64,000 nt of DNA from Chryseobacterium arthrosphaerae. Lineage in GTDB: Bacteria > Bacteroidota > Bacteroidia > Flavobacteriales > Weeksellaceae. The notes beneath the pieces are model-generated. The model had not been told where the DNA came from. It was given only the letters and a program-made list of their open reading frames with translations, and ran no database searches. The position numbers were made by a program, and so were the translations under genes. Location of the stretch: positions 496,001 through 560,000 of the forward strand of contig NZ_MAYG01000001.1 of the NCBI RefSeq assembly GCF_001684965.1. Reading direction: 5' to 3'. Position 1 is the stretch's first letter; each line of letters starts with the position of its first letter. Below, piece after piece: positions 1 through 64,000 of this stretch.

Positions 1-110
1 TTAAACAGGTCTTTATCTGTTTCTTTTATATCATCAAATTCCTGATCATACAGCTGATATCTCTTTTTAAGCTCTTCAATAAGCTCATTGCTGTCTTTGT
101 AGCTTTGCAT
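1..110 (-). CDS. Partial hypothetical protein downstream of cydB (N-terminus only)
   Basis: An open frame starts with ATG at 110-108, 5 nt after the cydB stop, and runs off the left edge of the window. The visible 36 residues begin MQSYKDSNELIEELKKRY and are strongly charged, helical-looking, and lack a signal peptide or membrane segment. It is therefore not a CydX-type bd oxidase subunit, which would be a single membrane helix. Close spacing suggests cotranscription with cydAB. I do not recognise the family. Confidence rests on the tight spacing and clean open frame. Confidence 0.6.
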   Translation of the reverse strand, partial: MQSYKDSNELIEELKKRYQLYDQEFDDIKETDKDLF

Positions 111-115
111 ATTGC

Positions 116-1120
116 TTATTTTCTCAGTTTACTGAACGAAGCCATCAGATAAAACAGGAAAGGAAGAATAAACAGTGACCCGAGCATTAATGCCCATCCT
201 AACGCAGCAATGGTTTTTGGTGGAGCCATATGTTCCAATAACGAAAGATGCTGTCCGTTTCCTAACAGGATAATATCCGGATTATGCTGATACGTTGCTG
301 CAACAAGGATCATAACCATTTGGAAGCCGGCCAGGGCACGCACCGGAAGCAGTTTTTGCCGGTTCATCGCTCTTAGAATAAGCAATAACGCAATCGTAGC
401 AAAAGCAATCGCCATAATACCCAAAGGCTTTGAAAATACCCACATTAAAAGCGGAATATCGGAAATATAAGCGGTAACAAATACTAAAATACCGGTAACC
501 ACTACAAAGATCATGGTCTGTTTAGATTTTCTGATCATCAGCAGAAGTTCCTGTTTATCTCTGGTTTCTCTTAATGAAAAGATAGATGCAAGATAAGCAC
601 AAAGGGAAACGGTAAATAAACCTACAGATACTCCAAACCAGTTCAGCCAGCTGAAAACGTACAGATCCAGGAAACCAACCGCGTCAGGATTGATAGAGTG
701 GGAAACGGTTGCAGCAGCAATCAATCCCAGAAAGAAAGGCGTCAGTAAACTGGCAAAATAAAAGATCTGAGTATACAGAACCTGCCAGTTGTCTTTCACA
801 GCGTCATAATGCCTGAAGGTGAATGCTGTTCCTCTCGCAATAATACCTACAAGCATCAGTACCAGGGGAATATGGAGATAGGTTGACATGGTTGTGTATA
901 TTTCAGGAAATCCCACAAAAAGAATTACAATGGCAATGATCAGCCACATATGATTGGCTTCCCATACCGGAGCGATAGATTCATACATGATCTCCTGGGT
1001 CTTATGACGGGCTTTTTTATTTGTGAAAAGCTCTACGATACCGGCCCCGAAATCAGCACCTCCCAGGATAATATAAAGACAGATGGAAAGCCAGAGAAAG
1101 CCTATAACAATGTAAATCAT
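116..1120 (-). CDS. cydB: Cytochrome bd ubiquinol/menaquinol oxidase subunit II
   Basis: Second subunit of the cytochrome bd terminal oxidase, which oxidises quinol (menaquinol here, as the window carries menG) and reduces oxygen at the inner membrane. The 334-residue protein is almost entirely hydrophobic, with about eight to nine transmembrane segments. It has the family N-terminus, with GGADFGAG after the first helix, and the conserved EANHMWLI and RGTAFTFRHYD stretches. It is a little shorter than E. coli CydB (379). Its start overlaps the cydA stop by 4 nt (ATGA), so the two are translationally coupled. A small ORF follows 5 nt after the stop. Confidence 0.96.
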   Translation of the reverse strand: MIYIVIGFLWLSICLYIILGGADFGAGIVELFTNKKARHKTQEIMYESIAPVWEANHMWLIIAIVILFVGFPEIYTTMSTYLHIPLVLMLVGIIARGTAFTFRHYDAVKDNWQVLYTQIFYFASLLTPFFLGLIAAATVSHSINPDAVGFLDLYVFSWLNWFGVSVGLFTVSLCAYLASIFSLRETRDKQELLLMIRKSKQTMIFVVVTGILVFVTAYISDIPLLMWVFSKPLGIMAIAFATIALLLILRAMNRQKLLPVRALAGFQMVMILVAATYQHNPDIILLGNGQHLSLLEHMAPPKTIAALGWALMLGSLFILPFLFYLMASFSKLRK

Positions 1121-2460
1121 GATTTTTTGTTTTTATCGTTAAACTGAGCGTCGGTAGGATCATAAAGTTTTGGTACCATCTGGATCTGTCTTCTTAAAAG
1201 GAAAATAAGGATCAGTGATAATGATACGAAAATAGCGGTGAAAAAGTAAAATGAATACTGTATTCCGGGCATCGGAGTCACAGCATCTACCGTTCTCATA
1301 ATGCCGTAGATAATCCATGGCTGTCTTCCCACTTCGGTAACCGTCCATCCGGCTTCCAGGGCAATATACCCAAAAGGAGTTGCAATTAAAAAGGTTTTTA
1401 AAAGCCAGTTTTTAGTCAGCCATTCCTTTTTAAAGAAAAATGCATATAAATAAACAGTTCCGATACAGATCATCACAACACCAAAGAAAATCATGATCTG
1501 AAAAGCATAATGGGTAACAGCAATTGGCGGCCATTCGTCTCTTGGAAAATCTTTAAGACCCTTCACTTCAGCATTAAAATCATTGCTTACAAGGAAACTT
1601 AAAACCTTAGGAATTTTAATGGCATATTTTACTTCTTCGTTCTTTTCATCCGGAATTCCTCCAAGAACAAATGAAGCCCCTTTCTCTGTTTCAAAATGAG
1701 CCTCCATGGCGGCCAGCTTGATAGGCTGTCTTTCCGCTACGGATTTGGCTGCAACATCACCACTCAGAGGAGCACCGAATGCCCCGATAAGAGCGAAACC
1801 TACAGCAATTCTGAAAGCCTTGGTGTGGAACTCAACATTCTTTTTTCTCATAATTAAAAAAGCATGAACTCCGGCTACGGCAAAACCTGTTGCACAAAAC
1901 GCAGCAACAGTCATATGAAGCGCCTGTGGAAACCATGCATCATTGAACATGGCTTTGATAGGATCTATATTAAGATATTGTCCGTTAATATAATCAAACC
2001 CTGCAGGGGAGTTCATCCAGGCATTGGCTGCCACTACCAGAATTCCGGAAGCCAGTCCGCTTACCCCAACAAGAAAACCGCAGAACCAATGGAACCATTT
2101 ATTGAATCTGTCCCAGCCATACAGAAAGAAACCGATGGCAATAGCTTCAATAAAAAAGGCTGTCCCTTCCAAAGAAAAAGGCATCCCGAAGATAGGACCG
2201 GCATGCTTCATAAAGCCGGGCCACAGAAGTCCGAGCTCAAAAGAAAGCATAGTTCCGGAAACGGCTCCTGTAGCAAACAGAATGGCCACACCCTTGCTCC
2301 ATGCTTTGGTAAGTCCTTTATACACTTCATTATTGGTCTTTAAGTACTTCCAGTGGGCAAAAGCCATCAGGAAAGGCATTACCATACCCACACAGGAGAA
2401 TATGATATGAAAGCCCAGGGAAAGTGCCATCTGGGCACGTGCTGCTATAAAATCATCCAT
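1117..2460 (-). CDS. cydA: Cytochrome bd ubiquinol/menaquinol oxidase subunit I
   Basis: Catalytic heme-bearing subunit of the bd oxidase. At 447 residues it is shorter than E. coli CydA (522), as expected for the short Q-loop type of CydA. Visible family landmarks are the N-terminal ARAQMALSLGFHIIFS with the heme b595 His ligand at about residue 18, the ALHMTVAAF stretch with the heme b558 His near residue 182, and the PWIIYGIMRT motif carrying the axial Met. About nine transmembrane helices are present. It starts at an ATG at 2460 with no obvious Shine-Dalgarno sequence. The cydAB pair is the only respiratory oxidase in the window and is normally used at low oxygen. Confidence 0.96.
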   Translation of the reverse strand: MDDFIAARAQMALSLGFHIIFSCVGMVMPFLMAFAHWKYLKTNNEVYKGLTKAWSKGVAILFATGAVSGTMLSFELGLLWPGFMKHAGPIFGMPFSLEGTAFFIEAIAIGFFLYGWDRFNKWFHWFCGFLVGVSGLASGILVVAANAWMNSPAGFDYINGQYLNIDPIKAMFNDAWFPQALHMTVAAFCATGFAVAGVHAFLIMRKKNVEFHTKAFRIAVGFALIGAFGAPLSGDVAAKSVAERQPIKLAAMEAHFETEKGASFVLGGIPDEKNEEVKYAIKIPKVLSFLVSNDFNAEVKGLKDFPRDEWPPIAVTHYAFQIMIFFGVVMICIGTVYLYAFFFKKEWLTKNWLLKTFLIATPFGYIALEAGWTVTEVGRQPWIIYGIMRTVDAVTPMPGIQYSFYFFTAIFVSLSLILIFLLRRQIQMVPKLYDPTDAQFNDKNKKS

Positions 2461-2625
2461 AATATCAACTTTTCAGTAAATAAATTTACGCATAAATTAT
2501 TGATGTTGAATATGATTTACAACAGTTGATATTTCACCAATACGTTTTAATTTTGAATCTTTTACAGGATTACTTTTTCTTTTGTTTTCACTGAGAAAAC
2601 TCTACATTTTTTTGACACTTTTTAA

Positions 2626-4629
<2,004 letters not shown>

Positions 4630-4649
4630 ACCTTCTTAAAAATATAATA

Positions 4650-4682
4650 AAAAAAGCTTCTGATTATTTAGAAGCTTTTTTT
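4650..4682 (+). terminator. Rho-independent terminator after gyrB
   Basis: AAAAAGCTTCT and AGAAGCTTTTT form a stem around an 8-nt loop and are followed by a T-run, 21 nt after the gyrB stop. The A-run before and T-run after would let it work in both directions. Confidence 0.9.
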
Positions 4683-4689
4683 ATATTTG
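4682..4689 (+). promoter_or_regulatory. Promoter -7 element (TATATTTG)
   Basis: An exact match to the Bacteroidota -7 consensus TAnnTTTG, directly after the gyrB terminator and 22 nt before the ATG at 4712. No convincing -33 TTG was found because the upstream bases are the terminator. Confidence 0.6.
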
Positions 4690-4711
4690 GATAAACCAAA
4701 AAAACAATAAT

Positions 4712-5134
4712 ATGTTAACTCTTTTACAAACAGACCCTTATGAAGGGGTTGATGCAGTCTCTGGTGCTGCGGCAGCAGGACTAGGAATTGGAACAATGAT
4801 CATGAGCATCGTGATATATCTGTTCTATGGATATTGTATGTATAAGATCTTCCAGAAGGCGGGAAGACAAGATGCATGGGCGGCTTTTATCCCGATTTAC
4901 AATCTCATCGTATTGCTGGATATTGTGAAGAAACCAATCTGGTGGTTTATCTTATTCTGTATTCCTTTGGTAAATATCTTTGCCTGTTGGGTGGTTTATG
5001 ACAGACTTGCCAAAGGATTTGGGAAAGAAACACCATTGTATACCATTCTGATTCTCCTGTTCGGGTTTATTTTCATTCCGGTGCTCGGACTTGGAAGTGA
5101 TATCTATGACAGTAAGAGAATTCCAAATGACTAA
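4712..5134 (+). CDS. DUF5684-like small membrane protein
   Basis: A 140-residue inner-membrane protein with an N-terminal soluble segment of about 25 residues and three to four transmembrane helices. The conserved pattern KAGRQDAWAAFIPIYN, followed by WWFILFCIPLVNIF and KGFGKETPLYTILILL, matches the DUF5684 family of small membrane proteins, which are sometimes annotated next to signal peptidases. The function is unknown and no catalytic residues can be named. It is monocistronic, with its own -7 element at 4682 and a terminator directly downstream. Family assignment is from memory of the motif. Confidence 0.85.
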   Translation: MLTLLQTDPYEGVDAVSGAAAAGLGIGTMIMSIVIYLFYGYCMYKIFQKAGRQDAWAAFIPIYNLIVLLDIVKKPIWWFILFCIPLVNIFACWVVYDRLAKGFGKETPLYTILILLFGFIFIPVLGLGSDIYDSKRIPND

Positions 5135-5149
5135 TGAAAAATAAAGATC

Positions 5150-5177
5150 AAAAGACTTCAGAAATGAAGTCTTTTTT
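5150..5177 (+). terminator. Rho-independent terminator
   Basis: AAAGACTTCA, loop GAAA, then TGAAGTCTTTTTT: a 9-10 bp stem with a GNRA-type loop and T-run, 16 nt after the stop codon at 5134. Confidence 0.9.
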
Positions 5178-5261
5178 GTTGATGCAAAATAATAGAATTA
5201 ATTGTACAGTGACTTAGTATTAATTCTACACTGTTTGAATTACTTATCAATGCAATTATCT

Positions 5262-5269
5262 TAAATTTG
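5262..5269 (+). promoter_or_regulatory. Promoter -7 element (TAAATTTG) beside a Fur box
   Basis: An exact TAnnTTTG element. A TTTG at 5234-5237 lies 24 bp upstream, slightly longer than the usual spacing to the -33 element. A start near 5276 would place the Fur-type palindrome at 5284-5298 directly over the beginning of the transcript, a classical repressor position. No gene is visible before 5482, so the product would be a non-coding or leader RNA. Confidence 0.5.
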
Positions 5270-5283
5270 AAACCATAGATATA

Positions 5284-5298
5284 TGATAATGATTATCA
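5284..5298. promoter_or_regulatory. Fur-type operator, exact 7-1-7 palindrome
   Basis: TGATAATGATTATCA is a perfect palindrome of 7-1-7 design and identical to the Fur core consensus TGATAATnATTATCA known from Bacillus. It differs from the PerR and Zur versions at the outer bases. It lies between an exact -7 element upstream (5262) and another downstream (5339). No Fur gene is in the window. The binding assignment is by motif only. Confidence 0.65.
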
Positions 5299-5338
5299 AA
5301 GAGTGAGGCCTCCCAGATAAGGAGTTATCATCTTTCAT

Positions 5339-5425
5339 TATTTTTGTTTTAAGCCTGTACGGGCAATTTTAGGATAGTACTTTTTACAGTATTAAGGGCT
5401 CCATGTTTTTTTGGAGTCTTTTTCT
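5339..5425 (+). ncRNA. Candidate small RNA with its own promoter and terminator
   Basis: An exact -7 element TATTTTTG lies at 5339-5346. About 70 bases later a rho-independent terminator (GGCTCCA, a loop of 9, TGGAGTC, then TTTTT, 5397-5425) closes the unit. The transcript would start near 5353 and be about 73 nt. It contains a GCC...GGC hairpin near its 5' end and a TACT/AGTA hairpin. No start codon with a useful frame lies inside. An exact Fur box sits about 40 bp upstream of the -7 element. An alternative reading is a longer, roughly 150-nt RNA from the promoter at 5262, or an attenuator for the genes downstream. I know no Rfam family that it matches. Confidence 0.45.
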
Positions 5426-5585
5426 TTATATAATTTTAACAGTTATTAAGATTTTATTATTTTTGTCTAATTTTAATAACCATGATGAAAAAAGTATTTC
5501 CAGAAGTTTCTTTCGCTTCAATCAACCTTCCTTCTCTGTTTCAGGAGATTCTCATTAAATAAAAAAACTGATAATAAAAAGACTG

Positions 5586-5711
5586 ATGAAAATCAATTCT
5601 AAAATCATGGTGACCGTGGGTTGCCTTGCTGTCCATATGTTTTTTGCACAGCAGCATCAATTTCTTTCTATACCTGAATTTAACGAAGCAGACCTGAGGA
5701 AGTCCAATTAA
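5586..5711 (+). pseudogene. Truncated 41-codon copy of the N-terminus of the DUF3857 protein at 7609
   Basis: ATG 5586 opens a 41-residue frame, too short for normal gene calling, that ends TAA 5 nt before the next gene. It encodes a signal peptide (cut after FFA) and then QQHQFLSIPEFNEADLRKSN. This lines up with residues 21-40 of the protein at 7609 (QKYQFLNPPKFNDADLSKAK). It therefore looks like the surviving 5' end of a third tandem paralog whose remaining 600 codons were deleted. It could still be translated as a short secreted peptide or act as a leader coupled to the next gene. Seen: the alignment. Inferred: deletion. Confidence 0.65.
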
Positions 5712-5716
5712 CAATT

Positions 5717-7609
5717 ATGATGAAATTTTTAATTTTAGGGGCATTGTCTACAGCCTCTGTATATTTTGCACAAAGCTATCCGGCTTCTGCAATTCCTGAA
5801 AATTTAAAGAAAAATGCTGATGCTGTTATCAGGAAAAACTTCACAACAGCTCAGATCAATAAAATAGATGAAATCGTTTATCAGTATAATAAAGTAACTA
5901 CTGTCCTGAATAAGGATGGAGATTCCAAAGCAGCAATTTATATCCCGTATCAGAAAGGAGATGGTATTTCCAATGTAAAAGTGACCATTTATGATGAAGC
6001 GGGTAAAAAAGTAAAGAGCTTTTCAAAATCTGACTTCACGGATTTTGCGAATAATTCTAATGGTGTATTTTATTCAGACAATAGAGTTCTGGTATTGCCT
6101 TACACTTCCGCTCACTATCCTTATACAGTAGATTTCTCATACGAGCTTACTGATGAAAACACTATTTTTATTCCGGATTTTGAACCTTTTTCTTCCACCA
6201 ATACCTCTTTGGAAGAAGGTCAGTTTAAAATCATAAATAAATCAGGAATTGAGCTTAGAACTAAAATCTATCCTTCAAAATATAATTATGCGTCGGTTAC
6301 AGAAAGTGGTAGCGGAGCTGAAAAAACATATACCTTTAAAAATGTTCCGGCTATTGAAAATGCTTTATTGATGCCGGACCCGGTGAAAATATTGCCTAAA
6401 GTAGACTTTTCCCTGGCGCAGTTTAACCTGGCAGGAAAAAAAGGCTCGTTGAATAACTGGAAAGATTTCGGAACCTGGTGTTATACCAATCTCATAGAAC
6501 CCGTTGCGGCTTCCGGTCCTGCCATTAAAGCTGAAGTAGCCGCCTTAAAACTGGAGGGATCTACAGAAGACAAAGTCAGAAAACTTTATCAGCACATGCA
6601 GTCGAAAACCCGTTATATCTATGTAGGATTGGGAATCGGAGGATGGCTTCCTATGCAGCCTGATGAAGTTCATAGAAAAGGATATGGCGATTGTAAGGGA
6701 CTTACCAATTATATGAAAGTACTTCTGAATGAAGCAGGTATTCCTTCTACTTACTGTGTGATAAATTCCAGTACTTCCTCCGTTTCTTTCGATCCTGACT
6801 TTCCTTCAATGGGAGGGAATCATGCTATTCTGATGGTTCCTACAGAAAAAGGAAATATATGGCTTGAGAATACTTCCCAGCAAACAGCTTTCAATCACTT
6901 AAGTTATCATACAACGGATAGAAACGTATTGGCAATGACCCCGAAAGGAATTGAGCTGATTAATACTCCTGCTTATAAAGCGGAAGAGAACAGGGAAAAA
7001 CAGATGCTGAAAATCAATATTAATGAAGATAACAGCATCACAGGAGAAGGAAATTTTTTTTATACGGGAAACCAATATGACACCAATTTAAGGTTTGCAA
7101 ACCTTGATCCTAAAGAAAAAAATGATGCCATAAAAAACAGGTTCAATGTTTTGAATTTTGAAAAAATTGAAGTGAAAAATTTTAACAATGACAGGAATAA
7201 AGCTGTGATCACTTATGATTTAGACTTCAAAACCAACAATTTTTCCAAAAATGCAGGAAGCAGTATTTTGTTCAGGGCTATTCCTATCCTGGAGCCTGAA
7301 GTGTATAAAACAGATGAAAGCCGTGAGCTGCCCTTTGAGATCTGGCAGTCTTATCAGGATGATCATGATATCGCTTTCACCATTCCTAAAGGCTATAAAA
7401 TTGATGAAATACCCGGAGATTCCAATATCAGTTCCGAATTTGGAAACTATACATTAAGCTTTGTAAAAGATAACGGCCAGATAAAAGTAACACGGAAAAT
7501 ACAGATCAATAAAGGAATCTATCCCAAAGAAAAGTATAATGACTATGTAAACTTCAGAAAGAAGATCATGAACATGGATAATTCGAAAATTTTAATTACG
7601 AAAATATAA
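5717..7609 (+). CDS. Secreted DUF3857 / transglutaminase-like protein
   Basis: A 630-residue exported protein with an N-terminal signal peptide (cut after VYFAQ). The order is DUF3857 beta-rich domain (about residues 50-230), transglutaminase-like papain-fold domain (about 270-400), then a C-terminal beta domain (DUF2569-type context not visible). The transglutaminase site is present as GYGDCKGLTNYM with Cys326 and GGNHAILM with His369. The third position reads WLENTSQ. Substrate unknown; related proteins are periplasmic or outer-membrane associated in Bacteroidota. The stop codon overlaps the next start (TAATG), so the pair is coupled. Confidence 0.9.
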   Translation: MMKFLILGALSTASVYFAQSYPASAIPENLKKNADAVIRKNFTTAQINKIDEIVYQYNKVTTVLNKDGDSKAAIYIPYQKGDGISNVKVTIYDEAGKKVKSFSKSDFTDFANNSNGVFYSDNRVLVLPYTSAHYPYTVDFSYELTDENTIFIPDFEPFSSTNTSLEEGQFKIINKSGIELRTKIYPSKYNYASVTESGSGAEKTYTFKNVPAIENALLMPDPVKILPKVDFSLAQFNLAGKKGSLNNWKDFGTWCYTNLIEPVAASGPAIKAEVAALKLEGSTEDKVRKLYQHMQSKTRYIYVGLGIGGWLPMQPDEVHRKGYGDCKGLTNYMKVLLNEAGIPSTYCVINSSTSSVSFDPDFPSMGGNHAILMVPTEKGNIWLENTSQQTAFNHLSYHTTDRNVLAMTPKGIELINTPAYKAEENREKQMLKININEDNSITGEGNFFYTGNQYDTNLRFANLDPKEKNDAIKNRFNVLNFEKIEVKNFNNDRNKAVITYDLDFKTNNFSKNAGSSILFRAIPILEPEVYKTDESRELPFEIWQSYQDDHDIAFTIPKGYKIDEIPGDSNISSEFGNYTLSFVKDNGQIKVTRKIQINKGIYPKEKYNDYVNFRKKIMNMDNSKILITKI

Positions 7610-9543
7610 TGATGAAAAAAATAATGGTAGTGGTTTTTTGCTCCGCAAATGCCATACTGGTCAGTGCACAGAAATATCAGTTTCTGAATCCTCCTAAATT
7701 CAATGATGCCGACCTGTCTAAGGCAAAATCATTATTGGATGAAAATGCCCCCGCTGAAATTCTGTATAAATCCGTACATTTTATGGTGGATACCTCTACA
7801 GGAAACCTGAGCAAAAAATATTTTTACAGGGTAAAAATTTATAATAAAGATAAGGCATTGGACTGGATGAATATTGAAATCCCTCTTTACAGTTACAATG
7901 CCAACAGGGAATCATTGGGGAAGTTCAAAGCTTTTACTTACAACCTGGAAAATGGAAACGTGGTGCCGGTGAAAGTGGAAAAGAGCTCTCAGTATAAAAG
8001 CAAGGAAAGCAAATACGTGACAATTACCAAATTTGCATTTCCCAATGTGAAAAACGGTTCGGTTCTGGAGTATCAGTATGAAGTTACCTCTCCATTTCTG
8101 TTCTCAATACCGGAAGTGCTTATAGAAACAGATATCCCTTCCCTGAATACGGAATATGTTTTGGACGCCCCGCTTAATATCGCCTACAATATTAATTATA
8201 CCGGAGAAGTTCCTCCTAAATACAGGGAAATTGAGGAACGTTTCCTGTACGGAACACAATCTAAGACCTTTAGATTCGGATATGAAAACCTGAAAGGATT
8301 TAAAAGTGAAAAATGGGTGAGGAATGACAGGAACTTCCGCACGAAAATCAGCGCAGAACTGAACTCTACAAACTTCAGAGAGCTTAAACTGTATTCATCA
8401 TCCTGGGATCAGATTGGTAAAAGACTTTATCAGGATGAAGATTTTGGAGGCGAACTGAAAAAAACAAAACTGGCTAAAGAAAATATGCCTGCAGGAATAT
8501 CGGAGATGAAAACTGACCTCGAGAAAGCCAATGCTGTTTTTTCATACATTCAGAAAACATTTACTTGGAATAAAGACAGGGGAATTTATCCTGAAAACGG
8601 AATCAGAAAGATGCTCGAAAGTAAAGTGGGAAACGCCGCTGAAATCAATCTTTTTCTGGTCATGATGCTGCGTGAAGCGGGACTTAAAGCAGATCCGCTT
8701 ATTATTTCTACCGTAGATAACGGACTGTTAAATCTGGCTTCTCCCAATGTTTCCAAAATGAATTTTGTGCTGGGTGCAATAGATATTGACGGGACCCTTC
8801 ATATTTACGATGCTACTTCCAGACAGTCTTCAATAGATGAGATTCCTTTGCAGGGCTGGAACCAATATGGTGTTTTAGTTACTAAAACCAAAGCCCAGCT
8901 TATTCAGATGAACAATACCAAACCAAGCAATACTTTCCTTGCGGCAGAAGCAAAGATTAATAGTGACGGCAGTATTTCGGGAACCTATTCAGACCGGGAT
9001 ACCGGCGCTTTTGCTATGTTGGCCAAGGACCGTTATGATGAGAATGCCGAAAAATATAACAAAGCCTATAAAGACAATTATGCAATAGATTTTACGGATA
9101 TTCAGCCGAAAGTACTGGAAAACGGGGAGTTTGAAAGCACCATGAATTTCTCTTCCATGAACCTGATAGACAGGGTAGGAAAGAAAATGATCATCAATCC
9201 GATGTTGTTTTTAAGCAAAAATTCCAATGAATTTGATCAGACGGAGGCCAGAAAATATACGATTGATTTCGGATCTCCTACCACAAGAACAAAAAAGATC
9301 ACTCTTGAAATTCCGGAAGGATTTGTGATCGAAGAAATGCCGAAAGAGAAAAAAATAGTAACCGAAGACAAAGAAATCGAATACAGCTATTCGGTTCAGC
9401 AAAAAGGAAATAAACTGGAGGTTACTTCTGTTACAAAAGTGGGCAGTGCAGATTATCCGAAAGAATATTATGTCGCATTCAAACAGATATGGGGAGTGGC
9501 TTCCAAATTTGAAAACCAGGTGATAAGCCTTATCAGGAAGTAA
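7609..9543 (+). CDS. Secreted DUF3857 protein with degenerate transglutaminase domain
   Basis: A 644-residue paralog of the preceding protein with signal peptide (cut after LVSAQ), a DUF3857 domain and a transglutaminase-like fold. The catalytic Cys is lost: the segment aligned to GYGDCKGL reads KVGNAAEINLFL, with Ala343 in the Cys position. The His is lost too (MNFVLGAIDIDG where NHAILM stands in the paralog). The Asp of YDATS remains. It should therefore be a non-enzymatic partner or binding protein. Either ATG 7609 or 7612 may start it. It ends the operon at the terminator at 9582. Confidence 0.9.
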   Translation: MMKKIMVVVFCSANAILVSAQKYQFLNPPKFNDADLSKAKSLLDENAPAEILYKSVHFMVDTSTGNLSKKYFYRVKIYNKDKALDWMNIEIPLYSYNANRESLGKFKAFTYNLENGNVVPVKVEKSSQYKSKESKYVTITKFAFPNVKNGSVLEYQYEVTSPFLFSIPEVLIETDIPSLNTEYVLDAPLNIAYNINYTGEVPPKYREIEERFLYGTQSKTFRFGYENLKGFKSEKWVRNDRNFRTKISAELNSTNFRELKLYSSSWDQIGKRLYQDEDFGGELKKTKLAKENMPAGISEMKTDLEKANAVFSYIQKTFTWNKDRGIYPENGIRKMLESKVGNAAEINLFLVMMLREAGLKADPLIISTVDNGLLNLASPNVSKMNFVLGAIDIDGTLHIYDATSRQSSIDEIPLQGWNQYGVLVTKTKAQLIQMNNTKPSNTFLAAEAKINSDGSISGTYSDRDTGAFAMLAKDRYDENAEKYNKAYKDNYAIDFTDIQPKVLENGEFESTMNFSSMNLIDRVGKKMIINPMLFLSKNSNEFDQTEARKYTIDFGSPTTRTKKITLEIPEGFVIEEMPKEKKIVTEDKEIEYSYSVQQKGNKLEVTSVTKVGSADYPKEYYVAFKQIWGVASKFENQVISLIRK

Positions 9544-9581
9544 TATCTTACGTTTTAAGAAAAATAATCAACAAAAAAATT

Positions 9582-9610
9582 AAAAACCATTCATCTTTTG
9601 AATGGTTTTT
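9582..9610 (+). terminator. Rho-independent terminator of the DUF3857 operon
   Basis: AAAAACCATTC, loop atctttt, GAATGGTTTTT. It contains an apparent ATG at 9598 in frame with the next gene, which argues against that upstream start. Confidence 0.88.
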
Positions 9611-9636
9611 GTATTGGTACCGGAAAAATGAGAATT

Positions 9637-10464
9637 ATGAAAAATACAATAGCTGTTTTGGCACTGTCTTCCTTCCTTGCTTTTACAGCCTGCAAAAAAA
9701 ATGAAACCAAAGGAACGGTAGCAGAAAAAACAGAAAATAAACCTTCTGGAGAATTGGTGGTAGACTCTGTAAAAGTAAGTGACTCTACCCGGATCACAGA
9801 CTCATTAAAAGTAAAGTACACCTCAAAACTGCTGGTTTTTCCTTCTCTGAAAGATAAAAAGCTGCTGGACAGTATCTATTTCCAGCATAGTAAAATCAGG
9901 GATTTCTCCAAAACCGGGCTTCAGGCTTATCTGAACAAAGAAAAAGCTGACTATTTCAGCTCTGTGAAAGAAGATAATAAAGACTGGGTTTCAGATATTA
10001 CTTATTCGCAGGAATGGTATTCGAGTTCCCACATGAATTTGATATCCAATACCAACGGATATATGCATATTCAGTATACAGGAAGCGGATATGAAGGCGG
10101 AGCACATGACAATTACGGATTTTCAGAAAGAATTTTTGATCTTAAAAACAGCAAAAGACTTGAGCTGAAAGACATCACTTCAATGCCTAAAAATAAAATT
10201 GAAGCCATTCTGATGAAGAATATCAATACCATTAACAGCGGAACGATGGATGGTGACGGAGCCGTGAAAAACTCAGAGATGCTGCTCGTGGATAAAATTC
10301 CCGCTTCCGACAATTTTTATTTTGATGACAAAAACCTGTATTTCCATTACAGCCCCTATGAAATTGCTGCTTTTGCGGCCGGAGATATCACAATACCTGT
10401 TTCTTGGGAGGATCTGAAAGGTACATTAAATGCAGAATTTAAAGAAAGAATGAAAATTAAGTAA
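9637..10464 (+). CDS. DUF3298 (RsiV/PdaC-like) lipoprotein
   Basis: A predicted lipoprotein of 275 residues whose start at ATG 9637 gives a clean lipoprotein signal (LALSSFLAFTACKK, lipidated Cys near residue 19). The body carries EGGAHDNYG and, near the C-terminus, FHYSPYEIAAFAAGDITIPVSW. This pair of motifs is characteristic of DUF3298/DUF4163 domains, as found in RsiV and the peptidoglycan deacetylase PdaC. The role here is unknown; an anti-sigma function is unlikely without a transmembrane helix or adjacent sigma factor. An in-frame ATG at 9628 is possible. It follows a terminator and is followed by one, so it is monocistronic. Confidence 0.88.
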   Translation: MKNTIAVLALSSFLAFTACKKNETKGTVAEKTENKPSGELVVDSVKVSDSTRITDSLKVKYTSKLLVFPSLKDKKLLDSIYFQHSKIRDFSKTGLQAYLNKEKADYFSSVKEDNKDWVSDITYSQEWYSSSHMNLISNTNGYMHIQYTGSGYEGGAHDNYGFSERIFDLKNSKRLELKDITSMPKNKIEAILMKNINTINSGTMDGDGAVKNSEMLLVDKIPASDNFYFDDKNLYFHYSPYEIAAFAAGDITIPVSWEDLKGTLNAEFKERMKIK

Positions 10465-10467
10465 ATT

Positions 10468-10493
10468 AATGCTTCCAGTTCAGGAAGCATTTT
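10468..10493 (+). terminator. Rho-independent terminator
   Basis: AATGCTTCC, loop agttca, GGAAGCATTTT, starting 4 nt after the stop at 10464. The -7 element of the next gene begins within its tail. Confidence 0.85.
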
Positions 10494-10494
10494 C

Positions 10495-10502
10495 TATTTT
10501 TG
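10495..10502 (+). promoter_or_regulatory. Promoter -7 element (TATTTTTG), leaderless arrangement
   Basis: An exact TAnnTTTG element ends 5 nt before the ATG at 10508. Transcription should start at or next to the start codon, giving a leaderless mRNA. Confidence 0.6.
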
Positions 10503-10507
10503 CGGTG

Positions 10508-11359
10508 ATGAACAAAGTAGCTTTTATTATCAATCCCTTTTCAGCCAAAAAAAATTACCAGCCGTTTCTGAACGAGCTTAAAACCAAGGTTGAGAATCCA
10601 CTGTATTATGTTTCCGAATCGATCCCGGGAACAGATGAGTTTATTCAGGCCCATTTTGAGGAAGTGGATATCTTTGTGGCTATTGGGGGAGACGGAACAA
10701 TTTCTACTGTGGCTAAAAACCTGATCAATACCGATAAAATCCTGGCTATTTTCCCGGCAGGTTCAGGAAACGGATTCTCCAATGAAACCCGTTTCAGTAA
10801 AAATCTTGATGAGCTTTTAAACAAAATAAAAGCGAAAAAGTCCAGGAAGATTGATACTTTTACCGTGAATGACAGGCTTTCCATTAATGTTTCAGGAACC
10901 GGTTTCGATGGCAAAGTGGTTAAGGAGTTTGAAAAAACAAGCAGGGGATTCAAAAATTATATCAAAGTATCACTGAAGACCTTCTTCAACTATAAACCGA
11001 TCAAAGTAAAGTTCTTTGATGAAAAATACCAGCAGTACAACGGCAGATACCTGATGCTGAACATCGCCAATACCCGTCAGTTTGGTAACAACGCTTATAT
11101 TGCTCCCAAGGCAAGCAAAAGTGATGGTTTGGTAGACATGGTTCTGGTTAAAAAATTTCCGTTGACTTACTCGGCACTTTTCGCTTTCAGAATGTTTACC
11201 AAACGTCTGAAAGATGATGAATATGTTACTTACCTTCCGGTTTCCGAGATTTCATTCAAAGTCAATACCAAGAACTGGCATCTGGATGGAGAGTTTAATA
11301 AAATTCAGTCCCCGGTTCATGTTAAGGTGCAGCCCTCAAGCTTAAACATATTGGTATAA
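10508..11359 (+). CDS. Diacylglycerol/lipid kinase family protein
   Basis: A 283-residue cytosolic lipid kinase of the DagK/YegS/BmrU family, which phosphorylates diacylglycerol or a related lipid with ATP. The nucleotide-binding motif reads IGGDGTISTVAKNL at about residue 60, and FPAGSGNGFSNE follows, the typical SGNDF-type substrate loop with Gly-Asn preserved. The C-terminal beta-sandwich domain contains VDMVLVKKFP and LDGEFN. The longer frame from 10469 lies in the previous terminator, so ATG 10508 is chosen, which also fits a leaderless start. Confidence 0.9.
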   Translation: MNKVAFIINPFSAKKNYQPFLNELKTKVENPLYYVSESIPGTDEFIQAHFEEVDIFVAIGGDGTISTVAKNLINTDKILAIFPAGSGNGFSNETRFSKNLDELLNKIKAKKSRKIDTFTVNDRLSINVSGTGFDGKVVKEFEKTSRGFKNYIKVSLKTFFNYKPIKVKFFDEKYQQYNGRYLMLNIANTRQFGNNAYIAPKASKSDGLVDMVLVKKFPLTYSALFAFRMFTKRLKDDEYVTYLPVSEISFKVNTKNWHLDGEFNKIQSPVHVKVQPSSLNILV

Positions 11360-11737
11360 GGTTTTTACAGTCAAAAAAGACGGTAGAAATTACCTTTTTA
11401 AAATAATACTACAACCTTATGGGATTTAAAGGCCGGTAAGGTCTATTTTTTAACCATAAATTTTCCATATATCAGAAATAAATGATTGATATTCAATGGT
11501 TAATTGTTGATTTTATCAATAATGTTTATTCTCTTTTTTGTGATAAAATCATAGGCTCAATACGCAATAACAACTATTAACAGTACATTTTGGAATGGTT
11601 CTGAATGTTGATATATTAATAATTTAACGTATTTTATTGTTTTTTATTTATTTAAATCATTAAATATTTATTGATTATTTCTATTTGTTTTGTTTTTATT
11701 GTGAAATGGTTATATTTTTATTAATAAAACATTTCCT
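11360..11737. other. 378-bp AT-rich intergenic region with an inverted repeat
   Basis: No ORF or RNA gene is recognisable. A perfect 10-bp inverted repeat, GATTTTATCA at 11509-11518 and TGATAAAATC at 11541-11550, stands about 190 bp before the next gene and could be an operator or an RNA hairpin. The rest is very AT-rich and probably holds the promoter of the T9SS cargo gene, but no exact -7 element is present. Confidence 0.5.
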
Positions 11738-12538
11738 ATGAAAAAATATTACTTTATTCTTGTGCTTTTTATGGGTATTATGATAAAAAGCCAGCTTCTG
11801 ACTGAGAATTTTGAATCTGCAACATTTCCGCCTACCGGATGGACGGTTCAAACTACCAACACCGCTTTTACATGGGTATCAACTACCGGTTTTTCAGGGA
11901 CAAAATCTGCCGGAGTGGCCTATGATCCTGACCTTGTGGCGCAGGATGAAAAACTGATAACTCCATCCCTTAACCTGACCAATGTATCAAATCCTGTTTT
12001 GACCTTCAAATCAAATTTTAATCCCTATTGGGCGATCACACCTAATAATAACTATGATACAGTAGTGAAGGTTTCTACAAATAATGGAGCAACATGGACG
12101 CAGATCTGGAGTGAAAATGATATCACAGTGCCTACACCTGCAGGGTTTGCCACCTACAATATTACCATCCCTTTAACCTCTCTGATAGGGCAGGCCAACG
12201 TAAAAATAGCTTTTAATTATATTGGAAACGATGGTGCACAATGGAGAATAGACGATATAAGTGTTACAGCAACAACCTTAGGAGTCTCTGAAAACAAGCT
12301 TAAAAATGATGATCTGTTGGTTTATCCTAACCCTGTTACAGATTCATTCCGGTTAAACATGCCAACAGCTTACGGGAAAAATCCAAACATTGAAATTGTT
12401 GATATGACCGGAAAAAGAGTGAAAACTTTTGAGACAGCCAGAGAATCTTACAATATCTCGGATTTGTCAAAAGGAGTTTACTTTATCGTGATATCAGACG
12501 GCAAAAACAAAGTGATGAAAAAAATAGAAAAACGATAA
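11738..12538 (+). CDS. Secreted T9SS type A sorting-domain protein
   Basis: A 266-residue exported protein with a signal peptide (to about residue 18) and a central jelly-roll domain of the cleaved-adhesin/choice-of-anchor-J type: LTENFESATFPPTGWT, DEKLITPSLNL and WRIDDISVTA. It ends with a C-terminal type A sorting domain, from about residue 190, with LLVYPNPVTDSFRLNM, DMTGKRVKTF and LSKGVYFIVI, ending KKIEKR. Such proteins cross the outer membrane by the type IX system, for which this window supplies PorT. Ligand or substrate unknown. The gene stands alone behind a long AT-rich region. Confidence 0.92.
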   Translation: MKKYYFILVLFMGIMIKSQLLTENFESATFPPTGWTVQTTNTAFTWVSTTGFSGTKSAGVAYDPDLVAQDEKLITPSLNLTNVSNPVLTFKSNFNPYWAITPNNNYDTVVKVSTNNGATWTQIWSENDITVPTPAGFATYNITIPLTSLIGQANVKIAFNYIGNDGAQWRIDDISVTATTLGVSENKLKNDDLLVYPNPVTDSFRLNMPTAYGKNPNIEIVDMTGKRVKTFETARESYNISDLSKGVYFIVISDGKNKVMKKIEKR

Positions 12539-12563
12539 ATCTTCATCTAATGAAACTATTAAG

Positions 12564-12602
12564 AAAAACCGGGGCTTATTTTTATAAACTCCGGTTTTTT
12601 AT
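12564..12602. terminator. Bidirectional terminator
   Basis: AAAAACCGG and CCGGTTTTTT enclose a loop of 18 nt between the convergent genes at 11738 and 12621. A- and T-runs on both sides suit both directions. Confidence 0.75.
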
Positions 12603-12620
12603 TTTCAGAAATCTTTGTGC

Positions 12621-13943
12621 TTAAACCTCCAGTTTCTTCTCTATTTCAGCAGGGTGATCCAGGCAATAATGAAACTGTTCTTTATCAAGCTGTTTTTCCC
12701 AGTTTGCCACAACTACTGTAGCTACAGAATTGCCTATTACATTGGTTAGCGCCCTGCACTCACTCATAAATTTATCGATTCCCAGAATCAGGGTCATCCC
12801 AGCGATCGGAATTTCCGGAACTACGGCTAAGGTGGCTGCCAGGGTTACAAATCCGGCTCCGGTAACTCCTGCAGCTCCTTTTGAGCTCAGCATTGCGACC
12901 AGAAGAAGCATCAGCTGCTTTTCAACCGGAAGGTGAATATTTAAAGCCTGTGCAATAAAAAGTGAGGCCAGGGTCATGTAAATATTGGTGCCGTCGAGAT
13001 TGAAGGAATATCCGGTAGGCACTACAAGCCCTACAATTGCCCTTGAACAGCCTGCTTTTTCCATTTTTTCCATGATTCCCGGCAGGGCAGATTCTGAGGA
13101 ACTTGTTCCTAAAACCAGAAGCAGCTCTTCTTTAAGGTAAAAAAGAAGTTTAAAAATATTAAAACCATTATACCAGGCTACTGCCCCCAGGATAACCACC
13201 ACAAAAAGGATAGAGGTGATATAAAATGTAGCCACTAGAAACAGAAGATTCAGTACAGAATGAAGCCCGTATTTTCCGATCGTAAAAGCCATGGCTCCAA
13301 AAGCACCGATAGGGGCAAGCTTCATAAGCATATGAACGATCTTAAACACAGGCGTAGACAGATCCTGAAGAAAATCAGTGACTTTCTGACTTTTTTCTTT
13401 GGTAAGAACTAAAGCCACTCCCATTAAAATAGCTACAAGAAGAACCTGCAGGATGTTGTCACCAACCAACGGGCTGAACAGGGTTTCAGGAATAATGTTC
13501 ATCATGAAGCCTGTAAGGGTAGATTCATGAGCTTTTTCCTGATACTGCGATACATCACCTGAAAGGCTGGCTGGATCAATATTAAGGCCATGACCGGGTT
13601 GCAGGATATTTCCCACGATCAGGCCGATAATAAGAGCCAGCGTTGAAAATGTGAAAAAATAGATCATGGCTTTTATGGCAATTCTTCCTACCTTTTTCAG
13701 ATCTGTCATATGGGCAATTCCTAAGGTAAGGGTGATGAAAATAACCGGAGCGATAATCATTTTGACCAGTTTGATAAATCCATCCCCCAGAGGTTTCATT
13801 TTCTCTCCTATTTCAGGGTAAAATTTTCCTAGAAGAATCCCTGCAATAATTGCAATGATCACCTGAAAATAAAGCTGCTGGTAAAATTTTTTTGCTTTCA
13901 ATACAATGTTTTTTGAAAGGGCGAAATTATGAATTTTTCCCAA
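12621..13943 (-). CDS. Sodium/proton:dicarboxylate symporter, DctA/GltP family
   Basis: A 440-residue inner-membrane transporter of the dicarboxylate/amino acid:cation symporter family with eight helices and two re-entrant loops. Family motifs are [18 protein letters not shown] (HP1 tip), [16 protein letters not shown] (TM7) and [17 protein letters not shown] (HP2), and they are closest to the C4-dicarboxylate carrier DctA. Substrates may be succinate, fumarate, malate or aspartate/glutamate. The start is a TTG at 13943, since no in-frame ATG precedes it before a stop and the next ATG is well inside the first conserved region. It is monocistronic. Confidence 0.92.
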
Positions 13944-14030
13944 AACATGATTAAAATCATATTTTTTTTGAATAGATTATATGTGGTCTGTTTACAGTTA
14001 AGAGCTTTATTGCCTGCCTATTTTAAATAT

Positions 14031-14064
14031 AAAAAGGGCTAAATACTTAAATTCAGCCCTTTTA
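14031..14064 (-). terminator. Rho-independent terminator of ggt
   Basis: Read on the minus strand, AAAAGGGCT pairs with AGCCCTTTTT across a 14-nt loop, 25 nt after the ggt stop. Confidence 0.85.
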
Positions 14065-14089
14065 TCTTTTAATATGTAGGATTATCAAA

Positions 14090-15778
14090 TTATTCGGTCG
14101 CTACAGAGTCGTCTCCGCGGCCGTCTGCTACAGCGTGAATGTTTCCTTTGTCGTCAATGACGATCATTTCTGTTTTTCCGATCTGCTTTATCTTTTCAAT
14201 CACATAGTTTTTGCTTTTCAGTTCGGCAATCGTACTTTCAGGGAAATTGTTTTCTACACTGATCGTTTCCGGAAGCCACTGATGGTGGAATTTAGGGGAG
14301 TTCACTGACATGTTGGCGTTCAGTTTAAAATCAACCACATTCACAATAGACTGATAGACGGAAGTAGGGATCGTTGTTCCACCCGGAGTGCCCACAACCA
14401 TATAAGGTTTACCATTCTTCAGGAGGATTGTTGGGGTCATGGAAGAAAGCATTCTTTTATTAGGCTGGATGGCATTGGCTTCTCCGCCCACAGCACCGAA
14501 CATATTAGGGACTCCCGGCTTAATGGAGAAATCGTCCATTTCATTATTTAAAAAGAATCCGGCACCGGTAACCAGAACCTTACTTCCGTAATAGCCGTTA
14601 AGGGTTGTTGTTACAGAAGCTGCATTGCCATCTTTATCGAGTACGGAAATATGAGTGGTTTGTGTAGATTCCTTAGGCTGTTCAATGATTTTTCCAACTT
14701 CTGCACTTGGAGTTGCTTTGTCAAAACTGAAGCTTTTCCATCTGTTCTTCAGGTATTCATCAGAAATCAGATAGGATGTTTTATCCTGAATGAAATCCGG
14801 ATCACCCATATATTCTGCACGGTCAGCAAAAGCCCTTCGTTCTGCTTCTGCCATGATCTGAACCGCTTTTGTTGAATTCTGCTGGTATTTTTCAAGATTT
14901 TCAAAACTTGCCATTCTGAGCATCTGAGCCAGAAGAAGGCCGCCGCTGGATGGCAAAGGCATGGAAACTACATTGTTCCCTTTATAATCAAACTCCAGAG
15001 CTTTTCTTTCTGCCACTTTATAATTTTTAAGATCTTCCAGCGTGATGATTCCGTTACCTCTTTTCATTTCAGCAACCAGCAGATCAGCTGTTTTTCCTTC
15101 ATAAAAACCTTTGGCTCCTGATTTCTGGATCAGCTTTAAAGTTTCCGCCAGATCTTTCTGAACCAGGATATCGCCGGCTTTCCATGGGGTGTCTTTGACG
15201 AAAATAATGGAAGATTTATTATGCTTCTGAAACTTTTCCCGCTGGCTGTTGAGCATATCCGCTTCCTTATCTGTGATGGCAAATCCCTGCTCGGCCAGAT
15301 CAATAGCAGGCTGGATGATTTTTTCCATAGGAAGCTTACAGTATTTCAGGGTAGCAAAAAAACCGGCTACACTTCCGGGAATACCTACGGCCAGCCGTCC
15401 GTTTTGCGATAGGTCAGTATCTGCTTTTCCTTTTTTGTCAAGATACATATCTCTTGAAGCTTTCTTAGGAGCTGTTTCCCTGTAGTCTAGGGTAAACTTT
15501 TCACCATTGTTTTTTACCCCTACCAAAAATCCGCCGCCACCGATATTTCCGGCCTGAGGATATACTACTGCCAGAGCGTATTGTGTGGCGGTAACTGCAT
15601 CATAGGCATTTCCGCCCATTCTGAGGATCTTTGCTCCTGCCTCACTGGCTAAGGGATGGGCAGATACCACTACACCTTTATTCTTGACCTGTACTTCCTT
15701 TACGATATTGAAATCTTTGAACTGAGCCCAGCTCAATTGTCCTGCTAACAGTACCGAAACGATTAAAAGCTTCTTCAT
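14090..15778 (-). CDS. ggt: Gamma-glutamyltransferase
   Basis: A periplasmic N-terminal-nucleophile enzyme that removes or transfers the gamma-glutamyl group of glutathione and related peptides. It has 562 residues with a signal peptide (cut after LSWAQ). The autoprocessing site is QTTHISVLDKDGNAASVTTT, where the second Thr becomes the nucleophile of the small subunit at about residue 375. The oxyanion and substrate-binding parts GGNAYDAVTA, GGGGFLVG and the lid region SSMTPTILL are present, as is GTPGGTTIPTSVYQ near the C-terminus. Length is standard. It is monocistronic, with an exact -7 element upstream and a terminator downstream. Confidence 0.95.
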   Translation of the reverse strand: MKKLLIVSVLLAGQLSWAQFKDFNIVKEVQVKNKGVVVSAHPLASEAGAKILRMGGNAYDAVTATQYALAVVYPQAGNIGGGGFLVGVKNNGEKFTLDYRETAPKKASRDMYLDKKGKADTDLSQNGRLAVGIPGSVAGFFATLKYCKLPMEKIIQPAIDLAEQGFAITDKEADMLNSQREKFQKHNKSSIIFVKDTPWKAGDILVQKDLAETLKLIQKSGAKGFYEGKTADLLVAEMKRGNGIITLEDLKNYKVAERKALEFDYKGNNVVSMPLPSSGGLLLAQMLRMASFENLEKYQQNSTKAVQIMAEAERRAFADRAEYMGDPDFIQDKTSYLISDEYLKNRWKSFSFDKATPSAEVGKIIEQPKESTQTTHISVLDKDGNAASVTTTLNGYYGSKVLVTGAGFFLNNEMDDFSIKPGVPNMFGAVGGEANAIQPNKRMLSSMTPTILLKNGKPYMVVGTPGGTTIPTSVYQSIVNVVDFKLNANMSVNSPKFHHQWLPETISVENNFPESTIAELKSKNYVIEKIKQIGKTEMIVIDDKGNIHAVADGRGDDSVATE

Positions 15779-15796
15779 ATGATTGTTTCTTTATTA

Positions 15797-15804
15797 CAAA
15801 ATTA
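15797..15804 (-). promoter_or_regulatory. Promoter -7 element of ggt (TAATTTTG)
   Basis: On the minus strand TAATTTTG matches TAnnTTTG exactly and ends 18 nt before the ggt start codon. Confidence 0.6.
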
Positions 15805-15956
15805 TTGAATTTTTATCTAAAGTACTGTTGATGATCGCATATATCGTTGATATCTATTTTTGTTGAATATGAATGAAATGAGGAGGTTAACAAAAAAATG
15901 GCCGGAATAATTTTTATGTAAATCTCCTGATTTATTTTAAATCCACCTTTTTTATT

Positions 15957-15983
15957 TTGATAAGCTTGATTTTTTTACTTTTG
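15957..15983 (+). promoter_or_regulatory. Promoter of the threonine dehydrogenase gene
   Basis: TTG at 15957-15959 and an exact -7 element TACTTTTG at 15976-15983 are spaced by 16 bp. Transcription would begin near 15990, leaving a leader of about 19 nt. Confidence 0.65.
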
Positions 15984-16008
15984 TACAATTCTAAAAAAAA
16001 TCTCAAAA

Positions 16009-16974
16009 ATGGAATCCTATACGGAAAGAATACTGATTACAGGTGCACTGGGACAGATCGGCACCGAACTTACCAACAGACTTGTTGAAATGCACGGAGC
16101 AGACAATGTTGTTGCTTCAGGGCTGGACAGATGGCAGGAAGGCATTACTTCTGCAGGGCATTACGAAAGAATGGACGTTACTAATACGCAATTAGTAAGA
16201 CAGGTGATCAAAGATTACGATATCACTACAGTGTATCATCTTGCCTCGCTTTTATCCGGAACCTCAGAAAAGCAGCCTATTTTCGCATGGAAATTAAATC
16301 TTGAACCTCTGCTTCATTTTTGTGAAATGGCGAAAGAGGGGCTTATTAAAAAGATTTTCTGGCCTAGTTCTATCGCTGTATTTGGAAAAGGAATTCCGAA
16401 GCATGATGTGGGACAGGATGTAGTATTGAATCCTACAACTGTTTACGGAATCTCTAAAATGGCAGGGGAGAAATGGTGTGAATACTATTTTGATAAGCAT
16501 GGAGTAGACGTAAGAAGTATCAGATATCCCGGATTGATCTCCTGGAAGACACCGGCAGGGGGTGGAACTACCGATTATGCCGTTGAGATTTTCTACAAAG
16601 CAATTGAAGAAGGAAAATATACAAGTTTCATTTCTGAGAATACAGGAATGCCGATGTTGTATATGGACGATGCGATCAATGCAACCCTGAAACTGATGGA
16701 AGCTTCGAAAGAAAGTCTTACGGTTCGTTCTTCTTATAATCTGGGTGGAATGTCATTTACTCCAAAAGAACTGGCGGAAGAAATCAAGAAAGAAATCCCG
16801 GATTTTACCATCGGTTACAACCCGGATTTCAGACAGGCGATTGCAGATTCATGGCCGGCTTCTATTGATGATTCCGTGGCTAAAAAAGATTGGGGACTGT
16901 CTTACGATTTCGGAATTTCTGAAATGACAAAAGACATGATCAGGAATCTTAAAGTAAAATTAGCTAAGAATTAA
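16009..16974 (+). CDS. L-threonine 3-dehydrogenase, short-chain (epimerase-like) type
   Basis: A 321-residue NAD-dependent extended-SDR enzyme. The Rossmann motif is LITGALGQIGTEL (GxxGxxG, residues about 10-20), the catalytic Ser lies in FWPSSIAVFG, and the Tyr/Lys pair in TVYGISKMAGEKW. Together with SIRYPGLISWKTPAGGGTTDYA this is the signature of the UDP-galactose-epimerase-like L-threonine dehydrogenases known from Flavobacterium and Cytophaga. These oxidise L-threonine to 2-amino-3-ketobutyrate, which 2-amino-3-ketobutyrate CoA ligase (not in this window) converts to glycine. It has its own promoter. The next gene follows after 84 nt. Confidence 0.9.
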   Translation: MESYTERILITGALGQIGTELTNRLVEMHGADNVVASGLDRWQEGITSAGHYERMDVTNTQLVRQVIKDYDITTVYHLASLLSGTSEKQPIFAWKLNLEPLLHFCEMAKEGLIKKIFWPSSIAVFGKGIPKHDVGQDVVLNPTTVYGISKMAGEKWCEYYFDKHGVDVRSIRYPGLISWKTPAGGGTTDYAVEIFYKAIEEGKYTSFISENTGMPMLYMDDAINATLKLMEASKESLTVRSSYNLGGMSFTPKELAEEIKKEIPDFTIGYNPDFRQAIADSWPASIDDSVAKKDWGLSYDFGISEMTKDMIRNLKVKLAKN

Positions 16975-17058
16975 TAATGTGAAGTAATACTTTAATTGAA
17001 TATTATTTTAACATCTGATTTTTAATGTATTATATTTTTTATCTAAAATTTAATTTAA

Positions 17059-17811
17059 ATGATATTATTGACTTTTAACATCGTGAATATTGAGGCTGAA
17101 GTAAAAAATGGCTTTCAGGTCACTGATGAAGAAAGGCTGAAAATTGCAGAAGATAACACCAGAGCAATTCTCAGGGTTTTAGATATTCATGATATTAAAG
17201 CCAGTTTTTTTGTTGAGGTTTCACTCGCTGAAAAACTGCAGAATCTTATAAAAGCAATTTCATCCAAAGGGCATGAAATTGCTTTTTATAATAAAGGTTC
17301 AAAACCGGATGAAATTGAAAATGCCAAGAAGAATATTCAGGATCTTCTGGAAAAGCAGATTCGGGGAATCCGTCAGAAAGATGTAAAAGTGCCGCAGGAA
17401 GAATTGAAGATGATGGAATTTAATTATGTTTCCAATATTGATAATGCCAACATTCTTTTTCCGTTCAAGCGTTTGAAAAGAGATACTGAAATAACAGAAG
17501 AGGATGGGCTGAGCATTGTGCCGGAAAGTATTTCTCCATACAGCCAGCTGCCGTATAATGATTTTGTGTTTCAGATCCTGCCAATGAAGTATTATCAGGG
17601 CATGGTTGTAGAGACACTGCAAAACGAAGAATTTGTCCTGATCTATCTCAACTCATGGCAGTTTACGGATTTTAAGAAATACCGCTTCGATATCCCTTTT
17701 TACCGACGTTTGTTTTCGGGTAAAAAAATGGAGGACAAATTAGATGCCCTCCTTACTTTTATCAACGAGAAAGATATGGCTACTTCCCGTATGAAAGATT
17801 ATATTTTTTAG
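17059..17811 (+). CDS. Polysaccharide deacetylase-like protein, probably inactive
   Basis: A 250-residue protein without a signal peptide, resembling the NodB/polysaccharide deacetylase fold of Bacteroidota: first strand MILLTFNIVNIEAE, AILRVLDIHDIKASFFVEVSLAE, then the KGHEIAFYNKG segment. In active enzymes the first strand carries an Asp pair (TFDD or DxE) and the GHEI segment leads to an HxxxH metal site. Here the first is replaced by Asn-Ile-Val-Asn and the second His is absent. Metal-dependent deacetylation therefore seems unlikely. The C-terminal part (LNSWQFTDFKKYRFDIPFYR) is typical of this subfamily. A low-complexity repeat starts at its TAG stop. Confidence 0.75.
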   Translation: MILLTFNIVNIEAEVKNGFQVTDEERLKIAEDNTRAILRVLDIHDIKASFFVEVSLAEKLQNLIKAISSKGHEIAFYNKGSKPDEIENAKKNIQDLLEKQIRGIRQKDVKVPQEELKMMEFNYVSNIDNANILFPFKRLKRDTEITEEDGLSIVPESISPYSQLPYNDFVFQILPMKYYQGMVVETLQNEEFVLIYLNSWQFTDFKKYRFDIPFYRRLFSGKKMEDKLDALLTFINEKDMATSRMKDYIF

Positions 17812-17836
17812 GTTGCAGGTGTTAGGTAGCAGGTGT
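17809..17836 (+). repeat. Degenerate TAGGTnGCAGGTG repeat beginning at a TAG stop
   Basis: The stop codon and the following bases read as repeats of TAGGTTGCAGGTGT and TAGGTAGCAGGTGT. The same sequence type recurs at 60984-61055, again starting at a TAG stop codon. Confidence 0.6.
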
Positions 17837-17911
17837 GACGCTATAGTTGTTTTTCCTGTAACATAACATCTACTCAGTTTCTAAATTTCTGATTTTGTTT
17901 TAAACCTTAAA

Positions 17912-19117
17912 CTAGCTCAATTCAAAAAGCGTAATTTCCGGCAGTACACCGACTCTTCCCGGATATCCCAGTACTCCAAACCCTCTGTTGACGTACAATA
18001 GTTTTCCTTCACTTTCGTACAAGTCTGCCCATTTCGGGTAACGGTACTGAACCGGTGACCATTTTACATTTTTAAGATCCAGTCCGAACTGCATCCCGTG
18101 GGTGTGTCCCGAAAGGGTCAGATGGATGTTTCCGGGGTGTTTTTTTACCACATAATCAAAGTGGGTAGGGTCGTGGCTCATTAAGATCTTTGCAGCGGAT
18201 TCCGGTACTCCTTTTAAGGCGTCATCAATTCTTCCAAATTGAGGGAAGGGTTTCAATCCCCAGTTTTCAACACCCAGAATATATAATTTCTCTCCGTTTT
18301 TCTCAATCACCCTGTGCTCGTTTCTCAGCATGTCAAAACCGGCTTGCTTTTCATAGTCGATCAGCGTATCCAGGTTTTTCTTTTTGGCATCCAGGGAGGC
18401 CCAGGTTACATAGTCTGCATAATCATGGTTTCCAAGAACCGCAAATTTGCCGTCTTTAGCCTTGATTTTTGAAAATAAGGGAATAAACGGTTTGAATTCA
18501 TCCGCAACATTATTCACCATATCTCCGGTAAACAACACGAGGTCAGGGTTTTGTTCATTGATAAGTTCCACAGCATGCTGCAGTTTGCCGGGATCTGAAA
18601 AACTTCCGCTGTGAACGTCAGAAATCTGGATGATTTTATAGCCTTTAAAGCTTTCAGGAAGGTTAGGGAATTTTACTTTTACCCTTCTTACCTTGTGGCG
18701 GTATTTCCCGAAAGTGATCCCATCGATGAAGAGGGCAGACAAAACTCCGCTCATTCCTAATCCGACCAGGCTCAGGAACTTTCTCCTTTCCGGGAAGAAA
18801 TTCTCAGACGGTCCGGCAAAGCCGATCAGGTATCCGCCGATGCGGACAATATCATCGATCAGTAAGAATAGAACAATAAAGATCTTGGGTAAAATAAATA
18901 TCAGGAACAGGGAGATCATGATCTGAGCTCTTACCATACTCCTGTCTGTTCTCTGGTAATGAGTGATCTCGTACGCAAAAACAGCATAGATGATTAAAGA
19001 TACTGCCCAATAGCCGGTTCTTATCCAGAAGTTATCTGTAAGCGTTCTTATGGCCTGGTAGATATAAATTTCCAGAAACAGGAAAATACTGGCGGTGATG
19101 AAAAGATTTTTTGGCAT
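17912..19117 (-). CDS. Membrane-anchored metallophosphoesterase (YkuE-like)
   Basis: A calcineurin-like phosphoesterase of 401 residues from the chosen ATG at 19117. The N-terminal third holds three to four transmembrane segments, and the catalytic domain follows. All dinuclear metal motifs are visible: ISDVHSGS (DxH), FTGDMVNN (GD), LGNHDYAD (GNHD), MSHDPTH and SGHTHGMQFG (GHxH). Related proteins (YkuE, YaeI) act on the cell envelope; the substrate is unknown here. A GTG at 19138 would add seven residues but overlaps the terminator of the upstream gene, so it is rejected. Confidence 0.92.
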   Translation of the reverse strand: MPKNLFITASIFLFLEIYIYQAIRTLTDNFWIRTGYWAVSLIIYAVFAYEITHYQRTDRSMVRAQIMISLFLIFILPKIFIVLFLLIDDIVRIGGYLIGFAGPSENFFPERRKFLSLVGLGMSGVLSALFIDGITFGKYRHKVRRVKVKFPNLPESFKGYKIIQISDVHSGSFSDPGKLQHAVELINEQNPDLVLFTGDMVNNVADEFKPFIPLFSKIKAKDGKFAVLGNHDYADYVTWASLDAKKKNLDTLIDYEKQAGFDMLRNEHRVIEKNGEKLYILGVENWGLKPFPQFGRIDDALKGVPESAAKILMSHDPTHFDYVVKKHPGNIHLTLSGHTHGMQFGLDLKNVKWSPVQYRYPKWADLYESEGKLLYVNRGFGVLGYPGRVGVLPEITLFELS

Positions 19118-19130
19118 ATTCTGATTTAAA

Positions 19131-19163
19131 AAAAGCACAAAAGAAGACTTCCTTTGTGCTTTT
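19131..19163 (-). terminator. Rho-independent terminator of the KAS III-like gene
   Basis: AAAAGCACAAA and TTTGTGCTTTT enclose an 11-nt loop. On the minus strand a T-run follows, 22 nt after the stop codon at 19185. Confidence 0.85.
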
Positions 19164-19184
19164 TTATTTTGTTTTTATAAATTA

Positions 19185-20252
19185 TTAAGGGAGTCTGTAA
19201 ACGATAGCATTGATGTTCATTCCGGCACCTACCGAAGTCATTACAATGTTACCTTTATCCTTAAACGTTTGACCTTCCATTTTTCCTTTAATTATTAAAT
19301 CATACATTGTAGGAATGGTTGCTACAGAGGTGTTGCCAAGGTCCTGAATGGTCATAGGGGAGATCGCATGATCGTACTCTTTTACATCGTAAAGCCTGTG
19401 AAGTCTCTCGATCATGGCATAATCCATTTTAGCGTTAGCCTGGTGAATTAAGATTTTATCTATATCTTCAATAGAAAGACCTGCATCGGTGATGGTGTCT
19501 TTAATGGCAACCGGCACGTTTTTAAGAGCATATTCGTAGATTTTTCTACCCAGCATTCTTACATACAAACGTTTTTGATCTACATTTTTATTGATAGAAG
19601 GTTGGTTTTCAAGATAGTTCAGCTCAGGGCCATTGTCGCAGATGGTATTGTGAGCAATAATTCCTACATTTTCATCATCCGTAGCTTTTACCACTACAGC
19701 GCCTGCACCGTCAGCAAAGATCATTCTGTTTCTGTCATGTGGGTCTGTTACACGGCTCAGTGTTTCAGCTCCGATAACAAGAATGGTTTTGGCAACTTGA
19801 GCTTTGATCAGGTTGTCTGCTAAAATCATTCCTTCTACCCATCCCGGACAACCGAAAATCATGTCATAGGTTACACATTTTCTGTTTTTTATGCCCAGTT
19901 TATTCTTTACTCTTGCAGCCATTGTCGGCATGAAATCGGCATAACCGTTTTCTGTAACTTCCCCGAAATTGCTTGCATAAATGATATAATCCAGATCTTC
20001 GCCGTCTACTTTTGCATCCTCAAGGGCAATTTTTGCGGCTTCATACCCGATTTGTGAGTTGGAAAGATCGTCTTCTATGAATCTCCTGTTTTCGATTTCT
20101 GTAATCTCTACAAATTTCGCAATAGTTTCTTCCACAGGCTTTTCAATCTTTACACCATCCTCTGTGTAGAACTCGGAATTCATGAAATAATCCCTACCAA
20201 TAACTCTGTTCGGAATATAAGATCCAGAGCCTATAATGATCGTATTCGGCAT
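19185..20252 (-). CDS. 3-oxoacyl-ACP synthase III family protein
   Basis: A 355-residue thiolase-fold condensing enzyme. The Cys-His-Asn triad is in place: MIFGCPGWVEGM, ILIHQANAKMD and LGNTSVATIPT, with the glycine-rich tail SVGAGMNINAIVYRLP. These are FabH-type residues, used to condense acyl-CoA with malonyl-ACP. At 355 residues it is longer than FabH (about 317-335), and it lacks the usual fatty-acid gene neighbours. It is therefore better called a KAS III-like enzyme than the housekeeping FabH. It could serve a secondary lipid or pigment pathway, for which no further genes are visible. It is divergent from the gene at 20354. Confidence 0.9.
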   Translation of the reverse strand: MPNTIIIGSGSYIPNRVIGRDYFMNSEFYTEDGVKIEKPVEETIAKFVEITEIENRRFIEDDLSNSQIGYEAAKIALEDAKVDGEDLDYIIYASNFGEVTENGYADFMPTMAARVKNKLGIKNRKCVTYDMIFGCPGWVEGMILADNLIKAQVAKTILVIGAETLSRVTDPHDRNRMIFADGAGAVVVKATDDENVGIIAHNTICDNGPELNYLENQPSINKNVDQKRLYVRMLGRKIYEYALKNVPVAIKDTITDAGLSIEDIDKILIHQANAKMDYAMIERLHRLYDVKEYDHAISPMTIQDLGNTSVATIPTMYDLIIKGKMEGQTFKDKGNIVMTSVGAGMNINAIVYRLP

Positions 20253-20278
20253 TCGTTTATATGATTTTTTTAAAGTTG

Positions 20279-20286
20279 CAAAGTTA
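20279..20286 (-). promoter_or_regulatory. Promoter -7 element (TAACTTTG) for the KAS III-like gene
   Basis: An exact TAnnTTTG match on the minus strand, 26 nt before the start codon. Confidence 0.6.
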
Positions 20287-20323
20287 ATAATTAATATTAA
20301 TAACGGAGAATTAAAAATATTAT

Positions 20324-20331
20324 TAAATTTG
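20324..20331 (+). promoter_or_regulatory. Promoter -7 element (TAAATTTG) for the menG-porT operon
   Basis: An exact TAnnTTTG match, 22 nt before ATG 20354, placing the start of transcription near 20338. It is divergent from the element at 20279. Confidence 0.6.
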
Positions 20332-20353
20332 CAAAAATTGTACTTTACAATCT

Positions 20354-20923
20354 ATGAAAAACAATCCGTCCTTAAAAGGCTTACTCATTGCAGCTGTGGC
20401 GTTTATCGGTGCCTTTGGGATCTACTTCCTTTTTTTAGCCAAGAAGAATTATTATGTTGTAGATAATCCTACCCCCAATACGTATTACTTTAAAATCAAT
20501 AACGGTTCAGAAGGAATCATTTCAGCGGGGCAGTATGTGCATGTGGATCTGAATAAAGGGAAAAACTCTATTCAGGTATTTGATCAGAATAAAAAAATGC
20601 TTTATGATTCGGCATTCGAAGTGAATAAACTTCGGGGGCTGCTTAATATTGCCCACCAGGATTATTACGTCAACGAACAGTATTACGGATACAACCTTAA
20701 GAAAGATTCGTTGCTGATGGCCCTTGATAAAACCGTGATAGACGGAAAAGATTATTACGGAGGAGCAAAACGCTTCAACAAGCTTTACACAGAAGACTTT
20801 TATTACAATGTAGATGAAGATTACGATAAGGTAATCAAAAACATTCAGAAAGTGGAATCGAGATCCAAGATCTTCAGAAAGCAGGATTACCTAAATTATT
20901 ACAAAGAATATTACAAGTTTTAA
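20354..20923 (+). CDS. Membrane-anchored hypothetical protein upstream of menG
   Basis: A 189-residue protein with one N-terminal transmembrane helix (residues about 8-28, LKGLLIAAVAFIGAFGIYFLFL) and an extracytoplasmic domain rich in Tyr, Lys and Asp. The domain begins with a short beta-rich part (YYFKINNGSEGIISAGQYV) and ends in a Tyr-rich helical part (KQDYLNYYKEYYKF). I do not recognise the family. It is first in an operon with menG (3 nt gap) and porT. Confidence 0.85.
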   Translation: MKNNPSLKGLLIAAVAFIGAFGIYFLFLAKKNYYVVDNPTPNTYYFKINNGSEGIISAGQYVHVDLNKGKNSIQVFDQNKKMLYDSAFEVNKLRGLLNIAHQDYYVNEQYYGYNLKKDSLLMALDKTVIDGKDYYGGAKRFNKLYTEDFYYNVDEDYDKVIKNIQKVESRSKIFRKQDYLNYYKEYYKF

Positions 20924-20926
20924 GTT

Positions 20927-21658
20927 TTGACAAAAGATATCACCAAAGTTACTCCCTACAATTCAGAGGCTACAAAAAAGAGCCAGGTAGAGGATATGTT
21001 CGACAACATTGCACCGAAGTATGACCTTCTGAACCATGTTTTATCCATGAAAATTGATGTTTTATGGAGAAATAAACTGGTAAGATGGATGAAAAATGAT
21101 CAACCGCAGGAAGTGCTGGATGTGGCTACAGGAACGGGAGATCTGGCTATTACCATTGAAAAAGGAACCGGTTCTAAAGTAGTTGGTTTAGATTTATCAC
21201 AACAAATGCTGAATGTTGGCGTTATTAAAATAAAAAAACTTAAATTAGACGGCAAAATTTCAATGCAAAAAGGAGATGCAGAAAATTTACCTTTCGAGGA
21301 CAATAGATTTGATGCTGTTTCCGTTGCATTTGGAGTGAGGAATTTTGAAAACCTTACCAAAGGTTTGGCAGAATTAAGAAGAGTAGTTAAAGATAACAAA
21401 AGTGTTTATATACTGGAGTTTTCAAAGGTTGAGGGTTTCATGGGGCCATTCTATATGTTTTATTTCAAAAACATATTACCTGCAATAGGCAGGCTGGTTT
21501 CTAAAGATAATAGGGCGTATACATACCTTCCGGATTCTGTAAATGCTTTTCCTTTCGGGGAGAAGATGAAGCAAATTCTTTTAGATACGGGATTTAAGAA
21601 AGTAGAATATAAAAAACTAAGTTTAGGTATAGCCACAATTTATAAAGCAACAAAGTAA
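20927..21658 (+). CDS. menG: Demethylmenaquinone methyltransferase
   Basis: A SAM-dependent C-methyltransferase of the UbiE/MenG family that converts demethylmenaquinone to menaquinone, the last step of quinone synthesis. The 243-residue protein has YDLLNHVLSMKIDVLWRNKLVR near the N-terminus, VLDVATGTGDLAI (SAM motif I), GDAENLPFEDNRFDAVSVAFGVRNF (motif II) and LPDSVNAFPFGEKM at the C-terminus, all typical. It starts with TTG at 20927, 3 nt after the upstream stop; no nearby in-frame ATG would preserve the N-terminal motif. With no ubiquinone genes around, the menaquinone role is preferred. Confidence 0.94.
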   Translation: MTKDITKVTPYNSEATKKSQVEDMFDNIAPKYDLLNHVLSMKIDVLWRNKLVRWMKNDQPQEVLDVATGTGDLAITIEKGTGSKVVGLDLSQQMLNVGVIKIKKLKLDGKISMQKGDAENLPFEDNRFDAVSVAFGVRNFENLTKGLAELRRVVKDNKSVYILEFSKVEGFMGPFYMFYFKNILPAIGRLVSKDNRAYTYLPDSVNAFPFGEKMKQILLDTGFKKVEYKKLSLGIATIYKATK

Positions 21659-21661
21659 CCT

Positions 21662-22444
21662 ATGAATAAATTTCTATTAAAAGCACTGGTTTTAACCTCA
21701 GTAAATGTTGCCATTTTTGCAAATGCGCAATTCAGAACCCGAAACAGAATGGATAAGTTGGAAGATTTCGACGAACAGAAATTCAGCTGGGGGTTTTATT
21801 TGAACGGGAACAGACTGGACTACCGCATCGTGTTGCATCCGAGATACGGAATGAGCGATAATCAAAATCTTGTTACCTCTAAAGAAAGTTACAGTTTCGG
21901 TGCCGGGCTTATTGCAAAATGGAGACTGAACGACTATCTTGACGTGAGATTAGAACCGGGTTTACAGTTTGCACAAAGACAGTTGACTTTTAATACGCAA
22001 TCTAATGACATCTATGCCGGCGGATCTTTAACCAATCCTCCTTTCATGCCGATTCCGTTACAGGAAAAAGACAAAGTAAGAGAAATTAAATCTACTCTGG
22101 TTGATATTCCTGTTCTTCTGGAACTTCACGGGCAGAGATGGTACAATTCAAGGCCTTACGTTGCCGCTGGGGTAAACTACGTTGTAAACCTTCAGTCTAA
22201 TGCAACTTCTACCGATGATAACCAGCAGGGAATTTTCAGATCAACCACGCACAACTTTGCATGGTCTGCTGAAATGGGAATTCAGTTTTATTTCAACAAA
22301 TTTAAACTGACTCCTGCCGTTAGGGGAACTTTCTTCATGAATAATGAAAAAGTGGCTGATAATGCCAATACCCCTCCTTACTGGGCATCTGCCGTATCTA
22401 CATTGCAGACGAGAGCTGTGATGTTCGTTCTGAAATTCGAATAA
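21662..22444 (+). CDS. porT: Type IX secretion protein PorT
   Basis: A 260-residue outer-membrane beta-barrel protein required for the type IX secretion system of Bacteroidota. It has a signal peptide (cut after IFANAQ), the FSWGFYLNGNRLDYRIVLHP opening, an alternating beta-strand pattern, and a C-terminus ending in an aromatic residue context (AVMFVLKFE). The menG-porT order is conserved in many Bacteroidota, which supports the call. It starts 3 nt after menG, and the operon ends at the terminator at 22469. Confidence 0.92.
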   Translation: MNKFLLKALVLTSVNVAIFANAQFRTRNRMDKLEDFDEQKFSWGFYLNGNRLDYRIVLHPRYGMSDNQNLVTSKESYSFGAGLIAKWRLNDYLDVRLEPGLQFAQRQLTFNTQSNDIYAGGSLTNPPFMPIPLQEKDKVREIKSTLVDIPVLLELHGQRWYNSRPYVAAGVNYVVNLQSNATSTDDNQQGIFRSTTHNFAWSAEMGIQFYFNKFKLTPAVRGTFFMNNEKVADNANTPPYWASAVSTLQTRAVMFVLKFE

Positions 22445-22468
22445 AAAATATTTCATTAAAAATATACC

Positions 22469-22494
22469 GGAGGTGCATTAGCACCTCCTTTTTT
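22469..22494 (+). terminator. Rho-independent terminator after porT
   Basis: GGAGGTGC, loop atta, GCACCTCC, TTTTTT: a perfect 8-bp GC-rich stem. Confidence 0.95.
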
Positions 22495-22526
22495 GTTGTT
22501 ATATCAAAATATAGAGTGTTTTATTT

Positions 22527-22555
22527 TTGTTAGTGTTATTATTTTTTTATTTTTG
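22527..22555 (+). promoter_or_regulatory. Promoter of the coiled-coil/zapA operon
   Basis: TTG at 22527-22529, 18 bp spacer, then an exact -7 element TATTTTTG at 22548-22555. The predicted start near 22562 excludes the ATG at 22493-type upstream frames and supports ATG 22583. A second exact TATTTTTG overlaps at 22522-22529. Confidence 0.7.
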
Positions 22556-22582
22556 CTTTTAGTTAGAATATACAAACCTGAA

Positions 22583-22885
22583 ATGCTTCAAGATTTAGAA
22601 AACAATTTTTCAGAATTAGAGAGAAAAATTTCGACTCTGCAAAAGAACTATAAAAGTCTTACAGAAAACTTAGCAGAATTAAATATTGAGCATGAAGAGT
22701 TGAAGAAGAAGTATGATGAGGAAAGAAGAAGAAATCAGGTATTAGCAGAAGAACAAAAAAATATAAAACTTTATTCAGCAATATCAGGAAATCCTGAACA
22801 CAATAGATTAATGAAGAACCATATCAACAGATTGGTAAAAGAAATTGATTTCTGTATTGCTCAGCTTCAAAACAGTGGATTATAA
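22583..22885 (+). CDS. Small coiled-coil protein encoded with ZapA
   Basis: A 100-residue cytoplasmic protein that is one long predicted coiled coil: ENNFSELERKISTLQKNYKSL continues with heptad-like Leu/Ile spacing to about residue 65 (AEEQKNIKLYS), then a short C-terminal segment ending HINRLVKEIDFCIAQLQNSGL. The next start codon overlaps its stop (TAATG), so it is coupled to zapA. Size, coiled coil and position suggest a division-related partner comparable to ZapB, but no sequence relation can be claimed. The frame could begin earlier in a hydrophobic stretch at 22493, which lies upstream of the predicted transcription start and is rejected. Confidence 0.82.
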   Translation: MLQDLENNFSELERKISTLQKNYKSLTENLAELNIEHEELKKKYDEERRRNQVLAEEQKNIKLYSAISGNPEHNRLMKNHINRLVKEIDFCIAQLQNSGL

Positions 22886-23172
22886 TGGAGGTAAGGAGAA
22901 TAACCGTCAACATTGCAGGAAGAGTATATCCGCTGAACGTACCGGCAGCAGAGGAAGAGACTTTGCGTAAAGTAGGGAAGCAGATAGAGAATATGATTAA
23001 AGATTTTGAACAGAACTTCGATGTAAGAGATAAACAGGACGCTTTGGCGATGTGTGCCCTGAAACTGGGAACCAATGCAGAAGTGGTATCTCTTAACTAC
23101 GAGAAAAATATTAATTCTACCAACGAAAGATTACAACAGATCAATCAATCGTTGAATGAAATCGGGAAATAG
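22885..23172 (+). CDS. zapA: Cell division protein ZapA
   Basis: A 95-residue FtsZ-ring associated protein. It has the N-terminal beta-rich domain RRITVNIAGRVYPLNVPAAEE, the EETLRKVGKQIENMIKDFEQN helix, the DKQDALAMCALKLG helix and a C-terminal coiled coil, the usual ZapA order and length. It binds FtsZ and bundles protofilaments. It is coupled to the upstream coiled-coil gene and followed at once by the 6S-type RNA, an order also known in Proteobacteria (zapA-ssrS). Confidence 0.92.
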   Translation: MEVRRITVNIAGRVYPLNVPAAEEETLRKVGKQIENMIKDFEQNFDVRDKQDALAMCALKLGTNAEVVSLNYEKNINSTNERLQQINQSLNEIGK

Positions 23173-23183
23173 ATTTTTTTTCC

Positions 23184-23362
23184 TGAACAAAACTGCCTAC
23201 AATAATTCTAACACATTAAAGGTAAACTCAACGCTAAACAATTACCGAACAAATGTCCATTGAATGGCGTGCCGGTTCTCCGGATTACAGACAATGGAAA
23301 TCAGTTCAAATCGTGTTGATTAGGAGTTTACTCTCAATCTCTGAATTGTTGTGGGCTTTTTT
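23184..23362 (+). ncRNA. ssrS: 6S RNA (6S-Flavo type), downstream of zapA
   Basis: The stretch between zapA and rny folds as one long interrupted hairpin. GCCTACAATAATTC (23195-23208) pairs over 14 bp with GAATTGTTGTGGGC (23343-23356), and TTTTTT follows directly. Inside, GTAAACTC (23222-23229) pairs with GAGTTTAC (23324-23331) and AACGC with GTGTT. A large central bubble follows (about 23235-23255 opposite 23299-23312), and the apical stem TCCATTG/CAATGGA (23256/23292) closes on a CCGG hairpin. Long rod, central bubble, length of about 170 nt and zapA neighbourhood are 6S features. 6S RNA binds the housekeeping RNA polymerase in stationary phase. A -7-like TAGATTTT overlaps the zapA stop (23170-23177). 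Exact ends are estimated. Confidence 0.82.
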
Positions 23363-23406
23363 ATTTTTAACAAGGATATGAATACAATTAAAACTCAATA
23401 TACATT

Positions 23407-24972
23407 ATGATAGAAGTTATAGTAGGTGTTGTTTGTTTGGTAATCGGAGCCGCAGTGGGAATGTTTTTTTCCAGAAGCTCTCTGAATACTAAAGCAAAAT
23501 TCATCATAGATGATGCCAAGAAAAATGCCGAAAACCTTATAGAAAAAGCTAACGTACAGGCTGAATCCATAAAGAAAGAAAAGAACCTTCAGGCTAAAGA
23601 AAAATTCCTGGAACTGAAATCCCAGCATGATGCAGACATCCAGTCCCGTGAAAAGAAAATGCAGGAGGTTGAGAAAAGAACCAAAGACAAGGAGCACAAG
23701 CTGAATGACGAGCTTAGCAAGATAGGAAAGCTGGAAAAAGATCTGGATAAGCAGATTGCAGACTATTCTAAAAAGAATGAAATCCTGGAAAAGAAACAGC
23801 AGGAACTGGATACGGCAACGGCTAAAAAAGTTGAAATTCTTGAAAAAATTTCAAATTATACAGCTGAAGAAGCTAAAGCTGAATTGGTAGAAACAATGAG
23901 AGCTGAAGCTAAAACAAGAGCTCAGGCACACGTTCAGAGCATCATGGAAGAAGCTCAGATGAACGCTAAAAATGAAGCGAGAAAAATCGTTATCCAGACG
24001 ATCCAGAGAATCGGAACCGAGCAGGCTATCGAAAACTCAGTGTCTGTTTTCAATATTGAATCTGATGAGGTAAAAGGTAGAATCATCGGTAGAGAAGGTA
24101 GAAACATCCGTGCTTTGGAAGCTGTAACAGGAGTAGAGATCATCGTTGATGACACTCCGGAAGCCATTCTTCTTTCATGCTTCGATCCGGTAAGAAGAGA
24201 GATCGCAAGACTATCCCTTCACAGATTGGTAACGGATGGTAGAATTCACCCGGCAAGAATTGAAGAAGTGGTTGAGAAAACCAGAAAACAAATTGAAGAA
24301 GAGATCATTGAAGTAGGAAAGAGAACGATCATTGATTTAGGAATCCACGGATTGCACCCTGAACTGATCAAGATTGTAGGTAGAATGAAATACCGTTCAT
24401 CTTACGGACAAAACTTACTGCAGCACTCAAGAGAAGTTGCCAATATTGCTGCAACCATGGCTGCTGAATTAGGTCTGAATGTAAAATTAGCCAAAAGAGC
24501 AGGTCTTTTACACGATATCGGTAAAGTTCCTGAGCAGGAATCAGAATTACCACACGCATTATTAGGAATGCAGTGGGCTGAGAAATACGGTGAGAACCCG
24601 GAAGTGGTCAACGCTATTGGTGCTCACCACGACGAAATCGAAATGAAGTCTCTGTTATCTCCGATCATTCAGGTAGCCGATGCTATTTCAGGAGCAAGAC
24701 CGGGAGCAAGAAGACAGGTATTGGAATCTTATATCCAGAGACTGAAAGATCTTGAATCTGCCGCATTAAGCTTCGACGGGGTGTCCAGCGCTTATGCAAT
24801 CCAGGCAGGTAGAGAACTGAGAGTAATGGTAGAAAGCGGAAAGGTAAATGATGAAGTAGCTTCTCAGTTATCTTACGACATTTCTGAAAAGATCCAGAAC
24901 GAACTGACATATCCGGGACAGGTAAAAGTAACGGTAATCAGAGAAACAAGAGCCGTGAATATTGCCAGATAA
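23407..24972 (+). CDS. rny: Ribonuclease Y
   Basis: A membrane-anchored endoribonuclease that starts decay of many mRNAs. The 521-residue protein has the standard order: N-terminal transmembrane helix ([16 protein letters not shown]), a long charged coiled coil (about residues 30-200), a KH domain ([20 protein letters not shown]), and an HD domain with [12 protein letters not shown] and AHHDEIE. It starts at ATG 23407, 51 nt after the 6S RNA stem. It has its own terminator downstream. Confidence 0.96.
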
Positions 24973-24994
24973 TAATCGGATTAAGATATTTGAT

Positions 24995-25026
24995 AAAAAC
25001 CTTTCAAGAAATTGAAAGGTTTTTTA
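24995..25026 (+). terminator. Rho-independent terminator after rny
   Basis: AAAACCTTTCA, loop agaaat, TGAAAGGTTTT with T-run. Confidence 0.9.
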
Positions 25027-25045
25027 TTTTTATCAAAACTTAAAA

Positions 25046-26287
25046 ATGCAAGAACTGTCCCTGTCTTCAAAACTGAAGTACATTTTTTCTATTCCCGTTA
25101 TTATTTCAGCCCTAGGCTATTTTGTTGACATTTATGACCTCCTTCTGTTTGGAATTGTAAGAATCCCAAGTTTAAAAGCCTTGGGGCTGAACCCTGATGC
25201 AGACGGAACGTTTATTCTGAACTGCCAGATGGTGGGGCTTCTTCTGGGAGGAGTATTCTGGGGAATTTTCGGTGACAAAAAAGGAAGACTTTCCGTACTG
25301 TTCGGATCTATCCTGGTCTATTCGTTAGCCAATATTGCCTGTGGTTTTCTTCCGTATTTTCCGAAAGAGCATTTGGTGTATCAATACGCTGCTTTAAGGT
25401 TTATAGCAGGGATAGGGCTGGCAGGAGAGCTTGGAGCAGGAATTACCCTGGTTTCTGAAAGCCTCCCGAAGAATTTACGGGCCATTGGAACCTCAGTGGT
25501 CGCGGGTTTTGGGTTGATGGGAGCAGTTGTAGCCCAACTGACGGTAGAATTGGCAGGCGGATGGAATATCTCCTATATCATCGGAGGGGTGATGGGAATC
25601 CTGCTGTTACTGCTCAGGATCAGTGTGTCAGAATCCGGAATTTATAAGAATCTGGAACATAAAAATGTGTCTAAAGGGAATTTTCTGTCCTTTTTTACCA
25701 ATAAAGACAGGCTGATAAGGTATTTAAAATGTATAGCCGTAGGATTACCTACCTGGTACTGTATAGGCATTCTGGCTGTTTTAGCCAACCAGTTTGCTCC
25801 TGAATTGGGAATCCGGGATATCAACCCCGGGAAAGCAATTATGTGGGCTTATGTGGGGATTTCTGTCGGTGACCTGCTGAGCGGTTTTATTTCCCATGCC
25901 TTAAAATCCCGTAAAATGGCCATTTTCTATATGCTGATCTTTACATTGATCGGAGTGGCAGTCATGCTGTTCGGAAATACCGATACCGAGACCAAATATT
26001 ATCTGTTCTGTGTATGGCTGGGCTTTGGTACAGGGTATTGGGCCATGTTTGTTACCCTGGCTGCGGAACAGTTTGGAACCAATATCAGAAATACAGCAAC
26101 AACAACCGTCCCGAATATGGTAAGAGGGCTGGTGCCTGTCATGATTCTGGCATTTGACTTTTTCAAAGGAAGTTTTTCTGTTGTTGAAAGTGCGGCTATT
26201 GTTGGTGCAGTGGTTTTCGGGCTTGCCTTTTATTCGTCACTTACCATTTCAGAAACCCACGACAGGGATCTTGAGTTTACCGAATAA
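25046..26287 (+). CDS. MFS transporter (sugar/metabolite:H+ symporter-like)
   Basis: A 413-residue major facilitator with 12 predicted helices. Signature loops are present: GDKKGRLSVLFGS between helices 2 and 3, RFIAGIGLAGELGAGITLVSE in helix 4 with the following loop, and a C-terminal half with GFGTGYWAMFVTLAAEQFGTN. The arrangement resembles the metabolite:H+ symporter branch, which carries organic or aromatic acids and sugars. Substrate cannot be told from sequence. The start at ATG 25046 follows the rny terminator by 20 nt. The peptide gene at 26368 follows after 80 nt without an obvious terminator. Confidence 0.88.
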   Translation: MQELSLSSKLKYIFSIPVIISALGYFVDIYDLLLFGIVRIPSLKALGLNPDADGTFILNCQMVGLLLGGVFWGIFGDKKGRLSVLFGSILVYSLANIACGFLPYFPKEHLVYQYAALRFIAGIGLAGELGAGITLVSESLPKNLRAIGTSVVAGFGLMGAVVAQLTVELAGGWNISYIIGGVMGILLLLLRISVSESGIYKNLEHKNVSKGNFLSFFTNKDRLIRYLKCIAVGLPTWYCIGILAVLANQFAPELGIRDINPGKAIMWAYVGISVGDLLSGFISHALKSRKMAIFYMLIFTLIGVAVMLFGNTDTETKYYLFCVWLGFGTGYWAMFVTLAAEQFGTNIRNTATTTVPNMVRGLVPVMILAFDFFKGSFSVVESAAIVGAVVFGLAFYSSLTISETHDRDLEFTE

Positions 26288-26367
26288 AATAATTATGGAT
26301 TAATTACGTTCTAATGATATGAAAATAAGATAACTAATCAAATTGTTTAACTAAAAATCAAATCATC

Positions 26368-26547
26368 ATGTCACAGAAAATTTTAAAAAATGCTAAAAAA
26401 CTAGAAAGGGATAACCTTAAAGAAATTGTAGGGGGAATAAGCGGTACCCCGGATCTGTCTCTTTGCGGATGCAGCTGTACAGGAGCCGTAACAGGTCCGT
26501 CATACTGTACAAAATATAGAAGTTGTCTTCAGGTAATGACCTGTTAA
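26368..26547 (+). CDS. Double-glycine-leader Cys-rich peptide, copy 1 (bacteriocin-like)
   Basis: A 59-residue ORF. The leader MSQKILKNAKKLERDNLKEI ends in VGG, a ComC/bacteriocin-type double-glycine cleavage site at residues 22-23. The core ISGTPDLSLCGCSCTG onward has six Cys in the pattern CxCxC-x9-C-x5-C-x5-C and ends on Cys. The same leader and Cys pattern recur at 26943. Such leaders are removed by C39 peptidase/ABC exporters or related maturation systems, none of which lies in this window. Function (bacteriocin, signal or modified peptide) is unknown. A terminator follows at 26575. Confidence 0.85.
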   Translation: MSQKILKNAKKLERDNLKEIVGGISGTPDLSLCGCSCTGAVTGPSYCTKYRSCLQVMTC

Positions 26548-26574
26548 TCGTAAAATAATCTTTATTCGTATAAG

Positions 26575-26600
26575 CCTTTCGGGAAACCGGGAGGTTTTTT
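26575..26600 (+). terminator. Rho-independent terminator of peptide copy 1
   Basis: CCTTTCGG, loop GAAA, CCGGGAGG (two G-U pairs), then TTTTTT. Confidence 0.8.
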
Positions 26601-26860
26601 TGATGGAAAGGAAGCGATGAGACTTGGAAAGCAGGAAAATCAGCTATTCTATTTTTTAATACTCTCATCGGTTTAGAGAAAACAATGAGAAGTAATTTGC
26701 TCAATAATAACATTCAGTCTCCTTCTTCCAGCCTTTAAAAAATGCCTGTGCTTATAGAAATTTTTAAATTTGTTTAATAAATAAAAATAATGTATTCCGG
26801 ATTTTGAATAGATTAATGAGGTTAAAATCAATATATTATTAAAATTTATATTAAAATTTG
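26601..26860. other. Intergenic region between the two peptide genes
   Basis: About 340 bp separate the two peptide genes. Apart from the first terminator and the promoter at 26861 it is AT-rich and shows no conserved ORF. A 98-codon frame on the opposite strand has no family features and covers the first peptide gene antisense, so it is not called. Confidence 0.4.
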
Positions 26861-26890
26861 TTGCGTATATTTAATATTTGTTTAACTTTG
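26861..26890 (+). promoter_or_regulatory. Promoter of peptide copy 2
   Basis: TTG at 26861-26863, 19-bp spacer, exact -7 element TAACTTTG at 26883-26890: a textbook Bacteroidota promoter. The start near 26897 gives a leader of about 46 nt, and a GGGAGGT purine stretch lies at 26890-26896. Confidence 0.75.
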
Positions 26891-26942
26891 GGAGGTAACT
26901 AAAACTATATTGTTTAATCCAAAACTAATTCACGTGAACATT

Positions 26943-27134
26943 ATGAAAAATGCTAAAAAACTAAGAAAGGAAGAGCTTAAAAATATTACCGGAGGTCTTG
27001 ACAGCTGGGCCAATATTGAAATAGATCTGTCCCTTTGCGGATGCAGCTGCTCAGGCGCTGTAACCGGACCTAAATATTGTATTCAATATATAGCTTGTCC
27101 GCAGGTATACACTTGTGGTGAGGCAGCTATATAA
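26943..27134 (+). CDS. Double-glycine-leader Cys-rich peptide, copy 2 (bacteriocin-like)
   Basis: A 63-residue peptide from ATG 26943. The leader MKNAKKLRKEELKNITGG ends in a double glycine (residues 17-18). The core contains LSLCGCSCSGAVTGPKYC and a tail with the same CxCxC-x9-C-x5-C-x5-C spacing as copy 1, plus an extra GEAAI. A run of eight core residues (LCGCSC.GAVTGP) is almost identical between copies, so they are tandem paralogs from duplication. A TTG-initiated longer frame from 26910 would begin between the promoter and the conserved leader and is rejected. Strong promoter upstream, strong terminator downstream. Confidence 0.87.
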   Translation: MKNAKKLRKEELKNITGGLDSWANIEIDLSLCGCSCSGAVTGPKYCIQYIACPQVYTCGEAAI

Positions 27135-27177
27135 ATTATGACTTCACTATGAAATAAACATTTCCACATTTAATAGG

Positions 27178-27217
27178 CAGCACCCTTTTGATTTCAAGAG
27201 GGTGCTGCTGCTTTTTA
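27178..27217. terminator. Terminator between peptide copy 2 and yeiH
   Basis: CAGCACCC and GGGTGCTG form a GC-rich stem extended by TTTT/AAGA pairing, followed by CTGCTTTTT. The T-run contains the yeiH stop codon of the opposite strand. Confidence 0.85.
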
Positions 27218-28150
27218 ACGGATAATGTAAAGGAGACTTCCTACACTGATGGTTACCCAAAGAAGTACAGCAGTCAGTAAAGGCTTAGCACCAATTGTTT
27301 TCAACGTCTGGATAGAAAGCGTGGAACCGATGAAAAATAAAGTAAGATTCAGTCCGGATTTGGCCAGGACAGTGATCGAACTGCTGAAACGGTCAAGGAT
27401 AGGGAAATAAGTGTTCAGTAAAATTGCTATGATAAAATAACCGATAAACCAGGGGATTTTGATCTTCGAATCCTTACTTTTAAAAATAAACATGGTAATC
27501 AGGGATACCGGGATGATCCATAAAGCACGGGCGAGTTTTACCGTGGTGGCAACTTTCAGAGCTTCATCACCATATTTACCGGCAGCGCCCACTACAGAAC
27601 TGGTATCATGAATGCCCACAGCGCACCACAACCCGAATTGCTCCTGTGAAAGATTCAGCAGATGACCGATCGCAGGATAAATGAACAGGGCAATGGAATT
27701 CAAAGTAAACACAATGGCCAATGCCAGAGAAATCTGTTTTGTGTTGGGCTTGATGATGGGAGATACCGCAGCAATAGCGCTTCCGCCACAAATAGCCGTT
27801 CCTGCAGAGAGAAGATAAGACAGTGGCCTCTCCAGTTTGAATATCTTTCCTAAGAAATAGCCGAGAACCATGACGGTCACTATACTTGCAACAGTCAGCA
27901 TCAATCCCGTTTTTCCGGCATGAAGTGCCTCATCTAACTTTAATCCGAATCCTAATCCTACAATAGAAATCTGAAGCAGGAGATGGATATACTGATGAAG
28001 GTGCTTTTCAAAAGGGTTTCCTATAAAGACAGCCAGTGCAAAACCTAATGCAAGGGCTATGGGAGAAGATATAAGCGGAGTTAAACACAAAACAGCCAAT
28101 ACTGTAAAAATTATTTTCCGGGTCATTTCATTCTGAATGAAATCTTTCAT
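27215..28150 (-). CDS. YeiH family (UPF0324) putative sulfate exporter
   Basis: An inner-membrane protein of 311 residues from ATG 28150, with about ten helices. Motifs of the family are visible: SIVGLGFGLKLDEAL, GTAICGGSAIAAVSPII, GIHDTSSVVGAAGKYG and KLARALWIIPVSL. Members are annotated as putative sulfate export transporters; the true substrate is uncertain. An upstream in-frame start at 28177 would add MVQILKVRI and is not conserved-looking. A LysR regulator is encoded directly upstream in the same direction, matching the yeiE-yeiH pairing of Enterobacteria. A heptamer repeat tract lies about 95 bp before the start. Confidence 0.9.
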   Translation of the reverse strand: MKDFIQNEMTRKIIFTVLAVLCLTPLISSPIALALGFALAVFIGNPFEKHLHQYIHLLLQISIVGLGFGLKLDEALHAGKTGLMLTVASIVTVMVLGYFLGKIFKLERPLSYLLSAGTAICGGSAIAAVSPIIKPNTKQISLALAIVFTLNSIALFIYPAIGHLLNLSQEQFGLWCAVGIHDTSSVVGAAGKYGDEALKVATTVKLARALWIIPVSLITMFIFKSKDSKIKIPWFIGYFIIAILLNTYFPILDRFSSSITVLAKSGLNLTLFFIGSTLSIQTLKTIGAKPLLTAVLLWVTISVGSLLYIIR

Positions 28151-28244
28151 AATGCGAACTTTTAAAATCTGCACCAAAGTTCCGGAATATAGTATTACAA
28201 AGTAGATTGTATTTTGTTATGTCTGATAACTGGAAGTTATATCT

Positions 28245-28312
28245 TTGCCTATTGCCTATTGCCTATTGCCTATTGCCTATTGCCTATTGCCTATTGCCTA
28301 TTGCCTATTGCC
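28245..28312 (+). repeat. Tandem heptamer repeat (TTGCCTA), 9.7 copies
   Basis: Nine perfect TTGCCTA units plus TTGCC, without a single mismatch. The tract lies between the 3' end of the LysR gene and the yeiH start. Perfect identity suggests recent slippage and likely copy-number variation between strains. A GCCCGGGC palindrome follows at once. Confidence 0.95.
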
Positions 28313-28318
28313 CGGGCC

Positions 28319-29194
28319 TCATTCTGCAAATCTCAGAAATAGCTTGATCAGCTCAGACTGTTCCCCTTTTGGAAGAATAAAATGAAAATCCCTTTCAATG
28401 CTGAAGTTTTTAATGTCAACAATGACCAGACTGTTATTTTTTAATTCACTGACAATAGTACTGATGGAAAGAAAAGCCATTGCATCAGAATGAAGAAGGT
28501 AATTTTTGATACTTTCACTGCTTCCCAGCTGCATGACAGTATTCAGTTCGTTAACGTTAATTCCTTTCTCCTTTAAACGGTTTTGTATAAACTCGAGGGT
28601 TCCGGATCCCGGTTCACGGAAAATCAGATCAAGGTCATACAGATCCTTTAGTTGTAAAGTTTTATGAGCCAGCGGATGATCTGACTTTGCCGCCAATACA
28701 ATTTCATCTGCTTTAAAAGTTCTGTAATCAAAATACGAAGACTGGGATTCGCCTTCAATAATTCCCAGGTCTACTTTTTCGTCTTTCAAAAGAGCTGAAA
28801 CAGCTTCAGTATTCCCCGTAAGAAGCTCGATCTTGATATCTTTATAGTAACTGTTGAATTTGGCTAAAATTTCCGGTAAAATATACTGGGCAACGGTAGT
28901 GCTTGCCCCGATAATCAGTTTTCCCTTGTGCTGTTGATTGATCTGGCCGATTTCAAATTCCAGGTCACGATAGATATTTCTGATTTTTTCAGCGTATTCA
29001 TAAAGAATTTTTCCGCTGCGGGTAAGCTGTATAGAAGTACCCTTGCGGTCAAATAATTTAGATCCTACCTGGGTTTCAATCTCTTTGATATGCTTTGTGA
29101 CGGCAGGCTGGGAAATATGAAGCTCCTCGGATGCTTTTGTAAAGCTAAGCCTGGATGCCACCGTATGGAAAACTTTTAATCGGTAATCAAACAT
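28319..29194 (-). CDS. LysR family transcriptional regulator
   Basis: A 291-residue LysR-type regulator. The N-terminal winged helix-turn-helix reads [25 protein letters not shown]. The C-terminal periplasmic-binding-like domain starts near residue 90 ([20 protein letters not shown]) and includes [11 protein letters not shown], typical of the CysB/CbbR/YeiE branch. Being adjacent to yeiH and in the same orientation, it is probably its regulator, as YeiE is for yeiH elsewhere. Upstream, TACTTTTA (7 of 8 to the -7 consensus) ends 5 nt before the ATG, so the mRNA may be leaderless. Confidence 0.92.
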
Positions 29195-29235
29195 AGCGTA
29201 AAAGTACGAATTATAGTTGGGAGTTTGAGGTGGTG

Positions 29236-29267
29236 GAGTAAGAGAGTAAGAGAGTAAGAGAGTAAAG
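29236..29267 (+). repeat. Tandem octamer repeat (GAGTAAGA)
   Basis: Three perfect GAGTAAGA units and a degenerate fourth, in the 237-bp spacer between the LysR start and the end of the CLC gene. Confidence 0.85.
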
Positions 29268-29349
29268 GAGAGTGTGTGAAGGGAAAAGGGTGATTGTTAG
29301 TTTTGAAATTAATGATAGGTCATCAACTCTTCTATTGATGATAGTTTTT

Positions 29350-29410
29350 TCAAAGGACAACAATTTCCGTCCTTTGGAGAGGTGTCAAAAATTCAAAGAA
29401 TTTTTGACGG
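29350..29410. repeat. Double palindromic intergenic element
   Basis: Two hairpins side by side: CAAAGGAC/GTCCTTTG (29351/29369) and GTCAAAAATTC/GAATTTTTGAC (29384/29398, perfect 11 bp with a 3-nt loop). The layout, ending in GACGGG, resembles a dispersed palindromic repeat I recall from Flavobacteriia genomes. It is located just behind the CLC gene and could also limit its transcript. No T-run follows on the minus strand. Confidence 0.65.
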
Positions 29411-29431
29411 GATGATAATCAACGGATATTA

Positions 29432-30739
29432 TTATAAAAACTCTGAAATCGATTTCTCCTGCTGGTTTTCATACCTCCTGTTCTTAGCTTCCCCGATCTT
29501 TTGTTGGGTATAAATGCTGTTGTGACCGGAAAGAAGATAAGATACCACACAGGCAATGACTATATACACTCCGCATTCTGAACCAAACAACTCAATTCCC
29601 ATCAGCATACAGGCCAGAGGAGTATTTGTTGCGCCGGCAAATACAGCAACAAAACCCATTCCTGCCAATAATCCGAAAGGTAACGGAATAAAAAGGGATA
29701 AAGCGCTGCCCAGCGTGGCACCAATGAAAAACAAAGGCGTAACTTCCCCTCCTTTGAATCCTGCCGAAAGCGTAACAATTGTAAAGATCATTTTTAAAGC
29801 AAAATCATACAACGGAAGCTGCTTTTCAAAAGATTCTACGATAACCGGAACTCCCAGTCCTATATACCGGGTTGTTCCCATTGCAAAAACAGCTAAAGCA
29901 ATAATAATACCCCCTATAACCGGCCGGAGAGGTGGATAGTGAATTTTCGATTTAAAAAAAGATCCCATCCAATGAATGATCCTGCTGAAACCTGCAGCAC
30001 AGATCCCAAAAACAATACCTGCCAGAATACTATACAGGATAGGAAAAAATTCCAGTTTGGGTATAAAATCAATATGATAATGGGTATGCTTTACATTCCA
30101 GAGATTAGTAGTCAGGTCTGCCAGTATTGCTGAAGCAAAAGTCGGGAAGATAGCATTATAACGGATTCTTCCGATCAGAAAAACCTCAAGCCCGAAAACA
30201 GCCCCGGCGAGAGGAGTCCCGAATACCGACCCAAATCCGGCTGCAATGGCTGCAATCATTAATGTCTTCCTTTCATTTTTGTCCAGTTGAAAAGGTTTGC
30301 TGAGCTGATCGGCAATAGCACCCGCCATCTGAAGAGCTGTTCCTTCACGCCCTGCAGATCCACCGAAAAAATGAGTGACAATTGTTCCTATATAAACGAA
30401 AGGAGCCATTTTGAAAGGTATAATTCCTTTCGGCTCGTGAATGGTACTGATCAGAAGATTATTTCCGGCTTCAACCTCTTTTCCCCAATAATAATACAGA
30501 AGTCCGATCAGAAAACCTGCAACCGGAAGGAATGCAATGAGCCACCAATGACTTTCCCTGAAATCAGTAGCCCATTCCAGAGACAGTAGAAATCCTGCCG
30601 AAGCTGTTCCCACCAAAGCACCAATAATAATACTGATCGCTAACCATTTGACAATATAAGGCAGGGCCGGAAATTTTCTGAAGAAAAAATGAGTGTGAAA
30701 AATTGCTTTTTTGCCAAGTGTCCGTTGATTTTTTGACAT
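29432..30739 (-). CDS. CLC-F type fluoride/proton antiporter
   Basis: A 435-residue CLC-family membrane protein without CBS domains. In place of the chloride-type GSGIP, GREGP and GxFxP motifs it has EAGNNLLISTIH, SAGREGTALQMAG and GFKGGEVTPLFFIG. These are variants typical of the fluoride-specific CLC-F (EriC-F) branch, which exports fluoride in exchange for protons. The fluoride riboswitch directly in front of the gene makes this assignment strong. The final 25 residues are hydrophilic. The start at ATG 30739 is fixed by the leader. Confidence 0.9.
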   Translation of the reverse strand: MSKNQRTLGKKAIFHTHFFFRKFPALPYIVKWLAISIIIGALVGTASAGFLLSLEWATDFRESHWWLIAFLPVAGFLIGLLYYYWGKEVEAGNNLLISTIHEPKGIIPFKMAPFVYIGTIVTHFFGGSAGREGTALQMAGAIADQLSKPFQLDKNERKTLMIAAIAAGFGSVFGTPLAGAVFGLEVFLIGRIRYNAIFPTFASAILADLTTNLWNVKHTHYHIDFIPKLEFFPILYSILAGIVFGICAAGFSRIIHWMGSFFKSKIHYPPLRPVIGGIIIALAVFAMGTTRYIGLGVPVIVESFEKQLPLYDFALKMIFTIVTLSAGFKGGEVTPLFFIGATLGSALSLFIPLPFGLLAGMGFVAVFAGATNTPLACMLMGIELFGSECGVYIVIACVVSYLLSGHNSIYTQQKIGEAKNRRYENQQEKSISEFL

Positions 30740-30774
30740 AATAATCCTGATTAGTTATCTGTTAATAATCTATT

Positions 30775-30833
30775 AATCAGGCGTCATCAGCTTTTGTAAA
30801 GCGGTTCGGGGAAGGAAGAACACCATTTCCTTT
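30775..30833 (-). promoter_or_regulatory. Fluoride riboswitch (crcB motif)
   Basis: On the minus strand the leader reads GGAAATGGTGTTCTTCC, then CCGAACCGC, a GCTTT-ACA-AAAGC hairpin, and TGATGACGCCTGA. This matches the crcB-motif aptamer block by block (GGxGATGGxxTTCCxCC ... ACCGC ... GCTGATGxxGCCT). The pair GGTGT/ACGCC stands where the known Pseudomonas RNA has GGCAT/ATGCC, a compensatory change. Behind the aptamer CTGATTA (30780-30774) can pair with TAATCAG (30753-30747), 7 nt before the ATG. This is a likely expression platform acting on translation, since no T-run follows. Fluoride binding should turn the exporter on. Confidence 0.92.
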
Positions 30834-30841
30834 TGATATTG

Positions 30842-30849
30842 CAAAGATA
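30842..30849 (-). promoter_or_regulatory. Promoter -7 element (TATCTTTG) of the fluoride operon
   Basis: An exact TAnnTTTG on the minus strand. A start 6-8 nt downstream (about 30835) coincides with the first base of the aptamer. The upstream -33 zone is occupied by a heptamer repeat. Confidence 0.72.
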
Positions 30850-30855
30850 ATGAAT

Positions 30856-30882
30856 AAAGATAAAAGATAAAAGATAAAAGAT
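30856..30882 (+). repeat. Heptamer repeat (AAAAGAT) in the promoter of the fluoride exporter
   Basis: Three perfect AAAAGAT units and a partial AAAGAT directly upstream of the -7 element, covering the place where the -33 element should be. Each added unit would shift upstream DNA by 7 bp. Confidence 0.85.
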
Positions 30883-30925
30883 GTTGCTGTTAAACATTAT
30901 TTAAAATGGTTGTCAGCATCAATAG

Positions 30926-30985
30926 GAGCGGGCTTTAGCCCGCTCAAACTATAATATGTAATTCCTTTGGCTTTAGCCGAAACTT
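30926..30985. repeat. Paired GGCTTTAGCC palindromes
   Basis: GAGCGGGC-TTTA-GCCCGCTC (30926-30945) and, 20 bp on, TTTGGC-TTTA-GCCGAA (30966-30981) share the core GGCTTTAGCC. They lie between the 3' end of the GLPGLI gene and the CLC leader. Such GGCTTTAGCC hairpins look like a dispersed repeat. The first may act as a terminator. Confidence 0.7.
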
Positions 30986-31007
30986 AAATCATATTGTTTC
31001 GGTAGGT

Positions 31008-31847
31008 CTAATAAACAGGATAATGCATTGCCTTGTCTATTTCCACAGGATTATTGTATTTTCTGATAACTTCCTGCATGTTTTTGGTCTGTGTATTCAG
31101 CTCATCCACTGTACGGATCTCCGTCCCGTTGATATTAATTCTCAGATCGTTATTGGTTTTGCTGAAATTATTCCGTTCAAAAGCAAAAGGATCATTGTAA
31201 AACTCCATAGCCAGCTTGTATTTCTGCTTTTCATTGATCGGGACGGCTTTATTTCCGAAACTGGATTCTACAAAATTTTGTGTAGAGTAATCGCCTTTCA
31301 GCTTCTGACTTTTAATGAGAGTATATATAAAATTATTTTTGTCATCCGACATTTCAAAGATAAGCCCCGGTAATCCCCTGAACTTAAAAGGTCCTTCATT
31401 GAAAGGAATATCTTTGGAAAACCATGCAGTCCAGTTTCTGCCTCCAAACTTTGTAGTGGCTTTCTGCAGGGTGTAATTTTCTACTTTTTTGGTCTCTTCA
31501 GAGATCGTCCAGTTGATCTTGTCTGTTGTTTTGAAAGAGTAGTATCCCTGCTTGATATTGAGGTAGTTCTCATGATCATAGGAATTGATTTTTCTCTTCA
31601 CTACCTGTCCGGACATATCCGTATAGCTGGAGTTCATCCCGAATTTTTTATTTAAAGAATCGGTAATGGCCAGATCCTGCCCGTAAAATTTAACTTCTTT
31701 CGGGGTAATATCAAGAATCATATTCTGCTTTTCGTGATGACCCTGAGTAGAATCCATCTTATATTGAAGCTGATAAATGAACCGATGGATCTGAGCCTGA
31801 GCTACTGCCATGATCAGCAGAGCAGTGATGGTAAAAATATTTTTCAT
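31008..31847 (-). CDS. GLPGLI family secreted protein
   Basis: A 279-residue exported protein with a signal peptide (cut after AVAQAQ). The family-naming motif is present as FRGLPGLIFEMSDDKN at about residue 165, preceded by TAWFSKDIPFNEGPFKF, the usual context. GLPGLI proteins are restricted to Bacteroidota and have no defined function. The gene is single, and the terminal region is rich in Asn and Lys. Confidence 0.92.
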   Translation of the reverse strand: MKNIFTITALLIMAVAQAQIHRFIYQLQYKMDSTQGHHEKQNMILDITPKEVKFYGQDLAITDSLNKKFGMNSSYTDMSGQVVKRKINSYDHENYLNIKQGYYSFKTTDKINWTISEETKKVENYTLQKATTKFGGRNWTAWFSKDIPFNEGPFKFRGLPGLIFEMSDDKNNFIYTLIKSQKLKGDYSTQNFVESSFGNKAVPINEKQKYKLAMEFYNDPFAFERNNFSKTNNDLRININGTEIRTVDELNTQTKNMQEVIRKYNNPVEIDKAMHYPVY

Positions 31848-31944
31848 ACTATATCAGAATGGTTGACGCTAAATTAAGTAATATCAAATTGTTTTACAAC
31901 AGGTTATGTACTTAAATTTATCCCGAAAATACGAAACACGCACT

Positions 31945-32412
31945 TTACAAAAACGGTTTCATCTCATCTTCAATCTGTGTTCTCAGCTCCATCAGGCGCT
32001 TGGCATACATTTCCTGCTGCTTTTCCTCCTCTGTTTCAGGAATCCATTTGGGTACCGGAAGCTTTTTACCATTTTCATCTACAGCAACGAATACAATGAT
32101 ACAGTGCGTCTTTTTATCGAAAGTAGGCTGCTTCAGATTTCTTGAGAAAACATTGATTGCAATGTGCATACTTGAAGTCCCGGTGTAAATCACCTGTGCA
32201 TCTACTTTGACTACTTCCCCGATCTTAATGGGCTCATAAAAGCGGATTCCTCCCACATAGACTGTTACGGAATAATTACCGCTCCAGGTTGTCGCACAGG
32301 CATATCCAGCCTGGTCAATCCATTTCATGACACTTCCCCCATGTACATTTCCCCCGTAATTAACATCTGAAGGCTCTGAAATAAACTGAAAAGTAATAGG
32401 CTTGTTCTGCAT
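31945..32412 (-). CDS. Acyl-CoA thioesterase, hotdog fold (YciA/BACH type)
   Basis: A 155-residue cytosolic hotdog thioesterase that hydrolyses acyl-CoA. The catalytic helix region reads VNYGGNVHGGSVMKWIDQAGYACATTW, with the conserved Asn-His-Gly and the Asp that follow the BACH/YciA pattern. VTVYVGGIRFYEPIKIGEVVKVDAQV is the second strand block. Chain-length preference cannot be read from sequence. It is transcribed divergently from the ArsC/Spx-like gene. Confidence 0.9.
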   Translation of the reverse strand: MQNKPITFQFISEPSDVNYGGNVHGGSVMKWIDQAGYACATTWSGNYSVTVYVGGIRFYEPIKIGEVVKVDAQVIYTGTSSMHIAINVFSRNLKQPTFDKKTHCIIVFVAVDENGKKLPVPKWIPETEEEKQQEMYAKRLMELRTQIEDEMKPFL

Positions 32413-32468
32413 TTTTATAAAATTTGAATAAAGTTATTTAATAATTTCCAAAGTTTTAGATTAAATCC

Positions 32469-32476
32469 TACTTTTG
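32469..32476 (+). promoter_or_regulatory. Promoter -7 element (TACTTTTG)
   Basis: Exact TAnnTTTG. It overlaps the TTG at 32474 that would open the longest frame of the next gene, so that start is excluded. Predicted transcription start near 32483. Confidence 0.6.
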
Positions 32477-32533
32477 AAAACGAAACTTTCAATGAAAGAG
32501 AAATTTAACAGAATAAAAGATTTAGACATTGCA

Positions 32534-32890
32534 ATGAAGAAAGTATTTTATCTCAACACATGTGATACCTGCAGAAAAATTTTAGCACAGTTTGACCTTA
32601 CGGGCTGGGAGCTTCGTGAAATCAAAAAAGAACCCATCACTAAAGAAGAATTAGCAGAAATGTATAAACAGACAAAGTCTTACGAAGCTTTGTTTAGCAG
32701 AAAATCTACCCAGATCAAATTGAGAGGTCTGGATGTAAAGTCTTTAGGCGAAAAAGATTTCAAAGAATTGCTGCTGGATCATTACACCTTTTTGAAAAGA
32801 CCTGTTTTTATGACGGATAAAGAGATTTTTGTAGGGAATGATAAAAAGAATATAGAGGCTTTAAAAACATTCTTCGGAGTGAGTGAATGA
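32534..32890 (+). CDS. Arsenate reductase/Spx family thioredoxin-fold protein
   Basis: From ATG 32534 this is a 118-residue ArsC/Spx-like protein: first strand KKVFYLNTCDTCRKIL with a CxxC pair at residues 9-12, helix region EIKKEPITKEELAEMYKQT, and the RPVFMTDKEIFVGND block that in ArsC carries the catalytic RP. True ArsC has CxxxxxR with the first Cys catalytic; Spx has CxxC. This one has CDTCRK and could be either a reductase or a redox sensor. An in-frame ATG at 32492 (14 extra residues) is also downstream of the promoter and cannot be excluded. The next gene overlaps by 4 nt. Confidence 0.85.
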   Translation: MKKVFYLNTCDTCRKILAQFDLTGWELREIKKEPITKEELAEMYKQTKSYEALFSRKSTQIKLRGLDVKSLGEKDFKELLLDHYTFLKRPVFMTDKEIFVGNDKKNIEALKTFFGVSE

Positions 32891-33234
32891 AATATCTGAT
32901 CTCCATATTGCTTTGTCTTGCCATCAATTTAAAAGGGCAGACAGTTTACAGGACACCTTCAGGCTCAAAGTTTCATGATTCATCATGCAGAATGGTGAAA
33001 AATGTTTCTTCCGGCCTTTCTGTAAACGAAGCATTGAAAATGGGGCTTCAACCTTGTAAAATTTGCAATCCCGGCGTTACACCATCCGTCTATGGTATTG
33101 TTTCTCATCCTAAAAAGACCAACGGAACCAATAAAGGAAACCGGTGTCTGGGAACAACAAAAGCAGGAACCAGATGTAAGCATTATACCCGGATCGGAAA
33201 TGATTACTGTTTTCAGCATCTTCCCAATAATTAA
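32887..33234 (+). CDS. Secreted small Cys-rich protein with Ada-like and DUF5763-like segments
   Basis: A 115-residue protein with a signal peptide (cut near NLKGQ). The first part, VYRTPSGSKFHDSSCRMVKN ... LQPCKIC, resembles the Cys4-type metal-binding fold seen in the Ada N-domain. The second part, RCLGTTKAGTRCKHYTRIGN followed by DYCFQHL, resembles DUF5763, also with a CxnC-CxnH zinc-like pattern. Two small metal-binding modules in one exported protein are plausible but unproven. It is coupled to the upstream gene by ATGA overlap. Confidence 0.82.
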   Translation: MKYLISILLCLAINLKGQTVYRTPSGSKFHDSSCRMVKNVSSGLSVNEALKMGLQPCKICNPGVTPSVYGIVSHPKKTNGTNKGNRCLGTTKAGTRCKHYTRIGNDYCFQHLPNN

Positions 33235-33312
33235 GGTCATCCATAATTTGTAATTTGTTTTTAATGAGTTAATTATTAAATAGTTATATTTATAATAATA
33301 AAAAATAAAATC

Positions 33313-33501
33313 ATGACGAAAAGCTTTTTACAAACAAGAAACCTTAACAGGACAGCTTTAAAAGAAATTAAAGGTGGCGGAAAAGTGATTGTACCCAACT
33401 GTTATACACTTTGTGGTGAAGCAGGAGGAGTTGTATCAGGGCATCCGGGAGTAGGAGATATGTGCACTCCGGACAGATCACTTTGCTGCTACTGCAGGTA
33501 A
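33313..33501 (+). CDS. Double-glycine-leader Cys-rich peptide, third type
   Basis: A 62-residue peptide. The leader MTKSFLQTRNLNRTALKEI ends KGGG, so a double-glycine cleavage site lies at residues 21-23. The leader shares the Leu-x-x-x-x-Leu-Lys-x-Ile-x-Gly-Gly pattern with the peptides at 26368 and 26943. The core holds six Cys in a different spacing (NCYTLC, MC, LCCYCR) and five Gly pairs or near-pairs. It has no maturation genes nearby and ends at the strong terminator at 33543. Function unknown. Confidence 0.82.
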   Translation: MTKSFLQTRNLNRTALKEIKGGGKVIVPNCYTLCGEAGGVVSGHPGVGDMCTPDRSLCCYCR

Positions 33502-33542
33502 GAATATAGAGATTGTAAATGTTACACTCTCTTTCTGAAGAA

Positions 33543-33592
33543 TAGAGTTAAAAAAAGAAACTATCTCCGGATAGTCTCTTTTTTTAACTCTA
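33543..33592. terminator. Long bidirectional terminator
   Basis: AGAGTTAAAAAAAG plus AAACTATC pairs with GATAGT and TTTTTTTAACTCT around a tccg loop, giving a stem of about 20 bp. It separates the convergent peptide gene and gcvT. Confidence 0.9.
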
Positions 33593-33601
33593 GGAGAACA
33601 T

Positions 33602-34678
33602 TTATACAAAAGGAGCCTTCACCACTTTTGCAGGAATGTTCTTATTTCTTACCTGGATAAAGATTTCAGAACCTAGTTTGAAGTGAGGTTTGTCTACATA
33701 AGCAAGACCCAAACCGATCTTCTTCATTGGAGACTGCGTTCCGGAAGTTACTTTCCCGATTACGTTTCCTTCAGCATCTACAACAGGATAATCATGTCTT
33801 GGAACCCCTTTGTCTGTAAGCTCAAAACCTACTAATTTTCTGGTAACACCTTCTTCTTTCTGCTTTGCGAAAACCTCTTTAGACACAAAATCTTTATCGA
33901 ATTTTGTGATCCATCCTAAGCCGGCTTCAATAGGAGAAGTGGTGTCATCGATGTCATTTCCGTAAAGACAGAATCCTTTTTCAAGTCTCAAAGTATCTCT
34001 GGCAGCCAGTCCGCAAGGAATGATTCCTTCTTCTTTACCCGCTTCCATTACAGCATCCCAAAGTTTTTCAGCACTTTCGTTGTTGAAATAGATCTCAAAA
34101 CCACCGCTTCCGGTATATCCTGTGTTTGAAATGATCACGTCTTTTTCTCCCGCAACACTTCCTACAGTGAAATGATAGTAAGGGATTTCAGAAAGATTTA
34201 CATCCGTAAGTTTCTGAAGAATTTCAGTAGCTTTAGGTCCCTGAACCGCCAATAACGACATCTCGTCAGAAGCATTGGTCATCTTAGCTCCGAAAGTATT
34301 ATATTTTGAAATATGATTCCAGTCTTTGTCTATGTTGGAAGCATTCACAACCACGAAATATTTGTCATCGTCCATTTTGTAAACGATAAGGTCGTCCACA
34401 ATACCTCCGTTTTCGTTCGGAAGGCAGGAGTACTGAGCTTTTCCGTTTTCAAGAGCATCTACATTATTGGTGGTAACAAACTGTAAAAGATCTTTTGAAC
34501 CCGGCCCTTCGATGAAAAACTGCCCCATATGGGAAACATCAAATAATCCGGCTTTTTCTCTTACTGCAAAGTGTTCCTCCGTTACTCCCGAATATTGTAC
34601 AGGCATCTCAAAACCTGCGAAAGGTACGATCTTAGCTCCCAAAGAAACATGTTTGTCGTACAATGCTGTTTTCTTCAT
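33602..34678 (-). CDS. gcvT: Aminomethyltransferase (glycine cleavage T protein)
   Basis: The T protein of the glycine cleavage system, which moves the methylene group from the H protein lipoyl arm to tetrahydrofolate and releases ammonia. The 358-residue protein shows [42 protein letters not shown] and [18 protein letters not shown], which contribute to folate and substrate binding, and the C-terminal [17 protein letters not shown]. It is last in the run idi-hypothetical-gcvT, with a 9-nt gap. Confidence 0.96.
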
Positions 34679-34687
34679 ATTTAATTT

Positions 34688-35158
34688 TTATTTCTTTATT
34701 TTAAAACTGTTGAAAGTCTCATTGAATAGGGTCATATAATTTCCGTTCCAGAATTTCTGGCCACAGTTGATGGTTACCAGATACAGCTCTTTATCTTTCT
34801 GAAAGGCTCTGGTAATCCAGAATAGTTTTTCTTTCGGATCGAAATACTCATAATAATATTCTGTAAATCCTTTTTTGCTTTTATTTTCTTTTACTTTGGT
34901 TTCCGCATCTTCAGATTTGTATAAAGCCAAGATGAATTTTTTCGTTTCGGCTTTGGGAAGATTAAGATCATGATATTCGGAGATGGTGATGGCCCCGATT
35001 TCATTGGTAGGGAAAATATTGACAATTTCACTGTCATTGGTGGATTTCCACCCCTCAGGAACGTTGATGGTATAGTTTGGGCTTTCATAAACCTTGCCTT
35101 TTTGGGCAAAAAACAGGCTTCCTGATAATAAGGCAGAAAAAAGAAGGATTTTTTTCAT
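34688..35158 (-). CDS. Secreted hypothetical protein (PsbP/DUF1795-like)
   Basis: A 156-residue exported protein with a signal peptide (cut after LFFAQ). The body starts VYESPNYTINVPEGWKS, a pattern common to PsbP/Mog1-like folds, and continues with IFPTNEIGAITISEY and an ending FNETFNSFKIKK. That fold suggestion comes from the pattern only. It lies between idi and gcvT with gaps of 2 and 9 nt, so it is probably cotranscribed, but no functional link is evident. Confidence 0.83.
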   Translation of the reverse strand: MKKILLFSALLSGSLFFAQKGKVYESPNYTINVPEGWKSTNDSEIVNIFPTNEIGAITISEYHDLNLPKAETKKFILALYKSEDAETKVKENKSKKGFTEYYYEYFDPKEKLFWITRAFQKDKELYLVTINCGQKFWNGNYMTLFNETFNSFKIKK

Positions 35159-35160
35159 TA

Positions 35161-35670
35161 TTAAAAATGGTGTTTATATTCTTCAAGAATGATCTTAAAC
35201 CATTCCGTAAAGTTTTCAGGGTGTTCAGCAATTTCCTTATCCAGATCTTCAGGAGATATGAATCTCACTTCCTCTACTTCTTCCTTATTAAGATTGAAGT
35301 CAGTTTCATGATTCCCTACAAAAACATGATCAAGCTCGTGTTCCCAAAGTCCACCGCCTACATCTGCTTTGTAGATAAAGCTGAATTTTTCAGTAAGTTC
35401 CGTTTCAATTCCCAGTTCTTCTTTCAGCCTGCGTATGGCACCGGCCAGGTAGGTTTCGCCTTCTCTGGGATGGGAGCATACAGCATTGGTCCACTGGTTG
35501 GGAGAATGGTATTTTCCGGAAGCTCTTTTCTGAAGAAGCATTTCTCCTTTGCTGTTGAACAGAAATACAGAAAAAGCACGGTGCAACAGACCGTTGATGT
35601 GTGCCTGCTGCTTTTCCATCAGACCCAGAACTTCATCTTCAGGATTTACTAAAACTACAAATTCTTCCAT
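35161..35670 (-). CDS. idi: Isopentenyl-diphosphate delta-isomerase, type I
   Basis: Interconverts isopentenyl and dimethylallyl diphosphate for isoprenoid synthesis, including the menaquinone tail and carotenoids. The 169-residue Nudix-fold enzyme has LHRAFSVFLFNSKGEMLLQKR, the catalytic Cys in WTNAVCSHPREGE, the Nudix-like helix AIRRLKEELGIE and the metal/catalytic Glu region WEHELDHVFVG. Length and motifs match type I enzymes. It is first in the minus-strand run with the hypothetical protein and gcvT. Confidence 0.95.
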   Translation of the reverse strand: MEEFVVLVNPEDEVLGLMEKQQAHINGLLHRAFSVFLFNSKGEMLLQKRASGKYHSPNQWTNAVCSHPREGETYLAGAIRRLKEELGIETELTEKFSFIYKADVGGGLWEHELDHVFVGNHETDFNLNKEEVEEVRFISPEDLDKEIAEHPENFTEWFKIILEEYKHHF

Positions 35671-35913
35671 TTCTACAAATGTAAGCGTAATAAATGTATT
35701 TTGGAAATTTTTAGGGAAACATCATGTTTTTTATAAAAAGAGAAGAGCGTAAACAGATATATTCCGTGGTAAATTGAATTGCTGTAACGAAAATTTTTAA
35801 TCATTAATAGTAAAATAATGAATAAAATGTTTATATTATTCATTGGATAATGTTTTTTATAGTAAATTTTTAATATAAACCAAGTTTAATGTGCCTGATA
35901 GTTGTAAAAACGC

Positions 35914-35921
35914 TAACTTTG
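35914..35921 (+). promoter_or_regulatory. Promoter -7 element (TAACTTTG)
   Basis: Exact TAnnTTTG, 17 nt before ATG 35939. The 268-bp spacer upstream is AT-rich and shows nothing else recognisable. Confidence 0.6.
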
Positions 35922-35938
35922 TTACTTAATATTTAACG

Positions 35939-36349
35939 ATGGAGTTAGAGTACATAGAACACATTAGTCCCATTCTGAAGGATGGAGTAAAAAATTACCT
36001 GATCGATATTGACGGAACCATTACTGACGACGTTCCGAACGAAGAACCGGAAAGAATGGTTACCTGTGAACCTTATCCCGATGCCCTGGAAACCATTAAC
36101 AAATGGTATGACGAAGGTCATCAGATCTGCTTCTTCACTTCAAGAACCGAAAATCTGAAACAAATCACAATAGACTGGCTGGATAAGCATGGTTTCAAAT
36201 ACCACAGCGTGCTTTGCGGCAAACCGAGAGGAGGAAACTATCACTGGATAGACAACCACCTGGTAAGAGCTACAAGATACAAAGGAAGATTTACGGATCT
36301 GGTAGAAAAACAAGTAACGATTGAAGTCTTCAGAGAAGATGGAGAATAA
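35939..36349 (+). CDS. HAD-superfamily phosphatase-like protein
   Basis: A 136-residue protein with HAD motif I as YLIDIDGTITDDVP (DxDGT), motif II in CFFTSRTENLK (the Thr/Ser after the strand) and a late acidic segment HWIDNHLVRA. A cap domain is missing, so it resembles the small capless HAD proteins. The substrate is unknown; some databases label similar proteins phosphoheptose isomerase, for which there is no support here. It precedes serA by 85 nt, a spacing that includes a hairpin. Confidence 0.85.
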   Translation: MELEYIEHISPILKDGVKNYLIDIDGTITDDVPNEEPERMVTCEPYPDALETINKWYDEGHQICFFTSRTENLKQITIDWLDKHGFKYHSVLCGKPRGGNYHWIDNHLVRATRYKGRFTDLVEKQVTIEVFREDGE

Positions 36350-36361
36350 CAAATATCATTC

Positions 36362-36412
36362 AAAGATTTAAAGATTAAATGTGAACCTGTTCCATTGATT
36401 TTTAAATCTTTT
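36362..36412 (+). terminator. Inverted repeat between the HAD gene and serA
   Basis: AAAGATTTAAA (36362-36372) and TTTAAATCTTT (36401-36411) are a perfect 11-bp inverted repeat followed by TTAATTTTTAAT. It may terminate the HAD transcript weakly. Confidence 0.5.
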
Positions 36413-36434
36413 AATTTTTAATATAGATGTATTT

Positions 36435-37394
36435 ATGAAAGTTTTAGCAAACGACGGCCTTGATCAATCAGGAATTGATGCCTTAACGGAAAAAGGTTTT
36501 GAGGTTATTACTACAAAAGTTCCGCAGGAGTTTTTGGTAGATTATATTAATGAGCATAAGATCCGTACCCTATTGGTAAGAAGTGCTACCCAGGTAAGAA
36601 AAGATATTATAGACAACTGCCCTTCGCTTGGTATTATCGGAAGAGGAGGTGTCGGAATGGATAATATCGATGTAGATTATGCAAGAGAGAAAGGGATCCA
36701 TGTGATCAACACACCTTCAGCTTCTTCAGAATCGGTAGCGGAACTTGTTTTTGCCCATTTATTCTCCGGGGCCAGATTCCTTCAGGATTCAAACAGGAAA
36801 ATGCCGTTAGTAGGAGATACTGAGTTTGCCGGACTTAAAAAAGCATACGCCGCAGGAATTGAGCTGAGAGGAAAGACCATCGGAATTATCGGAATGGGAA
36901 GAATCGGGCAGGAGGTTGCCAGGATTGCCCTGGGACTTGGAATGAGGGTTGTGGCTGCAGATAATAATGTAGGAAGAGCAAGCATCAAAGTGAAGTTCTA
37001 CAACAATCAGTTTATCAATGTTGATATCGAAACCGAGCCATTACAGGATGTTCTGAAACATTCGGACTTTATTACCCTGCATGTTCCTGCTCAGAAAGAC
37101 GGTTATATGATCGGGCAGAATGAGTTTGATATAATGAAGGAAGGGGTGGCGATTGTCAATTGTTCCAGAGGGGGAGTAATTGACGAAACAGCTTTAATAG
37201 CAGCACTTGATTCCGGGAAGGTAAGATTTGCAGGATTGGATGTTTTCATCAATGAGCCTACACCTTCTAAAGAGATCCTTAATCACTCCAGGATTTCTCT
37301 TACGCCTCATACAGGAGCTTCTACTCTTGAAGCGCAGGACAGGATCGGGCTTTCCCTGGCAGAGCAGATTTCAAGTATTTTACAGATTCATTAG
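36435..37394 (+). CDS. serA: D-3-phosphoglycerate dehydrogenase (short form)
   Basis: An NAD-dependent 2-hydroxyacid dehydrogenase of 319 residues, with the Rossmann motif TIGIIGMGRIGQEVARIALGLG at about residue 145 and the catalytic Arg-Glu-His set in NCSRGGVIDE, DVFINEP and TPHTGAST. Short SerA enzymes without the ACT domain have this length and catalyse the first step of serine synthesis from 3-phosphoglycerate. Glyoxylate reductase activity cannot be ruled out from sequence. It ends at a strong terminator. Confidence 0.88.
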   Translation: MKVLANDGLDQSGIDALTEKGFEVITTKVPQEFLVDYINEHKIRTLLVRSATQVRKDIIDNCPSLGIIGRGGVGMDNIDVDYAREKGIHVINTPSASSESVAELVFAHLFSGARFLQDSNRKMPLVGDTEFAGLKKAYAAGIELRGKTIGIIGMGRIGQEVARIALGLGMRVVAADNNVGRASIKVKFYNNQFINVDIETEPLQDVLKHSDFITLHVPAQKDGYMIGQNEFDIMKEGVAIVNCSRGGVIDETALIAALDSGKVRFAGLDVFINEPTPSKEILNHSRISLTPHTGASTLEAQDRIGLSLAEQISSILQIH

Positions 37395-37410
37395 AATGAA
37401 AGTATATAAC

Positions 37411-37440
37411 AAAAGCACCTCAGAAAGAGGTGCTTTTTTA
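37411..37440 (+). terminator. Rho-independent terminator after serA
   Basis: AAAAGCACCTC, loop agaaa, GAGGTGCTTTTTT. Confidence 0.92.
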
Positions 37441-37464
37441 TTGTAAATTGCTGGATGCAATAGA

Positions 37465-37845
37465 TTATAGGCTGTTTTTGCTTTTCAGCAAATCTCTGAT
37501 CTCTGTCAGTAATTTCTGATCTTCAGTAGGTCCTGCAGGGGCTGGAGCTTCTTTTTTGTTAACTTTATTAGCCAGTTTAATGATCCAGAAAAGAACCATG
37601 GCAATACAAAGGAAACTGATCACAGCTGAAAGGAAATTTCCATAAGCAACCCCATTCCAGGTAAGCTTGGCAATGTTTTCAGCACCTGCAGCTTTTAGGG
37701 CAGGGTTTAAAATAAGAGGTGTAATCACATCTTCTACCAGAGATGAAACAATTTTACCAAATGCTGCTCCAATGATCACACCGACAGCCAGATCAAGAAC
37801 ATTACCCTTGAAGGCAAACTCTTTAAATTCTTTGACAAATCCCAT
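37465..37845 (-). CDS. mscL: Large-conductance mechanosensitive channel
   Basis: A pentameric inner-membrane channel that opens under osmotic downshock. The 126-residue protein has MGFVKEFKEFAFKGNVLDLAVGVIIGAAFGKIVSSLVEDVITP (amphipathic helix and pore helix TM1), then a periplasmic loop, TM2 (FLSAVISFLCIAMVLFWII) and a charged C-terminal helix. Length is standard. It is convergent with serA and has an exact -7 element upstream. Confidence 0.96.
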   Translation of the reverse strand: MGFVKEFKEFAFKGNVLDLAVGVIIGAAFGKIVSSLVEDVITPLILNPALKAAGAENIAKLTWNGVAYGNFLSAVISFLCIAMVLFWIIKLANKVNKKEAPAPAGPTEDQKLLTEIRDLLKSKNSL

Positions 37846-37875
37846 AATTTATATTTTTTTAATTAGTTATATATA

Positions 37876-37883
37876 CAAAAATA
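37876..37883 (-). promoter_or_regulatory. Promoter -7 element of mscL (TATTTTTG)
   Basis: An exact TAnnTTTG on the minus strand, 30 nt before the start codon. The rest of the 245-bp spacer to nnr is AT-rich without other features. Confidence 0.58.
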
Positions 37884-38090
37884 TAATTAAAAAATGTAAA
37901 AAACATCACCTTTTATCGTTTTTTATTTAAAAAAGATAGATTTTTATTCTAAAATGATACAATCTCCTTTAATGGTATTTATGCGTTTACTTTCATTCAT
38001 TAATCCATTCATGACCGTATTATAATTTTATTACTGAGGTCACATCGTAATGAAAAATCTTTTGTAATTTGCTTAAAAGTTTGATCACCT

Positions 38091-39608
38091 ATGAAAATAT
38101 TTACCGCAGAACAAATACGCAGTTGGGATCAGTTTACCATTTCTCATGAGCCCGTTTCTTCCGTTCAGCTTATGGAAAGGGCTTCTGTGGCTGTAGCCAA
38201 CTGGATTTCCGACCATTGTAAAAATCATAAGAAGATGGTTGTATTTTGTGGGAACGGAAACAATGGCGGTGACGGTTTAGCTGTTGCAAGACTGCTTTAC
38301 CTGAAAGGTTTCGATGCTGATGTTTTTGTGGATGATCCTAAAGGCAGGTTTTCTGATGATGCTTTGGTTAACTTGAAAAGGCTGCGGGATTTTTCAGGGA
38401 TCTCAGTGAGAAAATTCAGTGATATCGAACAGTATTCTTTTGATGACAAAACCATTATCATTGATGCGCTTTTCGGAACGGGTCTGTCCAGAGCGCTGGA
38501 AGGGAAATACAAGCTTCTGGCTGATCAGCTGAACCGGAAAGAGAATATCAGAATATCGGTTGATATTCCCTCAGGATTATCTGCAGATGAAATGCCAGGA
38601 GAGCATGATGCTGTCCTGAAGGCTGATTATACATTAAGTTTTCAATGCTGGAAACGGAGCTTTCTTCATCCCGAATCCGGAAAATATGCAGGTAAAATAG
38701 TTATTCTCGATATTGATTTAAGCAAAGAATATTCAGAAACAACCCCAACGGAATACTTTGTAACAGATGATGATCTGATTGAGCGTATCTTTAAGCCCAG
38801 ATCCGATTTTTCTCATAAAGGAAACTATGGAAGAGCAGTCATTGCCGGAGGAAGCTATGGAAAGATGGGGGCAGCAGTGTTGGCAACCCGGTCAGCTTTG
38901 AAGACGGGCGCAGGATTGACTTTTACAATGGCTCCTGAATGTGGCTATGAAATCCTGCAGACCTCTTGCCCTGAAGCAATGTTTATGAAAAGCGGAAAAG
39001 ATTTTATAAAAGAATTCGAAGAAGATAAGGCTTTAACTTACGGCATCGGGCCTGGTCTGGGAACCCACGCAGAAACAGAAAAAGCATTTCTTAATTTTCT
39101 GAAAGGGAACACTAACCCCTTAATCCTGGATGCAGATGCACTGAATATTATTTCAAAAGATGGAAAAAATCTGGAATTAATTCCACAAGGATCCATCATC
39201 ACACCCCATCCCAAAGAGTTTGAAAGAATGTTCGGAAGCACGGATAATTCTTTTAAAAGACTTGAACTGGCCAGAGAGAAAGCACAGGAACTGAATATGT
39301 ATATCATCCTGAAAGATCATCATACACAAATCATTACTCCGGGGAGAAATGTTTATTATAATATTACAGGAAATGCAGGGCTGGCCAAAGGGGGAAGCGG
39401 AGATATTCTCACCGGAATCCTTACTTCGCTTTCAGCACAGGGATATTCAGGAGAACATACCTGTATTTTGGGTGTTTGGCTGCATGGAAGAGCTGCTGAT
39501 CTGGCTTCGGAAAAACATTCAAAAGAAGCAATGCTCCCTACGGATGTGATTGATGAGCTGGGAGCGGTTTTTCAGGAATTGAACAGAAAATCCGTAAAAA
39601 ATCTATAA
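38091..39608 (+). CDS. nnr: Bifunctional NAD(P)H-hydrate epimerase / dehydratase
   Basis: Repairs hydrated NADH and NADPH. The 505-residue protein is a fusion: an N-terminal YjeF_N epimerase domain (about residues 1-215, with VVFCGNGNNGGDGLAVARLL and IDALFGTGLSR) and a C-terminal ribokinase-like ADP-dependent dehydratase (about 230-500, with GGSYGKMGAAVLATRSALKTG, TPHPKEFERMFG and GNAGLAKGGSGDILTGIL). Both active sites look intact. It is transcribed alone. Confidence 0.95.
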   Translation: MKIFTAEQIRSWDQFTISHEPVSSVQLMERASVAVANWISDHCKNHKKMVVFCGNGNNGGDGLAVARLLYLKGFDADVFVDDPKGRFSDDALVNLKRLRDFSGISVRKFSDIEQYSFDDKTIIIDALFGTGLSRALEGKYKLLADQLNRKENIRISVDIPSGLSADEMPGEHDAVLKADYTLSFQCWKRSFLHPESGKYAGKIVILDIDLSKEYSETTPTEYFVTDDDLIERIFKPRSDFSHKGNYGRAVIAGGSYGKMGAAVLATRSALKTGAGLTFTMAPECGYEILQTSCPEAMFMKSGKDFIKEFEEDKALTYGIGPGLGTHAETEKAFLNFLKGNTNPLILDADALNIISKDGKNLELIPQGSIITPHPKEFERMFGSTDNSFKRLELAREKAQELNMYIILKDHHTQIITPGRNVYYNITGNAGLAKGGSGDILTGILTSLSAQGYSGEHTCILGVWLHGRAADLASEKHSKEAMLPTDVIDELGAVFQELNRKSVKNL

Positions 39609-39620
39609 GCTGGAAAACTA

Positions 39621-39650
39621 TGTTTCTATGTGGTTTATTTTTTTAACAGC
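39621..39650 (+). repeat. Inverted repeat after nnr (TGTTTCTATG / CATAGAAACA)
   Basis: Two perfect 10-bp arms around a T-rich loop of about 19 nt, 11 nt after the nnr stop. It may be a weak terminator or a member of a dispersed palindromic repeat. Confidence 0.6.
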
Positions 39651-39705
39651 ATAGAAACAGAGAACACAATAATTAGTACGCTTGTGGTAATTTAAATTTC
39701 TCACT

Positions 39706-39728
39706 GATCCGGCAGATTGCGCAGATCA
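39706..39728 (-). repeat. Copy of the ATCTGCG repeat family
   Basis: On the minus strand ATCTGCGCAATCTGCCGG has the same repeating ATCTGC words as the elements around the GxxExxY gene at 52115-52764. No GxxExxY gene is adjacent here. Confidence 0.55.
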
Positions 39729-39752
39729 TATACAAAATGAGAAGTGTAAAAA

Positions 39753-39792
39753 ATAAAAGACAAATCTGTATGATACAAATTTGTCTTTTTAT
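39753..39792. terminator. Bidirectional terminator between nnr and lgt
   Basis: AAAAGACAAAT and ATTTGTCTTTT (11 bp) around a 13-nt loop, with A- and T-runs on both sides. Confidence 0.85.
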
Positions 39793-39834
39793 TGTAAGGA
39801 TCAGGCCTTCTGTTTTTGCTTTTTACATGAAAAA

Positions 39835-41103
39835 TTATTCAGGTTTTTCATTCTCTGCCTGGGTAATTTTAAACTTTTTGGAGATGATCATAATAATGAC
39901 TCCGGCAATCATAAACGGAATAGAAAGCACCTGTCCTGTATTTAAATTTCCGATCTGGATAAATTCATCACCTTGTGGCTCTTTCAGGAATTCTACAAAG
40001 AACCTGATGGCCCACAGAATGATAAAAAACAGCCCGAATAGCCAGCCCTGCTGGTATTTTTTATCAGTTTTTCTATATAAGATCCATAGCAGAATGAAAA
40101 GAGCAACATATCCTACAGCTTCAAACAGTTGACTCGGGTAACGCGGTACGGTAAGACCGTATTCACTGCTCTGCTGAGGGAAAAGTAACGCAAACGGAGA
40201 GTTGGGATCTGCTGGCTTTCCTACAATTTCAGAATTGAAAAAATTCCCCATTCTTACAAATGCACCACCTAAAGCCACTACGATTCCCAGTCTGTCATAT
40301 ACCCAGAAAGGATTCTTTTTAATAATCTTAAATGAATAATACAGTGTTGTAAAGATCAGTGCAATGGTCGCCCCATGGCTGGCTAATCCGGAAAATCCTG
40401 TGAACTTAAGACCGTTTTTCGTGCTTATCGGTAAAAAGACACTCCAGAAATCTTCTTTAAACAATTCAGGTTGGTAAAAAATAACGTGTCCCAGTCTTGC
40501 TCCAAGGATGGTACCTATCAATGTCCAGGTAAAAAGAGGTTCCAGGTATTTTTGATTGACATTATCAATTTTGAATATCCTGTTCATTAAAACATATCCG
40601 AAACCGAACGCAAACACAAACATCAGGCTATAGAAGTGCAAAGTAATAGGTCCCAGTTGAAGTCCCTTTGACGGATCCCAGATTTTAAATGGGGTCTCAA
40701 GTTCTACTTTATCAGAATCGGTGATCGGTTTGGCCGATTTTACGGCATACTTGAATGTTGTAATATTGTCCTTGGTTACAGGCGTGTCAATCAGTTTAAA
40801 GTTTTTATCAAAAAACTGATATTTTGAATCCCTGAACCTTGACAGCGTTGAAGCTCCGAAATTATAATAAGCAGGTTCGAAATTAGATTCATTAAGGATC
40901 ACGACCACATTATTGGTGATGGCTCTGTCCGGAAAAGCGCTGAGGTCACCCAATTCCGTAGTAGAGTAGATCTTTACCGGAATATTGTTCCCGTTGATAT
41001 CTAAAGTACCGTCGGATAAGCCTCCAGGGTATTCCTGTGCCATAAGACATTGAGTGATCAATGCAAAGAGTACAAGGTAAATTCTGAAAAAAATATTACT
41101 CAT
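39835..41103 (-). CDS. lgt: Prolipoprotein diacylglyceryl transferase with an N-terminal exported extension
   Basis: Transfers diacylglycerol from phosphatidylglycerol to the lipobox Cys of prolipoproteins at the inner membrane. The Lgt core starts near residue 148 (GPITLHFYSLMFVFAFGFGY) and carries GFSGLASHGATIAL and the signature GGAFVRMGNFFNSEIVGKP with the essential Arg-Asn-Glu residues, then IRFFVEFLKEPQ. The protein has 422 residues against about 291 in E. coli. The extra 145 N-terminal residues have their own signal-type helix and a beta-rich domain (YPGGLSDGTLDINGNNIPVK). It follows yidD by 27 nt in the same direction. Confidence 0.93.
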   Translation of the reverse strand: MSNIFFRIYLVLFALITQCLMAQEYPGGLSDGTLDINGNNIPVKIYSTTELGDLSAFPDRAITNNVVVILNESNFEPAYYNFGASTLSRFRDSKYQFFDKNFKLIDTPVTKDNITTFKYAVKSAKPITDSDKVELETPFKIWDPSKGLQLGPITLHFYSLMFVFAFGFGYVLMNRIFKIDNVNQKYLEPLFTWTLIGTILGARLGHVIFYQPELFKEDFWSVFLPISTKNGLKFTGFSGLASHGATIALIFTTLYYSFKIIKKNPFWVYDRLGIVVALGGAFVRMGNFFNSEIVGKPADPNSPFALLFPQQSSEYGLTVPRYPSQLFEAVGYVALFILLWILYRKTDKKYQQGWLFGLFFIILWAIRFFVEFLKEPQGDEFIQIGNLNTGQVLSIPFMIAGVIIMIISKKFKITQAENEKPE

Positions 41104-41130
41104 ATTTCTATTGATTTAATAGTTTGATTA

Positions 41131-41379
41131 TTAATGTTCATGTTTGGGAGGTACAGGGTCGTAACCGCTTCCTCCCCAGGGGTGGCATCTTAAGATCCTC
41201 CTGAATCCCAGCCAGAAGCCTTTAAATAAACCATGAACTCTGAGCGACTCCAGCATATAGTGAGAGCAGGTAGGTTCATAACGGCAGTTTTTGGGAAGTA
41301 TGGGCGAAATAAACCATTGGTAAAATTTGATCAGAATTACCAAAGGAAATGTAATGATTTTATTGAATGTAAGTTTCAA
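41131..41379 (-). CDS. yidD: Membrane protein insertion efficiency factor
   Basis: A small amphipathic protein that assists YidC-dependent insertion. The 82 residues contain the full family signature: [23 protein letters not shown] followed by [11 protein letters not shown], and [13 protein letters not shown] near the end. The start codon is TTG at 41379, since no earlier or nearby ATG is in frame. An exact -7 element ends 7 nt before it. It is usually found with rpmH-rnpA-yidC, but here it precedes lgt. Confidence 0.93.
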
Positions 41380-41386
41380 AACAATG

Positions 41387-41394
41387 CAAAAATA
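41387..41394 (-). promoter_or_regulatory. Promoter -7 element of yidD-lgt (TATTTTTG)
   Basis: An exact TAnnTTTG on the minus strand, 7 nt before the TTG start codon of yidD. The mRNA would be leaderless or nearly so. Confidence 0.6.
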
Positions 41395-41482
41395 GGGTAA
41401 AAAAATGAAAATTAGTTTAATTTTGTTATAAGTTTCAGACCATCGAAATCTGAATTATTGATCTTAAAAAAATAAAATTATC

Positions 41483-42760
41483 TTGAATCAAAATATTCCA
41501 TTAGCTGAAAAATTAAGACCGAAAACCCTTACTGATGTATTGGGACAGGAACATCTTACCGGCGAAAAAGGAACGATCAGAAAGATGATCGAAAACAATA
41601 CCCTGAATTCACTGATATTTTGGGGACCTCCGGGTACAGGGAAAACTACGCTGGCAGAGATTATTTCTGAACAGTCCGGGAGAAAATTCTATAAACTTTC
41701 AGCAGTTTCTTCAGGAGTGAAAGATGTACGGGATGTCATTGAAGATGCCAAGAAGCAGAATTTATTTTCAGGAAAATCACCCATCCTTTTCATTGATGAA
41801 ATTCACCGTTTCAACAAATCGCAGCAGGATTCTTTGCTGCATGCTGTAGAGAAAGGCTGGATTGTTTTGATAGGAGCTACTACAGAAAATCCAAGCTTTG
41901 AAGTGGTATCCGCACTGCTTTCAAGAAGTCAGGTGTATGTTCTGAAAGCCCTGAGCTATGAAAAGCTGGAAGAACTTATTGATATTGCCTCTGAAAGATA
42001 TAATAAAGATGAAGGAACGCAGTTTAAAATTCTTGAAAAAGAAGCTTTCATCCAATATTCGGGAGGAGATGCCAGAAAGCTGATCAATTCTGTAGAGCTG
42101 GTTTTGAATCAGTATAAAAATTCAGACACTGTAGAAATTATTAATTCCGATGTTCTTGAAGTGCTTCAGGAAACAATGGCACTTTATGACAAAAACGGAG
42201 AGCAGCATTATGATATCATTTCGGCTTTTATCAAATCTATGCGGGGAAGTGATCCGAATGGTGCCGTCTACTGGCTGGCAAGAATGATCGCAGGAGGAGA
42301 GGATATCAAATTTATTGCAAGGAGAATGCTCATTCTGGCAGCTGAAGATATTGGTCTGGCCAATCCCAATGCGCTGGTGATGGCGAACAACTGCTTTCAG
42401 GCAGTGAATGTAATCGGGAATCCGGAAGCAAGGATTATATTAAGTGAAACAGCCGTTTATCTGGCGGTGTCTCCTAAAAGTAACTCCGCTTATATGGCTA
42501 TTAATGATGCGCTGGCACTGGTAAAACAAACCGGAAACCTACCTGTGCCGCTTCATTTAAGGAATGCCCCCACAAAGCTGATGAAAGATCTGGATTATGG
42601 AAAAGAATATAAATATGCCCATTCCTATGAAGGAAATTTTGTAGAACAGGATTTTCTTCCTCAGGAGATTAAAGATGTGAAGCTTTATGAGCCCGGAAAC
42701 AATTCCACTGAAAAGAAGATCTACGAAGAGCTTAAGAAAAAATGGAATAATAAATATTAA
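41483..42760 (+). CDS. rarA: Replication-associated recombination protein A
   Basis: An AAA+ ATPase of the RarA/MgsA/WRNIP1 family acting at stalled replication forks. The 425-residue protein shows LRPKTLTDVLGQEHL, Walker A GPPGTGKTTLAEII, Walker B LFIDEIHRFNKSQQDSLL, sensor 1 LIGATTENPSF and the GGDARKLIN sensor 2 region. The C-terminal tetramerisation domain has KSMRGSDPNGAVYWLARM and ending HLRNAPTKLMKDLDYGK. The start is TTG at 41483; the first in-frame ATG would remove the conserved N-terminus. Confidence 0.95.
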   Translation: MNQNIPLAEKLRPKTLTDVLGQEHLTGEKGTIRKMIENNTLNSLIFWGPPGTGKTTLAEIISEQSGRKFYKLSAVSSGVKDVRDVIEDAKKQNLFSGKSPILFIDEIHRFNKSQQDSLLHAVEKGWIVLIGATTENPSFEVVSALLSRSQVYVLKALSYEKLEELIDIASERYNKDEGTQFKILEKEAFIQYSGGDARKLINSVELVLNQYKNSDTVEIINSDVLEVLQETMALYDKNGEQHYDIISAFIKSMRGSDPNGAVYWLARMIAGGEDIKFIARRMLILAAEDIGLANPNALVMANNCFQAVNVIGNPEARIILSETAVYLAVSPKSNSAYMAINDALALVKQTGNLPVPLHLRNAPTKLMKDLDYGKEYKYAHSYEGNFVEQDFLPQEIKDVKLYEPGNNSTEKKIYEELKKKWNNKY

Positions 42761-42765
42761 AACAT

Positions 42766-42802
42766 AAAAAAGGATACTGTACAGACAGCATCCTTTTTTT
42801 AT
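42766..42802. terminator. Bidirectional terminator after rarA
   Basis: AAAAAAGGAT-a-CTG and CAG-c-ATCCTTTTTTT with loop tacaga between the convergent rarA and the gene at 42812. Confidence 0.85.
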
Positions 42803-42811
42803 TTTGATAAA

Positions 42812-43255
42812 TTACTCACCGGTAGTATAGATAAACAGGGTTTTCTTACCGTTGTAATCCTTGATCTCAGTTCTTTTGTTTATTTGCGGATAGATTTGCG
42901 TGTTTTTAGGGTCTGTAAATTCATATCCTTCAATGAATACCGGATTATCTTCCGGAAGTTTGTACTGGGTATTTATTTCGGCCAGAGACATTCTGTCAAA
43001 AGCATTTCCTCCGTTTTTAAACTTATATTCAGTTACTCCTTTCGTAAAAACAGAACTGTATTTTTTTAAAGCTGAAGGAAGGTTCGAAGCAGTATTGTAT
43101 ACTTTCGAAACCTGTAGTCTATCTTTGTATGAGTTGAATAATTCAACTGTTCCAATCACGTTGTCCGCTACTGCAAACTTTACAGCAGGATTTTTTTGCT
43201 GTGCAAACAGAGTTGCAGAAGACAATAGTAAAAAAGAGTAGAGTAATTTTTTCAT
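42812..43255 (-). CDS. Secreted hypothetical protein
   Basis: A 147-residue exported protein with a clear signal peptide (MKKLLYSFLLLSSATLFAQ). The rest is a small mixed domain (VIGTVELFNSYKDRLQVSKVY, EIKDYNGKKTLFIYTTGE) with no Cys and no recognisable motif. I do not recognise the family. It is single, upstream of a terminator shared with rarA and 105 nt from the DUF2339 gene. Confidence 0.8.
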   Translation of the reverse strand: MKKLLYSFLLLSSATLFAQQKNPAVKFAVADNVIGTVELFNSYKDRLQVSKVYNTASNLPSALKKYSSVFTKGVTEYKFKNGGNAFDRMSLAEINTQYKLPEDNPVFIEGYEFTDPKNTQIYPQINKRTEIKDYNGKKTLFIYTTGE

Positions 43256-43359
43256 AATCAGAATATGTAAATATTAAAAACGTGATAAATATAGTTATTT
43301 TTTATAAAATGTGAATGAAATATTGAATTGTTTTGAGTTTTATTTATAAATAAAAAGTT

Positions 43360-45600
43360 TTACCCTGAAAATTGGTCCTTATTTTCAGGATTTTCATCCT
43401 TTTTGTCAACCATATTTTTAATAATATTCTTAAGTCGCTGAAATGTGAAAGAACTGAATAGTAAGATAATCCCCAAAGCAATAAATGCACTGATTCTGGA
43501 AATATTATCCATTTGCCAAACATCATAGGCATAAAGCTTTAATGCCATAAGACCTACCAGGGCAAAGCCGATTTTATTATACTCCGGGATATTTTTTTTC
43601 AATCCCAGGTAAATAAAAATACTGGCAAGAACTGTCCATATAATAGGCAGATAAAGGATGTTGAAATGTTTCTTTACTTCGTAAGCATGAAGATTGTCAT
43701 GAGATGCTGTTAAAACATATGAATGATGCAGTTCACAACTTACAGCGGTAATAATAGCCAGACAGAGGATCCAGTATGAGATTGTATTCTTATGGAAAGC
43801 TGAACCGGGGATGATCTTAATACATATATATATAAAAGGAATCCACTGAAGCAGATGCAGCCAATAGAAGCCGGGCTGTAATTGTTTTGATAAAACTGCA
43901 GTGACCACAGATGAAGTGACGGTGGAAATAGTAATGATCACCAGAAAAAGGGTCGCATAGATCAGGGGTACCTGAATGTTATTTTCGATGCCCAGTGTTT
44001 TTCTGAATATTAATAAGACGAAGATATAATAAACGCTGAATAACAATCCAACACTTGTGATTGCTGCCCAGGCCATTCCGGAAATATGATAAGTGATCTC
44101 AAAAAGAAGTGCAGCATAAATAATTCCGTAGCTGGCCAGGGTGATCAGATCTTCAAAAAAGCTATTTGTTTTATTCTGCATTTCTTTTCCGTTATTTTTT
44201 AACAGGTATAAATTAATGACTGCAGAAACTACCGTGACGAAGCTTGTTAAAAATACAGGGTTGAAAATGATGCCCATCTTTTCAGTGTGGAGATATTCTG
44301 TCCAGGTGATGATTTGTGCGATGATAACCAATGGAAACAGAATATAAAAGAAGGTTTTGAAAATGGTATGGCCTGTCTTTTTCCAGATGAAGAGAAGAAG
44401 CGTTGCTTCTATAGCCCATACGCTGGTGATGAGATGGGTTTTAAACTGAAGCGCAACGGCAATGGTGATAAGACTGGCGGTGATCCCTGTAAATACAGAA
44501 TAAGAAGTTCCAAAACTTTTCCTTCCGTATTCTCTGAAGAGAAAAACAGAATTGATGACTGCAAAAATAATCGGGAAAATAATGACAGGTTCATATTTTA
44601 ATTCATTGAAAGTATAAACAAGCCCGATAATGCTTGAAAAATTAATGAACGCAAGCATTAAGATATCTGAAGTGGAAAGCGTATTTTTTCTAAAATAATC
44701 AAGCAGCGCAAAAATATAGAAAATGATGTAGCTGATGATATAAAAGGTAACACTTAAAAGTTCCGGACTGTTAACGGTCCACGAAAAAAGATAGAGACCG
44801 GTAAAAATATAGGCCGTCCATCCCACACTTTTCCAATGACGGAGGAAAGCAGCCACCAGCATCCCGGTATTGAGAAGGGTCAGGTAGATGAAAAGGAAAA
44901 GATAATTACTGTGTCCCGTACTGATCATCAACGGCGCAGAGAAGCCGCCTATTAATGAGAAAATGATCAGAACTTCACTTTTGTAATAATAGGAAAGGAC
45001 AATAGAAATAACAGTAATGAAAGTAGTTATGGCAAAGGCTGTATTCTGGGAAAAAAGGTGGTATTCCCGGAAAGCTATTGTAGCGGTAAAGTAGAGTACA
45101 GCAATCCCTCCTCCTGTAATAATAGATGCAAATGTGGTGTAATTTTTTCTGAGAAAATGACTGATAAGGATAATTCCTGCTCCGGTACAGAAGCCAATGC
45201 CTGCTCTTGCAGGTTCCCCGATCCAGTTTTTGTCGATAGCATATTTTACAAAGTAACCGATTCCGAGAACAAGAGTGAAAATACCGATAATGGTAAGGGC
45301 GTTCTGTTTCAGGAAATCAAACACAGGAGCAAGCCGGTCTTTTTGAACAACCGGCGGGATTTCTTCATTTTGAGGCTGCTGTAAGTTTGTGCGGTCCGGT
45401 TCGTGAGACTGTACTGGCCGGGGAATGGTAATTTCTTCTGTTTGGTTTTTTTCTCCGGTCAGCACGGATGAAGCTGAATCTCTGTTGATTTTAGCATTAA
45501 GATCAGACACTTCTTTTTCAAGTTTCCTTATTTTATTATTCAGGTTATTGAAAACGATGATGATTACTACAATTAATATGGCCGCAAGATATTCACTCAT
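43360..45600 (-). CDS. DUF2339 multi-pass membrane protein
   Basis: A 746-residue protein with an N-terminal transmembrane helix, a cytosolic or periplasmic coiled/linker part (residues about 20-90, LEKEVSDLNAKINRD) and then about 20 predicted helices. The start of the helical block, FLKQNALTIIGIFTLVLGIGYFVKYAIDKNWIGEPARAGIG, is the DUF2339 hallmark, with GGGIAVLYFTATIAF following. Function unknown. It contains no enzyme motif. The frame overlaps no other gene and is transcribed alone. Confidence 0.9.
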   Translation of the reverse strand: MSEYLAAILIVVIIIVFNNLNNKIRKLEKEVSDLNAKINRDSASSVLTGEKNQTEEITIPRPVQSHEPDRTNLQQPQNEEIPPVVQKDRLAPVFDFLKQNALTIIGIFTLVLGIGYFVKYAIDKNWIGEPARAGIGFCTGAGIILISHFLRKNYTTFASIITGGGIAVLYFTATIAFREYHLFSQNTAFAITTFITVISIVLSYYYKSEVLIIFSLIGGFSAPLMISTGHSNYLFLFIYLTLLNTGMLVAAFLRHWKSVGWTAYIFTGLYLFSWTVNSPELLSVTFYIISYIIFYIFALLDYFRKNTLSTSDILMLAFINFSSIIGLVYTFNELKYEPVIIFPIIFAVINSVFLFREYGRKSFGTSYSVFTGITASLITIAVALQFKTHLITSVWAIEATLLLFIWKKTGHTIFKTFFYILFPLVIIAQIITWTEYLHTEKMGIIFNPVFLTSFVTVVSAVINLYLLKNNGKEMQNKTNSFFEDLITLASYGIIYAALLFEITYHISGMAWAAITSVGLLFSVYYIFVLLIFRKTLGIENNIQVPLIYATLFLVIITISTVTSSVVTAVLSKQLQPGFYWLHLLQWIPFIYICIKIIPGSAFHKNTISYWILCLAIITAVSCELHHSYVLTASHDNLHAYEVKKHFNILYLPIIWTVLASIFIYLGLKKNIPEYNKIGFALVGLMALKLYAYDVWQMDNISRISAFIALGIILLFSSFTFQRLKNIIKNMVDKKDENPENKDQFSG

Positions 45601-45645
45601 CAGATAGTTTTTATCAAATATAAAGAAATGTGTTTGAATGCTCTT

Positions 45646-45684
45646 AAAAAAATTAGCCCATCACAAGGGAAGTGATGGGCTAAC
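45646..45684 (-). terminator. Rho-independent terminator
   Basis: On the minus strand TTAGCCCATCAC, a short loop and GTGATGGGCTAA are followed by TTTTTTT, 29 nt after the stop at 45713. Confidence 0.93.
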
Positions 45685-45712
45685 AGTATAGATAACTAAC
45701 AATATGTTCTTC

Positions 45713-46420
45713 TTAGTCGGACACTTTGTAAATATAGATCGAAGCATTACTGGTACTCAGTGCACCTAAATTAAGCAGGCCGGTTTCTATAGTCCCGAAA
45801 TTAATTTTATCACCTGCCTGAAACGAATACAGTGAATTGATCCTTGTATCAGCGAAGGATAAACCGGTTACCAATACATTAAGACCACTGAACATACTGC
45901 TGTCTATTATAGCAGATGTTCCTCCCCTTGTTCGTGCGATTCCGATACCGCCTTCAGACAATAAGGATGCTACTAATCCTGTTGAATATTTAAATGCAAA
46001 TCCAACGGCATATACTCCGGTTGATGGGATGATGTAAGAACCATCATTATCATCAAATAATGCGGCATTACCTACGGTTCTGTCAGTAGCTTTAAAGTTC
46101 AGCGCTTTGAAACCTCCGGGAAAGACTCCTACAGACAGTACACTAAGGGTGGTTGATTTTTTAGCTGCATATACTGTAGTGTTGCTCGTTGATCCACCAG
46201 CCATCAGTAGCAGAGGGTCCATTTTATAAACTTCTGAACTTCCCTGGTTGATTGCTAAAACCTGATATCCGGGTAACGCTGTGGCTGCAGGGGTGTCTCT
46301 AACTTTTAAAGTTCCATTTACGTCGAGGGTTGCTGTTGGTGTGGTTGTATTAATACCAACTTGTGAAAGTAAGGGAAGTGTTGCACAAGCAAACAGCAAA
46401 CTGTAGATTTTAGTTTTCAT
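45713..46420 (-). CDS. Secreted protein with C1q-like C-terminal domain
   Basis: A 235-residue exported protein from ATG 46420 (a TTG at 46426 is the alternative). After the signal peptide it begins with VGINTTTPTATLDVNGTLKVRD, the stereotyped start of many Bacteroidota surface proteins. The C-terminal 130 residues alternate short strands (GSYIIPSTGVYAVGFAFKY, YSFQAGDKINFGTIETG, ASIYIYKVSD), in the manner of C1q/TNF jelly rolls. That fold call is by pattern only. There is no T9SS sorting domain. It has its own promoter and terminator. Confidence 0.82.
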   Translation of the reverse strand: MKTKIYSLLFACATLPLLSQVGINTTTPTATLDVNGTLKVRDTPAATALPGYQVLAINQGSSEVYKMDPLLLMAGGSTSNTTVYAAKKSTTLSVLSVGVFPGGFKALNFKATDRTVGNAALFDDNDGSYIIPSTGVYAVGFAFKYSTGLVASLLSEGGIGIARTRGGTSAIIDSSMFSGLNVLVTGLSFADTRINSLYSFQAGDKINFGTIETGLLNLGALSTSNASIYIYKVSD

Positions 46421-46426
46421 GATCAA

Positions 46427-46702
46427 GATTTTTAATTAGTTGCTAAGCAAATATACAACAAAAATTATACTCTTCATTGTGAATTTTTCAATTTTAACGT
46501 TATTATGGTATGATATATTTAAACATATGTTTATATTTTAATGTACATTATTGCATAATCAATTTACGAGTTATTTTTTTTAATATCGTTGTAAACCTGT
46601 GTATTTAAGCGCTTTAAGAAATATAATTATCCCTTTTGTGTGGGTTATTTTTTTAGAGATAAACAGTTGTCAACTAGGTATTTATTGAAGTGAAAGTTGT
46701 GC
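46427..46702. other. AT-rich intergenic region upstream of the surface protein
   Basis: 335 bp lie between the surface protein and pheA. It holds the -7 element at 46448 and the pheA terminator at 46703. The rest is AT-rich and includes short palindromes such as AAACATATGTTT. No ORF or RNA gene is supported. Confidence 0.5.
46448..46455 (-). promoter_or_regulatory. Promoter -7 element (TATATTTG)
   Basis: An exact TAnnTTTG on the minus strand, 27 nt before ATG 46420. Confidence 0.6.
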
Positions 46703-46733
46703 AAAAAAAAACACCGACCATGAAGTCAGTGTT
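46703..46733 (-). terminator. Rho-independent terminator of pheA
   Basis: On the minus strand AACACTGAC, loop ttcatg, GTCGGTGT, then an eight-T run. Confidence 0.88.
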
Positions 46734-46761
46734 GAATTTTAAGCAAATTGGCTGCTTTATT

Positions 46762-47610
46762 TTAGCTTTCCAGAAGAAATTCTTTATAATTTCCAAGGAA
46801 ATCAACGTTAGCATGGATCGATTCCAGCTCCTGAAGTGCATTTCCATGTAAAACCTCATTCCACGGTCCTTCTACATTGATGAAGAAGAAATAATTTCCC
46901 AGTCCTGTCTTTAAAGTCCTGGATTCTATTTTGCTGAGGTTCATTTTTCGCCATGCAAAAACAGATAATACCTGATGGAGACCGCCCGGGTGATCTTCGG
47001 GCAGTGTGATGAGCATGCCGGATTTCTCTCCCAACGTTTCAAGCTGGCTGTTATCATACCGGTTCTGCTGTTTTGAAATGATGATGAACCTTGTATGGTT
47101 CTGTTCAAAATCCTGAATATTGCGGCTGATGATCTTCAGTCCATATAAATTGGCAGCAAACTGATTGGCTACAGCTGCTATTTTGCTTTCCCTGTTTTCA
47201 GAAACGTATTTTGCTGCAGCGGCAGTAGACGAAAAATCCTGTTTGGGTATTTCCTTATAATGGGTATCCAGGAAATGGAAACTTTGAGCCAGAGCCTGTG
47301 GGTGTGAGTATATTCTTTCCACATCCTCTATAGCGTTGTCCGGATGAATCATCAGGTGATGGGCGATAGGCATTACCGCTTCAGCTTCAATCTTAACAGA
47401 CGGGGTCTTATATAAATAATCCAGCGTCATCGAAACGGTTCCTTCTATAGAGTTTTCCAAAGGAACAACGGCCTTTACAGCGTCGCCATTTTCTACTGCA
47501 TTGAAACAATCCAGAATACTGGCTTGTGGTAAAAGCTCTTCATCCGGAAAGAGCTGTGCAGCGGCAAGCTGGGTAAAGCTGGCATGAGGCCCTAAAAATG
47601 CAATCTTCAT
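46762..47610 (-). CDS. pheA: Prephenate dehydratase
   Basis: Converts prephenate to phenylpyruvate in phenylalanine synthesis. From ATG 47610 the protein has 282 residues: a dehydratase domain (KIAFLGPHASFTQLAAAQLF, VPLENSIEGTVSMTLDYL, SHPQALAQ, the TRFIIISK active-site Thr-Arg-Phe) and a C-terminal ACT domain (GGLHQVLSVFAWRKMNLSKIESR) for feedback by phenylalanine. It is a monofunctional enzyme without chorismate mutase. The 12 extra residues of the longer frame from 47646 are hydrophobic and not part of the family. Confidence 0.95.
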   Translation of the reverse strand: MKIAFLGPHASFTQLAAAQLFPDEELLPQASILDCFNAVENGDAVKAVVPLENSIEGTVSMTLDYLYKTPSVKIEAEAVMPIAHHLMIHPDNAIEDVERIYSHPQALAQSFHFLDTHYKEIPKQDFSSTAAAAKYVSENRESKIAAVANQFAANLYGLKIISRNIQDFEQNHTRFIIISKQQNRYDNSQLETLGEKSGMLITLPEDHPGGLHQVLSVFAWRKMNLSKIESRTLKTGLGNYFFFINVEGPWNEVLHGNALQELESIHANVDFLGNYKEFLLES

Positions 47611-47744
47611 AAATAATATATAAGGTATGATTAATACAAAGCACAAAGGTGCGAATTAATTCACAAACAGCTTAAGGTTTTTGAGGTAAAGTTTGAGAAC
47701 CGGAGGGTTTCAGGTTCTGACCGTTCGGGTTCTGTCATCTTCCG

Positions 47745-48161
47745 CTATTTTTCTTCTTTCCAGTTGGCTTCAATCATTTCCATTAAAAAATCCGGGCACC
47801 TGATAATCTTGCCTGTTTTGGCATCCAGAAAGAAAAGGGTAGTGGAGGCCTCCGTTATTTTAATATGCTCTTCATTGTAAATTTCATATTCGAATTCAAT
47901 TCTCACTCCCGGAATTTTTTTTACATAGGTATGAATTTCTAATTTCTGATCATACAGAGCCGGGCGGATATACTTAATTTTGTAGTCCGAAACGGGAAGC
48001 CAAATTCCTTGGTTTTCAATTTCATCGTATGAAATTCCTATGCTTCTGAAGAGCTCCACCCTGCCTACTTCGAAGTACGTGGCATAGTTACCGTAGTATA
48101 CATATTTCATAGGGTCTGTTTCTGCGTAACGTACTCGTATTGAGTGTGTTGTGTGTATCAT
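47745..48161 (-). CDS. Acyl-CoA thioesterase, YbgC/4-HBT type
   Basis: A hotdog-fold thioesterase of 138 residues from ATG 48161. The signature RVRYAETDPMKYVYYGNYATYFEVGRVELF carries the catalytic Asp of the 4-hydroxybenzoyl-CoA thioesterase class, where the usual Gln/His following position reads Tyr-Val-Tyr-Tyr. A longer frame from 48182 adds MYNLALK and is less likely. It is transcribed divergently from dnaA. Confidence 0.88.
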   Translation of the reverse strand: MIHTTHSIRVRYAETDPMKYVYYGNYATYFEVGRVELFRSIGISYDEIENQGIWLPVSDYKIKYIRPALYDQKLEIHTYVKKIPGVRIEFEYEIYNEEHIKITEASTTLFFLDAKTGKIIRCPDFLMEMIEANWKEEK

Positions 48162-48297
48162 TTTGAGTGCTAAATTATACATACAAATATATTTTTAAAT
48201 AATCAATAGCTGCAATATTTTTTTTTAAAAAGAAAAAATTGGACCTTTGTCTCCCTTCTAAAAACAGTACAAACAAAAGAATAATCAGGGCATAAAA

Positions 48298-49752
48298 ATG
48301 GATGACAATTTAATGATGATATGGCAGAAGTGCCTTCAGTTTATGCGCGATAACTTGAACGCAGCTGAAGATAATTCTGACCTGAAAAAACTTGAAAAAT
48401 CTTTCGATATGTTATTTGATAAGGTACAGCCGCTTTCATTGGTGGCCAACAACCTTACACTTATCGTACCGAGTGATTTTTACAAGGAATATATTGAGGA
48501 CAACTACCTGTCCCTGCTTTCTGCTGCCCTGAAGAAAAATATAGGAAAAGGAGTGAAATTATGGTATTCTGTAATGGAAAACAGACCAAAAGGCGAAGAA
48601 AAGCCGGTTACCATGAATATGAAGGGACAAAGCGTTCCTACTCCTAAAACACAGGAAACAATGCCACAAGGATTCTCCGCTAATATTGTAAACCCTTTTG
48701 TGGTTCCTGGAATAAGAAAAGTAAACATAGATTCCAACCTGAAGCCTGACTATTCATTTGATAGTTATGTAGAAGGGGAAAGTAATAAATTTGCTGCCAC
48801 TGTAGCAAGATCAATTGCCAAGAGACCCGGTGCAACAGCTTTTAACCCATTGTTTTTATATGGAGGTTACGGAGTAGGTAAAACCCACTTAGGCCAGGCT
48901 GTAGGTCTTGAAGTGAAGAACCAGTTTCCGGATAAAGTCGTACTGTATCTGTCTTCAGAAAAATTTATCCAGCAGTTTATTTCTGCTGCTAAAGCTCACA
49001 AGCAAACGGAATTTGCCAATTTCTACCAGATGGTGGATGTACTGATCATTGATGATATTCAGTTCTTATCAGGAAAATCAGCAACTCAGGACAGCTTCTT
49101 CCATATTTTTGATCATCTTCACCAGAACGGAAAGCAGATCATCCTTACTTCAGATAAAGCTCCGGCTGACATTATGGATATCCAGGACAGGATTGTTTCC
49201 CGTTTCAAATGGGGACTTTCTGCAGAAATCAAATCTCCGGACCTGTCTACAAGAAGACAGATCATTGAAGATAAACTGAGCAGAGACGGAATTGCACTTC
49301 CTGATGATATGCTTGACTTCCTTGCTGCTGAAGCGAAGACCAATGTAAGAGAACTGATCGGGGTGATCAACTCAGTGATCGCTTACTCTACAGTATATAA
49401 GAGAGACCTGAGTCTTGAATTGCTGAAAGAAACCATCAACAGAATTGCTGCCAACCAGAAAAAAGTGATCAATATTCCTTATATCCAGGATGTGGTATGT
49501 GATTATTTTGGAATCAAAAAAGAGCAGCTTTTATCAAAAACAAGAAAAAGAGAGATTGCATTGCCAAGACAGCTTGCGATGTATTTTTCCAAAGCATTCA
49601 CCAATTCTACATTTACAAAAATCGGTGAAGAAATGGGAGGAAAAGATCACTCTACGGTAATGTACGCCTGCGATACCATTAAAGATGTATCGAAAATCGA
49701 TAAAGAGATCAAAAAATACGTAAAAGACCTTACAGAAAGAATCAAACAATAA
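48298..49752 (+). CDS. dnaA: Chromosomal replication initiator DnaA
   Basis: The AAA+ initiator of chromosome replication. The 484-residue protein has domain I (residues 1-90, MIWQKCLQFMRDNLNA), a linker, domain III with Walker A LYGGYGVGKTHLGQ, Walker B VLIIDDIQFLSGK and the arginine-finger region SRFKWGLSAEI, and domain IV with the DNA-binding signature GGKDHSTVMYACDTI. The 115 bp upstream hold no TTATCCACA-type DnaA boxes, and dnaN is not next to it, so no origin is placed here. The next gene is a phosphatase, 124 bp on. Confidence 0.96.
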   Translation: MDDNLMMIWQKCLQFMRDNLNAAEDNSDLKKLEKSFDMLFDKVQPLSLVANNLTLIVPSDFYKEYIEDNYLSLLSAALKKNIGKGVKLWYSVMENRPKGEEKPVTMNMKGQSVPTPKTQETMPQGFSANIVNPFVVPGIRKVNIDSNLKPDYSFDSYVEGESNKFAATVARSIAKRPGATAFNPLFLYGGYGVGKTHLGQAVGLEVKNQFPDKVVLYLSSEKFIQQFISAAKAHKQTEFANFYQMVDVLIIDDIQFLSGKSATQDSFFHIFDHLHQNGKQIILTSDKAPADIMDIQDRIVSRFKWGLSAEIKSPDLSTRRQIIEDKLSRDGIALPDDMLDFLAAEAKTNVRELIGVINSVIAYSTVYKRDLSLELLKETINRIAANQKKVINIPYIQDVVCDYFGIKKEQLLSKTRKREIALPRQLAMYFSKAFTNSTFTKIGEEMGGKDHSTVMYACDTIKDVSKIDKEIKKYVKDLTERIKQ

Positions 49753-49876
49753 TTCCTGTAAAGCTTATATAAATTGAAATGAAGAATCGTGGTATTCTTC
49801 ATTTTTTATTTAGTTTTGTTACAGCAAACCTTAGAGCCTTTATCATTTTGATCTTTTCAATTTTAAATAACAGAAT

Positions 49877-50326
49877 ATGAATATATTGATGGTCTGCCTT
49901 GGAAATATATGCAGAAGCCCTTTAGCTGAAGGAATCATGAAAACAAAATTACCGGAAAGCTTTATGGTGGACTCTGCAGGAACCATTTCTATGCACGAAG
50001 GCGAGCATCCGGATAAAAGAGCCATAAAAACAGCCGCCAACCATCATATAGATATATCCAAACAGAGGTCAAGACCCATTACAAGAGCTGATTTTAAGAC
50101 CTTTGATAAAATATACTGTATGGACGTAGATGTACTTGCAGATGTGGTATCCAAAGCTGAAAACGAAGAAGAACGTCAAAAGATCTCTTTATTCTTGGAA
50201 GCACTGGGTGATCATAAAAACGCTGAAGTACCGGATCCTTACTGGGGGGACATGAGTGATTTTGAAAAGGTTTTCCAGTTATTGGACAGAGGTTGTGATG
50301 CTATTAAAAACCAAATACAGAAATAA
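49877..50326 (+). CDS. Low-molecular-weight protein-tyrosine phosphatase
   Basis: A 149-residue phosphatase with the N-terminal P-loop VCLGNICRSPLAEGIM (CxxxxxR-S) and the general-acid loop DPYWGDMSDFEKVF. These are the two active-site elements of the LMW-PTP family. Substrates in this organism are unknown; relatives act on tyrosine kinases of capsule synthesis. It is followed by two genes at short spacing (5 and 4 nt), forming an operon. Confidence 0.94.
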   Translation: MNILMVCLGNICRSPLAEGIMKTKLPESFMVDSAGTISMHEGEHPDKRAIKTAANHHIDISKQRSRPITRADFKTFDKIYCMDVDVLADVVSKAENEEERQKISLFLEALGDHKNAEVPDPYWGDMSDFEKVFQLLDRGCDAIKNQIQK

Positions 50327-50331
50327 TTGCC

Positions 50332-50832
50332 ATGAAAAGAACACTGTTACTGCTTTTATTAAGCTTTCATTTCTCTTTTGCGCAAACCCAAAATGAAACA
50401 GAGATCCGTAAAGTAATGGATGATTTTATGGGATGCATTAAAACCAGGGATGAAGCTAAATTTTTATCTTTATTTCAGGAGCCCGTGCTCTGGACCGGAA
50501 TTTATAAAGACAGAACACAGGCTAAACGTCTGGAAAAAAATCCTAAAGCGGAATATTACTTTGCAGATGACTATAAAGCTTTTATCAGAGGCTTTAAAGA
50601 TGATAAATCTGAAGAAAGATTTGATAATATTAAAATCATTGAAGACGGTGCCATAGCTTCTGCCAACTTCGATTACAGCTTTTGGTATGATGGCAGAATG
50701 GAAAACTGGGGAAAGGAAATCTGGACCCTGATGAAGATCAACGGAACATGGAAGATCACTTCCGTTACCTTCTCCATGGACCTCGCAAAATACTATCCGC
50801 AACCCTCATTAAACGAAAGAACTAAAAAATAA
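50332..50832 (+). CDS. Secreted NTF2/SnoaL-like protein
   Basis: A 166-residue exported protein with signal peptide (MKRTLLLLLLSFHFSFAQ). The remainder has the NTF2-like layout: helix TEIRKVMDDFMGCIKTRDEAKFLSLFQEP, then strands around SANFDYSFWYDG and a final WTLMKINGTWKITSVTFSMD. No catalytic residues can be assigned. It lies 5 nt after the phosphatase gene and 4 nt before the methyltransferase, so all three are cotranscribed. Confidence 0.85.
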   Translation: MKRTLLLLLLSFHFSFAQTQNETEIRKVMDDFMGCIKTRDEAKFLSLFQEPVLWTGIYKDRTQAKRLEKNPKAEYYFADDYKAFIRGFKDDKSEERFDNIKIIEDGAIASANFDYSFWYDGRMENWGKEIWTLMKINGTWKITSVTFSMDLAKYYPQPSLNERTKK

Positions 50833-50836
50833 TACA

Positions 50837-51535
50837 ATGCTTTTCTTACTCCCTGCTTATTTATCAGAAAATACGTCTATTAACCATTTCTCTTCTGTTA
50901 TAAAGGATTATATCATGCAGACTGATTATTTCTTTGTAGAGAATGAAAAAACAGCCAGAAAAGTGGTGAAGTTTTTTGCCCCGGAGAAAAAACAGGCTGA
51001 TCTGAAATTGTTTCTGCTGGATAAATATACAGAGAACGCAGACATCAAAGAAGCTCAGGAACTGATGCTGAAAGGGCAGGACTTCGGACTGTTATCAGAA
51101 GCAGGTCTGCCGTGCATTGCCGACCCCGGAAATCTGATCGTAAAATGGTGCCATGAGAAAAACATCAGGGTGATTCCGGTCTCAGGTCCTTCATCCATTA
51201 TCCTTGCCTTAATTTCCAGTGGGTTCAACGGGCAGGAATTTACGTTCCACGGATACCTTCCTATTGATAAAGGAGAGAAAAAAAGGCAGATTGTAAACCT
51301 GGAAGGTCTGGTTCAGAAAACCGGATACTCACAGATTTTTATGGAAACACCCTACAGAAATAATCAGCTGTTTGAAGACCTTTGCAAGTTTTTATCACCC
51401 AATACAAAGCTTTGTATTGCAGCCAACATCAATGACCCGGAACACGAATTCATCAAAACAAAAACCATAAAGGAATGGCAGAAGCAGAAACCTGAACTTC
51501 ACAAGATTCCTGCCGTATTTGTATTGGGAAAATAA
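50837..51535 (+). CDS. Tetrapyrrole-methylase-fold SAM methyltransferase (RsmI-like)
   Basis: A 232-residue protein of the TP-methylase superfamily, closest in motifs to RsmI, which 2'-O-methylates C1402 of 16S rRNA. Seen are the GLLSEAGLPCIADPGNLIVKWC block, IPVSGPSSIILALISSGFNGQEFTFHGYLP and METPYRNNQLFEDL. RsmI is usually about 280 residues and has a C-terminal domain that is missing here. The N-terminus starts abruptly. It could be a divergent paralog rather than the main RsmI. Confidence 0.85.
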   Translation: MLFLLPAYLSENTSINHFSSVIKDYIMQTDYFFVENEKTARKVVKFFAPEKKQADLKLFLLDKYTENADIKEAQELMLKGQDFGLLSEAGLPCIADPGNLIVKWCHEKNIRVIPVSGPSSIILALISSGFNGQEFTFHGYLPIDKGEKKRQIVNLEGLVQKTGYSQIFMETPYRNNQLFEDLCKFLSPNTKLCIAANINDPEHEFIKTKTIKEWQKQKPELHKIPAVFVLGK

Positions 51536-51664
51536 TATCTAAGAGTAAATGATAAAAAGGCAAATGAACTGATTGGCTTTTTTTCGGGAATATTTAACAG
51601 CCCTTAACGTCTGTATTGCACTATTCTTGTTTTTTATCAGACATCACTTAAAAAATATATCGAT

Positions 51665-52042
51665 ATGTCTGACAAAAAATTAGCAGGAATCTGGATTGAT
51701 ACAGAGAGAGCCGTGGTCGTAAAGAATCACGACGCCCAACGTACTTTTGAATTCTCTCTTTGCAAGCCTGTAAAAGCAGAAATCCAGCATGGTAATTCCA
51801 GCGAAAATGCGGGAAATAATGCTGAGATCACCAATAGGAATAAGTTTTTTAAAGAAATTGAACATCTTTTGACCAATTCCCAGGAATTATATATCACAGG
51901 CCCCGGGGTGATGCAGGAAGAACTGAAACATTTTCTTCATGATACAGCCCAGTTCAGAGATCTGAAGATTACAATGGGAACTTCACAGAAGATGACCGAT
52001 GAAAAAGTACTGGAAACAGTAAAGGATCATTTTAATTATTAA
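51665..52042 (+). CDS. Hypothetical cytosolic protein
   Basis: A 125-residue protein with no signal peptide. It opens KLAGIWIDTERAVVV and later has ELYITGPGVMQEELKHFLHD, ending MTDEKVLETVKDHFNY. The layout recalls short eRF1/host-attachment-type domains (strand, helix, GPG loop), but I cannot assign it. It stands alone, 130 nt after the methyltransferase. Downstream are a perfect hairpin and the repeat island around the GxxExxY gene. Confidence 0.8.
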   Translation: MSDKKLAGIWIDTERAVVVKNHDAQRTFEFSLCKPVKAEIQHGNSSENAGNNAEITNRNKFFKEIEHLLTNSQELYITGPGVMQEELKHFLHDTAQFRDLKITMGTSQKMTDEKVLETVKDHFNY

Positions 52043-52055
52043 ATCATTGATCATG

Positions 52056-52100
52056 CAATATAATCGCCGGGGCATCGAAGATGCCCCGGCGATTATATTG
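52056..52100. repeat. Perfect 21-bp hairpin with a GAA loop
   Basis: Positions 52056-52076 and 52080-52100 are exact reverse complements, with only GAA between them. The inner 13 bp of the arm are GC-rich (CGCCGGGGCATC) and the outer part AT-rich (CAATATAAT). It begins 14 nt after the stop at 52042 but lacks a T-run, so it is not a standard terminator. It borders the repeat island. Confidence 0.9.
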
Positions 52101-52114
52101 ATTAATGTGTAATT

Positions 52115-52146
52115 AAATCTGCGTCATCTGCTATATCTGCGAGCGA
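52115..52146 (+). repeat. ATCTGCG repeat, left copy of a 32-bp direct repeat
   Basis: This 32-bp sequence built from ATCTGCG/ATCTGCT/ATCTGCGAG words is identical, base for base, to 52733-52764 on the other side of the GxxExxY gene. Confidence 0.9.
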
Positions 52147-52195
52147 TATAATTAATTATAGAATCATTATACTCTGTTTGAATTGGAATATATTT

Positions 52196-52226
52196 TCTCG
52201 CAGATCTCGCAAATTACGCAGATTTT
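52196..52226 (-). repeat. ATCTGCG repeat, inverted copy
   Basis: On the minus strand AAATCTGCGTAATTTGCGAG and GATCTGCGAGA: the same repeat family as the flanking direct copies, inverted and with a few changes, 39 nt after the 3' end of the GxxExxY gene. Confidence 0.82.
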
Positions 52227-52264
52227 AATTGCAAAAATTAAAATAATTATTTGTTTGAACAGTG

Positions 52265-52642
52265 TTAAAGATTATTAACCACCCTTTTTATTCCATCCAG
52301 TATATTAGCAGTATTAAAATTAACCAGTAATCCAAGTTTTTTATCGGATAGCTTAAGATATGTATGTAACTGTTTGAAATGTATATCTTCAAGACCTTTT
52401 ACTGATTTAAGTTCTAGAATAACTTTATCTTCAACCAAAATATCAAGTCTGAAATTAAAATCGAATTTTTTACCATCATAGAAAACAGGAACTTCCATTT
52501 CTGATTTAACAGTCAATCCGTTTTCTTCAAGTTCGTAAATCAAAATTTTTTGATATATAATTTCAAGTAAGCCTGGTCCTAAATGATTATAGACATTGAA
52601 GATACATTTTCTTACGATATAAGAAATTTCATTTTCATTCAT
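52265..52642 (-). CDS. GxxExxY protein (PD-(D/E)XK nuclease fold)
   Basis: A 125-residue protein with the name-giving motif G24-LL-E27-II-Y30 in HLGPGLLEIIYQK. The nuclease-fold core follows: Asp67 in FRLDILVEDK, then Glu77 and Lys79 in VILELKSVKG, that is D-x9-E-x-K, and ends QLHTYLKLSDKKLGLLVNF. All catalytic positions are present, so it may be an active nuclease. GxxExxY genes are multicopy and of unknown function in many bacteria. Identical 32-bp repeats bracket it, and an inverted copy lies behind its stop. The gene has no operon partner. Confidence 0.92.
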   Translation of the reverse strand: MNENEISYIVRKCIFNVYNHLGPGLLEIIYQKILIYELEENGLTVKSEMEVPVFYDGKKFDFNFRLDILVEDKVILELKSVKGLEDIHFKQLHTYLKLSDKKLGLLVNFNTANILDGIKRVVNNL

Positions 52643-52732
52643 TTGTTTTTATTTTGATTAGAAATTCTATTTATTAGAGTTATCTCATACAGCTAAAATA
52701 TTTATTATCGTAAAACGTAAAGGATAAAGAAA

Positions 52733-52764
52733 AAATCTGCGTCATCTGCTATATCTGCGAGCGA
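52733..52764 (+). repeat. ATCTGCG repeat, right copy of a 32-bp direct repeat
   Basis: Identical over 32 bp to 52115-52146, located 91 nt upstream of the GxxExxY start codon. Confidence 0.9.
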
Positions 52765-52820
52765 AATATATAATATATAAAAACCGGTTCAATTTCTTAC
52801 AAGAAAATCACAAAGGTCAC

Positions 52821-53294
52821 TTAATATCTGATCCCTGTTTTTTTCAGAATAAAACTCAAAAGCCAGATCGGTCCCACCAGTAAAAACTGAAGATCCTTAA
52901 GGAATGAAGGCTTTTTCCCTTCAATCTTATGCCCTATGAACTGTAAAATCCATGTAATCACAAAAACAGCAAGATAAACCATCCATGACTGTTTTTCAAA
53001 ATAGATATTGGTAAGATAAATAAAATGTTCCGTAGCTGCTGTCAAAATGAGCATAATAATACTGATGCGTAATGATAATCTCAGATAAAACAGGGTAATA
53101 AGAACTACTGTAATGCTACTTACAATACTGATACAGCCGAAATAGGAAATGCATACGTGAGGGGACGGAATAAGGGAAATAAACCCCAGAATCGTCCAGA
53201 AAATCAAGGGTACACAAATCCAGTGGATCAACTTGTTGGTTGCGTTTCTATGGCTCTTGCTGTACTCTGCAAATAATAAATCAACCTTTCTCAT
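52821..53294 (-). CDS. Mpo1-like (DUF962) membrane protein
   Basis: A 157-residue inner-membrane protein from ATG 53294, with four to five helices. Family features are VDLLFAEYSKSHRNATNKLIHWICVP near the N-terminus and WILQFIGHKIEGKKPSFLKDLQFLLVGPIWLL near the C-terminus. The conserved His residues in SHxNxxNKxxH and in GHKxxEGKKP match the metal-binding positions of yeast Mpo1, a dioxygenase of 2-hydroxy fatty acid metabolism. A longer frame from 53342 adds 16 unconserved residues. It is divergent from the AraC gene. Confidence 0.9.
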   Translation of the reverse strand: MRKVDLLFAEYSKSHRNATNKLIHWICVPLIFWTILGFISLIPSPHVCISYFGCISIVSSITVVLITLFYLRLSLRISIIMLILTAATEHFIYLTNIYFEKQSWMVYLAVFVITWILQFIGHKIEGKKPSFLKDLQFLLVGPIWLLSFILKKTGIRY

Positions 53295-53355
53295 AGGAAC
53301 ATGAATTTGATAATCGCTAAAATAATAAAATTTTGCAATCACTCGTAAGATTGCT

Positions 53356-53363
53356 TACATTTG
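53356..53363 (+). promoter_or_regulatory. Promoter -7 element (TACATTTG), leaderless arrangement
   Basis: Exact TAnnTTTG ending 4 nt before the AraC start codon. A small palindrome GTAAG-att-gCTTAC (53346-53358) overlaps it and could be an autoregulatory site. Confidence 0.65.
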
Positions 53364-53367
53364 TGCT

Positions 53368-54213
53368 ATGTCTGCCCTGGAAAAGTTTGGCGTTGATATT
53401 TTTACGGAAAGGAATATTTTCGAAAGGATTGCCGTGGATAAACCCTTCCGTCCCGAAAATCCGGCTTTCATCTTCATTAAATCAGGTACAATAAAACTTC
53501 GTCAGCATTTCAGTGACCTGGAGGTTTCTGCCAATATGTTTATGGTGACGGATCCTCAGACCATTTATGAAGTAGTATCAGTGAGTGACGATTTCCAGTC
53601 AAGGATGGTTTCTTATAAAAGAGAATTTATCTCCGCTTTATCGCTGAAATTTAACCGCCTTATTACCTATCGTTATTTCAGGCAGCAGATGAACAAAGGG
53701 GTGCCTTTTCCGGAAAGTGAAATGGAAGTGGTATGGAAAAGTGTCAATTTTCTGAAATATATTCTGGATTCCGAGACCGAAATGCTTTATAAAAAAGAAA
53801 TGGTAGAGCATCTTTTCTCTGTATTCTGCTATCAGATGGCGGGGATCATATCCAAAGAAGATAACAATTCGATGAATCAGATGTCCAGACAGGAAGAGAT
53901 CGTATTTGTTTTTCTTACTGATCTTGCAGAATATCATCTTACAGAGAAGACCGTAGAATTTTATGCCGAGCGGCAGTCAATTACAACCAGACATCTTTCA
54001 TCAGTGGTAAAGGAGGTAACAGGAAAAACGGCGAGTCATATTATTGCTTTAATTGTCATCAATGAAGCAAAAGTACTTTTAAACTCGTCTAATAAACCGG
54101 TTTCTGAGATTTCGTCAATCCTTGGTTTTAGTGATCAATATGCATTTTCTCACTTTTTTAAAAAGCATCTGGAAGTAAGCCCGAGACAATACAGACATCA
54201 GTTCGAAAATTAA
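53368..54213 (+). CDS. AraC family transcriptional regulator
   Basis: A 281-residue regulator. The C-terminal AraC DNA-binding domain (from about residue 180) has HLSSVVKEVTGKTASHIIALIVINEAK as the first helix-turn-helix and VSEISSILGFSDQYAFSHFFKKHLEVSPRQYR as the second. The N-terminal part is a cupin-like sensor (FIFIKSGTIKLRQHFSDLEVSANMFMVTD). It lies 89 nt upstream of the tripartite efflux operon in the same direction and is the obvious candidate regulator. The inducer is unknown. Confidence 0.93.
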   Translation: MSALEKFGVDIFTERNIFERIAVDKPFRPENPAFIFIKSGTIKLRQHFSDLEVSANMFMVTDPQTIYEVVSVSDDFQSRMVSYKREFISALSLKFNRLITYRYFRQQMNKGVPFPESEMEVVWKSVNFLKYILDSETEMLYKKEMVEHLFSVFCYQMAGIISKEDNNSMNQMSRQEEIVFVFLTDLAEYHLTEKTVEFYAERQSITTRHLSSVVKEVTGKTASHIIALIVINEAKVLLNSSNKPVSEISSILGFSDQYAFSHFFKKHLEVSPRQYRHQFEN

Positions 54214-54251
54214 AATCTTACATTTGAACATCTTTTTCCAAAAATCAAACA

Positions 54252-54282
54252 TTTGATTGATTTTGTGGTTCACCTAACTTTG
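54252..54282 (+). promoter_or_regulatory. Promoter of the efflux operon
   Basis: TTTG at 54252-54255, 19-bp spacer, exact -7 element TAACTTTG at 54275-54282, ending 20 nt before ATG 54303. Confidence 0.75.
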
Positions 54283-54302
54283 CATCTGTAAAACAAGGTA
54301 AA

Positions 54303-55613
54303 ATGACAAAGAAAATAAAAACAGCACTATCAGTTTTGATAGCAGCTTTTCCTGCGCTGTTTTTTTCGCAACAGATCAAACAGATGACCGCAGGCGAGGT
54401 GGCCGAACTGGCCGTTCAGAATCATCAGCAGTTAAAGGTTTCCGCTCAGAATATTGATATCGCCAAACAGAATATCAATGTGGTAAAGCTCCAGAAACTA
54501 CCCACCATTACGGCTTCCACAAGCCAGTTCTATCTGGGGGATGCAGTAGCTATTGATAAAGATTTTTCAAATTCAACAAAGATTCCGATGCCTCATTACG
54601 GAAGTTCTTATGCCGTACAGGCCACTCAGCTGATCTTTAAGGGAGGATTGGTAAACAAATCTGTTGAAATGGCAGGACTTCGTGAGCAGCTTTCTGAACT
54701 GGATCTGGAGAAAAATAAACAGGATGTGAAATTTTTAGTAATTTCCAACTATCTGGATGTCTATAAGATCATCAACCAGGAAGAAGTGTTCCGGAACAAT
54801 AAAAAACTGGCTCAGGAGCGTCTGAAAAATATTCAGAAATTCTACCAGCAGGGAATGGTGACTAGAAACGAAGTGATTCGTGGAGAACTTGCTATCAAAA
54901 ACCTGGATCAGGGAATTCTTACCCTGGCAAACAATAAAAAAATCCTTAATTATAATTTAAGCATTGCCTTAGGCTTATCTGCGGATACTGAAATTATCCC
55001 TACAGAAAGTTTGGAGAATAAAGAAGCCGGGATTGGCATGGAATATTACACGGACCTTGCCCACGAAAGCAATCCTTTGCTGAAGTCGGCTAAAAAGAAT
55101 ATTGACGTAGCAGATAAGAATATTGAGATTATAAAAACCGATAATATGCCTACCGTAGCGGGATTTGGAGGATATACCTTACAAAGACCTGTAACGACAA
55201 GAAATCCTGTTCTGGATATGTATTCAGGCGGATGGCAGACAGGAGTTTCTCTTAGCTATAATATAGATAATCTGTATAGAACAAAGGAGAAAGTAAAAAT
55301 AGGTGAACTGCAGAAGGCCCAAGCCAATGATGCGATGATACTGGTACAGCAGAATGTAGATATGGGCGTAAATGCTGCCTATACAAAATATCAGGAAGCT
55401 ATTCAGCAGGCTGAAATCCTGAATGATTCCAAAAGACTGGCTGAAGAAAACTATAAGATTACTGAAGCTAAATACCTGAATCAACTGGCAGTACAGGCCG
55501 AGATGATAGATGCACAGAACCAGAAACTGCAGTCAGAATTGGATTATGCAAATGCTGAAATCAATGTTTTGTACCAATATTACAATCTTTTGAAATCTAC
55601 CGGAACTCTTTAA
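54303..55613 (+). CDS. TolC family outer membrane efflux protein
   Basis: A 436-residue outer-membrane factor of a tripartite efflux pump, with a signal peptide (cut after LFFSQ). Long alpha-helical repeats alternate with short strands: QNHQQLKVSAQNIDIAKQNI, RNEVIRGELAIKNLDQGIL in the first half and AEENYKITEAKYLNQLAVQ in the second. These match the two OEP domains of TolC. It is first gene of the operon with the membrane fusion protein (25 nt gap) and MFS pump. Confidence 0.92.
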   Translation: MTKKIKTALSVLIAAFPALFFSQQIKQMTAGEVAELAVQNHQQLKVSAQNIDIAKQNINVVKLQKLPTITASTSQFYLGDAVAIDKDFSNSTKIPMPHYGSSYAVQATQLIFKGGLVNKSVEMAGLREQLSELDLEKNKQDVKFLVISNYLDVYKIINQEEVFRNNKKLAQERLKNIQKFYQQGMVTRNEVIRGELAIKNLDQGILTLANNKKILNYNLSIALGLSADTEIIPTESLENKEAGIGMEYYTDLAHESNPLLKSAKKNIDVADKNIEIIKTDNMPTVAGFGGYTLQRPVTTRNPVLDMYSGGWQTGVSLSYNIDNLYRTKEKVKIGELQKAQANDAMILVQQNVDMGVNAAYTKYQEAIQQAEILNDSKRLAEENYKITEAKYLNQLAVQAEMIDAQNQKLQSELDYANAEINVLYQYYNLLKSTGTL

Positions 55614-55638
55614 TTTTTTAAAACTGAAAATCAACACA

Positions 55639-56757
55639 ATGGAAAACAAGGAACAAACTACTCAAAATACAGCTCCAACTCCTTCAAGACCTGGCGGAGA
55701 GGGAAACAAAAAGAAAAATAAAACCAATAAGGTCAGAGCAATCATTTCAAATATCATTGTTTTTCTGGTGATCGGGTTCGGGTTATTCTGGCTGATCCGT
55801 GAATATTTCCACATCGGAAACAAAACCTATACGGAAGCGGCACAGGTAGAGGAATTTATCAACCCCATCAATACCAGGGTTTCTGCTTATATCAAAGAAA
55901 TTAAATTTATTGAGCACCAAAGGGTAAAAAAAGGGGATACGCTGGTCATTCTGGATGAACGTGAGATCCTTACCCAGCTGGGACAGGCTGAAGCGGCTTA
56001 TCAGAATGCAATGGCACAGAAAACCGCTACAAGTTCTTCTGTGAATACCGTTTCAAACAATATCAATGTGATGCAGTCCAATATTGCAGGAGCCAAAGCC
56101 AGATTATGGAATGCAGAGCAGAATCTGAACCGTTACAAAAACCTTTTGGCTGCAGAAGCAGTGACAAGACAGCAGTATGATCAGGTAAAAACAGAATATG
56201 ATGCTCAAAAGGCAGCTTACGAAACCTTAGTGAATCAGAAACAATCTGCCAGCCTTTCTACTACAGAAGTAAAAAGCAGGTTAGGAATCAATGATGCGGA
56301 GATCAAAAGAACAAAATCTGCACTGGATATGGCAAGAATCAACCTTTCTTACACGGTGATCACCGCACCATATGACGGAGTGATGGGAAGAAGAACGATT
56401 TCTGAAGGACAGCTGATCCAGCCGGGACAACAGGTGGCAACTATTGTTCTGAATGGCCAGAAATGGGTAACTGCCAACTTCCTGGAAAGCCAGATGCCAA
56501 ACATTAAGGTAGGAGAAAAAATATCGATGACGGCTGATGCCTTAGGCGGACAAAAATTTGAAGGGGTGGTAACGGCTGTTTCTGCGGCTACAGGATCAAG
56601 ATACTCAAGTGTACCTACAGATAACTCTACCGGAAACTTCATTAAAGTACAGCAAAGAATCCCGGTAAGAATTGAGTTTACCGCTGCCAATAAAAAAGAA
56701 AATCTGGATAAGCTGAGTGCGGGAATGAATATGAACGTGAACATTAATAAAGACTAG
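55639..56757 (+). CDS. HlyD/EmrA family membrane fusion protein
   Basis: A 372-residue periplasmic adaptor with an N-terminal cytosolic stretch, one transmembrane helix (residues about 37-56, IISNIIVFLVIGFGLFWLI) and then the barrel-sandwich domains. It shows KKGDTLVILDEREILTQLGQAEAAYQNA, a coiled-coil hairpin (about 110-210) and INLSYTVITAPYDGVMGRRTISEGQLIQPGQQ, the typical second lipoyl half. The EmrA-like topology fits the MFS pump that follows. A low-complexity stretch starts at its TAG stop. Confidence 0.93.
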   Translation: MENKEQTTQNTAPTPSRPGGEGNKKKNKTNKVRAIISNIIVFLVIGFGLFWLIREYFHIGNKTYTEAAQVEEFINPINTRVSAYIKEIKFIEHQRVKKGDTLVILDEREILTQLGQAEAAYQNAMAQKTATSSSVNTVSNNINVMQSNIAGAKARLWNAEQNLNRYKNLLAAEAVTRQQYDQVKTEYDAQKAAYETLVNQKQSASLSTTEVKSRLGINDAEIKRTKSALDMARINLSYTVITAPYDGVMGRRTISEGQLIQPGQQVATIVLNGQKWVTANFLESQMPNIKVGEKISMTADALGGQKFEGVVTAVSAATGSRYSSVPTDNSTGNFIKVQQRIPVRIEFTAANKKENLDKLSAGMNMNVNINKD

Positions 56758-56834
56758 AAGATGGAAGATATCAGATTCCGGGTGCTATGCCGTGGAAATC
56801 TAAGTTGAAGCCGGAAGCCTGCCGTCTGATATCT
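56755..56834 (+). repeat. Low-complexity GGAAG stretch with inverted AGATATCAGA arms
   Basis: From the TAG stop the sequence runs in degenerate AAGATGGAAG/GCCGGAAG words. AGATATCAGA (56766-56775) and TCTGATATCT (56825-56834) are perfect 10-bp inverted arms. The hairpin lies inside the efflux operon, between the adaptor and pump genes. Confidence 0.65.
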
Positions 56835-56857
56835 GAAATCTATTATCTCAAACAATC

Positions 56858-58450
56858 ATGTACAATAAAGGATTATACAGCGACTGGGTACCCAAACCTG
56901 TACAGCTTCTGCTGATCGTATTGCTGCTTGCAGTAGTGATGCCGCTCGGTGGGGTGTATACGGGGAATATCAGCCATCTGGTGAGTGGTACCGGAGCAAT
57001 GACAGAATATTTTATGTGGGCGAATTATGCAACCACAATCGGGATGGGAGCCTGTATGCCTGTCGTGATCAGAATCAAGATGAGATTTAAAGTAAGAGAC
57101 AAAATGGTATTGCTGCTGGTATTACTTGGATTGATGAGCTATATCAATGCTACAACCTTACAGCCAATGATTTTCGTAGCTACTTCTTTGTTCATCGGGT
57201 TTATGAAAATGATGGTGACAATAGAGCTGTTTCTGCCACTGATGGTAATGATCGGAAACCGTGGAATGTTTTATGGCGTATTCTATACATTTGTATTGGT
57301 GATGAACCAGGTGGCTGTGTATTATGCTGCTGAATTTTCACTCCTTTACAACTGGCAGCAGTTCTACCTTTTTACTTCGGTCTTATGTTTTATACTCGCA
57401 TTGATACACTGGATTTTCATGCATAACAAATACTTTGCGCTGAAAGTTCCGTTACATTATATCGACTGGCTGAGTATCCTGCTTTTCATATCCACCTTTA
57501 TGTTCTCGGCTTATGTCTATTCATTCGGGAGACAGCAGGACTGGCTGAATTCAAGGAACATCATTAACGCAAGCATAGCGGCTTTTGTAAGTTTTGCTTT
57601 GCTCTCCATCCGTCAGCTGACTTTAAAGAGACCTTATCTTTCATTCAGAATATTTACCAAAAATAACGTACAGCATGGGTTGTTTATGCTGTTCTGGCTG
57701 GGAATGTTTCTGGGGACCGCCTCCATTCAGAATACTTTTGCAGTAGGAGTATTGGGATATGACCAGCTGACCAATGCCAGACTTAGTGTCCTGATGATCC
57801 CCGGGATTATTGTAGCCGGTATCATTGCCATTTTCTGGTTTAAAAAAGAAAAGCCGCTGAAAATGTATATTTTCTCAGGTTTTGCAGGAATGATGGGATA
57901 CGCAATCATCATGTACTTTTCCATGGTATTGGAATTCAGTTATGACAACTGGTACCTTCCCATGTTCTTAAAAGGTTACGGAATGTGTTCACTGTTTATT
58001 TCCGTATGGTTTTATACCCTGGATAAGCTTGAGATGGATGAAATGCTTGCTGCGATCGGGCTGGTGCTGGTTTGGAGAACTTTCCTTGCAGTAGGGATCT
58101 TTTCAACCTTGTATTCCTGGTTCCAGTACCGTTTTCAGGTGACAGCGATAGGTGACCTTGCGGTATATATGGATGGAATGACGGTAAGCCCTCAGAATGT
58201 TGCTGCCAATATGAAAGCCATTCAGCTTAATGCCATTATTATTGCCACTAAAAAAATATTCGGATATATTATTCTGGCTGGTTTTGGAGTATTGTTCTAT
58301 GTAGCCACTCATCACTTTGGTGCAAAACGGTTCCAGTATTTCAGATTTGTGAGAGTGCTTGGCGGTAAATCTGTGATTGCCAGAAGAAGACTCCGTGAAC
58401 GGAAAAAATTATTAGAAGAGATAAAAGACGCAGCCGGGCCTGCGGTTTAA
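56858..58450 (+). CDS. MFS efflux pump, EmrB/DHA2-like
   Basis: A 530-residue inner-membrane protein with 14 predicted helices, the number typical for DHA2 drug:H+ antiporters, and a basic C-terminal tail (VIARRRLRERKKLLEEIKD). Motifs are poorly conserved compared with E. coli EmrB, and the charged loop after helix 2 reads RIKMRFKVRDKM. The operon with TolC- and EmrA-like genes supports a role as pump of an Emr-type system. The cargo is unknown (drugs, organic acids or a secondary product). Confidence 0.88.
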   Translation: MYNKGLYSDWVPKPVQLLLIVLLLAVVMPLGGVYTGNISHLVSGTGAMTEYFMWANYATTIGMGACMPVVIRIKMRFKVRDKMVLLLVLLGLMSYINATTLQPMIFVATSLFIGFMKMMVTIELFLPLMVMIGNRGMFYGVFYTFVLVMNQVAVYYAAEFSLLYNWQQFYLFTSVLCFILALIHWIFMHNKYFALKVPLHYIDWLSILLFISTFMFSAYVYSFGRQQDWLNSRNIINASIAAFVSFALLSIRQLTLKRPYLSFRIFTKNNVQHGLFMLFWLGMFLGTASIQNTFAVGVLGYDQLTNARLSVLMIPGIIVAGIIAIFWFKKEKPLKMYIFSGFAGMMGYAIIMYFSMVLEFSYDNWYLPMFLKGYGMCSLFISVWFYTLDKLEMDEMLAAIGLVLVWRTFLAVGIFSTLYSWFQYRFQVTAIGDLAVYMDGMTVSPQNVAANMKAIQLNAIIIATKKIFGYIILAGFGVLFYVATHHFGAKRFQYFRFVRVLGGKSVIARRRLRERKKLLEEIKDAAGPAV

Positions 58451-58469
58451 AGATACCTTGTTTTTCACA

Positions 58470-58513
58470 GCAAGATCCTGGTCCTTTGTTGGGTTGGGAT
58501 CTTGCGTTTTTTA
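58470..58513 (+). terminator. Rho-independent terminator of the efflux operon
   Basis: GCAAGATCC and GGATCTTGC (9 bp) around a 17-nt loop, then GTTTTTT. Confidence 0.88.
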
Positions 58514-58775
58514 TGGGGAATGGAAACTGAAAAGTTAAAATATGAGATTTCTTACTGCGTCACACTGACAACAGTCAAAGTGTATAACTTTTATTATTTC
58601 AATGATGTTTTGATACCTTATCCGTTATCCCTTTTTAACGGTATGAGTATATCAATAACCTACAGTTTCATTTCTTACTTTTTTTTGAAAAGGTGAAAAA
58701 TTTCATCTTTTCTTATTTTTATCATTTCTAAATAAAAATTACTTTTGCTGAATTATAAAACTTTGATTAGAAAGA
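58514..58775. other. Upstream region of the IutA-like receptor
   Basis: Contains an inverted repeat GAAAAGGTGAAA (58687) / TTTCATCTTTTC (58703), 12 bp with one G-T pair, and the exact -7 element TACTTTTG at 58740-58747. There is no recognisable Fur box. A 64-codon frame overlapping the terminator at 58502 has no family features. Confidence 0.55.
58740..58747 (+). promoter_or_regulatory. Promoter -7 element of the receptor gene (TACTTTTG)
   Basis: Exact TAnnTTTG, 28 nt before ATG 58776. Confidence 0.6.
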
Positions 58776-60986
58776 ATGAAAAAGCACTATGCATTCATAG
58801 GTCTTTTGGCTTCGGGGTTCATGTTTTCCCAGAACGTTAAGGACAGTGTAGCCTCTAAAGGTATTGAGGATGTCGTAATTGTAGCTTCCAGAAAACCTAC
58901 AAAAATCTCTGAGATTCCAGGTACGGTTTGGGTAGTACAGAAAGAGAAAATCCAGGAACAGGCAAAAAACGGCGTTCCTATTAAAGAAATGCTTTCGATC
59001 CTGATTCCTGGTATGGATATCGGCCCTCAGGGAAGAACCAATTACGGACAGAATATGAGAGGACGTTCTGCTTTGGTGATGATTGACGGGGTGTCTCTGA
59101 ACAGTATCCGTGCGATCAGCCGTCAGCTGGATGCCATTGATCCTTTCAATATCGAAAGAATTGAAGTGCTTTCCGGAGCAAGCTCTATCTATGGTGGAAA
59201 TGCTACCGGGGGAATCATCAATATTATCACAAAAATACCTTCCAAAAAAGGAATCAGTGGTGAAACCGAAGTAGGAATACGTACTGGTTTTATGGGAAAA
59301 GATGATCATGATTTCCGTGCTGCACAATCTATTGCAGGAAAAGGAGAGAAGTTCTTCGGAAGGCTGGGAGTGGCTTACCAGCAGAATGGCGGCGCTTATG
59401 GAGCAGACCAGAAACAGCTTTTTACAGATATTACCCAGACAGACCTTCAGTATAACCAGTCGATAGACATTTTGGCTACCGGAGGCTATCAGTTTAATAA
59501 TAAACATAAAATAACAGCTTCACTTCAGTATTATAATTCTAAGTTCAATGGTGACAGAAGTTTATTTTTAGGTGAAAACCTGAGTGCTTTCACTACAAAA
59601 AATGCCTCTTTACTGGAAATGAGGGACGGTTTTTCTTCTGATAAAAATGTAGGAACGGAGCGTTATATGGGAACAGTAGCTTATACCGGAAACGGAATTC
59701 TTGGCGGGCAGGATCTTTATGTGCAGTTTGCCACCCGTGGAGAAAAGCTTGGTTTCTATCCGTTCCCTGGAAATCTGAAACTTGAAAAAGGAAGCATCGC
59801 TTATATGTCTTCATCACAGCAGGATACGTATTACTCAGGACTTAAAGCTTTATTGTCAAAATCATGGCGTGGGCTGAATGTGACGTACGGAGTAGACATA
59901 GACTTTGAAAAGTTTGAAGGAACTCAATCCGTATATGATATAGCCAAAACCATGTCAAGCGGAGGATTGACGAATGAAACGAAATACAGCTTAGGCAGAT
60001 ATCCTACCAACCATTCACAAAGTTATGCAGGATATGTGCAGGCGAAATATAACATCCTTCCTAAACTGCAGATCAACGGAGGAATCCGTTATCAGAATAT
60101 CAAGGTAAAAGTGGATGATTTTGTTGGTTCAGAACAGCAGACCCAGATTGCGGTAGGATACGGGAAGTCAGCATCTGCTATTCCTGGAGGGAAAAGTTCT
60201 TATAACGTGACTTTAGCCAATGCCGGATTACTATACAAATTCAATGAGCAGCATCAGGCCTGGGGAACATTTTCGCAGGGGGTAAGTCTGGCGGATCCTG
60301 CCAAATATTATGGGATAGGTACCTATAAGCTGAACGGAACCCACTGGGATGTGGTTTCAAGTATCAATGTAAAAGACCAGCCTCTGCAGGCGATCAAAAC
60401 CAACCAGTTTGAAGTAGGGTATCGTGTGAACAGAGGGGGATTCAGGGCTCAGGTGGCAGGGTTCTTAAGTACTTCTGATAAAACGGTTGCTGTAGACAGA
60501 AAAACATTCCAGATCCTGGTCAATGATCTGAAGCTTAGAAATATGGGAATTGAAGCTGAGGTTTCCTATTCATTAAGCAACGGAGTTTATTTCGGGGCAA
60601 GCGGGCTACTGATCAAATCTGAAGTAGACAGCAAAGGAGAATGGAAAAAGCAGGAGGTTTATAATGCTTCCCCTTCCAAACTGGTAACCTATATCGGGTA
60701 TAATGTTCAGAACTGGTCATTCAGATTCCAGTCACTGCAGAATTTCAAGCAGAAGGACGAGCTAAATAATGTTATTGAAGGCTATAATACTTCCGATCTG
60801 ATGATAGGATACCGTTTAAGCTGGGGGAAATTCAACCTGGGCATCCAGAATCTCTTTAATACGGATTATCAGACAATATGGAGCAAACGTTCCCAGATTT
60901 TATATTCTACTTACGGGTTACCTGAACTGTTCAGTTACAAAGGAAGAGGAAGAACATTTAATCTGTCTTATACTTTTGAGTTTTAG
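58776..60986 (+). CDS. TonB-dependent siderophore receptor, IutA-like
   Basis: A 736-residue outer-membrane receptor with signal peptide (cut after FMFSQ), plug domain (SRKPTKISEIPGTVWVVQKE to GNATGGIINIITK) and 22-strand barrel ending in Phe (LSYTFEF). Several stretches follow the aerobactin receptor IutA of Enterobacteria closely: ISRQLDAIDPFNIERIEV, FYPFPGN, SSSQQDTYYSG, GRYPTNHSQSYAGY, AIPGGKSSYN and YKGRGRTFNLSYTFEF. Its ligand is therefore likely a ferric hydroxamate/citrate-type siderophore. No siderophore synthesis or TonB genes are nearby, so it may take up a foreign siderophore. Confidence 0.92.
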   Translation: MKKHYAFIGLLASGFMFSQNVKDSVASKGIEDVVIVASRKPTKISEIPGTVWVVQKEKIQEQAKNGVPIKEMLSILIPGMDIGPQGRTNYGQNMRGRSALVMIDGVSLNSIRAISRQLDAIDPFNIERIEVLSGASSIYGGNATGGIINIITKIPSKKGISGETEVGIRTGFMGKDDHDFRAAQSIAGKGEKFFGRLGVAYQQNGGAYGADQKQLFTDITQTDLQYNQSIDILATGGYQFNNKHKITASLQYYNSKFNGDRSLFLGENLSAFTTKNASLLEMRDGFSSDKNVGTERYMGTVAYTGNGILGGQDLYVQFATRGEKLGFYPFPGNLKLEKGSIAYMSSSQQDTYYSGLKALLSKSWRGLNVTYGVDIDFEKFEGTQSVYDIAKTMSSGGLTNETKYSLGRYPTNHSQSYAGYVQAKYNILPKLQINGGIRYQNIKVKVDDFVGSEQQTQIAVGYGKSASAIPGGKSSYNVTLANAGLLYKFNEQHQAWGTFSQGVSLADPAKYYGIGTYKLNGTHWDVVSSINVKDQPLQAIKTNQFEVGYRVNRGGFRAQVAGFLSTSDKTVAVDRKTFQILVNDLKLRNMGIEAEVSYSLSNGVYFGASGLLIKSEVDSKGEWKKQEVYNASPSKLVTYIGYNVQNWSFRFQSLQNFKQKDELNNVIEGYNTSDLMIGYRLSWGKFNLGIQNLFNTDYQTIWSKRSQILYSTYGLPELFSYKGRGRTFNLSYTFEF

Positions 60987-61055
60987 GTGGTAGGTAATAG
61001 ATAATAGATAATAGATAATAGGTAATAGGTGGTAGGTAGCAGGTGGCAGGTAATG
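60984..61055 (+). repeat. Degenerate TAGGTGG/AATAGAT repeats starting at a TAG stop
   Basis: From the stop codon the sequence reads TAGGTGGTAGGTAATAG, then three to four AATAGAT heptamers, then TAGGTGGTAGGTAGCAGGTGGCAGG. The first and last words equal those at 17809. It separates the receptor gene from the methyltransferase. Confidence 0.8.
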
Positions 61056-61145
61056 GGGAGAACTGTTTCTTTATACTGCCTGATGTTAATCGATATTGAT
61101 CTTGTGGACAGGAACCAAAACTTTGAACTTTAGACCCTGAAACCG

Positions 61146-61153
61146 TATCTTTG
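61146..61153 (+). promoter_or_regulatory. Promoter -7 element (TATCTTTG), leaderless arrangement
   Basis: Exact TAnnTTTG ending 5 nt before ATG 61159. Confidence 0.62.
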
Positions 61154-61158
61154 CAGCT

Positions 61159-61863
61159 ATGAAAGATTTAATGGGCAGAGCCATCTGGGATTATTATCAC
61201 AATGAAGATCCTGAAGATCTGCAGACCGAAACATCAATTTCTGAAGTGGATGAACTTCCGGTAGAGTATTTATTCAGGGATTTTGAAGAAATGAATGCTA
61301 TTGAGCAAAAGGCATTGCAGCTATCTGAAGGGAAAACTCTGGATATCGGAGCCGGAGCCGGCTCTCACACATTGTATCTTCAGAATGAAAGAAACCTGGA
61401 CGTGACAGCTTTGGATATTTCACCAAAATCTATCGAAGTCTGCCAACTGAGAGGGATCAGAAAAGCAGTATGTGAAAATATCCTGGATTTTTCAGGACAA
61501 ACCTTTGATACGATTCTGTTGCTGATGAACGGTACCGGAATTTTTGAAGGGCTTGGGAAAATTGATATCTATCTTCAGAAACTGCATGCGCTGTTAAATG
61601 AAAACGGACAGATCCTGATCGACAGTACGGATATTCTTTATATGTTTGACCGTGATAAGGATGGCGGGGTGTATATCCCGGCCGGCGGTTATTACGGAGA
61701 ACTGGATTATGTGGTTCATTATAAAGGAGAGTCTGAGGAACCGATCACCTGGCTGTATCTAGATTTCAATACATTGAAAAATGCAGCTGAAAACAACGGA
61801 TTCAAAATAGAAAGAGTATTGAAAGATGAGGATTCTTATCTGGCAAAACTGACCAAAGAATAA
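61159..61863 (+). CDS. Class I SAM-dependent methyltransferase
   Basis: A 234-residue Rossmann-fold methyltransferase. SAM motif I is LDIGAGAGSHTLYL at about residue 70, followed by VTALDISPKSIEVC (acidic residue binding the ribose) and FDTILLLMNGTGIFEGLG. The last third, DSTDILYMFDRDKDGG, is specific to an uncharacterised subfamily. The acceptor substrate is unknown. The start at ATG 61159 fits a leaderless transcript. Confidence 0.9.
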   Translation: MKDLMGRAIWDYYHNEDPEDLQTETSISEVDELPVEYLFRDFEEMNAIEQKALQLSEGKTLDIGAGAGSHTLYLQNERNLDVTALDISPKSIEVCQLRGIRKAVCENILDFSGQTFDTILLLMNGTGIFEGLGKIDIYLQKLHALLNENGQILIDSTDILYMFDRDKDGGVYIPAGGYYGELDYVVHYKGESEEPITWLYLDFNTLKNAAENNGFKIERVLKDEDSYLAKLTKE

Positions 61864-61913
61864 AACCTATAGATGTCATTGCGGGTTAAAAGCAATTCAT
61901 CAATAATCATATA

Positions 61914-61945
61914 TTGTCATTCTGTACACCGGGATGACAATTTTT
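61914..61945 (+). terminator. Rho-independent terminator
   Basis: TTGTCAT and ATGACAA around a 13-nt loop, followed by TTTTT. Confidence 0.78.
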
Positions 61946-61959
61946 ATTTTGTAGTTCTT

Positions 61960-62045
61960 CCTAGCCCCGATAGAAACGGTTACCCCACAGCAGGCTAAGG
62001 ATTAGCAGGGAGCGAGGAGTAAAAGTGCATAGCGGGAATCAGCTC
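61960..62045. repeat. AGCCCCGAT-type intergenic element
   Basis: The stretch CTAGCCCCGATAGAAACGG ... GGGAGCGAGGAG ... TGCATAGCGGGAATCAGCTCC, ending at the stop codon of the next gene, resembles a dispersed element I recall from Chryseobacterium intergenic regions. It is unusually GC-rich for this genome. Only one copy is in the window, so the repeat status rests on memory. Confidence 0.45.
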
Positions 62046-62714
62046 CTAATAATTCCTGAGCATATGGATAACCCTTACAAACGGAAAATAAGCAAACCAT
62101 TCCTGGAAATAAAAATACATAAGAACTACCGTTCCTGCGCATACAATCACAGGAAGGATATAGGATTCTGCACGGTAAGGAAGTTTCCTGGGAGTAGCTA
62201 AAACACTGATGATCATTAAACCCAGAACTCCAACAGCAATAACTCCTATTTCCGGGCTATACCGGGAAAGGGAAAGGGTATCAAAACGGGATTGCAGAAC
62301 GTATTTCTGAAACATAAAAAAAGTAAAACCAAATGCCAGAGCAAAGAAAGCGGCAAAATACTTTTTGAGTTTTATTAAATTCAGAAATAACAAAATAGAT
62401 CCCGGAACAGTACTGAAAAAAACACTGCTCACCAGAATGGTAGTCCTTGAATACAGCCTGATAGCACCAGGATCGTCCGTAACATGATCTTTCCAGGTTT
62501 CTTTTTCTTCCGTAAGTTTGGCTTCCTCTGCATTTCTTTTGTCCTGTATCATTTGCTGAATGGAAGATCTTTCCTGCTCTGTAAAGATTCGGCCCCTTTC
62601 TTCTAAAATTTCAAAAGCCATCTGTACCGCTTCCGGAACAAAGCGGTTTCCTTCTTTCAGGTAGTTTTCCAGCTCGGAACCGGAGAGTTTTCTTAAAACA
62701 CTTTTATTGACCAT
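62046..62714 (-). CDS. Hypothetical membrane protein with N-terminal cytosolic helical domain
   Basis: A 222-residue protein from ATG 62714. The first 90 residues are hydrophilic and helical (SVLRKLSGSELENYLKEGNR, AVQMAFEILEERGRIFTEQE), then three to four transmembrane helices. No family recognised. A longer frame from 62777 would start inside the terminator of the preceding gene, while a -7 element lies 11 nt before 62714; the shorter start is chosen. Confidence 0.82.
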   Translation of the reverse strand: MVNKSVLRKLSGSELENYLKEGNRFVPEAVQMAFEILEERGRIFTEQERSSIQQMIQDKRNAEEAKLTEEKETWKDHVTDDPGAIRLYSRTTILVSSVFFSTVPGSILLFLNLIKLKKYFAAFFALAFGFTFFMFQKYVLQSRFDTLSLSRYSPEIGVIAVGVLGLMIISVLATPRKLPYRAESYILPVIVCAGTVVLMYFYFQEWFAYFPFVRVIHMLRNY

Positions 62715-62725
62715 AGATGAGAGCA

Positions 62726-62733
62726 CAAATATA
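62726..62733 (-). promoter_or_regulatory. Promoter -7 element (TATATTTG)
   Basis: Exact TAnnTTTG on the minus strand, 11 nt before ATG 62714, so the 5' leader would be only about 4-6 nt. Confidence 0.62.
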
Positions 62734-62762
62734 GAATAAAAGAGAATTGTGGGACAAGCCAT

Positions 62763-62788
62763 AAAAAAGACCGCCATTAAGACGGTCT
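62763..62788 (-). terminator. Rho-independent terminator
   Basis: On the minus strand AGACCG, 9-nt loop, CGGTCT, then TTTTT. It ends the transcript of the gene at 62795. Confidence 0.8.
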
Positions 62789-62794
62789 CCTGTT

Positions 62795-63163
62795 TTATTT
62801 ACAGTATTTTTCTAATAAGCTGTTGAAAACACTCCCTTCTGATATCGATCTGAAAGGCATTTTCTTATGATCAATCAGAGGTTTCTCATCATCTCTGTAA
62901 TTGATTTTAACGATCTCATCAGAGGCTGTTTTATCTTTACATTTATATTCCATAAAATATTCTACGGATTCAATAACGGGATCCTGTTTTATGGTATTAA
63001 CAACCTGGATCCAGGAGTAGAAACCATCCTTTGTTTGTTTATCAAATGAATAATTCCATACCGCTCCGGACTGATCGTTTCCTATTTTATGGTATTCACG
63101 CTCTTGTGCATTCAATACTGATGAATATAAAAACAGAATAAAAAGTAACAATATTTTTTTCAT
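62795..63163 (-). CDS. Secreted hypothetical protein downstream of metG
   Basis: A 122-residue exported protein with a signal peptide (cut after VLNAQ). The mature part (REYHKIGNDQSGAVWNYSFD, WIQVVNTIKQDPVIESVEYF, NYRDDEKPL) is a single small domain with three Cys, one of them in the last two residues. I do not recognise it. It begins 15 nt after metG on the same strand and is likely cotranscribed with it. Confidence 0.82.
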   Translation of the reverse strand: MKKILLLFILFLYSSVLNAQEREYHKIGNDQSGAVWNYSFDKQTKDGFYSWIQVVNTIKQDPVIESVEYFMEYKCKDKTASDEIVKINYRDDEKPLIDHKKMPFRSISEGSVFNSLLEKYCK

Positions 63164-63178
63164 GAATGAAAATACTGA

Positions 63179-64000
63179 TTATCCAATCTCAATACCGTTT
63201 TCAACATTGCTGTCATCCGGTGTTACGAAAGATAATTTTCCGTCTGGTTTGGTTGTTAATAATAACATTCCCTGAGATTCAATTCCTCTGATCTTTCTCG
63301 GAGCAAGGTTTAATAAAATCATTACCTGTTTACCGATTATTTCTTCAGGAGTAAAGCTTTCTGCAATTCCAGAAACAACTGTTCTTACGTCTACTCCTGT
63401 ATCTACAGTAAGTTTCAGTAGCTTATCAGCTTTTTCTACTTTTTCAGCTTCTAAAATGGTTGCAGTTCTAAGGTCTACTTTAGTAAAATCATCAAATGTG
63501 ATCTCTTCTTTCATAGGGTTGGCGTTAGGGTTTGTTTTTTTATTGTTTTGTTTGGTATCTTCCAGTTTCTGGATCTGGGCTTCGATTACGCTGTCTTCAA
63601 TTTTAGAGAAAAGAAGAGATGCTTCGTTGATCTTATGTCCGGTTTCAATTAAAACGGATTTAGTTTCTATATCGCTCCAGCTTAATTTTTCTGCATTGAA
63701 CATGTTCAGTAGCTTTTCAGAGCTGAAAGGCATGAATGGTTCACATAATTGTGCTAGAGCAACAGCGATCTGTGCTCCTACAAATAGAGATTGAGCTGCC
63801 TTTTCCGGATTGTCCTTGATGGTTTTCCAAGGCTCTTCAGTCTGAAGATACTGGTTTCCAAATCTTGCAAGGTTCATTAATGCAGATAAAGCATTTCTGA
63901 ATTCATAATGCTCTAAGAATCCTGAAATTTCTGTAGCTGCTTTATTGATCTCTTTTAATTCCGGACTGTTTACGTCTCCCTGAGGAACAACACCGTCGTA
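63179..64000 (-). CDS. metG: Methionyl-tRNA synthetase, C-terminal part (runs off the window)
   Basis: The open frame continues to the right edge without an internal start requirement. The visible part reads YDGVVPQGDVNSPELKEINK, then the anticodon-binding helical domain (RNALSALMNLARFGNQYLQ, TEEPWKTIKD, QLCEPFMPFSSEKLLNMF). A linker rich in Asn and Lys follows, and then the C-terminal EMAP/Trbp tRNA-binding domain (FDDFTKVDLRTATILEAEKV, VSGIAESFTPEEIIGKQVMILLNLAPRKIRGIESQGMLL). The C-terminal domain shows a dimeric MetG of the E. coli type. The 5' part with HIGH and KMSKS lies outside. Confidence 0.95.
   Translation of the reverse strand, partial: YDGVVPQGDVNSPELKEINKAATEISGFLEHYEFRNALSALMNLARFGNQYLQTEEPWKTIKDNPEKAAQSLFVGAQIAVALAQLCEPFMPFSSEKLLNMFNAEKLSWSDIETKSVLIETGHKINEASLLFSKIEDSVIEAQIQKLEDTKQNNKKTNPNANPMKEEITFDDFTKVDLRTATILEAEKVEKADKLLKLTVDTGVDVRTVVSGIAESFTPEEIIGKQVMILLNLAPRKIRGIESQGMLLLTTKPDGKLSFVTPDDSNVENGIEIG

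Follow-up and report, generated by a model that had tools for sequence, protein, structure and literature searches.

An intact GxxExxY nuclease-fold gene between inverted, iterated-word arms in Chryseobacterium arthrosphaerae: a candidate repeat-and-enzyme element

REP sequences are palindromic intergenic repeats which often occur as inverted doublets and form several classes, each near its own gene, with a small enzyme gene flanked by the repeats (PMC3116915, PMC3733652). REP/REPIN with RAYT (TnpA-REP), REPtrons and TIRtrons share with the system reported here the dispersed short palindromes, the inverted doublets and the repeat-flanked small enzyme gene. The RAYT enzyme, however, is a Y1 HUH protein (IS200/IS605-like), whereas the enzyme in question here is a PD-(D/E)XK protein, predicted to be RecB/Cas4-like, and its repeats are iterated heptamers, unlike REP. 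Because PD-(D/E)XK families alone were matched in Pfam and NCBIfam scans, in which no DDE or HUH domain was found, we place this system outside REP/RAYT, as similar only in its working.

Small genes between inverted repeats are also known from 23S rRNA intervening sequences with their S23p/TIGR02436 protein, and the TIGR02436 loci examined below have iterated arms too. The Coxiella intervening sequence has tandem heptamers GACAGAT before the S23p ORF (PMC4990558), and GACAGAT is close to CACAGAT, a word of GxxExxY arms. That protein, however, is unrelated to GxxExxY, and the GxxExxY loci examined lie between protein genes. Homing endonuclease elements offer another likeness, a nuclease gene that repair copies into the site it cuts, as we propose below, but the proposed sites here would be dispersed repeats and not one allele, and there is no intron or intein. 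A literature search by family names and repeat words, covering mostly papers open without subscription and leaving out preprints (and hence weak evidence), found no description of an association between repeats and GxxExxY genes; GxxExxY was mentioned by name only, with no assigned function found.

In this paper we analyse a GxxExxY gene and its flanking repeats in a stretch of 64,000 nucleotides (the window) of C. arthrosphaerae, from a genome of 5.05 Mb in 35 contigs, and compare it with GxxExxY loci of other genomes. That gene and arms are arranged alike in many bacteria hints at a hitherto overlooked type of selfish DNA made of a repeat and an enzyme.

The window gene and its arms

The gene at 52265..52642 (minus strand) is intact by its ORF, profile matches and motifs, and encodes a PD-(D/E)XK nuclease-fold protein of 125 residues. 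The protein matches TIGR04256 at 136.9 bits (cut-off 35) and PF13366 (PDDEXK_3) at 135.6 bits (cut-off 22), both over the whole model. The GxxExxY motif (G24-Y30) and the nuclease core (D67-x9-E77-x-K79), which a first-pass annotation of this DNA had reported as intact, are in place, and G24, E27, Y30, D67, E77 and K79 are invariant across 20 members of the family. Comparison of the predicted structure with a list of structures predicts a RecB/Cas4-like fold, families off that list being able to fit too, and the residues E27, D67, E77-x-K79 and Q91-xxx-Y95 follow one another in the order of what we take to be the named motifs of Cas4/RecB nucleases. The window protein differs from those nucleases in its 125 residues and its stand-alone gene. 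A search of solved structures by sequence found none (best E 0.71), and weak matches were obtained to PDC-M36A, a model of candidate defence genes (18.4 bits), and, at 21.9 bits, to a phage family associated with CRISPR. Nearly all of the named closest relatives of the protein are from Chryseobacterium. In the one pair compared, the window gene and its orthologue in the sister genome G063, dN/dS is 0.17, and the gene is under purifying selection.

A single arm is built of three CGCAGAT-like units in 9-bp steps with a TCTC-like cap. Comparison with the arms of its own genome places one gene-facing arm on the 3' side of the gene at 52194..52226 (plus strand, TCTCGCAGATCTCGCAAATTACGCAGATTTT) and one on its 5' side at 52732..52764 (minus strand), where the CGCAGAT word lies on the minus strand and points to the gene. 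From these inverted arms and the flank score described below we propose a unit of arm, GxxExxY gene and arm at 52194..52764. The first-pass annotation had enclosed the gene between direct repeats. The two copies which it gave, at 52115 and 52733, are identical base for base over 32 nt (when extended to 42 nt, 52115-52156 against 52733-52774, the identity is 93%, all differences lying after the first 32), and the diverged inverted copy which it put near 52196 was found at 52194, with 6 mismatches in 32. As ends of the element, however, the direct repeats were rejected, since the arms that surround the gene are inverted and the copy at 52115..52146 (minus strand) is an additional outer arm. As single-stranded DNA this outer arm and 52194-52226 form a fold-back that is far better than shuffles (z -4.2). 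A near-perfect, GC-rich inverted repeat at 52055-52101, right after the ORF at 51665-52042, is an ordinary terminator-like hairpin and distinct from the arms.

The window locus is shared with G063 at 92-94% nucleotide identity, and there the same element has two unlike repeat copies (ATCTGCGTCATCTGCGTTATCTGCGAG and ATCTGCGCAATCTGCTAATTTTGCGAG). The identity of the direct pair in the window is therefore no sign of recent insertion, and the unlike copies of the sister suggest that the window's copies were probably homogenised later. The gene-less family member which had been annotated at 39706 was recovered as a solo arm at 39697..39731 (plus strand), a weaker member that is too diverged for a scan at 10 mismatches. 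It is likewise common to G063, and no corresponding arm was found in the syntenic intervals of nine other relatives.

Arms of this family are dispersed through the genome and the genus more than chance allows. With up to 2 mismatches, the 15-mer ATCTGCGTCATCTGC has 58 matches in the whole genome of the window, against 3 for the reversed pattern. When one mismatch at most is allowed, the three-unit arm is matched 1117 times in 95 of 118 genomes of the genus, against 0 for the reversed control. From 20 loci of the same genome together with the window 33 arms were collected, with the consensus tttaaTCTCTCGCAGATt..GCAGATtaCGCAGATtTT. Single arms make up 12 of the 20 loci, and at 4 two arms face each other across a loop of 8 to 155 bp (L290, L298, L300 and L302), the last of which has a tandem series of arms at a spacing of about 155 bp. 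Folded as single-stranded DNA, the L302 palindrome is far better than shuffles (z -6.0), and two other stretches are less clearly so (z -2.0 and -2.4). The arm family of the window is thus a dispersed palindromic intergenic repeat which includes inverted doublets.

Flanks of GxxExxY genes in other genomes

To score flanks, the 250 bp before each gene were aligned locally with the reverse complement of the 250 bp after it, and the best alignment was taken; this score permits long loose alignments and was applied identically to controls. We began with 183 loci, of which 178 had a gene covering enough of the model and 173 had 250 bp on both sides; dropping proteins at least 75% identical left 91 non-redundant loci. 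Most loci were taken from score-ordered lists, and so the sample leans to high-scoring genes.

A score of at least 20 was reached by 53 of the 91 GxxExxY loci and by 8 of 656 shifted windows of the same loci; at 18 or more the counts were 65/91 and 28/656, and at 25 or more 27/91 and 0/656. By this score the 26 loci below 18 look arm-less or decayed. Neighbouring genes were compared in 51 of the 91 loci, each at least 6 kb long, and here 33/51 GxxExxY genes scored at least 20 against 7/187 neighbours (4/65 for neighbours under 600 bp). Two-unit arrays of C[AG]CA[AG]A[GT] stood on both sides of 16/51 GxxExxY genes and of 0/187 other genes. Where arrays were present on both sides, both pointed to the gene in 34 of 44 loci, and the proposed window unit has this same polarity. 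The arms generally consist of about three 7-mers with spacers of 1-3 nt, and their segments have a period of 8-10 bp. Long direct repeats are in excess as well (22/91 at 25 or more, against 4/501).

The repeat word varies by locus (CACAGAG, CGCAAAG, CATTAAG and others), and many genes in the Bacteroidota sample are tightly bracketed by facing arrays, as in CCACAGAGGTACACAGAGGGCACACAGAG..gene..CTCTGTGTGCCCTCTGTGTACCTCTGTGG (L112). High scores were also found outside Bacteroidota, in Nostoc sp. 106C (33), an 'Akkermansia' MAG (32), a Desulfobacteraceae MAG (29), an Acidobacteriales MAG (28), a Nitrospiria bin (22) and a Methanosarcinales MAG contig (21), and low ones in a Pirellula MAG (9), an Acidobacteria MAG (L208, 10), Zetaproteobacteria (12) and Neomarinimicrobiota (15), where the taxon labels of MAGs may be wrong. 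In 10 of 17 named genomes the CGCAAAG pattern CGCAAAGNCGCAAAG clearly outnumbers its control (70 vs 2 in Nostoc, 159 vs 3 in the Nitrospiria bin), and it has no clear excess in the other 7 (e.g. 3 vs 10 in the Hymenobacter genome of L167). In 43 loci with a score of at least 18 and arms of up to 75 nt, the more alike two proteins are, the more alike are their arms (Mantel r 0.21, a value that 1 of 2000 permutations reached), a weak link of word to protein which is partly relatedness.

ATCTGCG itself was rejected as a universal partner, other GxxExxY loci bearing other words. Within 1.5 kb, ATCTGCG arrays accompany one of the three GxxExxY genes in the window's genome, the window gene, and none were found at the 30 best loci of the genus (L004-L033). 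The association of ATCTGCG repeats with GxxExxY genes which the first-pass annotation put forward extends to other loci in the form of inverted arms of iterated words, but not in the word. Its likening of a nuclease-fold gene and a dispersed palindromic repeat to RAYT and REP is supported far beyond the window by the flank scores, the neighbour controls and the co-occurrence of arrays and genes across genomes.

A GxxExxY gene is present in 149 of the 296 Bacteroidota genomes sampled, and the degenerate three-unit pattern occurs in 64/149 gene-bearing and 9/147 gene-lacking genomes (Fisher P 3e-14). With family f17 removed, most members of which are without both gene and arrays, the hand-made counts are 64/144 and 7/88 (P 8e-10). 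CGCAGAT arrays have a median of 16.5 in the 26 genus genomes with the window's gene clade and of 4 in the other 92 (P 2.8e-6), in a clade set drawn up by hand at 75% identity or more which takes in stop-bearing and partial copies and leaves out the remnants in G101, G089 and G011. These tests of co-occurrence ignore the relatedness of the genomes. The 8 genus genomes with no GxxExxY gene have 6, 0, 0, 0, 2, 4, 0 and 0 CGCAGAT arrays, and G034, without the window's gene clade, has 66. In the phylum sample, G273 has 17+17 three-unit arrays and no TIGR04256 match, and is either an orphan repeat population or the host of a diverged enzyme.

In one search 7991 of 8000 candidates scored as GxxExxY relatives at E <= 1e-10. 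Phages and plasmids were rejected as the main setting of the gene, since none of 50,697 phage records and only 8 out of 72,556 from plasmids gave a match.

As a control family we took TIGR02436, the four-helix-bundle protein of 23S intervening sequences, of which the window's genome has 6 genes. At its 30 best loci in the phylum sample (L308-L337), 12 score at least 18 and 7 at least 20, against 1 of 111 shifted windows at either threshold, and the arms are inverted and iterated, with words unlike those of GxxExxY. Arms of this build are thus not confined to the nuclease gene. Either every family carries repeats of its own, or arms like these are a general habitat of small selfish genes, and the claim that the arms are the substrate of the nuclease is lowered because unrelated genes have similar ones. 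The tie between repeat and nuclease drawn in the first-pass annotation extends beyond the window, but similar arms also flank an unrelated family of small genes.

Site states in relatives

In seven relatives (G002, G023, G036, G042, G099, G110 and G111) the 330 bp past the neighbouring gene hold a terminator and another gene, and no element was found in that interval. This other gene, which follows the orthologue of 51665-52042, is absent from the window and from G063, where the element stands in its place (52042-52821). GxxExxY genes adjoin the same neighbouring gene, on either side, in 6 of 30 fetched loci. G004 has hairpin, gene and hairpin between a methyltransferase gene and this neighbour; G050 has one hairpin at the corresponding site, in flanks that are 94-95% identical, and the right part of this hairpin matches an arm of the left hairpin of G004, followed by the flank of the right one. 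G065 and G105 have solo hairpins between sufB and sufC, where others bear hairpin, gene and hairpin.

The sufB-sufC interval was compared in 30 genomes (L258-L287, of which L271 was unreadable). Hairpin, gene and hairpin with the word CATTAAG occur in 7 (L261-L263, L265, L276, L278, L284), while in L277 the gene is truncated; L259 and L285 have a solo hairpin each, and L267 has both hairpins with no gene. The occupant of 6 is a second GxxExxY clade whose ends differ (L258, L268, L269, L272, L279, L286), no element was seen in 6 (L266, L273, L275, L280, L281, L283) and 6 have other content (L260, L264, L270, L274, L282, L287). Gene-less hairpins and hairpin-gene-hairpin units therefore share one site in relatives, gain and loss being alike possible, and the interval is an apparent insertion hotspot inside an operon. 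The two GxxExxY clades with different ends are found at it in different species.

The gene-less site with a single repeat which the first-pass annotation had proposed to seek in other strains is thus found in G050, G065 and G105. Their solo hairpins are also what gene-less cognate sites of a homing-type element would look like, losses being possible too.

A repeat-enzyme reading and its rivals

We give roughly an even chance to the reading that a chromosomal element of repeat and enzyme is present at the locus in a single copy among others, REP/RAYT-like with an unrelated enzyme, which spreads by repeat-templated repair. The arms, their polarity and dispersal, the co-occurrence of arrays and genes, the solo and gene-bearing states at one site and the purifying selection are its observed basis, to which the predicted RecB/Cas4-like fold is added; from these we infer the binding of the word, its cutting, the copying and the direction of change. 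The nuclease would recognise its own word in hairpin or single-stranded form and would cut or resect there. In repair, a cut solo hairpin might then find homology in the repeats of a hairpin-gene-hairpin donor, so that the gene is copied in, and recombination of arm with arm could delete it again and leave a solo hairpin, while template switching may multiply the hairpins. In its working the whole would resemble REP/RAYT elements, or a homing endonuclease with dispersed repeats as homing sites. Such a model accounts for the facing arms, the words that vary by lineage, the solo and gene-bearing states, the homogenised arms of the window, the preference for chromosomes and the failure to detect target duplications. 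Against it, the arms of TIGR02436 mean that arms need not be a nuclease substrate, and there are also the 26/91 low scores, the arrays without the gene in G273 and G034, the weak link of word to protein and the 7/17 genomes with no CGCAAAG excess.

The hairpins might instead be common intergenic repeats or terminators which owe their spread to another enzyme, and among which GxxExxY, a housekeeping or defence-type nuclease, survives as a passenger in a haven. The similar arms of unrelated four-helix-bundle genes, the array-rich genomes without the gene and the weak PDC-M36A and CRISPR-associated matches point that way, but such flanks are rare at genes under 600 bp of the same loci (4/65 against 33/51), the polarity of the arms is fixed towards the gene and the presence of arrays follows that of the gene, so that we consider a passenger unlikely. 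We think it less probable still that the protein is a cut-and-paste mover, with the arms as the ends of a classical transposon and the gene-less hairpins as MITEs. Terminal inverted arms, though imperfect, do surround the gene, the palindromes are dispersed, and the gene-less L267 in sufB-sufC looks like an internal deletion; the arms, however, differ widely among loci, the phage and plasmid records are almost free of the gene, and no DDE or HUH domain was matched. In the same 43 loci as the Mantel test, apparent target-site duplications of at least 5 bp were present in 15, which is no excess over the 30% of shuffled pairs, the arm ends being fuzzy. Some known IS make no target-site duplication. 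An element that acts at the level of RNA, its arms folding in the transcript and being processed out as in 23S rRNA intervening sequences, would make insertion into operons such as sufBC tolerable, and units do sit between sufB and sufC; the four-helix-bundle genes, whose proteins belong to those intervening sequences, lie between arms of a like kind, and GACAGAT heptamers stand before the Coxiella ORF (PMC4990558). Since the GxxExxY loci examined lie outside rRNA, the gene-less arms are dispersed and often single, and the fold prediction points to a DNA-type nuclease, we regard this as very improbable.

The first-pass annotation had suggested for the locus a non-autonomous or self-mobilising element, or a repeat-directed nuclease. 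Its REP/RAYT-like side is supported, but the bounds are inverted rather than direct and no target-site duplication beyond shuffled pairs was detected. For the repeat-enzyme reading we put forward, tentatively and with some doubt, a wider form, in which minimal RecB/Cas4-like nucleases with repeat-directed homing and word-matched lineages would make up widespread selfish repeat systems in several phyla, and four-helix-bundle genes of intervening sequences would form a second lineage that links in the 23S intervening sequences. If GxxExxY proteins are the enzymes of dispersed repeats, the family would gain a hypothesis of function, a possible source would be named for intergenic repeats that abound in Bacteroidota and in some genomes from other phyla, and a REP/RAYT-like way of life would have been reached with a different enzyme.

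By Rfam there is no rRNA in the window, and the unit lies between protein ORFs and not in a 23S rRNA gene; the sole match is a fluoride riboswitch at 30771-30839 (minus strand, 52.5 bits). Elsewhere, GxxExxY genes are also found in tandem, two within about 1.1 kb, at G208:C4:68683-69764 and G313:C1:3199652-3200531.
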